A DNA stretch of 64,000 bases from Diphasiastrum complanatum (taxonomy: Eukaryota; Streptophyta; Lycopodiopsida; Lycopodiales; Lycopodiaceae): contig CM055113.1 of the NCBI GenBank assembly GCA_029204225.1, positions 26,835,462 through 26,899,461 of the forward strand, in the 5' to 3' direction. The notes below the pieces were generated by a model. It ran no database searches and was not told the origin of the DNA. It saw only the letters and a program-made list of their open reading frames with translations. Position 1 is the stretch's first letter. Each line of letters begins with the position of its first letter. Below are positions 1 through 64,000 of this stretch, in pieces. Position numbers and translations under genes: made by a program.

Positions 1-170
1 CCATTCCGCCCTCCTTGGATCTCCCTCTGGAGGCTTTGACTCTGTGAGATCTGTTACCGACCAGATTCCCTCGCCCTTTAGAAGTGTCTTTGTCTTGAAC
101 TTCCATATGTGGTAGCTTGCACCATCGAGATTAATTGTGATCTTTGTCTGAATTGCACTAGCCCCATATT
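1..170 (-). pseudogene. Ty1/copia gag, N-terminal fragment
   Basis: Read on the minus strand, this stretch encodes a copia-type Gag start. The frame contains LDGASYHMWKFKTKTLLKGEG, a variant of the 'L(D/N)GxNYxxWK' opening typical of plant copia Gag (UBN2-type) proteins, and runs off the left window edge. It lies directly downstream, on the minus strand, of a tRNA-Met primer-binding site. The likely start region shows two extra G residues, so the normal ATG is out of frame. The nearest relative in this window is the Gag start at 57541. Gag would form the virus-like particle. Only the N-terminus is visible, so integrity of the rest cannot be judged. Confidence 0.7.
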
Positions 171-190
171 GTATCTAGTGAACCCAAAAA

Positions 191-201
191 CTCTGATACC
201 A
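191..201 (-). other. Primer-binding site of minus-strand copia element
   Basis: The plus strand reads CTCTGATACCA, the reverse complement of TGGTATCAGAG, the site complementary to the 3' end of initiator tRNA-Met used by most plant copia elements. A TG at 202 begins the adjoining LTR. The right end of that LTR was not located. Confidence 0.75.
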
Positions 202-420
202 TGCTGTCGGAAGTGTATGTAGCTAGTTCAAACCATAGTTACCTATTTTGGAACAAAACGTGTTTTAGAATGTGTTCCGTTCAGGAACGAAGCAAAAAAT
301 AAGCAACTTTTTTTAATATACTAATAAAATTCCAAAATTTGAATTTTTTTGGGATTTTAGGGCTTTCATAGGGATGCCTTTGACGATACATAAAACCACA
401 AAATTCTAACAATGAGCCAT
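202..420 (-). mobile_element. Probable 5' LTR of the left-edge copia element (right end unknown)
   Basis: The sequence abutting the primer-binding site should be the 5' LTR of the minus-strand element. It begins TG on the plus strand. No second LTR copy is in the window, so the outer boundary and target duplication cannot be set; the end given is a guess. It contains a broken palindrome of the TTCCGTTCAGGAAC type near 280-293. Confidence 0.35.
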
Positions 421-1869
421 TGGTCTGTGAGGAGGGCAGATAAAATGGAATGTCGATGGGATCTTCAAGCAGTTTATACTCTAAAAAACAAGCAAGAAAT
501 CTGCAGCAAACTTCCTAGTTGTCAAGCTCTAAATAGGTTATATGCAAGGGTCTGATAGTTGCATAGAGAAACTTCTCTATGCCGCATTCATTTTAAGTAC
601 AAATATCAAAGGGCCTTCTTTTTGGATAAACTTCCTGAAATTATGGAAGGTAAAGTCAAACGGTTTCAATTCAACATTTGCAAGATTTTGCGCATGCATT
701 TTTTTGTCCATACTTGTCAATGTCATAGGTTTTTGTTTTGGACTTTGACAAAATTTGGCCACTCCTCAAATCAGTCGTCCTATTCAACTTAGGCGCACTC
801 CCTCAAAAATCCCAAAATTGAACTGTTTGGAGATCGGGGCCCTATTGCATTTCTTAACCCTTTTTTCATTTTTTTGTTTTGAATTTTAAATCTAAGGTTA
901 GCGACATTTTTTTTTTGTGCAGATGATTTCTGGCGGCCATTTTAGTGGCCGCTATCTTTTGTGGCAACTGTTTTGGCAGATTATCTAAGTAGTATCTATG
1001 GCACTTTCTAGCGTCTAATTTGGAGGAGGTTTGGACACTTTTTCATCAGCATTTATTTGCTGGTTTTGACATTCTTTTGGAGGCTCCATCACCATTTTTT
1101 TGAGGTTATTTCGACTTCACTTGTTGTTTTTCATGGATGTACCTAAGGTTCTTCGTAGCACCCTATTTGGAGGTGATTTGGATAGCAGCATCTCCCTCTT
1201 TGTTGTCGTAGTTTAAGCTACTTTGTTGATTTTTTGGGGCAGCATACCCACCTAGTTCCAGCGCCCTACTTGGAGATGATATTGACATATTTTTGCACAC
1301 TTTCGCTAGTTGGTTTTTTAGACTCCTTTTGTAGTACCATTGTCTTTTTTGGAGGCTATTTTGTTGGTTCTTCGAGGCAACAATTAGTTGGTACCTATCT
1401 TTTGCTATATTTGGCAACTTACTTAACTTGGTGCTCTATTTGGTGGACACTTTGGCAACTTCTTCGCCACCTATCACTTGCTATTGTGGTCTTTTGCATT
1501 TGCATAGAGCCTACATTGAGGTGACAACTTGTGTCCTATAACTCGACGTTTGTGTTTTTTCTCATAATTTTTTTATACCTTTGTTTGGTTTACATTTGGT
1601 TTTTTGTTTTCTTACGATATGTTCATAAAACAAAACAAAAATCTAACCAAATTTACGTTCCTTTTGTTACACTCACGTCTCTCATCTCCTGTGTTTTAAA
1701 TATTTTCTTTTCCATATGTTTCATCATGGACATTTGGTCTCCATTACAACAATAATTGTTTCAGCTCTTACAAGAACATGTGGCATTTATTCCCATTCCA
1801 TTGTATTATGGGTAGTTTGGAGACATTGACTTAGCAAAGTTGTTGAATACACTAGCTTCTTATTTTGAG
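421..1869. other. Unrecognised T-rich stretch with degenerate periodic repeats
   Basis: No convincing gene is seen on either strand; open frames are short and T-rich. Between about 1010 and 1470 related phrases of the form 'agcNccctaYttggaggtgatttggataN' recur at about 1010, 1158, 1259 and 1429. This suggests an old degenerate tandem array of roughly 100-170 bp spacing. No LTR ends or target duplications were found. Confidence 0.4.
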
Positions 1870-2290
1870 ACCTTCTTTATAGGGATCCACCACTCGATGA
1901 TTCTCAAGTTGTTCCAGATGTAGTAGTCGATCAGGATATGTGTCTAGAGCCATATTGTGAGGCTGAGACAGTGATAGTATCACACATTGAGAAAGATACA
2001 CACGAGGTTGATTTCGTATCACAAAGTGTGAGAGAGTCACTGTCACACTATGAGAGCGCTTCACATATGCAAGGTTGTTGTGATGGTGGCACACATTGTG
2101 TCAGAGTCACAGCTATAGGTTGATATTGGTAATGTTGCATGCTTTGATGCTGATGCCAAGCACCTTGGTGTTGCTCTTGAGTGCCCTAATCTTGATGCTG
2201 CAGCCTATGGTTATTTTTTTGATACTCCTCTTGATCCTATGATTGCTCCAGCTATTGCCGCCTTCCCTTTGAAGAAGATAATGTGAAAAT
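1870..2290 (+). pseudogene. Unrecognised coding-like fragment (two frames)
   Basis: Two adjoining plus-strand frames look protein-like rather than random. The first (about 1875-2123) is rich in Asp, Glu, Val and Ser and contains VSHIEKDTHEVDF. The second (about 2122-2286) is in another frame and contains ACFDADAKHLGVALECPNLD. A frameshift or lost intron would be needed to join them. No family is recognised. It lies just upstream of a duplicated repeat, so it may be part of an old mobile element. Confidence 0.3.
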
Positions 2291-2520
2291 TTGTCAACAA
2301 GAAGCATAAGCACGAAGCTTGATTCTACTTTAAGGCTACAAAATGCAATGAGCCACAATATCACTCTATAGCTTCATTGTATCACCAAGATCTTTAAGGT
2401 TCTATTCAAGCATTTCACAAGAGCTCTACATATGATCAACAAGATGCCAAAAGCCTTTATTCAAGTGCTCATACACATTACATAAGAAAGATCATCGTAC
2501 TAGCTCGTGAAGCAATGGCC
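2285..2520. repeat. Direct repeat A, copy 1
   Basis: This segment begins around 'aaatttgtcaacaagaagca' and is repeated with mismatches at 2986-3214. It lacks coding potential. The two copies start about 700 bp apart and flank repeat C copy 1. Confidence 0.7.
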
Positions 2521-2789
2521 TCCTCCATTCTTACGATTCGTTCGCAATACAACAAATGAAAAAAACAATACTCTCTCTCTTCCAATAATAGAATTGAACG
2601 GGCTGGGCCCTATTTACATGAAGTATGGATGGTGAGTTTCCTCCTGAAACCCTAGCCTCATGTGCAAGTCACATCTATGATCCTTTCCTTACACTGTCAC
2701 CAATGGTCAAGATGAGACATTGGTAAATGTAGCCAATATAATGTAATAATTTGTGTAGCCAAAGAGGTAATTTGAGGCTGAAGTTTGCA
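2521..2789. other. Unique spacer between duplicated blocks
   Basis: This 270-bp stretch separates repeat A copy 1 from repeat C copy 1 and has no second copy in the window. It has no open frame of note. Confidence 0.4.
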
Positions 2790-2985
2790 CAATGTTATTT
2801 TCCTGAGTTGGCCTCACATATTGGCCTCGTTTGGCATTTTACATTACCATGTGTATGAACTCCCATAATTTGAACAATATCACACTAGCCCTAAGTTAAC
2901 ATTTTCAATGTCGGCCTAAGTTGCCATTTGCAAATCTTTTACGATAAAACATTTGCCTAAATGGCATTTGCATAATCTTTCAAAA
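2790..2985. repeat. Direct repeat C, copy 1
   Basis: Starts near 'cctgagttggcctcacatat'. A diverged second copy occupies 5327-5500, immediately after the truncated gypsy element. Both copies carry several variants of 'ggcctaagttggcatttgca'. Confidence 0.7.
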
Positions 2986-3214
2986 TTTGTCAACAAGAAG
3001 CAAAAATACCAAGCTTGATTCTACTTGAAGATTACAAAATGCAATGAGCCACAATGTCACACTATAGCTTCAGCACATCACCAAGATCTTTAAGGTTCTA
3101 TTTGAGCATTTCAAAAGAGCTCTACATATGACCAACAAGATGCCAATACCTTTATTCATCTGCCCATACACATTACGTAAGAAAGATCACAATCCTAGTT
3201 CATGAAGCATTAGT
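2986..3214. repeat. Direct repeat A, copy 2
   Basis: Diverged copy of 2285-2520. It ends exactly where the LTR-like sequence of the gypsy element begins (TG at 3215). Confidence 0.7.
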
Positions 3215-3627
3215 TGTTAGGGCATCAGTAGTACCGTAAGGAGTAGCCTTCCATGCTAGGTGGGGACCCGGCCAGTTGTCATCACTGGTTAGGAGGGTTC
3301 TAGGGGACGCGGCTAGTGGACCCGCAGTGCTACCAGTATAACTGATAGCCGAGGGGTCAGGTACACAATTAAGGCCACGTGGTACCTCTAGTCTAGTAAT
3401 GGGCCCAGCGAGGGGTCAGTGGGTATAGTTGATTACCTAGCCACGTGGGTGAGCCCGAGATAGCAAGTGCTAAGTGGCAAGCTCATGGAGAGGCCACCTA
3501 GTTACCCAGCCCTTTGGGACTAAGAGTGTGTGGGAGGAGGGTCGAGCTACTCAGTTTCAGATTTTCCCTTTGCTTCCTGACTTTCTCTCTCTAGCATGCT
3601 CTTGCTAGAAGGCTGTTTTATCTTACA
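3215..3627 (+). repeat. Probable 5' LTR of truncated gypsy element
   Basis: The block starts TGTTAG and ends at 'atcttaca', closely like the 'atctattaca' end of the chromovirus LTR at 6937. No partner LTR exists in the window, so both ends are inferred. The adjoining primer-binding site is not recognisable. Confidence 0.5.
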
Positions 3628-4135
3628 CAAAAATGGTTTTTTAGGGAGGGCGCTGGCCTGTTTGAAGTTTTTTGCTTCTTGTTATCTCCGTAGGCGTCAG
3701 AATCCTCCAAAAACTTGGGAATAGGGTTCTTTCATCCTAAGAAAGTCTTCAAGACATTCACAGCCAGGTACTATGGCCTTTTGAATTGATTTTGCAGCTG
3801 ACCCCCTTGGAAAATAGGCGCTGGACCAGTTTTAGTCAGACTGCGAGTTGACAGCCCAGATCAGGCCCAAATCTCTGGCCCAACAGCTTGTTTGGTAGCC
3901 AAGACAGACTCCTTGAAGGTCCTAACTGATTCTGTACCAGAATTTGCAGCGGTTGAGGAGATATAAAGGCTCGAATTTGGCCTTTTTGGACCTGTTTTGT
4001 CAAAATCAGTTGAAGGCTGAGCAAAGTTGGCTGTTGGAAGGTGGTACTGTACCTATAAGACAGGGAAACGACGTCAGTACATACTTGGCACCTGCTATCG
4101 AGGACCTCGGTAAGTTTTTATATTGATAATTCACT

Positions 4136-5244
4136 ATGGAACCGGAAAGACTGGAAGAAATTCCGGAGATTCCAGTGTCGATATCCCCTCTATCAAACGA
4201 GGCGATTTTCGACCAGTTTATGGTTTGTTCTGAGTTTCGGAGTTTTGCTTCCGAAACCCAGGATAGATTCCAGTCAATTACTGATCGGTTCTCGGGTTTG
4301 GAGCAAACCCTCCAGCAACTCCGAGAGATGTTGGTTGGTAGGTTGACTTCCACCCCGATGGAAACTGATCGGGAATTGCTGGATGTAAGACCTAAGGTTC
4401 CGACACCATCCGAAGCAATGGAAGATGTTCCCCTGACTTCGAAACGAGTGAGACTCTCCGCTAAGGATGTGCAAAATTTGACTTATAGCGACGAGGAGAA
4501 AGAAAGGACAGTAGACAATGTCACTGCCTTTTTATTTCACTGGACAGATTACCATAATCTCACAGGCACCCCTGATCATTTAAGACCTACAGAAACAGGG
4601 TTGTTTCTGAGAGGTAAGTCTTCCAAGTGGTGGATGTTGTTATCCAAGGACGGCAACTGGCCCAAGACTTGGGAAGAATTTAAGACTCTCTTTTGAAAGG
4701 AACATCTTCTTGAGAATGAGGAAGATCGTAATTGGCGGCTTTGGGAAGAGTGCCGGATGGAAAACCGCACCCTTACCTAATATCTGTTCAATTATAGAGA
4801 GTCCATGCTCAGACTCCCCATAAATTATCAGAAGAGGAGAGGATTTTTAAGGGCCTCGGTCACAGAGTTCGCAAAAGAGGCCATACCTCGGCAACCTCAG
4901 ACTTTTGAGGAGGCAGTTAATTATGTCCAGATGTATGACAATCTCCTCGAAAGAAACCGTAAGGGTAAGTTCACAACAATAGAACCCTCAGAGACTACCA
5001 CCTCTAAGGGTAAGAGAAAGCTCAGTAAGAATACATTTGTGAAAGCAAAAAAATTCAAAGGATCACTTGCTGAGCTTGAAAAAGCTAAAAAAGAAAAATT
5101 GTGCTTTAATTGTCTTGGAAGCGACCACTCTCGATTCCAGTGTCCACTTCTTGCTAGAAGGCAAGAAGGAGAAAAGAAGGGTGGCTCTCCACTGTCCTTC
5201 GTGATCCTAGTGTCGAGAGGCATACCCTGTTTCGACTACATGGG
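4136..5244 (+). pseudogene. Ty3/gypsy gag with two nonsense codons
   Basis: A Gag-type protein. The N-terminal third is acidic and probably coiled-coil (FDQFMVCSEFRSFASETQD, then heptad-like LEQTLQQLREM). A central block with WW and TWEEFKTLF resembles the retrotransposon gag capsid domain, and a zinc knuckle CFNCLGSDHSRFQC lies near 5102-5143. The frame is interrupted by TGA at 4694 and TAA at 4778, and both sides continue in the same frame with plausible Gag sequence, so these are point nonsense mutations (TGG to TGA and CAA to TAA fit). After the knuckle the protease lies in another frame. The ATG at 4136 is about 0.5 kb after the LTR, normal for a gypsy leader. Confidence 0.8.
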
Positions 5245-5322
5245 ATGCTTGGTGATCGTAGAGTTCGTATTCTCGTCGATGACGGCGCAAGCCATAACTT
5301 TATCAACCCGTGGGCATGAATC
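5245..5322 (+). pseudogene. Gypsy aspartic protease, truncated start
   Basis: The frame from 5245 contains VDDGASHNFIN, matching the retropepsin active-site pattern D-S/T-G-A-S/T-H-N-F-I of plant gypsy elements, except that Asp precedes Gly where Ser or Thr is usual. It lies in a different frame from the upstream gag and stops at TGA around 5320, where the element is truncated. Confidence 0.7.
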
Positions 5323-5326
5323 TTCC

Positions 5327-5500
5327 TAAGTTGGTCTCACATATTGGCCTAATTTGGCATCTTACATTACCATGTTTCCAAACTTCCATAATATCACATT
5401 GGCCCTGAGTTAACATTTCCAATGTTGGCCTAAGTTGGCATTAGCAAATCTTTGACAATAAAACATTTGCCTAAGTTGGCATTTGCATAATCTTTTATAG
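5327..5500. repeat. Direct repeat C, copy 2
   Basis: Diverged copy of 2790-2985, beginning 'tcctaagttggtctcacata'. It marks the downstream flank of the truncated gypsy element. Confidence 0.7.
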
Positions 5501-6075
5501 ATAAATAGTTCTTGAAATCTTCCTCTGATATCTTTGTACTTTGAAATACCTATTCCCAAGATTGAGCCAATCCTCCATTACCTCAAGCCTTTTATCTTTG
5601 TTCTTGGAAAAATCACTAGGTTGGAAGCTAAGATTAGTGGTCTAAAAGTAAATGACGTTGTAAGTCTTGCTGCTAAACTTGGCTTGCAGAATCTGCATGT
5701 TTTGATGCATTTCCATGAGCAATGGATCTATCCCTTGGCCCAAGTTATATAATGCCTAATTTGCGTCAGCCTGCAACCTAGAGCTGAGAGAGTTTATAAA
5801 ACCAAGAGGAGGAGTCAGGAATAGCTAGCATCATAAAGCAAGTGAAAACTAGTCCTCAATGTAGCATCCAGAAGTGTCCACTTTATGGTTTCAGCCCTAA
5901 GGTACATTTTGAAGGCTAGCTTGCTGGGCTTGGGCCCTTGACACGTTGGGCAATATGTGGCCAGTGAGGTAGGTATATCATCTATGAGGGCTTGGTAATG
6001 GATTCGACATATCTCGAACTATTGGTTGCTCAGAGGGTCGTAGGATTTGTGGTGACGGTATTGACCGACAAGTGA
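5501..6075. other. Flank between repeat C and the chromovirus
   Basis: A 72-codon plus frame (5534-5752, FEIPIPKIEPILHYLKPF) is not recognised. From about 5700 to 6075 the minus strand has poorly interrupted frames and may continue the LINE seen beyond the chromovirus, since the chromovirus TSD splits this DNA. That link is weak. Confidence 0.3.
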
Positions 6076-6080
6076 GTTAG
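6076..6080. repeat. Target-site duplication, left (GTTAG)
   Basis: GTTAG immediately precedes the 5' LTR and is repeated at 9670-9674 immediately after the 3' LTR. This is the 5-bp duplication expected from LTR-element integration. Confidence 0.9.
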
Positions 6081-6937
6081 TGTTACAAGCACGTGACCAG
6101 TGCCGAACCCTAGAGAACAGAGGAGGTCAGATAACACAGTCAGGGTCGTGTCCAGTAGTGTACACGACGTCAAGTTTTGATAGACATGAGAAAACAAAGA
6201 ATGAAAAAAATTGAAGAGGCAAACACAATTGGAAAAGAGAATAATCAACTTGATTCTAATGATTATCATGATGAGGTGCAACACGATGAAGCAACGCACA
6301 ACATGTTTGAATCTTACTTTGAAACAAATGAGAATGATGATATGCATGCATCTTCTAATGAAAACGGAGATCACGAACAATTTGAGATGGATGAAGACGA
6401 CATTCTATTGCGCAAGGAGGCAAACACTCCTCTATATCCTGGAGCATCCATTTCGAGACTAGCTATGTCAATTCTTATTCTAAACCTTCAAGCAACATAC
6501 AAATGGAGTGATTGTAGCGTGACATCTTTATTCGGATACTTAACGCATAACACAACTATTATACTTTATAACATATTTACATTAAGTTAATTTTTTTTTC
6601 TTTTCTAACAACTCACATTGCTCTATTTTAGGTTGTTGCATCGAATACTTCCGAAAGAAAATGTGATACCTAAAACACGAAAAGGCAAGACAGTGAGTAG
6701 TGTGCCCTAGCACGGTCCATAGCCACGGCGGGCCTAACACAGTCTAGGGACCCTGTCAGCAGGATAGGGCCCCCTGTTGGGTCTCAACGTGCAGTCGGCC
6801 ACGTGACCGACACTTGGCAGTATGCATGCTATCAGTCCTCACACTGGGCTAGGAGGGGCTTACTCCATATCAGGGAGTAGGCAAGGTTGGGTGGAGCAGT
6901 TAGTGTTTGCCCTACTGTGGTGTTAGGATCTATTACA
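6081..6937 (+). repeat. Chromovirus 5' LTR, split by an inserted CACTA fragment
   Basis: Starts TGTTAC and ends ATTACA. It matches the 3' LTR except for an insert at about 6168-6680 that the 3' LTR lacks. Without the insert its length is about 345 bp, close to the 360-bp 3' LTR. Confidence 0.9.
6168..6680 (+). mobile_element. CACTA (En/Spm) transposase gene fragment inside the LTR
   Basis: The insert carries a plus-strand frame from 6177 with an acidic N-terminal region (DSNDYHDEVQHDEATHNMFE) followed by TPLYPGASISRLAMSILILN and WSDCSVTSLFGYL. This matches the region of plant CACTA TNP2-like transposases that reads 'PLYPGC...S.L....L..LK....WS..SF..LL.LL'. After a probable intron (acceptor TTTTAG at 6630-6635) the frame resumes with LHRILPKENVIPKTRK, the next conserved block ('LP.G..LP.SYYE'). 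It is a gene piece without CACTA termini. The six bases ACACGA lie at both edges (6162-6167 and 6675-6680) but occur once in the 3' LTR. Confidence 0.75.
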
Positions 6938-6938
6938 C

Positions 6939-6950
6939 TGGTATCAGAGC
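6939..6950 (+). other. Chromovirus primer-binding site
   Basis: TGGTATCAGAGC, complementary to the 3' end of initiator tRNA-Met, starts two bases after the 5' LTR end. Confidence 0.9.
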
Positions 6951-7780
6951 CATCTCCTTCTTTGGGAGTTCAGTTTTCAGCAGTGGAGAAAGTAGATAGA
7001 TTGCTTAGAACTTCTTAAAAATTTCAGAAATCTAGAAGGCAGGGCCAGCGCTGGAGAATCAGTGGTATACTGAGAAAATCTTGGTGCAAACTTCTGTTTT
7101 CCACATAGGATTTGAGTCAAAATCGAGGAGCAGGTCGAGCGCTGCCAGATCAGACTTCAATTCTGATTTTTGAGTGGAAATTTAGTGAATTCTCAACGGT
7201 TCCAGGGCAGGAAGCTTGGTATAGGTCCAGCGCTCCTAGAGCTGTAGAAAAATCAGAGGTTGGGATACTTTTTGGGCCCCAAATCAGTAGAAATCGGGCC
7301 AGACAGGTTGCTGCCCAGTCAGCGAGGGTAGGAACTTGAAATTTCCGGAGTTTTCTTGCATTTTTTCTGGACTTTACTCGGTTTTTGGGGAGCTCCAGGG
7401 CTGCACACAGATCAACGAGCAGCTGTGTATTGTATTTCACATTTTTGAATAGATATCTGGCTTCAGATCTGAGTTTTTCGGAGCAGCAGTGGTGCTACTC
7501 AGACAGCGAGGGGGGAGAGCAAGAAAATTCAGATTTTCCTTGCATCTTTTTCGGCTTTCTACTCATTTTTTCAGAGCCACAGGTTTGCTAATAGGTCAGC
7601 GAGCAACTTCCTCCAAAAATCCGGAAATTTGAAACACTGTTTGGGCTTCGAACTTGGATTTTCCAGAACAGCAGGTCTGAGATTGGTTGTGGAAGAGCTG
7701 AGAGGGTTCCTCTTATGATGCATCTTCTCTACTATCTGGAACTCAGTCAAGAGCAGACAGTTACAGACTCCAGAACCAGT
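6951..7780 (+). other. Chromovirus noncoding leader and deletion junction
   Basis: The leader repeats phrases such as 'ggtcgagcgctgcca' and 'agggctgcacacagatcaacgag' at loose intervals. Short frames here do not resemble Gag. The deletion that removed gag to RNase H must end before about 7780, where an acidic linker of pol begins. Confidence 0.5.
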
Positions 7781-9093
7781 TCTCGGGGCTGGTGCCAGTT
7801 CATCCAAGAATACGACAGCTTCCGTTGATGATGATGATGAGTCCGAGTATACGTCAGATGATGTCGACGATTCTGAGCCTGTATCACCCAAGCAAACCCC
7901 AGAGGTTGAGGGTCAGTTGACTCAAGGATTCAAATGGAAACAGTATTCCATTCAGGATGAGTACTTGCTCTATAGAGATAGAGTATGTGTCCCCAATTTA
8001 GAGGATTATAGGTAGCAGGTCCTATATGAGTGTCATGACAATCCTAGTGCGGGGAACCCAGGCATACAGAAGACCTATGAGCTTCTTCGTAGGCAATTTT
8101 TCTGGCCAAGTATGAAAAAGGACGTCCAACAATATGTAACCAGTTGCCAGAAATGTCAAGTAAATAAAGCAAAGCGTTTAAAGGCAGGTGGGTTGTTACA
8201 GCCCTTAGATATACCAGCTGGTAAATGGGAGAGTATCTCCATGGATTTTATAGTAGGCCTGCCTAAAACCCAAAAGGGTAATGATGCTATATGGGTCACA
8301 ATTGACCGTTTGACCAAAATGGCTCATTTTATTCCGATCAAAACAACCGTTAGAGCTCCAGTGTTAGCGAGGTTATTTGTAGACGGGCTATTTAAATTGT
8401 ACGGTCTACCTGCCGGCATAGTCAGCTACCGGGACAGTAAGTTTAATGGAAATTTTCGGAGGGCAGTATTCCATCATCTCCATACTAAACTCAATATAAG
8501 TACCACCGACCATCCACAGACGGATGGTCAAACAGAGAGGGTAAATCAGGTGCTGGAGGATATGCTTCGTGCATACGTCAGCAAGAGGCAGACTAATTGG
8601 GAGGAGTATCTCTCGATATTAGAGTTTGCTTATAACAGTACCAAACATTCAGCTACGAGATACAACCCATTTATGCTGATGTGCGGTTTCCAGCCACGCT
8701 CACCCACAGCTGTAGGGTTTAAACAAGAAAAAGTTGAAGTAGCCAGAAACTTTTTAGAGGACCTAAACCAGATGATAGAACATGCTAAGCGTAGCATTAG
8801 GTAGTCCCAGGATCGAGCCAGGCATTATGCAGATCCACACAGACGGGATGTGCAGTTCTCCGCTGTTGAGAAAGGCTACTTGAGAGACTTAGTTGACTCT
8901 AAAACCCTCAAATCAGGAGTGTGTGCTAAGTTGTCTCCTAGGTATTGTGGTCCCTTTACCATCAATAGGAGACTAGGCGAGGTCACCTATGAACTAGAAC
9001 TCCCACACAGTAGTAAGGTTTTTCTAGTCTTTCATGTAAGCCAGTTACGAAAGGCCTTAGCCAGATCAGAAAATCTGGTGGGGATAGTGTTCT
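7780..9093 (+). pseudogene. Chromovirus integrase with lost zinc-binding and catalytic residues
   Basis: Order: acidic linker after RNase H (DDDDESEYTSDDVDD), YSIQDEYLLYRDRVCVPN, zinc-binding HHCC domain (ECHDNPSAGN...CQKC), DDE core (SMDFIVGLP; second Asp block; HPQTDGQTER) and GPY-like C-terminal part (KLSPRYCGPFTI). Damage is clear. The second HHCC histidine is Asn (SAGNPG for SAGHPG). The second catalytic residue is Tyr (IVSYRDSKF where IVSDRDSKF is usual; codon TAC at 8427-8429), at the DD35E spacing from the Glu at 8535-8537. In-frame TAG codons lie at about 8012 and 8802. The protein would otherwise insert element DNA into chromosomes. Confidence 0.9.
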
Positions 9094-9103
9094 AGTTCTC
9101 CCA

Positions 9104-9298
9104 TTGGATTCTCAGCAACCTCCACATGAGCCAGAGGAGATTCTTGATAGTAGAGAGACGCAGACTCGTCATACTCTATATCGAGAATATCTAGTCAAGT
9201 GGAATGATCAGCCTGTTGAGAATGCCACTTGGGAAAGAGGCAGCGTCCTTCGCAAGATTTTTCCAGACTTTGTCTTAGAGGACCAAGACGGTTTTTAA
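9104..9298 (+). pseudogene. Chromodomain at the C-terminus of the chromovirus integrase
   Basis: The frame contains EEILDSRETQTR then EYLVKWNDQPVENATWE, the core chromodomain pattern (I-L-D-x-R ... E-Y-L-V-K-W-x-x-x-P ... E-A/N-T-W-E). In chromoviruses this domain follows integrase and targets insertion to modified chromatin. It is in a different frame from the preceding integrase (stop TAG at 9093-9095), so a frameshift near 9070-9090 separates them. The stop TAA lies a few bases before the polypurine tract. Confidence 0.9.
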
Positions 9299-9309
9299 GG
9301 GGGAGGGAG
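9297..9309 (+). other. Chromovirus polypurine tract
   Basis: AAGGGGGAGGGAG lies directly before the 3' LTR and would prime plus-strand DNA synthesis. Confidence 0.85.
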
Positions 9310-9669
9310 TGTTACGAGCATGTGACCAGTGCCGAACCCTAGAGAAAACAAGAGGTCAGATACCACAGTCAGGGTCGTGTCCAGTGTACACGACCAACAG
9401 GGCAAGACAGTGTGAGTAGTGTGCCCCAGCACGGTCCATAGCCATGGCGGGCCTAACAGAGTCTAGGGACCCTGTCAGCAGGATAGGGCCCCCTGTTGGG
9501 TCTCGCGATGTGCAGTCGGCCACGTCAGTGCCACGTGGCTGACACTTGGCAGTATGCATGCTATCAGTCCTCACGCTGGGCTAGGAGGGGCTTACTCCAT
9601 ATCAGGGAGTAGGCAAGGTTGGGTGGAGCAGTTGGTGTTTGCCCTACTGTGGTGTTAGGATCTATTACA
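9310..9669 (+). repeat. Chromovirus 3' LTR
   Basis: A 360-bp repeat beginning TGTTACGAGC and ending CTATTACA, homologous to the 5' LTR outside the CACTA insert. It shows a short duplication around 'gtcggccacgtcagtgccacgtgg' that the 5' copy lacks. Confidence 0.95.
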
Positions 9670-9674
9670 GTTAG
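9670..9674. repeat. Target-site duplication, right (GTTAG)
   Basis: Partner of 6076-6080. Confidence 0.9.
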
Positions 9675-11520
9675 GCACCCTACAAAACTACATGCACGAT
9701 TTCTGTTAGTGAGGTGGGGTATTATTGTCAAGCACCTAGGTATCAGGTCCATATGCAGTTCATATTGGGCTAGCCGGCACAAGGTGAGTGTCCAATCATC
9801 ATGGAGACATGATGAGGTATGGGGTTGGTTGTTTGTCAGTGGTCGCTATGCCTTACGATCAAGTTGAGACATGACACACTGGTTAATGGTCCGGGTCGAT
9901 GGATCTTGTGGTCCAAGACCATAGGTAGAGGGCTTATAAGGTGGGATGTCTGAGAGAACCATGACAGTCGATAGCCCTGCTCATGAAGGGAGTGTGAGGA
10001 AGCAATTGTTGTCTGTGTATATCTCATATCTACATCTGGCAAAGCCTGAACTCTCTAAATATATGCGATAAGCTGGAAAGCGTCATCTATCTGAATGGGT
10101 GGAATGACAAACTCTGCAAGAAGCATCTCGTGTGGAATCGAGGGCTTCGCTCGAATCATACGAGCTAACATGGTTTGTAATCGTGAAATGCTGGCCCAGT
10201 GTGATGAAGGAAGATCAGTACACCATGTCTCTGCTGCATACAAGGCTGTGGGGGTGACAATAGTGTCAAAAAGTCCACACTTATTGCGAGCATCTCGGAT
10301 GAACTTCCGGAAGCAGAACTGCTCAAGCTGAACAAGGGAGGAATGCCCCTTCCCAAGTTGGGTGGTGGCAGCCTGTCGCATGCTGAAGGTAGGACCAGAA
10401 AAGAGTATCCCCAAAAAAGTATAAGAGGAAACTACCTGTAGGCCTATCCACCATCTAGGGTGAGCCCTGGCGCTGCATGAAAGCTTGAGAAGTGTTGAAG
10501 ACCATAACCATGGTCTTCGCACTATTCACCCCCAATCCTTATCAGGTACAAAATCCCTGTAAACAATCCAACTGCCTCTATAATCCCTCTCTGGTCGGGG
10601 ATACTAGTACCACATCATCCGCATAGAGGAGAATAACAATCAAAATGGTGCCAAGTTTACAGCCAACTCCGCTTTACTGTGAGATGACTCGCTCTAACTC
10701 ATCAATGTACAATCCAAAAAGAACCGGTGAAAGAGAACATCCCTGTTTCACCCCAATGGTGCTCCAAATGTGATCAAAGATGCCACTGCCATGTCGGAAA
10801 CATCCCAAGACCCTCTCATAAAGAGCCGTCACTGCCAGAAAAATGTCCGTGGAGAAACCAAGGTCATGAAGTCTTTGAATGAGCAGGGAGCGTGGTACAG
10901 AGGGGCGTGAGGAGATAGAGATGGGCCCGTCAGTGGGTATGGTATATAGGTTGGTAGCGTAGTCGGTCCATATGCGGAGGTCATTCGGGAGAGGTGGTGG
11001 AGCACGAGGGATAAACTCACGCCAAAAGGTGCCTGAAGAGGAACTGAAGAGAAGGTCAACAAGACGCTTTCCTTCAGAGTCATGATAGGCACGCTTTTTC
11101 CGGTGGAGTGTGCGATGATAAGAGCATCTGGCGGAGCGGAGGAGGTGAGGATCATGAGTACGGGCATGGGTGACAAGGTGATGAAGAGAGCGACATTCGG
11201 CATCATTCCACAGGGGGTGTAGAGGCCGTAGCGATGAGGACGTGTGTGACTGCCTTTATGGGGCTTAGATGGAAAAGCTAGGGAAGCAGCGGTGAGACGC
11301 TAAGGAAAGCAGCTTGAGTCTCCACTGTACTATCATGTGGAAAGGAATGGAGTAAGGAGGCTAGAAACTCTTGGTAGACTGGCGTATATAGAGAGCTGAA
11401 TGTATACCTGGGTGCACAAGTAAGCAAGGGATGTGAGGATGGTTGGGGAGGTGGGAGGTGGCTGATAGCGAAGGAGAGAAAAGAAGAAATCATAAGCTTA
11501 TGATTGATGGATGACACCAT
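9675..11520 (-). pseudogene. LINE (non-LTR retrotransposon) ORF2 remnant
   Basis: On the minus strand the order is as in plant LINE ORF2. A pre-RT region (about 11210-10950) has WNDAECRSLHHLVTHAR and HRKKRAYHDSEGKRL. The RT core follows: VTALYERVLGCFRHG, then GVKQGCSLSPVLFGLYIDEL (about 10780-10700) and LLYADDVVLV (about 10640-10610, the catalytic YADD). Then comes a thumb-like region YTFLGILFSG and TPTALYAAETWC (10520-10080). The N-terminal part of RT is missing between the pre-RT and VTALYERV blocks. There are several stops and frame changes. The 3' end abuts the chromovirus insertion; no poly-A tail was identified. Confidence 0.8.
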
Positions 11521-11640
11521 AGATGCATTGCGCTCCGGAATGTAGATTTCTGATCATAGAGGACGAGGCTGCTTTTCTAAGAAAGAAGAAACAATAAGCT
11601 TGTGATTGATGGATGGCACCCTAAATGAAAGGGTGGGGGT
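11480..11640. repeat. Short tandem duplication beside the LINE
   Basis: Two related 45-bp phrases, 'aagaaatcataagcttatga' near 11483 and 'aagaaacaataagcttgtga' near 11583, lie about 100 bp apart in direct orientation. Confidence 0.5.
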
Positions 11641-11836
11641 TGGGGTTTTCTTTGTAAGTTTTTTTAGGTGTCCTAGAAAAAAAAAAGCCTAGAAAGTTCA
11701 AAAAAACAATGAAAGATATCAGGTATTAGGAATACTAAATAAATTATACACGTTGCATTAGAACCAACTTTGCTCTATTACATTTTTCGATCACGCAAAT
11801 CATTGAATAACATCATAGCATGTTACATTGAACAAT

Positions 11837-11945
11837 CCTTCTACATCTACACTATGGTTATGGGGCTAGTATCCGTGACACGTGTACCTAAACCCTTCTA
11901 CATCTACACGATGGTTATGGGACTAGTATCAGTGTACTTGGAAGA
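11837..11945. repeat. Tandem duplication, period about 57 bp
   Basis: 'ccttctacatctacactatg' at 11837 is repeated with few changes at 11894, each followed by 'gttatggg(g/a)ctagtatc'. Confidence 0.7.
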
Positions 11946-12109
11946 TGTTCTGATAGATATTTAAGTCATGTTGGGATCTACTGAGTTGTACCTTGTTGCA
12001 CATCATGCATAGTACTGTGTTCTTTATTTAACGCATACAAAACTTGCAATGATTGGTAACTGAAGCAAGCTTAATCCAAATTCCAAACTGCAAAGTGACA
12101 AAACTTGAT

Positions 12110-12130
12110 CCTCATGAGGTCCTCATGAGG
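12110..12130. repeat. Tandemly doubled palindrome CCTCATGAGG
   Basis: CCTCATGAGG is its own reverse complement and occurs at 12110-12119 and 12121-12130, separated by one T. Confidence 0.8.
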
Positions 12131-13240
12131 TTTGATTTCCTCTCTTGGTAGCGCTCTTTCCTCAACACTCCATGCAAGCTTTGGCTTTGATATCAGTATC
12201 ACCGAGAAGGCATGACAAGAAATCACTAACTTGGCACAGATGTGTTGTGTACAATAAAACTCCCTAAAATTTGAAACCTACTATTGCTCCTAGTTTGTGG
12301 GTCTTTTACTCAGGTTCGAATGGTTGTGAAATACAAATTGAAGGCTTTTTCTTGTTTTTATCTTTTTGCATTTCAACGTTCCGGAACGCTCGTTCCAGAA
12401 CACTATGCTTCCGGAACACCCTCTTGACGCAACTTAGGATGGTGCCAATTGAAAAGAGGAAGGCTGGCACTCAATTGTGAGGAGGTTTAGGAGCTAGGAG
12501 AGATTGAGTCAATGAATTGGGACAGATTTAAGGTTACTCTATGAAGTACGGGAAGTTTCTAAAAGCCGTGGTTGTATAGCATGTTGTGAGTGTGATTAAA
12601 ATCAGATGTTCTTTACTCAATGACCTTTGTTGTGAAAAGTTAGATCAGAAAATAATTTCTAGGTGTGCAATGTAAGTAATTCTGTTTTTAATCAATACTG
12701 GCTGCCAAGTAATTTTTTATGTATAGTTGTGTGACCTTAAATTTTTGTCATGATTTTGCTATTCTTGATATGCTGTCCCCTGAGATTGTGGAACATGCCT
12801 GAGTGTCAAGAAGATTGGTAATGATGAATATACAAACTTTTGTGTAATTCACGCTGGTAGCATGAACGATGAAGTCAGAGTGAAAAGGTCATTTGGAGAA
12901 AATCGTTGAGTGGCATTCCTTTCTGCAACCCTTTTTACGGATTGGCACACGTATCTCCCACTCAACTACAGCTGCATTTTGCAGCCTTGATGTTGTCAGC
13001 GTGGTCTATAAACTGATTCTTACAACAATGTAGCATTGTTTTCGGTGATTGATGTTGCCACTGTGGATGTTGCTTCATGCGTGTCATGAGCTAGTAGAGC
13101 CTGATAATCAATGTGAATTGCTGATTGTGGTAGCAGAACCAATTTGAGTTGATGGGGACACCTCAGGTTTAACGTTAGATCAGCGGGTTCGGTTATTTTT
13201 GTGAGACCTGGAGTATTTTTGTTAACCAAGATTAGACAGG

Positions 13241-13792
13241 TTATTGTTTTGATTTAGATCCTTTGACTTTTTGGGTGCTTGTATATTGTTTAAAAACTTT
13301 ACTTTATGACATCACTGACTTCTCTATTTAAATTTGTGAAATTGGATAAATTTTAATTTCACAAACCCCCAACCCAGGGTATAGTTTAAGGAGCCTGCTT
13401 TGTTTCTAGTATTTTATATTCTGTCTGTCTCGGTAACTCGTCTACATATTATGGTCCCTGTTTTTTATTTTATTTTATTTGAATCATTATCATTATTATT
13501 ATTATTTCTTTCTTCTTGCTGATTGTCATTTGCTTCTTAGTCAACACTGGGTCTACCAAAGAGAATCCGGTTTCTTTCAAGAGCCGGTGTGCAACTTATG
13601 CATGGGTATTGATGAGACATAAAAGCAATGTTGTTTGACTAAGATTTTTTTTATTGAATTCTATATTATTGTTTTGATTTAGATCCTTTGACTTTTTTGG
13701 TTGCATGTATGTTGTTTCTAAGCTTTTTACCTTATGACATCACTGACTCCTCAATTTAAACCTGTGAAATTGGATATATTTTAATTTCACAA
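13241..13792. repeat. 125-bp direct duplication spaced about 430 bp
   Basis: The block 'ttgttttgatttagatcctt ... aattggataNattttaatttcacaa' occurs at 13241-13365 and again at 13669-13792 with scattered differences. The spacer contains an ATT microsatellite. Confidence 0.75.
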
Positions 13793-15263
13793 GTAGAGAT
13801 ATTTTAAGATTTCAAGGTACTACGACCGTAGATCTTCATAGTCGACCTTGCAAAGCAGCGTGTGCTGTGGAAAAGTGGGGTGGTCATAGGCAAAGAGCAG
13901 ATCTAGTGAAATGTTTGAGGAGTATGCCAACTAGGTCCAGAATAAATCCATTATTGTAGCATATGACAAGGTCTTGAAGGAGGATGTGACAGTAAATAGG
14001 AATCCTGTAGCTCTGCAATGATACTGAGCATGACCATAAACTAGGAGATGACCATAAAATATACCTCTGTTATGACTACTGCTATCGACAGATGACTGTG
14101 ATGACCACTGCTGTCAACAGATGACTGTTGCTGACAGAAAAAGCAGGTCGTCTGATAGCAAGTGCTTAAGATGAACTATATTGCAAATAGAACCAAAAAC
14201 GGATGAGCAGTGCTGCGAGTACAACTGGCAATATGTGTTCATAAACTGCTAATATTCGATGGTGGATAGTTACAAAACAGCTGTGAATGAACTATGTCAC
14301 AAGCAGGTTTGGCAAAGTGGTGATTGGTAACAAGTTGTAAAAAGCTGATGCAGCATGATGCAAGTAGGACCCACAAGAAAGCCTGCGAGTGAACTGCTAC
14401 CTATGGCGACCGGGAGAATGGCAAAGAATATAGTAATCTAGAAAAGTACAGGTGACTCCCTCCAGTTCTCAGATGGATCAACTCTTGTAACATATAAAAA
14501 TTGGCCAGGTCAATTCTCAAAAAACAAACAAAAAGAAGTTACTAAAACAAACTAATCATTTTAACAATGTAGTAGAAACTTTTGACAGGCTGGAAAGTTT
14601 CTGGGTTGTCTTTCTGACTTTGGCATAAGAAATCTAGGACAAATGAAAGGCAAATACCTATGATAACCAACCTAAACTAAACTATCAAGCCAAACTGTTA
14701 TCAAACCACGTGACGAGCAACACATGGACGGCAAAGGTGGGTGCTGCTGCAATAGGGGGTCAGATAGATTGGGGCAAGCAGTCTAATAACATATTCAGAG
14801 AAATGCTTCACAGAAAAGTTGGCAGGAACTCAAAAGGGAACACTATTAAGCTACTTCTACAACGACACTCATAGACATTAGAGTCGTAAGCTGTAGCATG
14901 ACTAGTAGACAACCTATTTTTACAATCTGGAGGCTTTGGAACCTTCCAAAAAATTATTAGGACTATGATCCCCCAACTTTATCCATACTCAGGGCCCAAT
15001 ACTCATTACCTGGGGTGATTAGTAAGGAACTGACTCAGAAAAGACCCAGTAGCGTAAAATTGTCCTCAACTTCAGGTCTAAGTAGCTCATAGTAACAACA
15101 ATAATAACGCTTGTCAGTCATAAATTGCATTTCAACGGCCATTGGGGGCTTCCCAACAGATCTCAATTGAAGAATTAGCTAGCCTTGGCGTTTTGCTCGA
15201 GGGACTTCTATAAGTGCTTGTATCTATATGATTGTATCCTCTGATTTTGGCATGCCGACAACT

Positions 15264-15912
15264 TTTAGTTTGAATCAATGTTGCAGCAGATCATGATCTG
15301 CTGCAAAATCGTCTTGGAACATACGTTCCGGAACGTCAGCGATCCGCGACCTGGATCGCAAATAGTTTTTAATTTCTGGTGGAAAAAAGACTTATGGCCA
15401 ATCACCAATGAATGCATCAGAAAAACAATGTATTTTTAAACTGGAAAGAGGCCAAAATAACATTGCATAGAGGCTAGAGCCATATTGATCCAGTTATTAT
15501 AGATAGAGATACTGTTGGCACTCTGTAATGTATCCGTATTTTTGTTGAGTACGTTGAGTTGACTCACGTTTTTGTCACAAGCTCTGAGATGGGTGCTTAA
15601 GCTTCATAATTGTTGTCAGTTTGCTATCATTCAATGCGGTTCCATGTGATTTCATTTCACATAATACAGAAATAGAGATGTTCGATAAAGAATCACTTAA
15701 TGGCCCAAAATTGGACTGCACTCTTCTTGGAACTCCGAGCAAACTAGGTAAGTGAAATTGCTCTCGAAAGCACCTTTAATCTAATACCCAGTGGCACCCA
15801 AAAATTGAAAAAACAAAAAAGTTTGCGTTCCGGGGAAATCCTAATGGGATTTCTCAGATCATGCTCCGGATCGCATTCCGGAACGGAACGTGTGACATTG
15901 GTTCAAATTAAA
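15264..15912. mobile_element. MITE-like element with short terminal inverted repeats
   Basis: The left end TTTAGTTTGAATCAATG (15264-15280) is matched at 15 of 17 positions by the reverse complement of the right end (15896-15912). The 649-bp interior has no coding frame. It carries a 26-bp perfect palindrome near the left end and TTCCGGAA-type palindromes near both ends. No clear target duplication was seen, so the superfamily is undecided. Confidence 0.5.
15281..15306. repeat. Perfect 26-bp palindrome
   Basis: TTGCAGCAGATCA joined directly to TGATCTGCTGCAA; the two halves are exact reverse complements with no loop. It could form a cruciform or bind a dimeric protein. It lies 17 bp inside the MITE-like left end. 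Confidence 0.9.
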
Positions 15913-16148
15913 GGGGTTAGTTCTGTAGGTCTATAGCAGCTTTGTATTCTGCTCCATGGTTATCGTAGAATCACTATCTCATATAGTCTGCTATCATTAT
16001 GTTCGCTTTATGCTTGTGCATGCCTGCTCTTTGATTGCAATTTACAGAGCTGCATTGTGCTTTTCCACTTGTTTGTATAATCAATTACATACCCACATTA
16101 TTGATTGATTACTCTATCTATGTATGCGGTCTAAGATATCTATAATAA

Positions 16149-16466
16149 TTTCCCAGATGTTTTACATCTATATGCGCAGTTGGCACTGCAATCACAGAGG
16201 AAGAAATAGGGCCAAATGGTCGTATTAAGCGTAAGCGCAGACTTTCTGAAAAGGCAGTTGAGTTTCAGGCTGAAATAGGACGCAAATATTCTCAAAAAGG
16301 TCGGATTCCCGTCCCAAAAAAGAAGACCGACCCCAAGACTTCAACTCCAATTTCCACAAGAGCTGGAATTGGTGAAGATGGTGAAGAAGAGACACCAAAT
16401 GGAAGATCAAGCTTGAAGCAAGAATCAAATGAGAGGAGAGTTGTAAACAATGAGGTCTACCCTTGA
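16149..16466 (+). CDS. Candidate terminal exon of an unrecognised basic, probably nuclear protein
   Basis: A plus-strand open frame of about 105 codons ending at TGA 16464-16466. A good splice acceptor, a pyrimidine-containing tract followed by ATGCGCAG, ends at 16179; from there the exon would encode 94 residues. The peptide is hydrophilic and basic, with GRIKRKRRLSEKAVEF and VPKKKTD resembling nuclear localisation signals, followed by Ser/Thr/Glu-rich sequence. Composition differs from the AT-rich surroundings. The sequence after the stop lacks coding character and could be 3' untranslated. A GT at 16455 (GAG|GTCTAC) could instead be a weak donor. No family is recognised, and no upstream exon was identified with confidence. 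Confidence 0.45.
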   Translation, partial: FPRCFTSICAVGTAITEEEIGPNGRIKRKRRLSEKAVEFQAEIGRKYSQKGRIPVPKKKTDPKTSTPISTRAGIGEDGEEETPNGRSSLKQESNERRVVNNEVYP

Positions 16467-18352
16467 TTTTGACTGCCTGTTCAAACTGTGTTTTTAATAA
16501 GAGGGCTCAAAAGTTTTGAAAGATCTGTGTGAAAGACGGATGACACTGCTAGTGAATCTGGCTGGACATGGTGGAAGTCTAATTCCATCAAATTGCTTTT
16601 GTTGCAGGGTTTTTCATTAAAAAAAACTGAAAAAAGGGTTCAAAGATTGAAGCCTGTTTCATTATTAACAAGCAATCAAGGTTCGGATTCATCTTAAATC
16701 GGATAGTGTCCCAACTTTTGCTAGTTTTACTATGGTGCGATGAAATTGGATAGTGTCCCAACTTTCGCTATTTTTACTACAGTGCGACAGGTTTAAAAGT
16801 GGAAAATTTGATTGCTCAGATCTTTTTTCTCACTGATGAGTATATGTTAATCTGTTCTTGCAGTGTAGGAGACATTCAGATCTTTGCAGGGTAGCAGTTA
16901 TTTAGCCTGCCTGTTTGTTCCTCAAAACAATGCATAGTTTAATTCACAAAATTGTAGCTAAACTTCTGCAAAGTTCAAATGGATTCCATAATCTGCAGGA
17001 AATAGAATGTATGTAATTTTTAAGATATTCCCTTGCGATTAATTTTATGTGAATTGTAACAAGGAAAATTCAATAGAAAATATTCGCCTTGAACATATTT
17101 TTTGTTCAGGAGGTGGTCAAAGGTTTGGAAACAAGCAGACAGCATATGACAATTCTTGGATTGAGAATGTTGACAGCATAAATACTTAGCTCCTAGATTT
17201 TCAGTATACTTCTATGTGTTAGTTTTCTTCAAGCAAGCAAGTTCAACCATAGAAAAAATTTGTCAGCTCTGGCTTACAGGTCGGGCACTACAATATGTAC
17301 TGCGGGAGGAAATTGCTATAGCATCTGGTAGCAATGCTAAGTAAAAAAAGAGAATCCTTAACATGTGAATATCTGTTACGAATTCCAAATTCCCACATGG
17401 AAATTTGTAGGTTCTCTTAAATGGAACTTGCCAATGCATGTGCATTTTTCAAGGTTTTGGTTCTGGGCTTAAAATGCATTTCATATTGAGCTGCAGTTTT
17501 GATTTTGATACACTGCTTCAAAATCCTGTAGCGTATGGAATGTTAATTCATATGTATCGAAGAGATTCTTGGAGTTTTTTTCTGGGGCGATTTCTTTTTT
17601 CAAGTTAAAAGAATCGAAATAATTAAATTTTTAGCACATACGGAATGATGTGTTCCATACCAAAGGGTGTGGAATGGGTTGCTATCCACTGATTCCATCT
17701 TGAGCTAGGCTGACGAGTTGGAGGTAAGGACATATGTCGGACACAAGAAGCCCATCTATGAAGAGCTATGTACCATGTTCTTCTGTAGCTTTGCTTTTAT
17801 CAGAAGTAGCCATGATGCTTTTTCTTATTTGGACTTCATAGTTTGGGAATTTGAAAGGATTTTGGGAATCTAAATTCAACTTCAGAAGCTAATTCATGCT
17901 TCCATAACCTAAGGTTGCAAGCAGTATTTGGGTGCCCGCTAGTCTAGCCTACTGAAAAATTCTCTTCAGCTAATAGTATGATTGAGCTGCTGGTATTAGA
18001 ATTAGAAAACTTGATGATGGTTTGTTCTGGGTTTCCATGTCGTGTATTACATAGAACACCTTGATCTTTGTCATTTTCCCCCTCTTGTCAATAAATTGTA
18101 GTCTTTTTTTGTGATAATATGAATCATTTCTGCCAAATCTACCATTTGGAGATAATTATTTCATGAAAGTCAAAACTATCCTCCAACCTTCAAATTATCA
18201 TTAGTGTTGTCAATGCTAATAGTAAGAAAGATTGCATTGTCTTTTAATATTAAGGCTTCTTTGAAGATTTGATTAAGAAATACCCTATTGTTTTGAGTTG
18301 CAACTCTCCAACGCAACATATTTCCAAACATAATACGTAAGCGGTTGCCCAA
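16467..18352. other. Anonymous region after the exon-like frame
   Basis: No gene seen. A 45-bp phrase 'ggatagtgtcccaactttYg' is duplicated at about 16699 and 16749. The remainder is AT-rich with short frames only. Confidence 0.4.
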
Positions 18353-18608
18353 TTTTGTTTTAGATGTATACAACTAGCCCTATTGTTTCCAAGTTTTTTC
18401 TTGACAATGGTCTTTATGAGTTCTATGTTTTTAAATAGATAATTTTTTTTTTCTTGTAAAGATTGATATATATAATTCCTTTTTGTTTTAGATGTATACA
18501 ACTAGCCCTACTGTTTCCAAGTTTTTTTTGACAATGGTCTTTATGAGTTCTATGTTTTTAAATAGATAATTTTTTTTTTCTTGTAAAGGTTGATAGATAT
18601 AATTCCAT
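18353..18608. repeat. Two-copy tandem duplication, unit about 127 bp
   Basis: 'ttgttttagatgtatacaac' starts near 18355 and again near 18483. Both copies continue through 'tttttaaatagataatttttt' with only a few differences, so the duplication is fairly recent. Confidence 0.85.
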
Positions 18609-19231
18609 CTATGAAAAATATGTAAAAGTAAATATGAAAATTTGAAGGGAGGTCAATTATTGAAGTGACATTTACATAGAGAATTTGGGTGTAAAGGTAG
18701 TGTGAAAAAAATAGATTCAAAACATAATGGATCAACAAGATTTTGACCAAATTTGGATGCACATCTAGATTTAGGTACAAGATAGAAATCAATAATTTAG
18801 GCATGCTAGAAATTGCATAAATCACTAAGTTCTGATTCTAAGTACTTAGATACAGTAAGGTATTGTCTCTGTCCGTACAACAACATCAGCCTATTGTCCT
18901 TCACACGTGTGTATGCAAGATCAACAATAAAAATGACATTCTACACACTAGAAATCAAGAACTTGAGAAATATGCAAGAGATGGACATAGAAACAAAAGA
19001 CAAAGAAAGAAACTTTGATGATTATTTTTCCATGCAATTACAACTATTTATAGCTTCTAAAATGTCATTTGGCCAACTGTCCTAAACTTGTCCTAAATCG
19101 TAACTTTTTAGTACTTCATCAAAAAATCTAGAAATTCTATTGTAGACGCAATGTATGAACTCTAGCCAATTAGAATTAAGTTTCAAAGGAAGTAACAATT
19201 GATTGAAGCATCCTTGGGATGAAGAATTGGA
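18609..19231. other. AT-rich stretch, possibly old LTR-element DNA
   Basis: No recognised gene. It contains the palindrome CACACGTGTG at 18902-18911, seen in several LTRs of this window, and a TATTTATAG-like string near 19046. It precedes a copia RNase H remnant but no LTR structure could be defined. Confidence 0.35.
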
Positions 19232-19985
19232 ATGAAGAATTGTAAAGGTATTGAGAATCAAATGGAACAAAATGTAAAAGCATCTATTATTGGTGATGAA
19301 GCATCTTTTGAGGACATCACTCTCTATAGAAGACTTATAGGCTCTTTAATTCATTTGATTATAACTAGACTTGATCTTAGTTATAGTGTTGTAAAGTTAA
19401 GCGAATTAATGCAATGTCCTCTTGTGTCACATTGGAAAATGGCCAAAAGAGTCCTAAGATGTATCTTATCAACTAGGAATTTTGGCATACTTTACAAAGG
19501 GACTAATCTTGGCTTAAGAGCCTATAGTGACTTGAATTTTGTAGGTGAAAAAGCAGATCGAAAGTCTACTAGTGGATTTGCTACATTCATGTGCCATGGA
19601 GTGGTATCTTGGCTTTCAAAAAAACAAGATACTATTTCATTGTCTTCAATTGAATCCGAGTATAAGGTCTTGACATCAACATGCAAGGAGGTCTTATGGC
19701 TCAAGAGACTATTGGTGGAACTTTATGTCATGGAGGCTGATGAGGTACCTACAATCTATTGTGGTAGCCAATCAGCCCATACTTGCAACCAACCCTACAT
19801 TCCATACAAGGAGCAAGCATATCAAAATTGCTCATCATTTTGTGAGAGAGAAGGTGCACGCCAAAGATATCAAACTCCAACATGTGTCTTCATCGAATTG
19901 CTTAGCTGATTTGTTCACTAAATTCTTGCCTAAGAATTCATTTGTTAAGCTAAGATCTTTACTTGAATTGATTAAAGTATCATAG
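19232..19985 (+). pseudogene. Ty1/copia RT tail and RNase H remnant
   Basis: The frame starts with sequence equivalent to the end of copia reverse transcriptase (ASFEDITLYRRLIGSLIHL, compare SFMDITLFRQLIGSLMWI in the intact element at 46109). It continues through RNase H: RAYSDLNFVGEKADRKSTSG, GVVSWLSKKQDTISLSSIES and the C-terminal SKHIKIAHHFVREKV. A frameshift near 19790-19800 puts the last 60 residues in another frame. Asn replaces the expected Asp in the YSDxD motif. The element is truncated upstream of 19232. It belongs to the same family as the intact copia. Confidence 0.85.
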
Positions 19986-20008
19986 TTTTCAAAGCTAGAT
20001 TTGAGGAG

Positions 20009-20200
20009 TGTGAAAAAATGTCTAAATTGGCAATTGGCAAATCTAGCTATTTTAAACAATGTAAATATGTACATCAGTGGATCCCACACTTGTGAGGCCA
20101 AAAGAGTTAGAAATTAGAGTTAATGTGATATGCATTTTATTTAAGCTCTAAATGTGATATTGTAAGTAGTGTACAATTAATTAGATTTGTTGTATTCAGT
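20009..20200 (+). mobile_element. Probable 3' LTR start of the copia remnant
   Basis: A purine run TTTGAGGAG just before a TG at 20009 looks like a polypurine tract and LTR start. The first bases resemble, on the opposite strand, the LTR of the nested element at 23129-27102. The LTR end was not found; another LTR element begins near 20201. Confidence 0.45.
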
Positions 20201-20546
20201 TGTGTTCGAGACGTGACCCGTTAGGATATATTGATCGGTCTCGTAGACGACTTCTTGGTTTAGTCGGGTAGCCACACGTAGGAAAATTAGCCTGTACAGT
20301 GATTTTGGTTTCGCTATGCTATACTCGAGGGCATGTCTCGGGTTTGTCAGTTATCTAGGCCATATTGGGCCTTGTTCTAGTTTGGCAGGTGGTAGAGGCC
20401 AATTTTAGGACACCTGTCCTTTCATGCAGTTAGGGATTTCCTATATGTACAGTGTTCTTTGTAATATACAACTTTTGCTGTGCCATCTATGAGAGCTTGT
20501 GTGATGTGATCTGCATACTACACTAGATTCTATTGGAATTTCAACT

Positions 20547-20557
20547 TGGTATCAGAG
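20547..20557 (+). other. Primer-binding site of the small element
   Basis: TGGTATCAGAG, directly after the LTR end 'tggaatttcaact'. Confidence 0.8.
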
Positions 20558-20592
20558 TGGCAGGGTGATGCAGTTATGCATAATTCGGTGAA

Positions 20593-21540
20593 GCTATGGG
20601 ATAATGTCTTTCACCAGGAGAAATAGCACTCAGAGCATCTCAGGAGAGAGACTCTATACGGGGTATCGGCAGTCTGGATGGCAGGAGACATCAAAGTTCC
20701 TTCAATTGGAGCTTCGAGGAAAATCAGAACGATCATCGTAGGTGGATTCCGGGGAGAATTCACGGAGAAATTGCTCAAAATGGTGTATTGCTTCGGAAAG
20801 TGGCTATGACGTAAATTTGGCCGGATTTCTTTGAGTATTCCATCAATTGGATAGCGAAGCGGATCAGAACGGGCTGCAGGGTAGCGACAACTCAAGGTTG
20901 AGAGGATTTGGCAATCCATTTACAATGGAGTGAGAAAGAAGCAGTTCGGGGAACTAGCTATGGTGGCCTGTTTTTTGGAAAAACATGAAGTCATGGATCT
21001 TTCTCCATTCTTAATAGATTGGACACTGTAAAGTGCTACCCAGCTTCGTTCTACTAAGGCCAAGTTAATCCTAAGAGGATGTGGTCAGCCAAGAAGCACA
21101 GAAGGAGCAATTCCCATTTCTTAGAAGCTCTGAAAGCTTGCTCAACCAGGGTTTACAGATCAGAAAGTGTGGATCTTTCTCAATAGAAAGTTGTTTTTGG
21201 ATCTATAAGAAGCCACAGTAGAGCACCCTAGTGCTGCCAAGGAGTGGCTAAGAGGCCATGGTTAGCCATTGAGCTACGGTGGAGAAATTGTCTCTCTTTG
21301 AAACTAAGAAAAGAGAGGCTTGTTAGGGTTTGCAGGGCAAAAAGTCTTGTTTTCTCTCAATTGAAAAGAGATTTTGGTTCTGTAAAATCGTGATGATGGG
21401 TGCGCTGATAAGGCGTAACAGATTCTAGAGGGCCGTTGGTAGCCGTGGAGCAGGGAGAGATTATTTGTATGGGGAGCAGGACGGTCATCTCCATAGCTTG
21501 CAAAGAGAGAGAATGGAAGGAGGAGCTCGTGGAGCTCGCG
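20593..21540 (+). pseudogene. Interior of small LTR element, conserved but degraded Gag-like frame
   Basis: The frame around 20660-20790 (GRRHQSSFNWSFEENQND) is paralleled by GRRHKSSFDWSFGEDHND on the minus strand near 56430-56370 in the related element. Conservation at amino-acid level suggests a real ancestral protein, probably Gag. Both copies have multiple stops. The rest of the interior is not recognised. Confidence 0.45.
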
Positions 21541-21775
21541 CGCTGCCAAATTAGCCTGTATAGTGATTTTGGTTTCGCAATGCTATACTAGAGGGCATGT
21601 CTAGGGTTTGTCAGTTATCTAGGCCATATTGGGCCTTGTTCTAGTTTGGCAGGTGGTAGGCCAATTTTAGGACACCTATCATTTCATGCAGTAAGGGATT
21701 TCCTATATGTACAATGTTCTTTGTAATACACATAACTTCTGCTGTGCTATCTATGAGAGCTTGTGAGGGGTGATC

Positions 21776-22489
21776 AAGTCTCAAAAGTTGGTCAAGTTTG
21801 TTTGGTACTGGTTCCTACATTATAGGACCAAATTCCTAGATTTATGGAGTAGGTTGATCAATCTAGCCACCTACATGGCAAGACTGAAGGATGAGACTAG
21901 AATGGCAAATTATTACAAGAAAGGTCAATCAACTTCCTTATTAGATGCTGGATTTTCACCTAACGGCAAGATGGGAAAGAGGCTTGCTTTGTATTACCGT
22001 CTCTCCATAGCAATGCCTTAGATTATTTTGAGAGCTTATTTTGAGGCAAACTCAACCTTGTACACTATGTACATTGATTTCCTTTGGATCTGAGCAAGAA
22101 CTAAGTGTTCTTAACATCATTTGTTGTCTCCTGGCCGTACTGAGTACTGTTTCACACATGTGTATGGTGTACATCACTTTTGGTTAATGATTTTGGGTTG
22201 CTCTTGCTTGATGCATGTAGAATTGTGAATCTAGATCTCATATTTGTGTGTCTAGTTTGCATTGGTTTTATGACCAATCAAGCACTCACTCTTGTGAGTC
22301 ATTAATAGACTCAAGTAAGGTCCACTGTACTTTGAAACCTTTTTTATTCACTAACTTGACTATTTGGCCTTGTGACATTTAATTTTTGCAAAAAGGCCTA
22401 AAGTCCTTTAATTAATCAAATAACTATGTGATCATCGGGTTGGACTTACACACACTGCAGGGTGCCAAATCCCTCTCACTTATTAACTA
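21776..22489. other. Unrecognised stretch between LTR elements
   Basis: One plus frame (21770-22021) encodes 83 residues with TYMARLKDETRMANYYKKG; no family recognised. The remainder lacks coding character. It may be the degraded 5' part of the old copia copy that follows. Confidence 0.3.
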
Positions 22490-23128
22490 GCGTTAGTGTT
22501 GCCTTGGGATCCACAAACCTTCCAACAAATATATCAAGATACTCCTTGGGATATTTATTCGCCAAGAAGTGTATCACCTGAGTTGAAGGTACCAAAGTGC
22601 TACGAGATCATCATGAAGGATACACGAATGAATCAACCAAGATCAAGCTCGCAAGGCGAGATGAGAAGATCAACAAGAGAGAGGAAAGCACCAAAAATTA
22701 TGATCTTATGAGTGACATCATGGAGTGTCAAAAGCCAACAACCTTTGAGGAAGTGTAGGAAAGAGTGGCAAGGGGCTATGGAGGACGAGATGAACTTGAT
22801 CCAAAGACATGGTACATGAGACTTAGTTGATTTTACACTTGGAAAGAATCCCATTATATGGAACAAAATTTCATGCGAATGGATTGATTGCAAAACACAA
22901 GGCATAGTTGGTGGTCAAAGGCTCGAAGCAAAACAAAGGTATTGACAATGAAGAGACATTTTCTCCTGTAGGTAAGTGGACTAGTTTATGCTTGGTGATC
23001 GCATTAGCTTCATTTTTAGGATGAAAAATTCATCAATTGGACGTGAAATCAGCACTTTTGAATGTTGACTTGGAACCACAAGATTATGTAGTCAAAGGCC
23101 AATAAGACAAAGTATGCAAGTTGCATAA
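22490..23128 (+). pseudogene. Old copia copy, upstream part of reverse transcriptase
   Basis: The plus strand encodes the linker before copia RT (RRSTRERKAPKIMIL) and RT blocks: EWQGAMEDEMN, then, with frame changes, GRKIHQLDVKSALLN-like sequence, and finally DYVVKG and DKVCKLH at the right edge. Many stops and frameshifts make it an old copy. The next codons of the same motif (KALYGLKQAP) continue at 27103, after the nested element. Confidence 0.8.
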
Positions 23129-23799
23129 TGTTGAATTCACACATGTGGATTGTCCACAACATGTGCTTGTGATCTCCTAGATGCACAAAGATCAAGACTA
23201 GATTGAGATTCAAGATCAATCTTAGATCCTATGGCAAAAACACACTACTACATGCATTCAATCACTTCCAACTCTCACTCACACGTGTGGGAAGTGTTCC
23301 AAAAGTATTCTAAGTAAAAACAAGCTGCTCTCCTTGAGTAGAGAGAGAAAAACCATCATGAGCTCTCGGGTAGAGAGAGAAAGCTAGAAATTCAATGACA
23401 CTCAAAATCCACTCAATCTCAAAATCAAGTAGATCCAAAATGAGGAGTACAATGATACTAGTAGATCCATGAGCTGCCACTATGCTTACTATGATTGGAC
23501 CACACTTTGTCACCTCTTAATCTTATTGGGCCATTGATCCATGCACCTCTTACTCTATTTTCGCTCAATAGTGGCATTACAAGTGGAAGTGGATAATTTG
23601 CCATCTATGCCAAATTTGACCCTATCAACATTCTACACCTAAATGCTTGACTATGAAATTCTATGAGACCCCCCTATATCAAACATTTTGATTTACTTTA
23701 CAATTCTCCACACGTGGGAACATCCTCCACACATGTGAGATTCACTCACAAACTTCTATCATAGAAAATACCTAGCTAGATTTTTGCCAATTTCTCACA
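23129..23799 (-). repeat. 3' LTR of the nested copia element
   Basis: 671 bp, plus-strand start TGTTGAATTC and end TTTCTCACA. It matches the 5' LTR but lacks about 150 bp near 23544, where both edges carry CCTC, so a microhomology deletion is likely. It contains CACACGTGTG at 23280-23289. Confidence 0.9.
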
Positions 23800-23922
23800 C
23801 TCCTCAAAAAATAGCTTGGAAAGGTACTAGATCACCTGTGAAGTTTGTAAATCTTTTTGAGTGGATCCTTTGGTATGCATAAGAAGTGAAAATCGGCCAA
23901 GGGATCCATCATAGCAGCACCC

Positions 23923-25923
23923 TCACCATATCCATGATAAGATCTCTTTGGTAGAGATCTCTTGCCAATGCCTTTGAAGAGTGCTCCACCAATATGCCAC
24001 TATGATCATGGGCTTCCTCCATGCTTGATGATGATCTTTGCTTTGAAAGTTCCACTTGCATGATGGATGCACCATAAATAGAGAAATCTGAGGCTTCCAA
24101 GCCTCATAAGGATCATGGAGATCAAGATCATAAGATGTGAAACAATGATGATTATCAAGATTATGCTTTCTAGCTTGACTAGTCCACATACAATGAACTA
24201 TATCCATGATGGATCTAATCTTGATATCAAAGACTATCTTGATCTTTTTTAGGCTAGTTACTCTCTCAAGGATGTAAGTGTCCACTTTGGATGCTTCACT
24301 TAATCTCAAGAGGAGTTTACAATTTGCCTCAAAACATGTGAAAACATGATTTTCAAAAAAGTGAGTACCAAGCTCAATCTTGTTCTTACTAGAACCAAGA
24401 GCATACTTTTGACAATACAATATCTTGCTTTCAAAAAGTATTGGAAACACATCTAAGTCAATAATGACAAGAAACATGTCCATACCATAAGCATCATACA
24501 AAACTAGTATAGCTTTTCTTGAACTTTGAGATCCAAAAAATTCAATGAAGCAAGATAGCATTTCAAGCAAAGGAAGAGAAGCATATATGAATGTGTTGTA
24601 GTAGATACAACATGAAAGATGCCCCTCTTTGCCATGTAAGGTGAGCCATAAAGACTCAGCCATGCATCTTGAAGATCTTCTTGAAATCATATGAAGAAGA
24701 AACTCCTCCTTACACATTGGCCCCATCATAACTTGAATAGCTTCAAAAAAGATAACTTGTGATGCTTCTTGAGAAGCCTTGATCTCGGCCACTTCCAAGA
24801 TTGAATATTCATGCAATGTGACATCTCTATTCACAATCACTTTTGAAATAGAGAGTGTAAAGACACTAAAGGCCTCCTTGATGGATGAGTATCCAATCAT
24901 GATCCATGAGCTTGGATCATCCTTCCTTCTTGTTTCCAAGGGAATATGTGCAAAGCAAGCACTACCAAGTTCACTAAGGTGATCAACCTTAGGCTTCATC
25001 TTGAATAAAACTTCATATGGTGCTATTCCTTCAAGAGCTCCAATACTCCTCAAAGCTTTGATCTTCAATGAGAATTTCTTCTCAACATATGCTTTTAATA
25101 ATAAGGAATAATCATACACCATAATACTTGAAGAGAGAAGATATGTGCATCTTGTGTGATCATCCTCCTTTGAAATATTGGACATATAAGAAACATCAAG
25201 AGAGTTTAAACTCTCACTTGGATCCAATTTGTAGATGCCTTCAAATCTTGATCCATATGCAAGGATCTCACCATCCTTCTTGATCACACAATTGTCAATA
25301 TTGAAATTGACATCAAAGCCACTATCAAGAAGTTGGCCAACACTTAAGATGTTCTTTGTGAGCTTTGGGACAAAAAGAACATTGTTGAGAAAGAGATCTT
25401 TAGAAGATGCAAGCTTCAAGGGAATAATCCCTACTCCTTCAATACTACACTCATGCTTACTTGCAAAGTATATGGTCTTCTTGACTCCATCATAAGGCAA
25501 AATAGATGAAAAAAAGTGCTTGGAGCCACACATATGTGAAGATGCTCCACTATCAATATACCATGAGTCATCCTTGTTGAAGGTGGAAGAGGAGAAGCTT
25601 GATGCCATAAGAGAGCCTTCTCCATCACTTGCAATATAGTCTTCTTTCTCATTGGTGATGTTGGCTTGATTGAGTTGATTCTTCTTCTTGAAGCAATTGG
25701 TGGCATAATGGCCTTTCTTGAAACAATAAATGCACTTGATCTTCTTCTTCTTGAGATTTGAAGTAGAAGCATGAGAGTTATCCTCCTCCTCCTCTTCATC
25801 TTGGTCTTTAGCTTTGTCATTAGAGAAGTGATGGTGTTGCTTCTTACTCCTCACATATAGATGAGATTGGTAAGCATTCAATTGTGATTTTGGATCAAAC
25901 AAGCAATCTCTTGACCAAACCAA
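23923..25923 (-). CDS. Chimeric gag-protease-unknown open frame of nested copia element (666 codons)
   Basis: One uninterrupted minus-strand frame. Residues 1-60 are the tail of Gag with an acidic run. A CCHC knuckle CIYCFKKGHYATNC covers 64-77. The protease active site DSGASSHM starts at residue 124, and ILSVGQLLDSGFDVNF marks the copia protease-integrase linker. Roughly residues 290-345 match only the C-terminal end of copia integrase (APYEVLFKMKPKVDHL, SACFAHIPLETRRKDDPSS). The integrase zinc finger and DDE core are absent, and no RT or RNase H motif follows. Instead about 270 further codons of unrecognised sequence stay open to the stop. The Gag start is missing. It could encode a real fusion or be a chance frame in replaced DNA; the length without a stop argues against pure chance. 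Confidence 0.7.
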   Translation of the reverse strand: MVWSRDCLFDPKSQLNAYQSHLYVRSKKQHHHFSNDKAKDQDEEEEEDNSHASTSNLKKKKIKCIYCFKKGHYATNCFKKKNQLNQANITNEKEDYIASDGEGSLMASSFSSSTFNKDDSWYIDSGASSHMCGSKHFFSSILPYDGVKKTIYFASKHECSIEGVGIIPLKLASSKDLFLNNVLFVPKLTKNILSVGQLLDSGFDVNFNIDNCVIKKDGEILAYGSRFEGIYKLDPSESLNSLDVSYMSNISKEDDHTRCTYLLSSSIMVYDYSLLLKAYVEKKFSLKIKALRSIGALEGIAPYEVLFKMKPKVDHLSELGSACFAHIPLETRRKDDPSSWIMIGYSSIKEAFSVFTLSISKVIVNRDVTLHEYSILEVAEIKASQEASQVIFFEAIQVMMGPMCKEEFLLHMISRRSSRCMAESLWLTLHGKEGHLSCCIYYNTFIYASLPLLEMLSCFIEFFGSQSSRKAILVLYDAYGMDMFLVIIDLDVFPILFESKILYCQKYALGSSKNKIELGTHFFENHVFTCFEANCKLLLRLSEASKVDTYILERVTSLKKIKIVFDIKIRSIMDIVHCMWTSQARKHNLDNHHCFTSYDLDLHDPYEAWKPQISLFMVHPSCKWNFQSKDHHQAWRKPMIIVAYWWSTLQRHWQEISTKEILSWIW

Positions 25924-26265
25924 ATGTGTCCACCCAGGTCTAGGTGCCCTACCTAACCCTCTTCAAAAGCTTATAACTTTTGATTGGCTCAACCAAATGG
26001 AATGAAATTGATTGCATCAAAACAAGCTATCTAGCAAGATTTTTGGATCAACCATGAAAGAGAAGTCCCAAACTGAAATTGGATGTTATGTTTGAGCACA
26101 TGATTTCGTACAGTACCAGGTCAAACCCAATCAATGCCCTATTGATCTCTTTTGATCCAAAATTGGACAAGATAGCTAGGAAAATGGATCTTGACAATTT
26201 CTAGCTCAAGATTGATGAATAGTTTTCACTTAAATGGATCAAAATGCATGGTAACATTAGGTAGT

Positions 26266-26276
26266 CTCTGATACCA
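26266..26276 (-). other. Primer-binding site of the nested copia element
   Basis: CTCTGATACCA on the plus strand, the complement of TGGTATCAGAG, immediately before the LTR TG at 26277. Confidence 0.85.
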
Positions 26277-27102
26277 TGTTGAATTTCACACGTGTGGACT
26301 GTCCACAACATGTACTTGTGATCTCCTAAGGTGTGTAGATGCACCAAGATCAAGACTAGATTGAGATTCAAGATCAATCTTAGATCCTATGGCAAAAACA
26401 CACTACTACATGCATTCAATCACTTCCAACTCTCACTCACACGTGTGGGAAGTTTTCCATAAGTATTCTAAGTAAAAACAAGCTGCTCTCCTCGGGTAGA
26501 GAGAGAAAAACCATCATGAGCTCTCGGGTAGAGGGAGAAAGCTAGAAATTCAATGACACTCAAAATCCACTCAATCTCAAAATCAATTAGATCCAAAATG
26601 AGGAGTACAATGATACTAGTAGATCCACGAGCTACCACTATGCTTACTATGATTGGACCACACTTTGTCACCTCTTAATCTTATTGGGCCATTGATCCAT
26701 GCACCTCCTAATTCTATTGGACTATATTCAAGCACACCTCAAATTCCTATTGGACCACACATGGTTCCACCTCTAAATCCTATTGGACCTCTTAAACTTC
26801 ATCAAACAAAAGCATTACACTTGTCTACACTCTAATTGGCACGGGTTTAGCCTCTTACTCTATTTTGGCTCAATAGTGACATTACAAGTGGAAGTGGATA
26901 ATTTGCCATCTTAGCCAAATTTGACGCTATCAACATTCTACACCTAAATGCTTGACTATGAAATTCTATGAGACCCCTATATCAAACATTTTGATTTACT
27001 TTACAATTCTCCACACGTGGGAACATCCTCCACACATGTGAGATTCACTCACAAACTTCTATAATAGAAAATACCAAACTAGATTTTTGCCAATTTCTCA
27101 CA
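26277..27102 (-). repeat. 5' LTR of the nested copia element
   Basis: 826 bp, homologous to 23129-23799 but about 150 bp longer. The extra part is built of related phrases 'ctattggacNNNcctc'. Contains CACACGTGTG at 26287-26296 and 26438-26447. Confidence 0.9.
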
Positions 27103-27720
27103 CAGAAAGCGTTATATGGCCTAAAACAAGCACCGTGCGTGTGGTATGGTTGCATAGTAGCTACTATCTCTTTAATAGCTTTGTGAGGACGAATTATGAT
27201 CCTTACCATTATGTGCTTACTAGTGATGACAATGTTTCTTTGGCAGAGTCGTACGTAGATGACATCATCATCACAAGAAATAATGATGACTTGATAAAGT
27301 CTATGAAGGTTAGTTTATGTAAGCATTTTGAGATGACAGACTTGGATCTAGGCATATAAGTGTGGCAAAATGTAAACATTATTATACGCTCATGAAGTTC
27401 AAGAAAGATTTCATATGTTTGATTGCAAGCCCTTGACTTTGCCTAGTGAGATTAGTAAGAAACTAACATGTCTTGATGAGAGTGGTCCAATTGATAGTAC
27501 ATTGTATCAACAACTTGTTAGTAGTCTTATAGTATCTCACTACCAACAACTTGTTAGTAGTCTTATAGTATCTCACGACCATTAGACTAGATATCAATTA
27601 TGCTATGACCTTGGTGAGTTAGTTTACAACAACTCGTATTATGGGACATTGGAAAGCAACCAAGTGTATGTGAAAGACACACTTGATATTGGCCTTGGTC
27701 AAGACAGTTTGATATATTGA
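27103..27720 (+). pseudogene. Old copia copy, downstream part of reverse transcriptase
   Basis: Continuation of 22490-23128: KALYGLKQAP, then SYVDDIIITRNNDDL (the catalytic YVDD block) and KHFEMTDLDLGI. Beyond about 27360 the frame is broken, but traces of the pre-RNase H region are visible near 27480-27680, including a 35-bp local duplication of 'ccaacaacttgttagtagtc' at about 27505 and 27542. Confidence 0.85.
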
Positions 27721-30080
<2,360 letters not shown>

Positions 30081-30091
30081 ACTCTACTTTG

Positions 30092-30099
30092 TATATAAA
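30092..30099 (+). promoter_or_regulatory. Candidate TATA box
   Basis: TATATAAA lies about 230 bp upstream of a small open frame with a good start context. The intervening sequence is less AT-rich than its surroundings and fits a 5' untranslated region. It is the best TATA match near a candidate host gene here. Confidence 0.4.
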
Positions 30100-30320
30100 C
30101 TTGGAAAGGATCTTATGCCTCGTAGTTCTGAACAAGAAAGACGTGCGTTTTTGTAGCTCAGAAGATTCGAGTTCTCGACTTCAGTACACTTCGGATTGTT
30201 GTCCAGTAGTGTCTAACGCCTGATTGTCGTACATCTTATTCCTGTCGTGAGTTATTGCAGATCTCGAGAAATCTAGTTTCTGTGAAGATCTTTGTTGGTT
30301 TCTGTTGTTTGTCAGTGACG

Positions 30321-30500
30321 ATGGTGGATTTATCAGAAAATGAAGACAGATCGCGAGAAAATCAGCAGGTGAGCCTGTTGAAGCTGACGCAATGTACTTC
30401 AGAGGCCTACAACATGTTCTTTGCAACGGTGTTCCTCCTTTTCTTCGTGGGCGCGGGGGTAACATTTGCTTCATTAACTGAAACCTCTATCTTATCGTGA
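30321..30500 (+). CDS. Candidate small single-pass membrane protein (59 residues)
   Basis: The ATG at 30321 has a strong plant start context (A at -3, G at +4), and the frame ends with TGA at 30498-30500. An upstream in-frame start at 30255 exists but in a poorer context. Residues 1-28 are polar and acidic-to-mixed (DLSENEDRSRENQQ). Residues 30-52 form one strongly hydrophobic segment (FFATVFLLFFVGAGVTFASL), and a short polar tail follows. Such a layout fits a tail-anchored or single-pass membrane microprotein. No retroelement motif is present, and a TATA box lies about 230 bp upstream. No family is recognised. It could also be a chance frame or the first exon of a larger gene. Confidence 0.4.
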   Translation: MVDLSENEDRSRENQQVSLLKLTQCTSEAYNMFFATVFLLFFVGAGVTFASLTETSILS

Positions 30501-31090
30501 TTTGTGCGATCTTTCTCAGCCGGAGACAAGAAATGACGAAGATAATAATATGATGCAATCCAGCTTGCAGAACGTTGAATCTACTATGACGGCGGCGAAC
30601 GATCAATAACAAGATGTCACAGCTATGAACTGACGTAACAAGATGTCCCGGCGATGAACTGACATCGCGTTTATGGCAGAAAGACCAAATCCTTTTTTCT
30701 TCTTGTAATGAAGAGTATCTACTATCAGATGTCTGATGGATGTACAAAACTTCCAGATATAATGATATTTTAAACTGCTATATGTACTATAAATGGACTA
30801 TCTGAAGACAATGTACTTGAGTTTTAGTTTCTAGTAATTGGTCCATATTACTCTTTCTAGCTATGTTAAACTTTAAAGTGGGTGCGTCTCATGTAAATAT
30901 GGAGAGATAGACTTGATTTCTTCTATTTTTCTTTTGGCCCTCCATCATAGATGATAGGGGTATTACAATCAATCCCTCAAAAGCTGACTTGGCGTCTTAG
31001 AAAAATGTAAAATGTACTATGCTTTTTTAGTACTAAAAAAATAGTTTTTGGATGAAATATTCTTTTAAAAAAAATTAACTAATTTTTTTT
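30501..31090. other. Possible 3' region of the small gene, then AT-rich DNA
   Basis: No further gene. Two near-identical phrases 'aacaagatgtcNcNgc(t/g)atgaactga' occur near 30608 and 30637. AATAAT and AATGATAT strings could serve polyadenylation of the small upstream frame, but this is speculative. Confidence 0.3.
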
Positions 31091-31110
31091 AAATTAATTA
31101 ATTAATTAAT

Positions 31111-31156
<46 letters not shown>
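31091..31156. repeat. (ATTA)n then (TC)n microsatellite
   Basis: An ATTA-type run at about 31091-31112 abuts a 42-bp TC array at 31115-31156. Confidence 0.95.
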
Positions 31157-31158
<2 letters not shown>

Positions 31159-31348
31159 GTCGACTACGTTCTCCATTGAAAAGAGGGACATGTTTGTGGG
31201 TTAAATCAAACCTATATAACACAGGTGGCTCAGTAATCTGCGTTTTTCATTGCAGATTTAGTCTTGTTTCTACCAAGACTTCATCTCAGCAGCCAACAAT
31301 ATTACGTTATTGTTGTTTCTACCAATGATATCACTACTACACTTCTAC

Positions 31349-31745
31349 TTCTAGTTCTTCTTTGATTGACAAGCTCAATGGAGAAAACTACCATCTCTGG
31401 AAGTTTAAGATGAAGGTCATTCTACTAGCCAAGGAACTATGGGACATAGTTGATAGTACCGAAATCAAGCCAGAGGCTGATGCAGCTAGCATCACCAAAT
31501 GGAGGCAATGAAATGGCAAGGCTTTTGTCTTAATCACTCTAAATATCAGAGCCTCCCAAACCAATCACTTCCGATCCGCACAAACAGCCAAGGATGTTTG
31601 GGACATCCTAGCTACACTCTATGACATCAGAGATGTCACTTCTAAATTCCATTTGAGGAAGAAATTTTTCACTTTGAGAATGTCTGATGCAGACACTATT
31701 TCCAGCCATCTCAATACATTAAAAAAGAGCTGAAACTTTCTAGCT
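31349..31745 (+). pseudogene. Ty1/copia gag fragment (UBN2 type)
   Basis: The plus-strand frame reads FIDKLNGENYHLWKFKMKVI, a classic copia Gag opening, then AKELWDIVDSTEIKP and DVWDILATLYDIRD, and continues through KFHLRKKFFTLRMSDADTIS. TGA near 31510 and another stop near 31731 interrupt it. The homology ends near 31745; zinc knuckle and pol are absent. Confidence 0.85.
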
Positions 31746-32129
31746 GCACCTTTCAATAATTTTCAATACTTTTCAGCACTTGAGATGGGTAATTTTAGAT
31801 AAACATATCTATTTCTACATAACTCCAAATTGAAAAAAATTTGAGAGACATTTTTCTACACAAATTGAAAGAATATTGTTAAAATCCTACTATTATACAC
31901 TCATGTATGATATTTCTAGTTTTGGTGATTTTTATCAACACTTAAAAGGGTAACTTTGAATGCATGTATCTATATCTATAGATGTCCAAATTCAATTTGT
32001 TTTAATAGACATGTTTCTATAATCATACAAGATTTTTAAGAATAGTCAGGATACAAATTGAATGTGAAATTCACAACAATGTAGTCCCATATATGAAAAT
32101 ATCAAAGTTGCATCAGTACCCCCACATGT
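31746..32129. other. AT-rich junction between copia gag and gypsy pol
   Basis: No coding frame. Two related phrases ('gggtaaNtttNgataNacatNtatct') near 31788 and 31948 suggest a local duplication. Confidence 0.3.
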
Positions 32130-32199
32130 TTGACAAATCATATCAAGTTGCTGATAATGAAAAATATAGCTTCCTTGATGGATTCTCCGGCTAACCACG

Positions 32200-33453
32200 T
32201 ATATATCAGAGAAGAGGACCAGTCCAAAACAACTAACACAATTGATTGGGGTACTTATGCCTATCAGAAGATGCCGTTCGGACTTTGTAACGCGCCAGCC
32301 ACATTCAAGAAAATGATGACTGTCATTTTTCAAGAATATCTACGCGTATTCCTAGAAATCTTTATGGATGACTTCTGTGTTTATAGCTCAGAAGCCACTC
32401 ATCTTTCGAAGTTGTGGAAGACATTGCAGAGGTGCAGAGAGACTTCACTGTGTCTACATTATGAGAAGTGTTATTTTGGTATGCCAAAAGGAATACTACT
32501 CGGACACAAAATATCAAAAAGAGGAATTGAAGTCAATAAAGATAAATATGTGAGAACTCAAAGGATTTCTGAATCACGTTGGTTATTATAGAAGGTTCAT
32601 TCAAGACCATGCATCTATTGCTGCACCACTGACACATTTGTTAAAGAAAGACATTTACTACGAATGGTCTGCTGATTGTCAATCATTTGAGTTACTGAAG
32701 CAAAAACTCTTGGATGCCCCAATTTTGAGACGACATGATTGGGTAAGGACATTTTATGTTTATGTGTATGTTTTGTCATTCGCAATTGGATTACCCTAAG
32801 TCAGAAAAACGATGAAAAATGGGACTATCTTGTCTACTATGCTGTAAGCATCTCAGAAAAGAACTATTCGGTGACGGAAAGTGAAGGACTTGGAATGATT
32901 TTTTCAGTGAAGAAGTTTCGACATTATTTGCTGGGATATGCCTTTATCTTCCATGTTGACCACTAAAACATCTGGTAAATAAACTAGATCTTTTAAGCTG
33001 AATAATTAGATGGGTGCTCTTGTGCAGGAATTTGATTATCAAGTGGAGGTACGCCAAGGGAAGTATCACACTAACGTATACTATTTATCTCACTTAAATT
33101 TAGGATCCGTTACTGAGAATTTAAGTGATGAATTTTCTGACGAGAATATTATGTTTTTATCTACCAAAAATTCGTTATATCTGAACATAATAGAGTACCT
33201 TCAAAATCAAAATTATCCTCTTCTTTTTGATCTTGAACAAAAGACGGTCTCCCAGCACAAGGTTGCACTGTATACAATAAGAAATAACGTAATTCATAAA
33301 ATGGGACCTGATGAAGAGCTTCGCAGATGTCTTGAATTGATTGATATTCAGAAGGCTATCCGAGCCTTGCATTCAGAAGATGCAAGTGGACACTTTGCAG
33401 TAGTGAATAGTGTAAAGAAGATCTTAAATGCTAAGTACTGGTGGCCAATGATG
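32200..33453 (+). pseudogene. Ty3/gypsy pol fragment: RT, RNase H, integrase zinc finger
   Basis: From about 32240 the frame encodes TIDWGTYAYQKMPFGLCNAP and EIFMDDFCVYSS; the catalytic Asp pair is intact at 32367-32372. KCYFGMPKGILLGHKISKRG follows. After a frameshift near 32555 it continues with VGYYRRFIQDHASIAAPLTH and the RNase H block NYSVTESEGLGMIFSVKKFRH. A third frame (33010-33522) has the RNase H end and the integrase HHCC start (RALHSEDASGHF, YWWPMM). At 33453 it is cut by a copia LTR. The 'MPFGLCNAPATF' style fits the Athila/Tat side of plant gypsy elements. Confidence 0.85.
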
Positions 33454-34266
33454 TGTCGCGAAAGCGAATCTGTTTCTTATTCGTTTTCGTTTTCGTATTC
33501 GCAAACGATTTTGTGTCTTTGAATTTTTTTTTTCGCGGAAGCTTCACAGGAACCTAGACACGTGACTGCACATCACAGAACACATTCTATTCTAGCTATC
33601 AAGACAAACGACGCAAGACAAGGAGATGCACGATAATAGAGCAATTGTATTATGAGTTTAATTTTTAGAGCGAGATCGTAAGTGTCTCGCTCATTGGCGA
33701 AATGACACTGCTTTTTTCGCTGTGTTCTGCTCGTTGGCAGACTTTCATGCACAACTTTCATTTCTAGTATTTTTCTTTTCTGCTCTATTCGCTACGTCTC
33801 TCTCTGTTGCTTACAGAAATTCTGTCTATTCTCTTATATATTTATGATCCAGAAAGGATAGTTTATATCTCCATTGTGTGGAGTTTACAAGAAAGCTAAA
33901 CGTAGGATCACAAGACTAGTTAACGCTAATCAACTAATCAGTTACTCTCCATCATTGCCACTCGTTTTAGCTGGGCATGAAGTCTACGACTCCAAGCCTG
34001 TTGAGCTACTAGCTGGCAGTGTGAAAGATTTTCCTTCGTTTGTTTCGTTTCCTTCGTTTGCTTTCGCTCATTTCATTTCTTTCGTATCTTTTCGTTTGCG
34101 TCCCTTTGCGGTTTGCGGTCCTGGAGGTATGTTTACGATTCACGAATGATTCACGAATCGTTCGTCCTTCGAGTCAAGGCACGTTGCCTTTTGTGAATTG
34201 TTCTCGTTCGACATTCGCTTCATGTTTGTGTTGCAACAAAGTTGCAGCAATTCACCATTTCTGACA
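33454..34266 (-). repeat. 3' LTR of a minus-strand copia element
   Basis: Plus-strand limits TGTCGCG (33454) and CTGACA (34266). It is homologous, in opposite orientation, to the LTR at 56756-57476, sharing phrases such as 'tggagttNacaagaNagcta' and 'caaggagatgcac'. It interrupts the gypsy integrase. The left flank TGATG (33449-33453) would be the target duplication, but the other end is lost. Confidence 0.85.
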
Positions 34267-34760
34267 CTCCCTGCAGCTTTGCACGTTTAATCCAATTGTC
34301 TTTCTTTGCTTGGCAAAGAGTGGCTTCTGCAATCATGTCTTCTGATTTTATATACTGGACCTGGAGCTCTACTTTTGAGATTAAATCTCGAATGTGATGG
34401 TACTTTAGAGGTATGTGTTTTGTCTTTGAATGGAAGACAGGATCCTGGGACAGATGGATGGCACTCTGAGAGTCCATCAACATCGTGCTTGGCCCTTCTT
34501 GTGGTATCCCGATTGCCTCCAGCATCATCTGCAGCCACACTACCTCATTCGCCACCTTTGAAGCTGCGACGTATTCAGCTTCGCAAGAGGATTGAGCCAC
34601 CAAGGTTTGCTTTTTGCATATCCAGCTGATTGCAGCTCCACATGCTGTGGTACATCCTCCAGTTATGGACTTGCTGTCATCTTTGCAGCTCACCCAGCTC
34701 GCATAACTGTAGTGGTGCAGCTCGAATCCTTTTTCTTTGTTTTCAGCTCTGTAGGTGCAC
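34267..34760 (-). pseudogene. Ty1/copia RNase H C-terminal part
   Basis: The minus-strand frame contains ASWVSCKDDSKSITGGC, AAISWICKKQTLVAQSSCEAEY, DSQSAIHLSQDPVFHSKTKHI and YIKSEDMIAE. These are the copia RNase H motifs, including the catalytic Glu of SSCEAEY and the Asp of DSQSA. It runs into the LTR through CTGCAGGGAG, a polypurine tract. The element is truncated near 34760, where a GC-rich repeat begins, so RT and everything upstream are missing. The open frame shown by translation past 34760 is not copia. Confidence 0.85.
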
Positions 34761-35280
<520 letters not shown>

Positions 35281-37299
35281 AGAAAATGATAGTCACATGG
35301 ACACGAGATAGTCAAGTTTTATGTTATCATAAATTTGATTAAAATTAATATAGACTAATTCAATGTTACAATCTCTATCGGTCATATGCTAAGACATCTT
35401 CATAGTACACAAATGAACTATTGCTCATAAGAGCATAGTCATGTTGAACAATTAATTAAATCAAACCTTATCTTGTGTCTCTTGGGGTAGTTTCGAATAT
35501 ATTCTATATTTGGACAACATAAGTACACCAAAGTAATTTGACTATGACTCTAATTTTTATATTTGTGAAAATGACATGAATATTAGAGCTTTCACCTTGA
35601 AAACTAAAATCATATGTTGAGATCTCTTTCAAAATTAGAAAATAATTCACCACATACAACAACATGATTATTTATAATTGCAAGTTGTATGAGTCACTTA
35701 CGTGTAATTAGTATAATATGCTACAACACCTATTTTTTTATTTTTTCTAATGAAGACTCTATATATGAATATAAATACATTGCTTGCATGACGAAAATGT
35801 GGTTTGATTATCTAGAAAAATCAGCAAATAAGAGATATTATTATTGTAAGGTTTGTGCCATGGGTCCCTTGATATATAATATAAATTTTGCTTACATTTT
35901 TGGTAAGAGAATCTTTTGCTTTACCATTATTAGTGAGAGTTTAGACTTATTATCACACACCCTTCTTGTGAGATTTTGTCAAATTGTTACAGTATCTAAA
36001 ATGCTACTAAGATACATTGAGAAATTCAAGAATACATAGGAGGATGAGAAAGACTTTGGTTGGGGGCTTGTCCACCAAGGTTTGAGTCTGTGCATGTACA
36101 TGAGGACATATTTGGCTTCGATCAAAAAGATGGGTTTTGTGTCGAGTTGAATTGCACCTACTAGTACTTAGTAAATAAAACTTGCTTATAGTAGGCTTCG
36201 ATCAAATTTATGACATGTCGTACTATAAAATGGCCGGGCCTACATAGCTTTCCCAAAATCATGACATGGTTGGCAACAAATTGTGTATTTGTTTGTAGTC
36301 ATGTGTTATAAAGTTTTAGTTATGAATAAGTTACATTGAGAAACTTTATGTAAAGAAAGTGACAAATTTTTTTTATGAATCATATTTAGTACAACATTAC
36401 TACATCTGAGTTTTGAACTATAGATCCTATTTCAGCCAATTATTCAGATAGATTTTTAAAGCTGTTCAAATGATCAATCATTATTTCACTTTTTGACATT
36501 CGTAGTGAGAAGAATTTCTTTTGTAAAAATGATTTAGCAAAAACATTTCTAACATCATAGAGAGTATTTAAAATATCTCATACTTTTTTGGAAGTATGGG
36601 CTCCACTTATATAATCAAGCAACGAATCTTGAATTTTGAAAATTAGTAAAGCAAAGGCTTTTCCATTCTTTAATTTTTAGTTTAAATGCAAAATCTTATG
36701 AAATGAGAAATGGCGCAAGACCCGTTTTCTTTTCAACAAACTTATGATTTTTTAAAATTCAAGTAAATTTGAATCTTAAATTTAAAAATGAATTAATTAG
36801 TTTGCAAGATGCTACATTCTGCAAATATTTAAAATTTGGACGGAGTATTGCAAAATATTTTTTAAATTTTATACTAAAATGGCTTAAAAAATAAAAACAC
36901 TATTTGTGTGCAATTTGTAATTATGAAAATACTTTCAAAATTTTGCTAATAAAATGGCTTAAAAAATAAAAACATTATTTGTGTGCAATTTATATAAAAT
37001 AAGTGATTGTTAAATTTTTAAAATTTAAAAAGAAAATCAGCAAAAAAGTATTCTAATATAAATTTGAAAACTTATTTGTGATTTGATATTTGTATTTTAA
37101 CAATCAAGTAAACTAAACAAATCTAAAATTTAAACATTTATGTTTAATTTCTAGCAAATATTATTCAACAATAAAATCATTTAACAAAAATATAATTAAA
37201 AAACATAAAAAACAAACATTTTTTACATAAATATAATAATCTTTCAAATAAAAGAGATTTTTTTAAAAATAAAATCATGTAGTCAAAATTATCATAGAG
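35281..37299. other. AT-rich anonymous region
   Basis: No recognised gene. A 116-codon plus frame (35689-36039) is rich in Ile, Phe and Tyr and matches no known family. A tandem duplication lies at 36875-36991. The right end is probably the 3' flank of the minus-strand methyltransferase-like gene ending at 37300. Confidence 0.4.
36875..36991. repeat. Tandem duplication, period 75 bp
   Basis: 'taaaatggcttaaaaaataa' and the following 22 bases occur at 36875-36916 and 36950-36991 with one mismatch. Confidence 0.85.
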
Positions 37300-37534
37300 T
37301 CAAAAATTCTCAATCAGATCATTTGGATCTAGAGAAGCAGTCCTTCCAATCCTTGTATCTATTGGAGATGTTGTCGCATCCTGAATAACAATTTTTACAA
37401 TTACATTATATCTTTGTTCAACCACCTCGGCCAGATCTCCTATGACCACCAACAATACCATTGGCAAGTGGTTGAGGCCCTTAACAAATGGAGTAATACC
37501 ATCTTCACAGGGGCCCAACTTACTCACCTCTTGA

Positions 37535-37539
37535 AACTC
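37535..37539. repeat. Target-site duplication, left (AACTC)
   Basis: Matches 44890-44894 exactly; flanks the gag-only LTR element. Confidence 0.95.
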
Positions 37540-38691
37540 TGTTGACAGATCCCCTGCTCCAGAGGACTTGTTGTCTACTTTTCTGCTTCTTGTTTACAGA
37601 ACCGTTTCTGCCTGTTATCAGGCTTCATGGCAGTCGTTAGATGGTTTCTTGATTGATTTTACGATGCCAACCCAGGTAGACGGAAACAAAGTTTCGTTGT
37701 AGTATGTTTCTTTTGTCCTGCTTGTCAGAGGACAACTCAGGGATTTCGCTCTTGAACGCACTTACATTCTACATGGATGCAAGCCAAGATTGCTCATTCA
37801 CAGATCAACATACAAACCAATGAATGTTCTACAGATTCTACAGCTACCTACACTTAGAAAGGACTGAAATCAGAGCCTACACTACATTAACACTGAGCTA
37901 CCTTGTATAACTTGACAAAAACAAGAAACAAAGCTAATCTACAACATGTTAGAAGTCCAAGAATCAAGAAACCAACCAGTCTATTGATTCTTGGACATCC
38001 CAAGAACATTGAGAACTGGATTGTACAGAGATATGCAAGAATCACACCACAGATCCAGCCTATTTAGTTTACTTGAATGTTGGCTCCTACATTAATCCAC
38101 AAGAAAACAAGAAATCTAATCCACAACTAGGAAAACAAGAAAACTAATCCACTCTAAATCCACAACCACACACAATATGAATGGAAGGGCATGATCATAG
38201 GGGCATCACTCAAGAAAACCATCATGATCAAGGAGCTTAGTGTAGTATCAAACTCATGAAAAATCTTCTTATTAAGCATGGAGTAGATACAATGCAAAAA
38301 GCTCCTCTTCACAAAGAGGGAGTCTCTTAAATAAGCAAGAGAGCTCCTTAGGTGGCATGTTAGTGGAATTTCCACATTTCACAAATTACAAGTGGAATAT
38401 TGCTCTCCACTAGAGGTCACCATCAAAAGGTGGCTCACTCTACTTTCTTTAAGAGGGGTCTACTTGCATTTATTACATTTTTCTAGAAATACTAGCTCCT
38501 ACATGGTCATTCCATCTTTCGAGATTCACCATGAGGCTTACACAGTTCTTGCATGTCTTTCCTAGCTAGTATTTCTCGGCTCTCACTCTTTATTAGTCTC
38601 GTCTTCTCAGAGACCTCCTCGGTCTAAGGTGAGAGGTGCTCTTGAGTTGCTCTGTCCAAGTATCTTGGGGATTCGTCAGAATCAGCCAACA
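37540..38691 (-). repeat. 3' LTR of the gag-only element
   Basis: 1152 bp; nearly identical by eye to 43726-44889. Confidence 0.95.
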
Positions 38692-38706
38692 TTATCCTAC
38701 CCCTAA
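38692..38706 (-). other. Polypurine tract of the gag-only element
   Basis: Reads TTTAGGGGTAGGATAA on the minus strand, directly before the 3' LTR. It sets the orientation. Confidence 0.75.
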
Positions 38707-39199
38707 AGTGTTGCAGGACCCACTGCAACTCATATTGGACGATGTCGCTCTGCTTTGCAGTTTATGTCCCTTTTTTTTCCACTAGAGAGTTCTTGAACCA
38801 CTTGTGATATATTTGGGGTGTTTATAATGATAATTGTTACGTCCATGTCTTGCATGAAGGATTCGGAATAGTCCTTGACATGGATATTTGGTACTCTAGT
38901 GTACAAGATTATTAGTTACCCCACATCATTCTAGACTAGGCCAATAATGTAATTAATAAACTTGCGAGAAAAAGCGTAAATCCTAGTTCACTTACATAAA
39001 ACCAAGTGCTTATTGTCGCCAGTCTTTATCACAAAAACTGTCTTTCACGAATTGCCACGATTGGATTAGAATGTCTTATTGCTATAGGTGGTTGACATTC
39101 TCAAATTTGGAAAGCTCCTAGCAACTTCATAACTTGCATGCTCGAGTGCTTTCCTCATGTCTATTTGTTTAGTCACTTATATCTGCCATTGACGGTTTC
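38707..39199 (-). other. 3' interior of the gag-only element, noncoding
   Basis: No convincing frame on either strand. Confidence 0.4.
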
Positions 39200-40350
39200 A
39201 TATTTGGTTTCTTGGCAGATTCCATCTTTGGTTTCTTCTGGGAGGTCTGTATCCTCCATTTGCCTCTGGGTATTTCCGTGGTTCTTCTCTCAGTTGAAGT
39301 TCCAGTCTTGTCGATGCTCTTTTCTGATAGGTAGCACAAATCTTGGTTATCAGTCTCAAGGGGATGGACTCATCATAAAAAATTGGGTGGTAGAAACAGT
39401 TTTGGCTGGACGGTTTGGTAATGGTGAGGAAACATGATGAAGGCTTGGTGACAAGGTGAAGAAACTGATAGTTCTACAATTGTAGCCTTGGACCCTTGCA
39501 ATGTCGAGCTTCGACCACCACTTGCTGGGGCTTGCTTTATTTGCAGGTTCACGGATGTCTTCATCTTTCATTTTCTACAGCTCTTTCTTTTGATCCATTA
39601 CTTTTGGATCTCTTTGGACTTCATAAGAGGGGATTCAACTATCATCACTTCAGAGAGTTTTTTTTTTTATCAAGATCGATCTGACTCATCTGTTGCTTAA
39701 GTTTTGTCCTTTCCTCCTCAGCTTCCTAGATCTTTCTTTTTATTTCTTCTAGCTGCTTCGCCTGCTTTTGTAAGTCTTTTTCGGCTGAACAACCAATATA
39801 GGTGGTAGTTGGTCTCCACAAGACACTTGCAATGATATATTGGCTGCTTCGATAAGACTATCAAAAACTGGAAATTTCTAAGAAGAACAGTAAACTGATG
39901 GTAAACAAACAGATGGAAGGGAGGGTGGTGGTGACAACGGTAGATGGTGTGGACAATAGACATGAGAATGGGCGCAGAAGTATGGCAAGAGGTTGATTGA
40001 AGAAGGAGACTGATTTTCCAATGCTTGTGTTTCTCTTTCTGAAGGATCTTCATCGTGACTGGGGTACTTCTTCTGATCAAGTCGCTTTGGATTGCTCATC
40101 TGTCTTCTTAGCCTTGTCATTGTCAACTTTGGGTTTGTGACCTTGGATGTCGATCTTGCTGGTGTTGTTGCTGGCAGCGTAATTGCTCCAGTGGATCCAA
40201 GCAAATCCACTCTCTCCCCCCCCAAAAAAAAATCAATTGGTGGAAATGTTGTTGTTGGTGATTGTTCATGCTCAGGATTGGATCGGCATGTAGAACACGT
40301 AGTTGAAACTCGTTGAACATGTGGCTGGACTAAAGATTGAACAAATTTTA
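39200..40350 (-). pseudogene. Coiled-coil coding-like remnant inside the gag-only element
   Basis: On the minus strand, in shifting frames, protein-like sequence appears: DSLIEAANISLQVSCGDQLP, then a heptad-rich stretch (LQKQAKQLEEIKRKI, EAEEERTKLKQQM) near 39775-39690, then APASGGRSSTLQGSKATIVE. It has the same orientation as gag. It matches no retroelement pol domain I know and could be a captured host gene piece or an extra element ORF. Several stops and frameshifts are present. Confidence 0.35.
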
Positions 40351-41202
40351 ACTAAATTTGTTTCGATCTTGATGTAGTTGACTCAAAGAATAATATGGCA
40401 ATGAGGTGCAAGAATCAACTCTAACTTGTCATGGATTTCTCATAGTTTTCAAAAATTTGAAACTACTGTACATGGTAATCTGAAGATGGATAGATGACTG
40501 AAAATGTGTTCTGGAGATGCTCTACATAAGACTCTCGTGCAGTAGCTATTCTTCATGCAAAAATCAATCACATAAAATAGGTGAAGAGAAACAAAGAAAT
40601 AAACAAACATTACAGAGAGTGAGAACTGTATAGCACTTGTTGAACAAAACTGGCATTCATCAACATTGATAATGTACCTTGACAATTGCAATATTCCTCT
40701 TTTTTTGTCGAGTAATGTGACTTACTCTGACATGCCCTTGTCAAAACAAGGTAGGGTGGATGACACTAAATCTATCATCATGGATAACAGATGTTGTAAG
40801 ATACAACATGAGATGCAGGGATTATTGAGGTATTACGTCCTGAGGACCTCTATGAACAAGAGAATCAGAACCAAATCTCTATCTGGATTTTCGAATCCGA
40901 GAAATATTATGTATTGGCACATTGGAAATCTTATCAGCATATGGAAAGACAAATAGATTTGAGGTTGTAGAAGGGGAAAAAAATTGTCAATTCCCTATGG
41001 AGGTTGCTCTTGGTTGGACATTGTAGCAGATGACGGAATATCAGTTTAACTTTCTTTCGACAAGGACTCATTTCATATTGTCTGTTTGCATTATGGTACT
41101 GGCGTATTGGACGGTGATGTAGGAGTTTACAAGAAAATTCTCGATCAAGCAGCAGGTTTAACTGCTAGTTGCTATGGTGCTCATGTTGTTGTCGTGAAGA
41201 TC
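40351..41202 (-). other. Unrecognised interior of the gag-only element
   Basis: Downstream of gag on the minus strand where protease and RT would be expected; no such motif found. A 96-codon plus frame at 40666-40956 is unrecognised and probably fortuitous. Confidence 0.4.
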
Positions 41203-42666
41203 CTATTGTGATTCATAACTGATGTGACGGGCAGGTAGGATCTTAGCGTGTTGCTTTGGACAGTCTTTGAAATTGTGTTTTCTTATACAATCGGGACACT
41301 TAGGATGGTACTTGGTCTTGACTGGACAATCAACCATGAAATGGCCAGTTTCACCACAGATGAAGCATCTGGTGTGCAGTGGCCCTTGCATTGCATAACC
41401 CTCTTGTATGGCTAGTGGGTCTGGACTTTCTGATGGATAGTCTAGATAAGACAAGGCATTTCTAGATTGGGATGGGTGTTCTTCATATTGTTGAACTATA
41501 TGTGCTTGGATAGGTCGATATGAAGGACAAGCATCAATAGGATGCGTAGTCCGATAGTGTGGGCACCATATTGTTTTTTGTCTATAAGGTACCTGTGTAG
41601 GGTTTGACTGACCAGGCATACTGCCTTGGATAGACTTCAGGGTATCTTGAAACTCATTGGTGAGTTTCTCCATCTGAAGTTGGTGTTTCTTATTAAGCAA
41701 CGCCAGCTGTGATTTCCAAAGCTAATCTCGGGTGTCCTCGATCGGCTTCGACTCATGGACAGGAGCATGTGGTGCTTGCCTTTCCCTAGATTCGTCAATA
41801 TCTGATCCTTCGTCTTCTTCCTTGATAGCATCAGACATAGCTAACTTTAGGCTCATATATTCATCATTGGATTTAAGCTCGCATCTAATCCATCTTGGAA
41901 GGCCGACTAAGAACCAGATGATGAGCATATGTTCAAAGGGCTGTTCTTGTACTTGACTTTTGAGACGTTTGAAACGCTCAATATAGTCTCATACTCGTTC
42001 GTCTTTTGTCATTTTGATAGTCCTTAGATTGACAAAAGGGTTTTCTATCAAGCGAAATGGCTTGAAGCATTTGATAAAGGCCTCCTTCAAGAGTGACCAG
42101 TCACATTTATCTTCACGATCAAGGTTAAAAAACCATTCTCGTGCTCAATCGATCATGGTCATCGAGAAGAGTTGAATCATGGTGTCGGGTGATGTCTCGC
42201 CATATACATCACATGCATTCTCAAAGATTTGCAAAAATCTTTGAGGGTACGCACTACCGTCAAACTTTGGTAGATCTAGCCTGGGTGTACGTCTTTCAAG
42301 ATGAGCTCCGTGGGTAGTAGAGACTCCATTAAGGTTGGTTTTGGCCTGTGAGGGGTCAGCACCATAAAAACGGGGTCGTGCACATGAAGACTCAGCTCTA
42401 TCAGGTTCTTGTCCATTGAACGGGTTTGTGGATGGCTCTTGGAGTTTGGCTCTCATTCGATAGAACCTATGACGTCTTATTTGTTCAGCTATTGATATCA
42501 TATGGATAATCTTCTGGGATTTCAGGATCTGTATGCTGGTGGTGGTCCATTGGGTACTAGGGTATGAGTTTCTAGTATCGATGGTTTTTTGGAGTTTTTG
42601 ATTTTTTAGGATTTTTTGTGTTTTTGGATATTTCTGAGTTTTTAAGGAAGTCAAGGGAAAACTCAA
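41203..42666 (-). pseudogene. Gypsy-type gag of the gag-only element
   Basis: The minus-strand frame has a polar N-terminal part and then LDLPKFDGSAYPQRFLQIFE, the opening of the retrotransposon gag capsid domain. After in-frame stops it continues with DWSLLKEAFIKCFKPFRL, YIERFKRLKSQVQEQPFEH and MLIIWFLVGLPRWIRCEL. A Glu/Asp-rich linker and QLQMEKLTNEFQDTLKSIQG follow, then CCHC knuckles CFICGETGHFMVDC and the partial CPDCIRKHNFKDC. Interruptions include TGA at about 42145 (consistent with CGA to TGA), TGA near 41984 (TGG to TGA) and TAG near 41722. The start chosen (42666) is the first in the open frame. A related gag fragment lies at 53225-54064 on the plus strand. Confidence 0.85.
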
Positions 42667-42819
42667 TATGAAAAGAGCTTTCTATTGGTATGGGTGTTGT
42701 GTTTTGAAAAAAATTTGGTATTCATGCCCTTTGGTTTTTTTTTTTTTTTTTTTTCTAGTCTCGAAGGTGTTGTGAAGATGGTGGTTCAGTTGAAATGGCA
42801 ACTAGAGGTGTTGATCAAA

Positions 42820-43510
42820 AGTTATGGTCCGGTCGAGATTGGGTGTTAATTACTTCGGTCGAGATTTGATCTGCTTGCTCTGGTCGAGATTTGATCTGAT
42901 TGCTTCGGTTGAGATCTGATTGAATCCCTTTGGTCGAGATTTGATCGCTGCTCCAGTGAGATTGGACCTGATAGCTTCGGTTGAGATCTGATCGAATCCC
43001 TCTGGTCGCGATTGCTCTGGTCGAGATCACTTCGGCTTCGATCGAGATCTGAACGGCCACTTTGGTCGAGATTCCAGCGAGCAGTTCGGCTCCGGTCGAG
43101 ATCTGAACGGCCACTTCGGTCAAGATTCCAGCGAGCAGTTCGGCTCCGGTCGAGATCTGAGCGGCCACTTCGGTCGAGATCTCAGCAAGCACTTCGGCTG
43201 AGATTCCAGCATGAGCTTCGGTTGAGATTTTACTGAGAGCTCCGGTTGAGATGTGAGCATGAGCTCCGGTTGAGATTTTACTGAGAGCTCCGGTTGAGAT
43301 GTGAGCATGAGCTCCGGTTGAGATTTTAATTTTTTTTTTTGTTTTTTTTTTTGATGCACCTGCGTTGCGTCGGTCAAGATGGTGAGAGAGAGGCTTGGCT
43401 GAGATGGAAGAGAAGGTGTTCGGTTGAGACGTGAGAGAAGGTGCTCGGCTGAGATGGAAGAGAAGGTGTTCGATTGAGACATGAGAGAGGGTGCTCGGTT
43501 GAGATGGTGA
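42820..43510 (-). repeat. CGGTYGAGAT minisatellite in the leader of the gag-only element
   Basis: The decamer CGGT(C/T)GAGAT and close variants recur about 27 times at spacings of about 20-31 bp between the 5' LTR and gag, interrupted by a T-rich tract near 43328-43352. Short higher-order units such as 'gagctccggttgagatNtNa' repeat several times in a row. Frames across it give periodic peptides but stay non-homologous. Confidence 0.85.
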
Positions 43511-43725
43511 CAGAGGGAGGTGGAGACGATGGGTAAGCTATGGGTAGAGGATGATGTAGAAGGAGATGAGGATGTATGTAGGGCGTGGGGATGGTGTGTG
43601 CAGGTCGTTCTGAGCTATGAACGGATCTGGAGACATTTCAGATTGCGTGCATGGGTCCGATCAAAGATAGTCTTGCAACATATGCCATTTCAGAATGTGA
43701 GTGATGCAAGCGGCAAATGGTCAAA

Positions 43726-44889
43726 TGTTGACATATCCCCTGCTCCAGAGGACCTATTGTTTACTTTTCTACTTCTTGTTTACAGAACCGTTTCTGCCTG
43801 TTATCAGGCTTCATGGCAGTCGTTAGATGGTTTCTTGATTGATTTTATGATGCCAACCCAGGCAGAAGGAAACAAAGTTTTGTTGTAGTATGTTTCTTTT
43901 GTCCTGCCTGTCAGAGGACAACTCAGGGACGTCGTTCTTGAACGCACTTACATTCTACATGGATGCAAGCCAAGAACGCTAATTCACAGATCAACATACA
44001 AACTAATGAACGTTCTACAGATTCTACAGCTACCTACACTTAAAACGGACTGAAATCAGAGCCTACACTACATTAACACTGAGCTACCTTACATAACTTG
44101 ACAAAAACAAGAAACAAAGCTAATCTACAACATGTTAGAAGTCCAAGAATCAAGAAACCAACCAGTCTATTGATTCTTGGACATCCCAAGAACATCAAGA
44201 ACTGGATTGTACAGAGATATGCAAGAATCACACCACAGATCCAGCCTATTTAGTTTACTTGAGTGTTGGCTCCTACATTAATCCACAAGAAAACAAGAAA
44301 TCTAATCCACAACTAGGAAAACAAGAAAACTAATCCACTCTAAATCCACAACCACACACAATATGAATGGAAGGGCATGATCATAGGGGCATCACTCAAG
44401 AAAACCATCATGATCAAGGAGCTTAGTGTAGTATCAAACTCATGGAAAATCTTCTTATTAAGCATGGAGTAGATACAATGCAAAAAGCTCCTCTTCACAA
44501 AGAGGGAGTCTTTTAAATAAGCAAGAGAGCTCCTTAGGTGGCATGCTAGTGGAATTTCCACATTTCACAAATTACAAGTGGAATATTGCTCTCCACTAGA
44601 GGTCACATCAAAAGGTGGCTCACTCTACTTTCTTTAAGAGGAGTCTACTTGCATTTATTACATTTTCCTAGAAATACTAGTTCCTACATGGTCATTCCAT
44701 CTTTCGGGATTCACCATGAGGCTTACACACTTCTTGCATGTCTTTCCTAGCTAGTATTTCTCGGCTCTCATACTCGGCTCTCAGTCTTCATTAGTCTCGT
44801 CTTCTCGGAAACCTCCTCGGTCTAAGGTGAGAGGTGCTCTTGAGTTGCTCTGTCCGAGTATCTTGGGGATTCGTCAGAATCAGCCAACA
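43726..44889 (-). repeat. 5' LTR of the gag-only element
   Basis: 1164 bp, homologous to the left LTR; a 12-bp local duplication of 'tactcggctctc' near 44765-44780 accounts for the length difference. The inner flank (minus strand TTTGACCATTTGCCGCTTG) does not match the tRNA-Met site used elsewhere. Confidence 0.95.
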
Positions 44890-44894
44890 AACTC
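44890..44894. repeat. Target-site duplication, right (AACTC)
   Basis: Partner of 37535-37539; lies inside a codon run of the methyltransferase-like gene. Confidence 0.95.
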
Positions 44895-45870
44895 ATCAGG
44901 CAAAACTAAAATGCCAGCTAACCTCATTTTAATAGAACTTTCTAAACTCTCAACTAATTCTAAAGCCGCAACATGTTTGCCCTTTTGGACAACACTTGCA
45001 CTAGTTGTGCGACTACCACTAAATAAATCTAAAATCCAATCCGTAGGATGAGAAAACATTTCAATTAATTTATTTACAAGTTGTTGTGGTTTTTGACATG
45101 GGCAAGCCACAGAACCAGTCTTTGGAGTTTTTAGGTTTTTTGTCATTGTAGAAAAATTAAAATGATTTGCATAACTTGTGCTCCCTATAGTGTTGTAGTG
45201 CAACATGGATCTCTTTTCATTAGTAGAGAAGTAACTGATGGTGATATATTCGATCTCATTATAGAGACGTGCACCACCAAAATTGTGCACATTTGGCTTG
45301 TACCTACAAACATTGAAAGCAAATAGTCAGACAAACAAATAACAAAAATGTTCAAATTAAAATCACTTGTAAATGTATACATATTTGGTTACAATCAATA
45401 CTTACCAAATGACATTTTCTATCCATGTATTGCAGACTTCCAATAGGGCCTTGTGGACACCTACTTGTTGCCAACTGGAGTGAAATATTACTATCCTCCA
45501 AAGCGGAACTGTAGTGATCTTCAAAAAGACAACAACAACGTCTTTGACTTATGTGTATTTAAATGGGCGATTATCATTCAGGGACTCTTCAAGCTTGAAC
45601 CCGTATGGAATGCCAGTGATGCAAAGGATGTAAGGTCTTCTTTTTACAAACTTGGAGATCTCTCTGGCATCATTTTGTTGTATTGTCTAAAAACAAGCTA
45701 GAAAGGAGCTCTCCATTGAGTATTCTTATGTACAAACATTCAGACAAGTTAGTGCAATTATTTTTGTTGGGTTGATAGTTGAGGAAGCCAAGCTCCTTGT
45801 TTGGGATCACAACATCGACCAAGATTATAGATTGAAGATGGTTGTTAGACAATGAGTCAGATTTTTTCAC

Positions 45871-46103
45871 AAGGAGTAGGCTTCACAAAGAAGGAGATAA
45901 AACATACATACAACTAAAGTGCCTTTGTGCACAGGAGACGAGACTATCATTTGATGAAAATAATCCAGCCTCTTCTCTTACAAAATATGATAATTCTTTT
46001 TAGCTGGCCTTTTGAAAAGGACATATAGTTTCATGTTCAACTTTTTTATATTTTATTTTTTTAGATTAAAATGAAATTCTTTAACACAATTTTTTTTATT
46101 TTA
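45871..46103. other. Flank between methyltransferase-like pseudogene and copia element
   Basis: AT-rich, no frame of note. It may be an intron or upstream region of the minus-strand pseudogene. Confidence 0.3.
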
Positions 46104-46108
46104 GATTT
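46104..46108. repeat. Target-site duplication, left (GATTT)
   Basis: Identical to 52267-52271; flanks the intact copia element. Confidence 0.95.
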
Positions 46109-46790
46109 TGTTAAAAATTCACAATTCTAGCTTGACTAGTTTTGGTCATATGACTTGTAAATAGTTAAATGGTCATGATGTGGCTTGTCACACGTGCCAA
46201 ATAGCATAGGATTCCATTCATAAGGATGTTCTCAAGTAGACCTAAGTGTTAGAACCTTTGGAATGAGTCCAAATTATGCTTAGATACAAGGGAGAAAAAA
46301 TAGGAGCTATTTTTGGTAATTTTTGCATTGTTGAGGGATCTCCAAGATTCCAACCCTAACTTGGTAGGGATGAAAGATCCACCAAAATTAGAATTAGGGA
46401 TAGGTTTAGGGCTACTCATACCTGCCCAAAACCGTGATGGATCTTGTATATATAGGTGATGATATCTCACCAAAATCAATCAAGCAATTTCATGATTTTT
46501 CTCTCATAATGGTGCAATTGCTCTCTATGTTCATAATTGTTTGAGTACTTGTGATTACTAATGATTATAGGATTGAATGTAGGTCTGGTGTACAGTACTC
46601 AGACTGTGGGAGGCCGTACTTTCACACGTGTTAAGCCTTCTTCAAGGATTTGGGCCATTTAGTGAGGTTCAAGCATAGATTTTTGATGGATTTTGATGGT
46701 TCAACTTGTGCTAATCTTATGAAATCATAATCTATTGTTTCCCTCATCATTTCAAGTGTTTTAGGATCCTTATTTGCTGTAATTTTTACA
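46109..46790 (+). repeat. 5' LTR of intact copia element
   Basis: Begins TGTTAAAAATTC and ends AATTTTTACA. A TATATATA box at 46447-46454 marks the probable promoter, so the transcript start is expected near 46480. Also carries a CACACGTG-type box near 46623. Confidence 0.97.
46447..46454 (+). promoter_or_regulatory. TATA box in the copia 5' LTR
   Basis: TATATATA within the LTR, repeated at 51923-51930 in the 3' LTR. Position in the middle of the LTR fits the U3/R border. Confidence 0.7.
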
Positions 46791-46802
46791 TGGTATCAGA
46801 GC
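46791..46802 (+). other. Primer-binding site of intact copia element
   Basis: TGGTATCAGAGC directly after the LTR; complementary to initiator tRNA-Met. Confidence 0.95.
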
Positions 46803-47601
46803 CTAAAGGCTGAAATGAGCTAAATCCTTGGTTTTCATTCAATTTGATCACAATTTTTGATCTAAATCTTGTGTAGATTGGATCTTAGCATCTAGTATTG
46901 ATTCTAGAACTCAAAGTGAGTCAAATACATTGGAGATTGGTGTTGTGTGACTTCATTTGCAGGTGTTTAGGTGTCTAAAACCAGAGGCAAAGTTGAATTC
47001 AATTCACATTACCAAGATAGCAAGTTTTGCTTGCTCCAAGCATTGATTTCTAAGCGAGTTTTGGAGGTGATTTCATAGAGAAGGCTTTCTAGCATTCAAG
47101 GAGAGGGAAGATCAGAGTTTTGGGGACTCTTCAAGGCTGTTCTAAGGTGTAGTAGGCACCTCCTAAAGTGATTTAGGTTCAGTCCAACCATTGCTTGACT
47201 TATGCACCAAATTAGATCAATTTTTCATCAATTTTGATCATTTTTTGCTTGTGATTGGATAGTAGATTGTGTTGCATCCTCATTAAGTTCCATTTAGATC
47301 TTTTACAAGTGATTTTGGAAGTATATTAGGTTGCTGAAATTCACTCTTGATCAGATCATTTGGAATCTTTAATGTTCTTTATAGAAAGAGAGGCAATTCT
47401 ACTAGTATTGTCTACTTCAATCAAGCAAGTGCATTGTTTCTAGTATTCTATGATTTGATTTTGTTAGAGATCATTCTTAGATCTTTATAGGAAGTCTATT
47501 ACTGATATTTTCAGGTCCCTAAGAAGTGGGATAAGGTAGACCTTCAATCAAATCAATAGAAGTAACCTTCATTTGTGTCAAGTCCTTGATTAGGAGACTA
47601 G
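46803..47601 (+). other. Copia 5' leader
   Basis: About 800 bp of noncoding leader between primer-binding site and the gag-pol ATG. No long frame. Packaging and dimerisation signals would be expected here but cannot be identified by eye. Confidence 0.6.
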
Positions 47602-50600
47602 ATGACATCTATAAATGCATATCTTTTGGATACTAATGAAAGGCTCAACAAAACTAACTATTCCATATGGAAAGTTAGAATGGAATCTATCATGATCATG
47701 CAAGATCTGATGGAAATTGTAAATGGTAAGGAGGGTGAACCTATTCATCCTCAAGAAAAAGCCAAATACATCAAGAGGTGCAATGTTGCACTACATTGCA
47801 TAAAAATGAATGTTGCAAATGAACTCTTAAGAGAGGTAGGAGATTGCACTTCAGCTCAAGATGCTTGGGAGACTTTGCAAAAGGTCTATGAATCCAAGAA
47901 CCAAACTAGAATGTTAGCTTTGAAGAATCAAATCTATAGAAGCTATCAAAAGAAAGGAGAGAGTGCACATACTTTTGTCCTAAGAGTAAAGGAATTGAAC
48001 AAAGAGCTAGCCTTTATAGGTGACCCTATCAAGGATGAAGAGCTTGTTCAACTCATATTGAATGGACTAAGCTTTGAATTTGACAATTTGGTTCAGGGAT
48101 ATGCAATTATGGGTAAGCTACCCATACTTGAAGAACTCCAAGGCACACTCATGGCCGAGGAATCAAGAAGGAGCCAAATGCAAGAGAGGATGGATAGGCT
48201 TTCCATCCAAGGTGGAGATGACCAAGCTCTCTTCACCAAAGGCAAAGGCAAGTCCAAAGGCAAAGGATCAACATTCAAGAAGTCTACAAAGCTTGAGGAT
48301 CAAGAAGGACCCTCAAAGGCATCTCCATCAACCACCAAAGTCAAGAAGGACAAATCAAAGGTGAAGTGCTACTATTGTAGCAAGATGGGGCATTATGCCT
48401 CGGAATGCTTCAAGAGGAAGCAAGATCAAAGCCAAGCCAACATGAGCAAAGAGGAGGAGGAGGAGAGTTCACATGAGGACTCTCTCATGATGTCCATATT
48501 TTCCTCAACAAGCTTCAAAGGAGAAGATCCTTGGTGGATTGACTCGGGTGCTAGTTCACACATGACTAGTAAAAGGGAGTTTTTCTCTTCTCTCTTATCT
48601 TATGATGGACCTATAAAGTCTATCTATACAGCAAATGATGAAGCTTGTAAGATTGAAGGAGTTGGTAGAATTCCCCTTTGCTTAGGATCTTCCAAAAAGA
48701 TCAACATAGAAGGTGTTTTGTACATTCCTACAATAACAAAGAATCTACTAAGTGTTGGCCAAATGGTAGACAATGGTTTCAATGTTGACTTTGCTTCAAA
48801 TGAATGTTTCATCAAGAAGAAGGGTAAGATAGTGGCTAAGGGCACTAGACTTGGCAAACTTTATAAGTTGGATGCATTTGTGGATACTAATGTTGTCATG
48901 TTGGCCGAGAAGAGCAAGATATCTACTTTTACTTTATGGCACAAAAGACTTGGACATGTCAACTCGGGTTCCATGGAGGCTATGATCAAGGAGGAGTATG
49001 CTTTAGGCCTACTAAGGTCTATTGGGAAGGAAGACAAGGTTTGTGAAGTTTGTGCCTTATCCAAGGCACATAAGAAGGTGTTTCCTAACTCCATCACAAA
49101 GTCATCTCATCCTCTTGAACTCATACACTCGGATGTGCACATTGCTAGCACCAAATCTAATGGAGGTTCATCCATGTTTTTAACCTTCATTGATGACTAC
49201 TCAAGATATTGTTGGGTGTTCTTACTTTCCTTCAAGTCTCAAGTATTTGATACTTTTGTAAAGTTCAAGTTGTTTGTGGAAAAGCATCATAATCATAGCA
49301 TCAAGATTCTTAGAAGTGACAATGGTGGACAATTCATCTCCAATGAGTTCAAGGCCTTTTGTGAGGAGGAAGGGATCAAGAAAGAGACTTCTTGTCCTTA
49401 CACTCCTCAAGAAAATGGAGTTGCTGAAAGAAGGAATAGAACATTATGTGAATGTTCTAAGGCTTTAAGATTAGATGCTTGTTTGCCCAAATCCTTTTGG
49501 GGTGAGTCTCTTGTATGTGCAAACTACTTGATGAATAGGGTGTCTTGCAAAGCAATTGAAGGCAAAACTCCTTATGAGATGTTGTATGGAAAGAAACCCA
49601 ATCTTAATCACTTGAAAGTTTTTGGGTGTATATGTTATGTGCATGTGCCATTGGAAACAAGAACCAAGGAGGATCCATCTTCCACAAGAGGGATCATGCT
49701 TGGATATGCAAGCTCAAGAAAGGGCTACAAAGTCTATCTCCCATCCTTGAACAAATTTGTTGTTTCAAGGGATGTCATCTTTGATGAACATCATATGCAT
49801 ATGCTTGAAGAAGGCTCAAGTGCTCCAACAATCAAGAAGAAGATGGCCGAGGATCAAGATCTTGGTTTTGAGGAGGAGCTCATGGAGGAGCAAGCACCAA
49901 ACCCACCTATCACACCAAGGAGATCTTCAAGGGCAAAAGTGGAGCCATCAAGGCTCACATATCAAGGCAAAGGACAGCAAGTTGAGGGTATCTCATCCAC
50001 TTCTTATGCTTTATCTAGTTTCAAAGAACCATCTAATGTTGAAGATGCATTGCACTCCAAAGAATGGTATAAAGCTATGTTGGATGAGTATGATGCCTTG
50101 ATTGAGAATGAAACTTGGTTGCTTGTTGAGAGACCTCAAAGGAATGTAATAGGATGCAAGTGGGTCTTCAAGCTTAAGTTGAATGCAAATGGGAGTGTTA
50201 ACAAACATAAAGCAAGATTAGTTGCAAAAGGCTATGCTCAAGAGAGAGGGATAGACTATGAGGAAAATTTTGCACCCGTGGCCAAGATGGTCACAATAAG
50301 ACTAATCATTGCACTTGCATCACATTTTGGATGGATTCTATGTCAAATGGATGTCTCTAATGCTTTCTTGAATGGTTTTTTGGAAGAGGATATCTATATG
50401 GAGCAGCCACAAGGGTTCATCAAGCATGGAATGGAGAACAAAGTATGCCATCTCCAAAGAAGCATCTATGGCTTGAAGCAAGCCTCAAGATCTTGGAATT
50501 CAAGACTACATTGCTATCTTATTTCACTTTCTTTTGTTCAAAGTGAATATGATCCCACTCTTTACATTAAGTTTGATGATGTTGGTATTGTACTTTTACT

Positions 50601-51570
50601 CATTTATGTAGATGACATCATCATTAGTGGAAATAGTGTTGATGGTATTGAAAAAATCAAGATAGATCTATCCTTAGAGTTCAAGATGGTAGATCTAGGG
50701 TGTCTTCACTTCATCTTAGGCATAGAAGTACTTAGAGGGTCTGATTTTATCTTTATAAGTCAAGTAAACTATGCTCAAAGTCTTTTGAAGAAGTTTAAGA
50801 TGGAAGTATGCAAAAGTGTTGACACACCAATGGAGCAAGATGTAAAAGTGCCAAATGAAGATGATGAAAGATCCTTCATGGACATCACTTTGTTTAGGCA
50901 ACTTATAGGTTCCTTAATGTGGATCACTATAACTAGACCAGATCTTAGCTTTAGTGTATGTAGGTTGAGCCAATCCATGCAAAAGCCATTGAATATCCAT
51001 TGGAAAAAGGCTAAGAGGATTCTAAGATACATCTCGGGTACATTGGATTTTGGGATTCTATATAGAGGAGATGTGATTAACCTTCATGCATTTAGTGATT
51101 CAGATTTTGCAGGGGACAAGAGGGATAGGAAATCAACAAGTGCCTATTCAACTTTCATAGGAGAAGGTGTGGTTTCATGGCTTTCAAAAAAGCAAGAAAC
51201 TATATCTCTATCTTCAACCGAGGCCGAGTACAAAGCTTTGACAACCACTACAAAGGAGGTACTTTGGATCAAGAGATTATTGGTGGAACTAAAGATCATG
51301 GATTCAGAGGAGGCACCAATCATCTACAATGACAATATATCAGCCCAACACCTTGCATCTAACCCAATCTTCCATGCAAGATCTAAGCACATTGAGATAT
51401 GCCATCACTTTGTGAGAGAAATGGTGCAAGCCAAGGAGATTGCTTTGGAGCATGTTCCAAGCAATGAATGTGTAGCTGATCTACTTACTAAACCACTTCA
51501 AAGGACACCTTTTATGAAGTTCAGATCATCACTTGGAGTGATTAGTAAAGCAATGATTGAACCAAGCTAG
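47602..51570 (+). CDS. Intact copia Gag-Pol polyprotein, 1322 residues
   Basis: Gag: about residues 15-200 (LNKTNYSIWKVRM, LILNGLSFEFDNLVQGY), Lys-rich linker, CCHC knuckle CYYCSKMGHYASEC from 256. Protease: DSGASSHM from 314. Integrase: zinc-finger region near 447 (WHKRLGHVN), catalytic Asp 511 (IHSDV), Asp 573 (LRSDNGGQF) and Glu 609 (GVAERRN), the last two at DD35E spacing. RT: GCKWVFKLK, QMDVSNAFLNG and YVDD at 1002-1005. RNase H: FSDSDFAGDK near 1166 and SSTEAEYKAL near 1206. No stop or frameshift; all catalytic residues checked are present. The single fused frame is normal for plant copia elements. The ATG is the first in the frame. Confidence 0.97.
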   Translation: MTSINAYLLDTNERLNKTNYSIWKVRMESIMIMQDLMEIVNGKEGEPIHPQEKAKYIKRCNVALHCIKMNVANELLREVGDCTSAQDAWETLQKVYESKNQTRMLALKNQIYRSYQKKGESAHTFVLRVKELNKELAFIGDPIKDEELVQLILNGLSFEFDNLVQGYAIMGKLPILEELQGTLMAEESRRSQMQERMDRLSIQGGDDQALFTKGKGKSKGKGSTFKKSTKLEDQEGPSKASPSTTKVKKDKSKVKCYYCSKMGHYASECFKRKQDQSQANMSKEEEEESSHEDSLMMSIFSSTSFKGEDPWWIDSGASSHMTSKREFFSSLLSYDGPIKSIYTANDEACKIEGVGRIPLCLGSSKKINIEGVLYIPTITKNLLSVGQMVDNGFNVDFASNECFIKKKGKIVAKGTRLGKLYKLDAFVDTNVVMLAEKSKISTFTLWHKRLGHVNSGSMEAMIKEEYALGLLRSIGKEDKVCEVCALSKAHKKVFPNSITKSSHPLELIHSDVHIASTKSNGGSSMFLTFIDDYSRYCWVFLLSFKSQVFDTFVKFKLFVEKHHNHSIKILRSDNGGQFISNEFKAFCEEEGIKKETSCPYTPQENGVAERRNRTLCECSKALRLDACLPKSFWGESLVCANYLMNRVSCKAIEGKTPYEMLYGKKPNLNHLKVFGCICYVHVPLETRTKEDPSSTRGIMLGYASSRKGYKVYLPSLNKFVVSRDVIFDEHHMHMLEEGSSAPTIKKKMAEDQDLGFEEELMEEQAPNPPITPRRSSRAKVEPSRLTYQGKGQQVEGISSTSYALSSFKEPSNVEDALHSKEWYKAMLDEYDALIENETWLLVERPQRNVIGCKWVFKLKLNANGSVNKHKARLVAKGYAQERGIDYEENFAPVAKMVTIRLIIALASHFGWILCQMDVSNAFLNGFLEEDIYMEQPQGFIKHGMENKVCHLQRSIYGLKQASRSWNSRLHCYLISLSFVQSEYDPTLYIKFDDVGIVLLLIYVDDIIISGNSVDGIEKIKIDLSLEFKMVDLGCLHFILGIEVLRGSDFIFISQVNYAQSLLKKFKMEVCKSVDTPMEQDVKVPNEDDERSFMDITLFRQLIGSLMWITITRPDLSFSVCRLSQSMQKPLNIHWKKAKRILRYISGTLDFGILYRGDVINLHAFSDSDFAGDKRDRKSTSAYSTFIGEGVVSWLSKKQETISLSSTEAEYKALTTTTKEVLWIKRLLVELKIMDSEEAPIIYNDNISAQHLASNPIFHARSKHIEICHHFVREMVQAKEIALEHVPSNECVADLLTKPLQRTPFMKFRSSLGVISKAMIEPS

Positions 51571-51572
51571 AT

Positions 51573-51584
51573 AGTGAGGAGGAG
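51573..51584 (+). other. Polypurine tract of intact copia element
   Basis: AGTGAGGAGGAG, ending at the 3' LTR. Confidence 0.9.
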
Positions 51585-52266
51585 TGTTAAAAATTCACAA
51601 TTCTAGCTTGACTAGTTTTGGTCATATGACTTGTAAATAGTTAAATGGTCATGATGTGGCTTGTCACACGTGCCAAATAGCATAGGATTCCATTCATAAG
51701 GATGTTCTCAAGTAGACCTAAGTGTTAGAACCTTTGGAATGAGTCCAAATTATGCTTAGATACAAGGGAGAAAAAATAGGAGCTATTTTTGGTAATTTTT
51801 GCATTGTTGAGGGATCTCCAAGATTCCAACCCTAACTTGGTAGGGATGAAAGATCCACCAAAATTAGCATTAGGGATAGGTTTAGGGCTACTCATACCTG
51901 CCCAAAACCGTGATGGATCTTGTATATATAGGTGATGATATCTCACCAAAATCAATCAAGCAATTTCATGATTTTTCTCTCATAATGGTGCAATTGCTCT
52001 CTATGTTCATAATTGTTTGAGTACTTGTGATTACTAATGATTATAGGATTGAATGTAGGTCTGGTGTACAGTACTCAGACTGTGGGAGGCCGTACTTTCA
52101 CACGTGTGAAGCCTTCTTCAAGGATTTGGGCCATTTAGTGAGGTTCAAGCATAGATTTTTGATGGATTTTGATGGTTCAACTTGTGCTAATCTTATGAAA
52201 TCATAATCTATTGTTTCCCTCATCATTTCAAGTGTTTTAGCATCCTTATTTGCTGTAATTTTTACA
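51585..52266 (+). repeat. 3' LTR of intact copia element
   Basis: 682 bp. Differs from the 5' LTR at attagcatt (5' gaatt), cgtgtgaag (5' cgtgttaag) and ttagcatcc (5' ttaggatcc). Contains the 14-bp palindrome TTCACACGTGTGAA at 52097-52110. Confidence 0.97.
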
Positions 52267-52271
52267 GATTT
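52267..52271. repeat. Target-site duplication, right (GATTT)
   Basis: Partner of 46104-46108. Confidence 0.95.
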
Positions 52272-53224
52272 GGGACCTTGTAGATAAAACATTTGATAAA
52301 TGGGATGTTTGAAATAAAAGGACAACTTTCAAAAGGGTCGTCCTCAACAAAAAAGAAAGAAACACAAACAACTCTTGGCCCCATCCCCCAAGATATGGGG
52401 AGATTGGAGAGGAAAAACATGCAAGGCATTCCTTCCAAGGATGTTGTTGCGAGTGTCCTGTCAAGAGTTGATGACGGACAAGAATTTCAAAGGTAATTTT
52501 AATTTTTAATTCTTTTGCAAAAAGCTTGAATCTAATCATTTATTTTATTCGGACACAAGCTTTTCATGAAGGTGCAAGAGGAAATAGTAAAGAGTCTCAT
52601 CCTCAACTACAAGGATTGGAGATGCCAACATCTTTACCCAAACACTTCCTCTCTGTTGCAACAAGCTGGGTGCTGTAATGGGAAAGGAAACGGCTTTCAA
52701 CACTCAAATCCAATTCCATTCCCCATTCTTGCGTAGATTAGTATAGCAATAGGCTGCAATCTGTATCACTGAGCCTTTTTTTGTCTCCTCTCCTTTATCT
52801 GCTATAGTTGCACCCAAGCTTTGTGTTCTATCGGTGGTTTTTTTTATTCTCGGCCTTTCCAGATTTAAGTCGCTATGCAGAGAGATTTGAAGAAGACGAT
52901 GAAGAGGTAGAAGTCGCTGGAGAAGTGGCTGGTTGCAAGATCCATGATAGAGCTTCTGATGCTTTTCTGGTAAACCATTATTTGGTATACATCCTACACG
53001 ACCGATCTAACCTATTATCACATCACTACGTCTATTTACTCACCAACCATTGGCAAAATAATCTTGCCACGTCTAGTTGGAATAAGCCATAGGCATATCT
53101 AGTAGGGTACCAGCCTTAGACATGACCTAGATGGAAGCCATAGACTAGGGAGAGACCTTTGCCCTCATCCATCCACCCAAACCTGGTCTTGTGATAATCT
53201 GTTCAGATCAACATGGCATGACCA
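52272..53224. other. Host DNA right of the copia element, weak exon-like frames
   Basis: Two plus-strand stretches look exon-like but unproven. 52293-52492 (GIPSKDVVASVLSRVDDGQE) ends at a CAAAG|GTAATT donor but has an in-frame TAG at 52281. 52863-52969 lies between TTTCCAG and CTG|GTAAAC and encodes RYAERFEEDDEEVEVAGEVA. No family is recognised. The opposite strand near 52863-52969 is also open (Ser-rich), so strand is uncertain. Confidence 0.25.
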
Positions 53225-54064
53225 TCCCATCCATTGCCCAAGTTAGAGAAAAGACTTCCTCAGATTGACACACCTAAATATGATGGCGAATCAAATTCGA
53301 CACGATTTCTCCAAGATTTCAACAATGCTTGTAAATTTTATGAGGACAAATCTGACACTGAACAGGTATGTTTATTCCTCATGAATTGTTCAAACCCTCC
53401 AAACTGACGCAGAGTCCCTTCATCCAATTGACGCATATCAAGATGTGAAGTAAAGAATCAGTGCATACCTACATCGAGCGTTTCAAGCGTCTTAAAGTAG
53501 AGTGTGTCGATGATCATGTAACTGAGAAAATGGCCATCAAACTTTTTTTAGTTGGTTTACCCAAGGCCATTAGGAGAGAATTGAACCCGCACACTCGTAC
53601 GAGCGATGGATGACGCCATCCGTGAAGAAGATGAAGGGTCTGACGAGGACCATGACTTTCGCGACAAGAGGGAAAAGGGGCTAGTTAAGTAGGAGACTTC
53701 CCGCGTGGAAGGATCGTTCTCATCTAGTGAGGTTGATATCCTTCAACACCTTGAGGGCTGGTAAAAAGCACAAAAAGCTCAGATGGAGAAGCTAACCTCG
53801 GAATTCGAAAAGGTATTGAAGGATGTTGCTGAAAAAACTTTTCCAGTCCGTGAGAATGTGTGGTGTCCTATTTGTTCTCAAAACCACACCGCCAATGAGT
53901 GCCCGCACGTAAGAACCTATTTCCAACAGGCGACACGACCTATGCTTATAGGCCATTTGGACCTCAATAGTATGCACCAAATTACAATCCAACTTTTACA
54001 TTCTCAACTAGAGTCTTCTTATCCACGATCGATCGCTCCCCATCCAACACAACAGTCTTTGTAG
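53225..54064 (+). pseudogene. Gypsy-type gag fragment, degraded
   Basis: The plus strand reads TPKYDGESNSTRFLQDFNNA, related to PKFDGSAYPQRFLQIFENA in the gag-only element at 42270. It continues with HTYIERFKRLKVECVDDHV and MAIKLFLVGLPKAIRRELNP, and a last part MEKLTSEFEKVLKDVAEKTF with WCPICSQNHTANECP, the equivalent of the first cysteine box. Multiple stops and frame changes are present. No LTR was found for it. Confidence 0.8.
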
Positions 54065-54065
54065 T

Positions 54066-54440
54066 TTTAGTTTCACTCTTGAACTAAAAAACATAAGCCT
54101 CAAACTCTCTCTCAAGGATTTGTAGGTTTAATAAGCCTATAACACCATTTACTCATCAAATCTATGAAGGAAACAATGATTTTTCATAAGCACATCACTA
54201 GTTTCACTCTTCACAACTTGTTTGAAGCTCAAATATTGAAAAAACACAAAGTTTTGGTGAAAGTACAAGTCCAGCAGCGTCTCACACGTGTGAGAAGTAC
54301 ATTTGAACTTTCCACACTAATATGAACCTCAACGTTACAAGTAAACTATTAGAAAAGGTCGCCCTCCTTCAAAATGAATCTAGCACCAATGCTTTAACCA
54401 AGATGAAGATTTTTGGATCATCGACTAAGCTTTTTGACTT
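54066..54440 (-). other. Leader region of a minus-strand copia-like element
   Basis: Noncoding DNA left of the primer-binding site at 54441. Contains the 14-bp palindrome CTCACACGTGTGAG at 54281-54294. The element's coding part is missing; gypsy gag adjoins at about 54064. Confidence 0.45.
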
Positions 54441-54453
54441 GGCTCTGATACCA
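54441..54453 (-). other. Primer-binding site, minus strand
   Basis: GGCTCTGATACCA, the complement of TGGTATCAGAGCC, followed at 54454 by TG of the LTR. Confidence 0.8.
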
Positions 54454-54761
54454 TGTCAAATTTCAGAGTAAAGGACTGAATTTGATCTACAAATGATCAC
54501 AAAGAGTGATTGGTAGCTTGGGATCTTGATCTATATCAAGACTAGCTTCCAAATCTAGCTTCTACTTGACAATCTTTGTGTTTTCAAGCAAGAACAATAA
54601 AAAATGATGACCCACGGCTTCACACGTGCGAATTACAGTTACTGTACGACCTAATAACAGATAAATAGTTTACTAAACATTTACTTAGCATTCATCCACA
54701 AAGAAAGTGCTTAAGAGAGTGTAAACTCCAAGATTGCTTCACAAACCAATGTTTCTCATCA
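54454..54761 (-). mobile_element. Probable LTR of the minus-strand copia-like element
   Basis: Starts TGTCAAATTTC after the primer-binding site. The outer end is not defined; no second copy is present in the window. Confidence 0.4.
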
Positions 54762-55060
54762 TTAGCTCAATAATGGATTGTGTGTCAAGTGTTGATACTG
54801 CACACATGTCTGCACAGATGTAGGCAGTTGAATTTCCATGATTTGGTCTTTCTTCGCCCATCTTTGAGCTTTCTGGCTCTTCGACGTAGGACAAACTGCC
54901 TTGCTTAAAGTTTGCAACAGTTTTTCTGAGTCTAGGGTGTCCTCACTATTAGGTGAGGCCGGCTGAATTTTCGTATTTCCACCATCACTTCTTGGTGATG
55001 CCGGGTGAATCTCGGTACCACCCTCCTCCAAAATTTCATCAGTATCCATGTGCTTGCCAA
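54762..55060 (-). CDS. Candidate exon of an unrecognised host gene
   Basis: A minus-strand frame of 95 codons from ATG at 55049. Just upstream, AATTTTCAG at 55069-55061 is a good splice acceptor, so the exon would begin at 55060. The peptide is hydrophilic with a short internal repeat (GGTEIHPASPRSD and GNTKIQPASPNSE), then LDSEKLLQTLSKAV and QKAQRWAKKDQIMEI. It is on the same strand as the methyltransferase-like pseudogene and upstream of it, so it could be an upstream exon of that gene, but nothing ties them directly. The stop at 54762 may lie in LTR-derived sequence. No family is recognised. Confidence 0.4.
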
Positions 55061-55782
<722 letters not shown>

Positions 55783-55859
55783 CGTTCATATTTCTGTCTA
55801 TCTGTATCTGTGTATATTTTGGTGCATCTAGCAATTGCATATATTCAAAGTAATATCTT

Positions 55860-56532
55860 GATTAGATAGATTAAACAATCTAAGACTAATCATAGATTAC
55901 AAGAGCGGCGTATTAGGCACGTCCTAATGCTCTTCTGTTGACGTCATTATTTCATATCAGGAATTTGTACTTTACGGTACTTTTTTGATCTTCTCGGTCC
56001 TTTCGAGTGTGAGGTGTCGAAAGTATTCGACCTTCGGGTGTCTCGAACATTTTTGTCTTGCATCGTTCAACCTTCTCCTATTGTTCGCAAACATTTCGTC
56101 TTTGAGATCTTAATTTTTGAGGTCTTCGAGATCTTTTTTTTTGAGGTCTTTGAGATCTGCGAGATATTCATCAAGTTGGGAGTCGAGAGCTAGCAGAGCT
56201 TTGGTAACAAAAACATTTTTTTTCTTCAGTTTTGCTTGCCAATCTTGTTGCAAAACAGTTGTCCACATAGTAAATTATGAGGCCACCATCGATGATTTTC
56301 TCGAAACCATCGAAATTGCAAGTTTCTCCGGAATTTTCTCTAGAATCCCCTTACAACGATCGTTATGATCTTCCCCGAAGCTCCAATCGAAAGAACTTTT
56401 ATGTCTCCTACCATTTGGACTGCCGATACTTGTATGGAGTCCTCTCTCCTGAGATGCTTCTTGTGTCATTTTTCCTGGTGAAAGATGCTGATGACAGCTC
56501 CATTGGATCGTACATACCTACAACACCCTGCT
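55860..56532 (-). pseudogene. Interior of a minus-strand LTR element, Gag-like with coiled coil
   Basis: After the primer-binding site at 56533-56544 the minus strand matches the interior of the element at 20547 (shared phrase SSF(D/N)WSF in GRRHKSSFDWSFGEDHND). Further on, about 56200-55960, a frame reads ALLALDSQLDEYLADLKDLK and KDEMFANNRRRLNDARQKCS, which is coiled-coil-like. Stops interrupt it. The family has no recognised pol in either copy. Confidence 0.5.
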
Positions 56533-56544
56533 GCTCTGATACCA
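56533..56544 (-). other. Primer-binding site, minus strand
   Basis: GCTCTGATACCA, complement of TGGTATCAGAGC. The sequence beyond it (TTGAAATTCTGATAGAATCT) matches the LTR end of the element at 20201-20545 in reverse complement. Confidence 0.85.
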
Positions 56545-56755
56545 ATTTGAAATTCTGATAGAATCTTGTGCAATATGCAGATTGTTGAAAGAGGCATGAA
56601 CTGAAAGATAACTAAAAAAGAAACAAACACGAAAAGAAGCGAACTCGAAACTCGAAAAAAAAAATGAACTCGAATGGAAAATGTTTGTGCATAGCGGAAT
56701 AAGCTATCTCACTCTCTCCTCAAGCATGACTACACCTATCAGTCTTTGACTTGAG
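56545..56755 (-). mobile_element. Partial LTR of the minus-strand element
   Basis: The first about 50 bp match the LTR end at 20500-20545. Homology then fades and a copia LTR starts at 56756. Confidence 0.5.
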
Positions 56756-57476
56756 TGTCAGAAATGGTGAACTCCTACAACTTTGCCGCAACGCGAAAAC
56801 TAAGCGAAGGTCGAATGGCAAACAATGTGCAAAAGTCAACGGACCTCGGAAACCTTAAGACACGAAGCAAAACAGAACTCAAATGTCAAATGATTCGCAA
56901 AAGTCAAACATGCCTCCAGGACTAGAAAGACAAAGACACGGCACGAAATGGAAGAAATGAAAGAAAATCTTTCGCGCTACTAGCTAGTAGCTCAATGGGC
57001 GTGGAGTCTTAAAATTCATGCCCAACTGAAATGACTAGCAATAACGGAGAGCAATTGGTTAGTTGATTAGCATTAACTACTCTTGTAATTCTCTGTATAG
57101 CTATCTTGTCAACTCCACACAGTGGAGATATAAACTATTTTTTTGGATCAAAATATATCCAATGAGACATAGAGAGTGTGTGCGAGTAGAGCAGAAAAGA
57201 AAAAGCATAGAAACGAAAAAGCTGTGTATGAAAGTCTGTGGCCAATGAGCAGAACACAGCGAAAGAGCAGAGCGTCAGGCCGCCAACGAGCGAGACATTG
57301 ACCATCTTGCTCTAAAAATTAAACTAATAATTTGATTTCTCTATTTTGTGCATCTCCTTGTCTTCCGCTGTCTTGATTGCTAGAATGAAATCTGTTCTGT
57401 ATTTGTAGTCGCGTGTCTAGGTTCCTGTGAGCTTCCACACAAAAGAAAATTCAAATAAACAAAACCGTTCGCAACA
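56756..57476 (+). repeat. 5' LTR of a copia element (inverted relative to 33454-34266)
   Basis: 721 bp from TGTCAGAAATGG to GCAACA. The LTR at 33454-34266 is its diverged homologue in opposite orientation. The next bases TGTTATCAGAG are a one-mismatch primer-binding site. Confidence 0.85.
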
Positions 57477-57487
57477 TGTTATCAGAG
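57477..57487 (+). other. Primer-binding site with one mismatch
   Basis: TGTTATCAGAG where TGGTATCAGAG is standard. Confidence 0.75.
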
Positions 57488-57540
57488 TCTACAAGTTATC
57501 ACTACTGATATCTGAACAACGATTTTCTAGACAACACAAT

Positions 57541-58107
57541 ATGGCTACAACGATCCAGACAAGAGTACCAATCAGTCTGGATGGCGCAAACTATAGGATA
57601 TGGAAATTCAAAATCAAAACACTTCTGAAAGACGTCTATCCAAATCTTCATGCAGAAAAAAGAAGATATCAAGAAATGAGGCAGTGGATTAAACATCTGC
57701 AAGAAGAAGAGAAGCTTGAAGCTGCTAGAGCAACAACCAAAGTTCGTTCTTCACCATTGCAGTCACCGAAAAATTCACATACAAATATGAATGCTCAGTT
57801 GCATCATCATGAAGAACCTTTCAAGATGATTGAACCGGAAGCACCACAAATAGAACTACTCATGAATATTTTGTCTAGTAAAATCAATACTTCGTTGGAA
57901 GAGTTTCTGAAGTTGGTGCCAAAAGCAAAAGAAGTATTAGTGCAAAAATTAACTCAAGCTGGACCAGAAGTCCATCAGGAGCCACTTTTTTGTGCTGGAT
58001 TTGAAGAATCTAATGAAGTACTCCATGTCGGAGCAGCTTGGGAAAGTGAACAAAAAAATATCACTCTACCGACCAGCATACACAGTTTCCTAATGAAACA
58101 GCTGTGA
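57541..58107 (+). pseudogene. Chimeric frame: copia Gag start fused to gypsy-type Gag end
   Basis: The first 33 residues are copia Gag (RVPISLDGANYRIWKFKIK, then TLLKDVY). From about codon 34 the frame changes, without interruption, to polar helix-rich sequence (QEMRQWIKHLQEEEKLEAAR) and AKEVLVQKLTQAGPEVHQEP, which is not copia and leads into a gypsy protease. The copia LTR and primer-binding site lie just upstream. The frame ends TGA at 58105-58107, overlapping the protease frame. Whether this was a working hybrid or a deletion scar cannot be told; the open frame across the junction is notable. Confidence 0.65.
58053..58059 (+). promoter_or_regulatory. Candidate -1 ribosomal frameshift heptamer A_AAA_AAT
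   Basis: In the gag frame the codons read CAA AAA AAT, so the heptamer A AAA AAT is in the phase required for -1 slippage (X XXY YYZ). A -1 shift here enters a frame open through 58104 into the protease motif, before the gag stop at 58105. The same run of seven A residues could also simply be an indel site in a decaying element. Confidence 0.35.
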
Positions 58108-58470
58108 TAGATGGCGATTCGGGAGTTAACCTGATTTCTACAAAGCTATGTGCAAAATGGGGCCTTACAAAAATAAAACTTGCGACTTTTGCCATTAAGC
58201 TAGCTGATCAAATGATAGTTCGTAAAGATATATTTGTCAAAATTGTCGGAGTACAGTTTGTCATTACTTTCGTAGTAATGGACCTACCAGAAGCACCAAA
58301 TGTCTATCGAGTCCTATTGGAACGCCCATGGTTACGAGTTGTGCAAGAATTCAAAACTGGGGTACCGAGAAAATCACTTTTGAAAATCGTGAACATGCAG
58401 TCAAGGTTGATCCTGTAACTTGGACTATCAAACTAGTGGTTCAAAAAGAGGATGATGATTAATTAACAAT
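58104..58470 (+). pseudogene. Gypsy aspartic protease (Athila/Tat-like)
   Basis: VIDGDSGVNLISTKLCAKWG matches the retropepsin style 'DGGSGVN(I/L)' of plant Athila/Tat-type gypsy elements. It is followed by FVITFVVMDLPEAPNVYRVLL and LLERPWLRV, the second conserved protease block. A frameshift near 58360 moves the continuation (KITFENREHAVKVDPVTW) to another frame, which then stops at about 58460. Confidence 0.75.
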
Positions 58471-58519
58471 GGATCATACTTGTGACTAGTCAGTAAAAAA
58501 TTTGGGAGTTCATTACGAT

Positions 58520-59276
58520 TCTCAAACCGATATTGTCAACTAAAATGAAGCTCTTGCAACGATTGACTGTACAGTAGGATATATGTGTCAAAAAGATGAT
58601 TAGTCAAATTTGAGCGATATTTCATTATTGGATCAAACCTTGGATACACCGATCACTTCTCCATTGAATGTGCTGAATGTAGCTTGGATATCAATGGAAC
58701 CTATACCAGAGATGAACTCATTCCTATGAGTCATGTCTTGACTTATGATGACAATGCAGAACTTATTGATGAGCAGATTCTAAATCATATAGATCCGACC
58801 AGATTTGGAGTGCATAATATTTCTGATGAACCAACAACAAAACCGCCAAAAGCAGTTATATTGAAAGAAGACAGGATCACAGGGTCAATGACGAAGAAAT
58901 AAGCCAAGCAACATTATAATATAGTCTTGAAATTGGAAAATCCTCCTCAAAAGATTGATTCGAAGAATGTCCCATCCTTACTGGATAAAGGCAAAGGAAA
59001 AGTCAAGGATGATTCTACAAGTCAGAGTTCTAGCAAGACATCATCATCTAGGAAGTCTTCACCTTCGAAGAAGAGTTTATCTTCTCAGAAGTCATCACCT
59101 CCACGATCAATTCCTGCTAAAAAGGCTAAGGGAAGATCCAAGACAAGTCCTTTTGACAAAGAACAAGCAGATGTATTCCAGCATGATATGCCCGAATATT
59201 TTAAACGTTATAAACTGGATGATGTAATTATCATGTTACCCAAAGCACATCGTGAATCCGAAGATTAGATGCCAGA
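58520..59276 (+). pseudogene. Gypsy protease-RT linker with Ser/Lys-rich segment
   Basis: Plus-strand frames 58684-58902 and 58927-59268 are in the same phase, separated by a TAA at 58900-58902. They encode an acidic stretch (DDNAELIDEQILNHIDPTRF) and then a Ser/Lys/Pro-rich low-complexity part (SSRKSSPSKKSLSSQKSSPP). Position between protease and RT suggests a linker. No conserved domain is recognised. Confidence 0.55.
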
Positions 59277-59599
59277 ATCAAAAGATCTTTGGCCCAACTA
59301 GGACACATGCTATGAATCTTGCCGAACCAGGAGAACCAGAAAAGATTGTACAAGTTGGATCACAACTTAATCTTGAACAGCTTCAAGCACTCCGAACATT
59401 ACTTATTAAGTATCAAGATTGCTTTGCATGGACTAATCAAGATCTCAAGGGTATTCCGACATCAGTTATTGAACACACCATACCTTTAGTACCTGATGCA
59501 GTTCCAAAGGTTACAAAGTTCTATCACTGTAATCCTAATGTTGCGGATTTGATAAAGAAAGAACTTCAGAGACTGCTTGACGCTGGGAATAGGCTGTAA
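59276..59599 (+). pseudogene. Gypsy reverse transcriptase, N-terminal end only
   Basis: The frame reads LLIKYQDCFAWTNQDLKGIP, IEHTIPLVPDAVPKV and LIKKELQRLLDAG, matching the segment immediately before the RT palm in plant gypsy elements ('DCFAW...DLKGIP...EH.I.L.....P..Q......N......V..E...LL.AG'). It ends abruptly after LLDAG where 'FIYP' would be expected; unrelated DNA begins about 59590. Confidence 0.85.
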
Positions 59600-60140
59600 T
59601 AGAAGCAAAAATACTCTAATCTGTTGACTGTTGAGTGTTGGTGATATTTGACAGGATTGCAAGGCTGCTTACTATGAATCACTGGTTTATGCTTTATTTT
59701 TCAGCAACCTAACAGTTGTTTGCAGGGTTAGGAGCTTGTAAAGTCATTCTGGAGGATGGTTGGGTTCAGATCTGATGACCATTTGTTAAACTAGTCGTTA
59801 TAGCCTGCAAAACTAGGTTTCTGAAATTTTTTGGCAGCATAACGACTATTTTTTAAGCACAGTGATAGCAAAAACCCTGTAAATCTTGTCTTAGAACCAT
59901 TGCTTATGCTGGAAACAAGTTAATACATGTAAAGCAATCTGTAAACAACTTCTAAAACAGAGGTAATCTGCAAAGAACAGCAGATGTATGTGTCTTGCTG
60001 CTTTCGGCAATCAAAAGCTTGAAAAACTGTGTTTTAAATCCCTAAAAGATAGTACTGGCATGTTGCTGGTCACTGTCCTCCAACGCACCCTGAAACATGC
60101 AAATGTTAAGCATTGTGTGTGTGGTGATGGTGGGCGTTTT
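59600..60140. other. Noncoding stretch, probably leader or LTR of the next gypsy element
   Basis: No gene. Paired phrases 'tagtcgttatagcctgcaaa' and 'cagcataacgactatttttt' contain inverted 'cgttat/ataacg' parts. No LTR limits were found. Confidence 0.35.
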
Positions 60141-61080
60141 CTCTGCCCTCATCCCCCACTTGTTTGCGCCTCCATAGAACTTCATGAGAGCAATAAACAA
60201 CGAGATAAACAAATGCAAAATCTATCTAATCAACTACAAGCTATTATTTCTAACAACTTGGGCTACCAGTCAGAAATATTTTTCGGTGATTAAAAGTTTA
60301 AATGCCCGAAAGTTGTTGAAGACTAGATAAACCATTGGAAAAGCTATTTTAGCTTGCACAATGTCCCAGAAGATAAAAGAATATCATCGGTTCTATTATT
60401 TCTGGAAGGTACAGCCTCTTCTTGGTGGAGGGAACTTTCCATGGAACCGGTGACTTGGGCTGGATTCCTGACGGAATTCTAGAAAGCTTTTGTCACGATA
60501 GACGATTCTGAACTATATATTTGGTATATCAACTGCAAAATGGCCAAGAGTTCTTGGACTCTTTGGCCAAGGTGCCGCTATTTGATCATAAGTTAGCACA
60601 GTGGCAATTTATTGCCGGACTGCCAACTGACTATCAAAATGAATGCAAACGAAATATCCTTAACTCACTAAAGGATGCCATCCATGTGGCGAAAGCCTAT
60701 GATAGTACAGTTGTTGCATCACGAAAAAGTGTGCATGGCCAAATGGCCCTGAAACCCAAGCAAGAAAAATCTAACAAGCGTAAGAAGTAGTTTTTTGATG
60801 AGCTGGAAGCAGAACCGTACCAACACCCAACGAAGAAAAAGAATAAGAAAAAACTGGTGGTCAAAGACAAAGCACGGTTGGCGGCGCTTAAACAGAATCT
60901 GTGTTTTCTCTGCAATAAACCCGGGCACCGTGCCAAATAGTGTCCCGAACAGAAAGCAAAGTCATCAAGTTTCATGTCTGTGGATTTATCGACAGATAAA
61001 TTGGAAGTCAATTTGTCGAATAATTGTGACTGTACTTGTAACTCTAGTGCACTCTCTTTCAAGCCTATTGAATAGTTTCG
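60140..61080 (+). pseudogene. Ty3/gypsy gag, degraded
   Basis: Three phases give one Gag. NKQRDKQMQNLSNQLQAIIS is coiled coil. LHNVPEDKRISSVLLFLEGT and ASSWWRELSMEPVTWAGFLT are the capsid core. GQEFLDSLAKVPLFDHKLAQ and WQFIAGLPTDYQNECKRNIL are the C-terminal capsid part. The CCHC knuckle CFLCNKPGHRAK-C has a TAG immediately before its last Cys (about 60938). Other interruptions are at about 60294, 60480 and 60788. Confidence 0.85.
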
Positions 61081-61089
61081 TGTGAGAGG

Positions 61090-61380
61090 CAATATTTTAG
61101 GGAAAGACATGAATGTGCTATTTTAATCAGGTAGTACTCACAATTTTTTGAATGCTCGACTTGTGTAGAATCTCCGAGTGCCCACCATGGCCAGTGACCA
61201 CCGTTACGTGGTCCGTCTTGCCTCAGGGTTGGACACTAAGATTTGGGATGTCAAAGTCTCCAACTTAGAGCTTCGGATGCAGGACTATGTTGAGCCGTTG
61301 GATTTCCATGTCATGAATCTGGCTCGGACTGATGTGATTTTGAGCTATGAATGGTTTTTTTGCAAATCAGACTCTTAGAG
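61090..61380 (+). pseudogene. Gypsy aspartic protease with stop at the catalytic position
   Basis: In the gag phase the active site reads VLF-stop-SGSTHNFLN: TAA stands where the catalytic Asp codon should be (about 61124). The following frame gives TMASDHRYVVRLASGLDTKI and DFHVMNLARTDVILSYEW, the normal end of a gypsy protease (usual DVVLGxxW). Confidence 0.75.
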
Positions 61381-61623
61381 ATATATTTTAAAAATCATTC
61401 TATGGTATTTAAAGATAAGTTTGATCATATTGTCTCTATTTCTGGAGAGATCGATGTACTTCCATCGTCGATGATTTTCTCAGCTGAATTAATTGAGAAA
61501 CTTCATGATTTTGAGTATGAACTCTTTCACTTGCTTTTGAAATCTCGTATGCATTGTAATGTTGAGGATGTGAATGTGTTTTCATGCTTTAACATCGAAA
61601 ATTTGCATAAGGAACAATAGCTT

Positions 61624-62460
61624 TTGCAAGATTTAGAGCAAGAGTTTAGTGAAGTTTTTCCGGAGCAGTTACCTTATCGACTACAGCCCACTCGGTCAGT
61701 GGATCATAAGATAGATCTTTTGCCCGATAGTCGTCCTATCTTCAGACAACCATATCAGTTTAGTCAGAAGGAAGAGGAGGAATTGGCTAGGCAGATCGAG
61801 GAGTATCTCAGGATGGGACACATAAGACCAAGTAAATCTCCATGGGGAGCACCTGTCCTTCTTAAGAGTAAGAAAGATGGGAGTTTCCGGCTATGTGTAG
61901 ATTACAAGGCTCTGAACAAACTTACAGTTAAAAATAAATACCTGTTGCCTGGGATGGACGATCTCATAAATCGATTGAATGCAGCTAAATACTTTACGAA
62001 AATTGATCTACGTATGGGATACCATCAGATTAGGATACATTTGAAAGATGTATCTAAAACCGATTTTAGGACCAGGTTTGGCCACTACGAGTTTCTTGTA
62101 TTGCCCTTTGGTTTGACAAATGCTCCGTCTACTTTCCAGCAAATGATGAACAATTTACTTCATCCATATTTGGGGAAGTTCGTAGTAGTGTTTCTGAACA
62201 ATATTCTGATCTATAACAGAACACTCAAAGAGCATGCTAAGCATCTCCGTATTGTCTTATGTATTTTAAGACAAGAGAAGCTTTATGCAAAAGAATCAAA
62301 GTGCGAATTCTTTAAGAAGGAACTTCTTTACCTTGGTCATAAGAATACCTTTTTTGGAATCAAGATTGACGAAGAAAAGACAAAGACGGTAGTGGAATGG
62401 CCAATCCCTAAAACGGTGCATGAACTTAAGTCATTCTTAGATTTCATTGAAGGTACACCA
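61624..62460 (+). pseudogene. Ty3/gypsy reverse transcriptase with both catalytic Asp residues replaced
   Basis: A long open RT frame: FRQPYQFSQKEEEELARQIE, SPWGAPVLLKSKKDGSFRLC, VDYKALNKLTVKNKYLLP, DLRMGYHQIRI, FGHYEFLVLPFGLTNAPSTF, then VVVFLNNILIYN where VVVYLDDILIYS is usual. The two Asp codons GAC GAT appear as AAC AAT at 62197-62202; both changes are G to A and remove the metal-binding pair, so the enzyme would be inactive. The fold otherwise remains well preserved to TVHELKSFLDFI, after which about 100 residues are deleted. Confidence 0.9.
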
Positions 62461-62690
62461 CTCAGGAAAAAGAGCTTTTTGCTGTACTTCATGCTTTGAA
62501 ATCATGGAGGCATTACATGTACGGTAATAAATTTGTGGTTAATATGGATCATCAACCTTTAAGGTATTTTGTTAATCAAAATGACTTGCGAGATCATAAG
62601 GCCAAATGGGCAGAACTCATGCAAGAATTTGACTTTGAAGTGCGGTATATTAAGGGCTCATCTAATCAGGTGGCTGATGCACTTAGTTGA
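62450..62690 (+). pseudogene. Gypsy RNase H, internally deleted
   Basis: After the deletion junction near 62447 the sequence resumes with KELFAVLHAL-like codons (frameshifted) and the clear frame KSWRHYMYGNKFVVNMDHQP, LRYFVNQNDLRDHKAKWAEL and GSSNQVADALS. These are the second half of RNase H. Confidence 0.85.
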
Positions 62691-62920
62691 ATTGATAAAG
62701 TGAATGAACTTCACTGAGATCAGTATGGACTTTTATCTCTCCTTGAGAGGTATTTATGAGAAAGACCCACATTTTGGACCAATCTAAAATAGGGTTCTAG
62801 TAATGTCATCAAGCGGGATTGATAATCATGGTGATCAATCTGGGGGGAAGGCTATAAAGGGTACTAATGACTTCTCTATCCATAATGAACTTTTGTTCAG
62901 GAAAGAGAAGGTGTATTAAA
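62691..62920 (+). pseudogene. Gypsy region between RNase H and integrase, broken
   Basis: Plus-strand phrases KDPHFGPI, FSIHNELLFRKEKVY match the stretch that precedes the integrase zinc finger ('DG.LFR...R'). Homology ends near 62920; integrase is absent. Confidence 0.6.
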
Positions 62921-63539
62921 GTAAGTCCACTTCTAAGGTTCTAACCCTAAGAAGGAAAATCTTCCAAAGTAGCCAAAAGGAAGGGAAAAGTATTGTTAGA
63001 AACCAATGATAAACTTGTTACTGTTTACAATCTACTATTGACAACTGTTACCAGCTGTAAGTAGTTGTAGGCTAGTCTATAGTCAACTACTATTTTTTTT
63101 TCTCTCTCTTTCTCTCTACATATATTCAGGGTTTATTGTACTCTCTTTCATTCAGTGTGATATAGTGTGATGGTGTGTTTTTCCTCTTTATCTTGGTGAT
63201 TGCTTATGGTTATTGATTGATAGTGCTCGGGCGAAATGCCTAGCTTGCTGTCCAAAACGCCCGAGGGGAGGCCCAGGAGTCGTGCGACAAATAGCTCTAA
63301 AAACATAGCGTCTGCAGGGGTTGGGTCCCCTTACAAACACAAAAAGTGAGAGCGCATGTGTGGATGAATGCCACATGTCAAAGGCAAAAAACAAGCTGAT
63401 ATGGACCATAGATCTTGCACAGATCCGACGGCCAGAAATTCATTGAAGTTTTCCTTCATCTCTCTTCAACTTCAACTGAAATTTTGAAAGGGCCCTTAAC
63501 ATTGGTACTGGACCACTTTTGTTTAAGGTTTGTCCTTTA
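62921..63539. other. Probable LTR and leader of the right-edge copia element
   Basis: A TGTTAG at 62995 could begin an LTR. A CT-rich run lies at 63097-63117. An 8-bp inverted repeat CTCGGGCG/CGCCCGAG at about 63227 and 63269 could form a hairpin. No tRNA-Met primer-binding site was seen. Confidence 0.35.
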
Positions 63540-64000
63540 GGTTTGAAGGAAAAGGAGAAAACAGAGTGATATTTTGACCTATTGAAGGTAAAGGAGATCC
63601 GTGATCAACTAGCTGCCGTTGGAGAGCAAGTACAAGATTGCGAGATCGTTCAATTGACATTGAACAACTTGAGTGAGTCACATCAGATGTTTGTGAGAAG
63701 CATTGCCACACGGGAGAATCTTCCAACCTATGAAGGGCTAGGTGGATTACTTTTGTAGGAAGAGCAATGTCAAGATAACAGGGACTATGATCAAGCTCTT
63801 GCAGTTAGAGGACGAGGCGAAAGATTTGGTCGTGGTAGGTATCAATCGAGAGGAGGAAACTCAAGCCGGGGATCATTTCAACAATTTCATGAGCAAGCTA
63901 ATGATAGCCCGAATCGAGGCAATTGGAATCAAGGCCAAGGTCAAGGATGTGGCTATTCCAGGCAAAATAAACTTGGAAATTGTAGGTACTACAACAAAGC
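63540..64000 (+). pseudogene. Ty1/copia gag, C-terminal half, running off the window
   Basis: The plus-strand frame encodes VKEIRDQLAAVGEQVQDCEI and LTLNNLSESHQMFVRSIATR, the C-terminal half of copia Gag. A Gly/Arg-rich linker (AVRGRGERFGRGRYQSRGGN) follows, and CRYYNK, the start of the zinc knuckle, is cut by the window edge. An in-frame TAG near 63757 interrupts it. Confidence 0.8.

Follow-up and report, generated by a model that had tools for sequence, protein, structure and literature searches.

How a gene of largely bacterial kind comes to lie in pieces on a lycophyte chromosome is the question raised by a 64,000-nucleotide stretch of the Diphasiastrum complanatum genome, hereafter the window. 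DNA methylases of the PF01555 family are mainly bacterial, and an earlier note on this DNA described an amino-methyltransferase gene cut in half by a long terminal repeat (LTR) element and took it for a decaying host gene, with possible kin among the N4-cytosine enzymes of rotifers and a liverwort. The analysis presented here points elsewhere: the methylase remnant is very probably a dead copy of a large, many-copy DNA transposon that carries a methylase of its own.

The gene occupies the minus strand, where IPYGF, CQKPQQLVNKLIEMF, and DLFSGSRTT follow one another in the methylase order that the note had claimed. Motif IV (TGIPYGF) is found in an exon at 45406–45693, the 5′ edge of which is an inversion breakpoint at 45693, and this exon is followed by a phase-2 GT-AG intron of 102 nt (45304–45405, GTAAGT...TAG), whose removal preserves the reading frame exactly as had been proposed, and by the exon with motif I (FSGSR, 44890–45303), all on the minus strand. 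In a profile search of the pieces, PF01555 matched the second exon alone (44892–45302) at E = 1.1e-11 and 45.5 bits, above the curated cut-off of 26.7, while the protein P0121 reached 65.7 bits; the other three pieces from the window had no Pfam match at E <= 1, and a retroelement domain as the better match is ruled out, none being present among the four. Both the fold and the order of motif IV, target region, and motif I agree with the beta class of PF01555 (N6_N4_Mtase). The C-terminal tail of the frame (37300–37534, minus strand) lies beyond the LTR element, and once the flanks of this element were joined by script, one frame ran down to the stop codon at 37300–37302, so that the gene is indeed split in frame. 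The tail is assigned to the methylase because P0001, an outside protein that matches it at E = 2e-26, and L035, a locus of the same genome without an insertion at that point, are both colinear across the site and read through it empty. Homology to L035 extends into the adjoining 3′ non-coding part of the transposon copy (36691–37299, minus strand), with 72.8% identity over 36691–37356. In 8 of the 11 N-terminal relatives from the first search (P0003–P0013), the sequence ends in W at the point of the intron donor, which is what reading that same donor as W-stop would produce. Judged from its sequence, this is a real PF01555 amino-methyltransferase gene, and it is eukaryotic because it has an intron and relatives in Ceratopteris and in a Ginkgo-type record (Gb_37443, which we take to be Ginkgo).

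By its lesions, the window copy is dead, and the view that the gene is decaying is borne out. Intact D-x-P-Y and FxGxG are lacking, with TGIPYGF and FSGSR in their places: the catalytic Asp of motif IV has become Gly, and a Gly of motif I has become Arg, where the closest relatives (L035, L017, and P0001) have FSGSG. The motif IV exon also contains an in-frame TAA (45549–45551). The LTR retroelement (37540–44889, minus strand) sits within the methylase exon between GAGTT duplications (44890–44894 and 37535–37539), and its LTRs (43726–44889 and 37540–38691) are identical at 1113 of 1151 aligned bases (96.7%). This insertion had been recognized before, but it is one of several lesions; the TAA, the N-terminal part of the protein, and the inversion had gone unnoticed. 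Through the inversion, at base 45693, the N-terminal part has come to lie on the plus strand, opposite to the methylase half, beginning with a segment that contains stops (45693–46031). A Copia element follows within the inverted part (46109–52266, plus strand; ORF 47602–51570), flanked by GATTT duplications (46104–46108 and 52267–52271); its two LTRs of 682 bp each differ by 3 mismatches, by which measure it is young, and LTR divergence is also the reason for judging it the latest insertion. Beyond it lie the linker part of the protein (52271–52480, plus strand, equivalent to P0121 residues 263–334), with a frameshift near 52306, and the probable leftover of the next short exon (52539–52581, plus strand), recognized by a weak protein match and a short DNA match. 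The rest of the N-terminal part was sought on the minus strand beyond 52581 and was not found there, and for this reason a simple inversion at 45693 is regarded as likely rather than certain. The N-terminal domain itself is tentatively described as ParB-like: its profile matches are weak and confined to DUF6551 (E 0.019 to 0.086), a profile comparison with a shallow profile (Neff 1.3) gave no match, and the structure model has a mean pLDDT of 39.

Relatives elsewhere in the genome, which had been anticipated, turned out to be numerous. At least 86 stretches of the 1.74-Gb genome match the Ginkgo-type relative, representing at least 58 chromosomal places after rows from the same place were merged and small contigs dropped, and some of them retain open frames. 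Multi-kb identity is common to 14 of the 20 fetched loci, mostly with one sharp end; a pairwise comparison covered 120 of the 171 pairs from 19 loci, which are not independent. L035 is the closest to the window copy among the loci fetched. In 18 of 20 distinct loci (21 rows) the motif IV Asp has survived, the exceptions being L048 and L027, and D-[IV]-P-Y likewise occurs in 18 of the 20; all six fern contigs have both the Asp and D-[IV]-P-Y. Among the own-genome loci, L012 lies within L018, and the pairs L030/L031 and L026/L027 are duplicates that hardly differ. Of the 17 own-genome loci of the window type, 7 have a damaged motif I.

Seven copies were examined for their termini, three yielding both ends and four only one. 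In all three of the former, the terminal inverted repeats are imperfect, with pairing at 10 of 12 terminal bases in C17 and C9 and 9 of 12 in C4 (C4 and C9 by eye), and the 4-bp target-site duplications are perfect. The two fully traced copies are near 9 kb in length, and their frames of at least 120 aa group, by eye, into two gene regions. In the own-genome copies, these regions are divergent; one encodes a DUF7869 protein, the other a multi-exon protein in which a conserved domain at the N-terminus is followed by a beta-class amino-methyltransferase at the C-terminus. The DUF7869 gene is located upstream of the methylase. DUF7869 frames proper are present at three of eight own-genome loci (L020, L021, and L022), and at L024, L032, L033, L034, and L035 other frames were assigned to this gene by position and strand; the stretches L037 and L036, which adjoin L033 and L034, respectively, carry DUF7869 frames. 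Placing of DUF7869 in the genome used 128 of the 150 rows listed, the 22 on small contigs having been dropped, and at 4 of 6 DUF7869 loci, which were hand-picked rather than random, no methylase was found within the 8 kb examined. DUF7869, a domain without an assigned function, gave no meaningful match to the PDB by sequence; we infer that the protein is probably the transposase. Shared ends, 4-bp duplications, and the divergent DUF7869 gene together argue that a DNA transposon carries the methylase along among its own genes. In the window, a search for a DUF7869 remnant found none, and a search for terminal repeats gave nothing convincing, so the ends of this copy are unproven; a clear end is likewise missing from L035. 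Of the idea of a host methylase gene, the real eukaryotic methylase thus stands, but the lone gene gives way to a dispersed family with transposon ends and a DUF7869 partner.

A role for the host survives in an explanation that we consider unlikely but worth weighing, namely, that bacterial-type methylases form a host gene family, functional in ferns and gymnosperms, and that a DUF7869 transposon took up one or more of its copies and amplified them as a passenger. The six fern copies (L001–L006) are diverse, with about 71–77% nucleotide identity, yet the listed frames of L002, L005, and L006 are unbroken and conservation of the N-terminal domain is strong; moreover, a DUF7869 frame was found in only one of the six contigs and not in the other five, and gene annotations exist for both the Ginkgo-type and the Ceratopteris record. 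However, the same head-to-head pairing of the methylase with a homologous DUF7869 gene recurs in L003, a fern contig, and in two lineages of the window genome, the L022 type and the L034 type, evidence in favor of an element that has long combined the two genes. The fern contigs came from the second scan of prokaryote contigs, which yielded L001–L006 and one weak Chloroflexi match, L007; the first, with P0017 as the query, gave no relative. A bin named 'Trichormus' is presumably Azolla DNA, a reading supported by its introns and by a segment identity of 51–75% to the Ceratopteris protein.

Far less probable is the arrival of the methylase with a giant virus that inserted into the genome and became endogenous. 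When the predicted fold was compared with the viral library, Pandoravirus methylases did rank fairly high, but the two best matches are phage proteins, three scans of viral contigs returned no relative, and frames of at least 120 aa in the traced copies group, by eye, into the two gene regions, whereas the ends, the 4-bp duplications, and the dispersal of a roughly 9-kb unit in dozens of copies suit a transposon. The 93 phage records match the methylase part only, each at less than 60% identity. Bacterial contamination of the assembly, suggested by the family's mainly bacterial range, has a negligible chance of being right, since a contaminant lacking the intron is ruled out by the 102-nt intron, which is of spliceosomal type and common to the fern relatives, and by copies across many large contigs, plant-type LTR elements having inserted as well.

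With the transposon as the preferred reading, a mechanism can be sketched from these sequences. The DUF7869 transposase would cut at the terminal repeats, the methylase would put N6-methyladenine (6mA) or N4-methylcytosine (4mC) on the element DNA, and the N-terminal domain may help to bind that DNA, which, once methylated, might stand apart from host chromatin or evade silencing. The window copy lost its catalytic residues, underwent the inversion at 45693, and was hit by the LTR element, in whatever order, with the Copia insertion, by its LTR divergence, most recent. Both the production of 6mA and 4mC in land plants and the enzymes responsible are disputed. It is conceivable, at slightly below an even chance, that an undescribed DNA transposon superfamily of land plants, so old that ferns, the window genome, and possibly Ginkgo have it in common, encodes a bacterial-type DNA amino-methyltransferase, marks its own DNA with 6mA or 4mC during or after transposition, and is for non-flowering plants a mobile source of a DNA modification other than 5mC. 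A transposon with a bacterial-type amino-methyltransferase would be a concrete candidate source of these marks, and it is also a warning that the PF01555 annotations of ferns or Ginkgo may represent transposon genes.

The best PDB matches of the predicted fold are N6-adenine enzymes; several top viral fold matches carry the label cytosine-N4-specific, which speaks against 6mA. Among the closest known systems are the beta-class PF01555 enzymes of bacteria and phages (CcrM, M.BceJIV, and MboIIA), from which the plant gene differs in having an intron, in being carried by a plant transposon, in its D-I-P-Y in place of DPPY, and in the conserved N-terminal domain behind which the methylase is fused. 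The tree combined 28 of 31 bacterial-type rows (180–460 aa), 'bacterial' being a label for metagenome proteins, with 13 of 30 tblastn rows (the window, eight own-genome, and four fern rows); no aligned row was dropped. Bdelloid rotifer N4CMT (PDB 8s9m) is described as a host gene with a chromodomain and an SPPY motif, in contrast to the D-[IV]-P-Y of the plant copies (PMC8885841). Kinship with the rotifer and liverwort N4C enzymes is therefore unsupported beyond the shared fold, given D-I-P-Y rather than SPPY and the N6-adenine fold matches. Marchantia MpDN4MT1a/b, described as sperm-specific 4mC enzymes, are alike in being bacterial-type amino-methyltransferases of a land plant (PMC8566409). 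No Marchantia-named row is present among the matches listed (the best 120 of 239 in one search, most of them unnamed). Neither a published account of such an element nor a mention of DUF7869 was found among titles and abstract openings, a scope outside which preprints and most subscription journals lie. Two types of mobile elements offer parallels. Retrotransposons of dinoflagellates and charophytes carry methyltransferases called host-derived and thus resemble the present element in encoding a DNA methyltransferase, but theirs is a C5-cytosine enzyme, whereas here an amino-methyltransferase is borne by a DNA transposon (PMC5890265). Fungal DNA transposons that encode TET/JBP dioxygenases are similar in pairing a DNA transposon with a DNA-base-modifying enzyme, but these enzymes oxidize methyl groups instead of adding them, and the elements belong to other superfamilies (PMC12730594). 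If the proposed marking is true, the arms race in which mobile elements confront silencing by the host would reach amino-methylation, beyond C5-methylases and TET enzymes.

In the window, a piece of an amino-methyltransferase gene occupies 45693-44890 (minus strand), and the three methylase motifs reported in the earlier note are present in it. The gene is interrupted by a 102-nt intron (45405-45304), as that note had also described; the intron is GT-AG and of phase 2. In a PF01555 profile search the exon 44892-45302 alone scored above the cut-off (E = 1.1e-11; 45.5 bits, cut-off 26.7). The LTR element said to split the gene lies in the second exon at 37540-44889; its LTRs share 96.7% identity and it is flanked by GAGTT duplications. 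Joining its flanks by script yields an open frame up to a stop at 37300-37302, in keeping with the continuation suggested before. This joined frame represents a real gene, as two relatives read through the insertion site: P0001, a protein encoded on a 1000-bp contig in a different data set, possibly of the same species (75% identity over the matched part), is continuous across it into the same C-terminal tail, and the own-genome locus L035 is colinear with the window there without the insert. The LTR element itself contains a gag-like zinc-knuckle frame at 41203-41721 but, among frames judged by eye, none of any length for a reverse transcriptase or an integrase, and may therefore depend on another element.

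Alignment with P0121, a Ginkgo-type protein of 670 aa, shows that a larger protein is encoded, of which the methylase makes up the C-terminal half. While residues 355-587 match the minus strand at 45683-44889, two other segments match the plus strand: residues 147-217 from 45694 onward (E = 1e-11) and residues 263-334 at 52268-52469 (E = 1.5e-5). Alignments of fern proteins agree with this arrangement. The earlier account of the minus-strand half is correct, but it overlooked the plus-strand parts of the same protein and with them a probable inversion. Comparison of the window DNA with own-genome copies places one breakpoint at base 45693, up to which the minus-side block matches L035 (83.3% over 809 columns) and from which the plus-side block matches locus L017 (76.1% over 335 columns). 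The simplest reading of these alignments is that the middle of the gene was inverted; protein and DNA comparison did not find the far breakpoint. Within the inverted part lies a Copia element (46109-52266) with three mismatches in 682 LTR positions and GATTT duplications, which by LTR divergence is young and its insertion the youngest event. An open frame of 1322 codons is present in this element at 47602-51570. The methylase frame contains an in-frame TAA at 45549-45551 (minus strand), the linker part a frameshift near 52306 (plus strand), and key residues are lost: motif IV reads TGIPYGF where a D-containing motif is expected, and motif I reads FSGSR, the nearest relatives having FSGSG. Judged from its sequence, the window copy cannot encode a working enzyme.

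The window (G000:C22:26835462-26899461) belongs to a genome of 1.74 Gb in which P0121 matches at least 86 stretches (66 of 4326 candidates scored), a lower bound because the window's own copy is missing among them, at no fewer than 58 chromosomal places plus small contigs. Common multi-kb stretches, mostly of 83-93% identity, are shared by 14 of the 20 retrieved own-genome loci, nine of which carry the end GGTCATCATGTT with at most one mismatch, and L020 carries it with two; beyond this end the flanks diverge. Two copies were fully traced, one on C17 (9084 bp) and one on C4 (8794 bp); both have the left end AACACRATGACATTTG, an imperfect inverse of the right end, and their target duplications are AACT and TTCC, respectively. 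In small regions at the predicted ends of five further copies, both ends were found in one (C9, TTAA), the left end only in one, and the right end only in three, so that a perfect 4-bp duplication accompanies all three copies with both ends among the seven examined. It is these three complete relatives, rather than the window copy itself, that establish the family as mobile, with repeats at its termini and duplications of 4 bp.

Protein searches, one of them taking in the best 120 of 239 matches, revealed a large plant family. It includes the Ginkgo-type record and KP509_15G027200 of Ceratopteris richardii; the remaining matches are mostly fragments of exons located on short contigs. When prokaryote assemblies were scanned, the gene was recovered, with introns, on six contigs (L001-L006) of a public cyanobacterial bin (CAKZGI01, 'Trichormus sp.'), with segments 51-75% identical to the protein of Ceratopteris. 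These plant-type genes with introns apparently represent nuclear DNA of a fern, which we take to be Azolla, whose cyanobacterial symbiont would account for the shared bin. In the fern layout, an exon of 560-580 residues that holds a very conserved domain is followed by a short exon, the exon with motif IV, an exon to FSGTG, and a last exon; the listed frames are unbroken in L002, L005, and L006 (three of six) and broken in L001, L003, and L004. A second own-genome lineage of this gene comprises L010, L011, L013, L015, and L022 (81-93% mutual identity), L022 having a fern-like extra intron at FSGTG. In a tree of 121 columns and 51 rows, drawn from 23 plant-type and 28 bacterial-type sequences and excluding rotifer and bryophyte enzymes, all 23 plant-type sequences fall into a single clade apart from the bacterial-type rows (FastTree support 0.84), and the window joins P0001 together with seven copies from its own genome (support 1.0). 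Given this placement, the window copy belongs to the mobile family instead of being a separate host orthologue, contrary to the proposal that it derives from a host methylase gene.

In the traced copies, a second gene region lies upstream of the methylase on the opposite strand, two frames of which match DUF7869 (PF25273), a domain of unknown function, at 2.3e-28 and 6.2e-16; in the fern contig L003 the homologous frame matches at 4.2e-51 and is likewise arranged head to head with its methylase gene. Against 128 DUF7869 matches genome-wide, five of the 58 methylase places have one within 12 kb, all five upstream and divergent, and an even spread of sites would give 0.10 pairs in any orientation. 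Of the 20 retrieved loci, 8 have frames of the partner region in an upstream, divergent position, as DUF7869 frames proper in L020, L021, and L022 and as other frames in L024, L032, L033, L034, and L035. Conversely, a methylase occurs in two of six hand-picked DUF7869 loci (8 kb inspected in each). No remnant of the region was detected in the window or in five of the six fern contigs. There is strong support for the methylase being intrinsic to the element, and related elements without it probably exist. The DUF7869 protein is the putative transposase; a search for a PDB relative found none. The enzyme's 6mA specificity and self-marking by the element are likewise presumed. Genome-wide, DUF7869 has at least 150 scored matches (2954 candidates), many of them away from any detected methylase gene.

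Mobile elements carrying C5-methylases are described in PMC5890265, and those carrying TET/JBP dioxygenases or SET histone methylases in PMC12730594; in the literature searched, no DNA transposon carrying an amino-methyltransferase is described. A mobile element with a modifying enzyme is in principle already known; what appears new is the enzyme class, the host group, and the element.

Elsewhere in the window, long GA/CT microsatellites are located at 35001-35105 and about 55500-55850, the kind at 35001-35105 also occurring near other family copies, and minus-strand frames at 10055-11255 resemble, by eye, a LINE-type reverse transcriptase.
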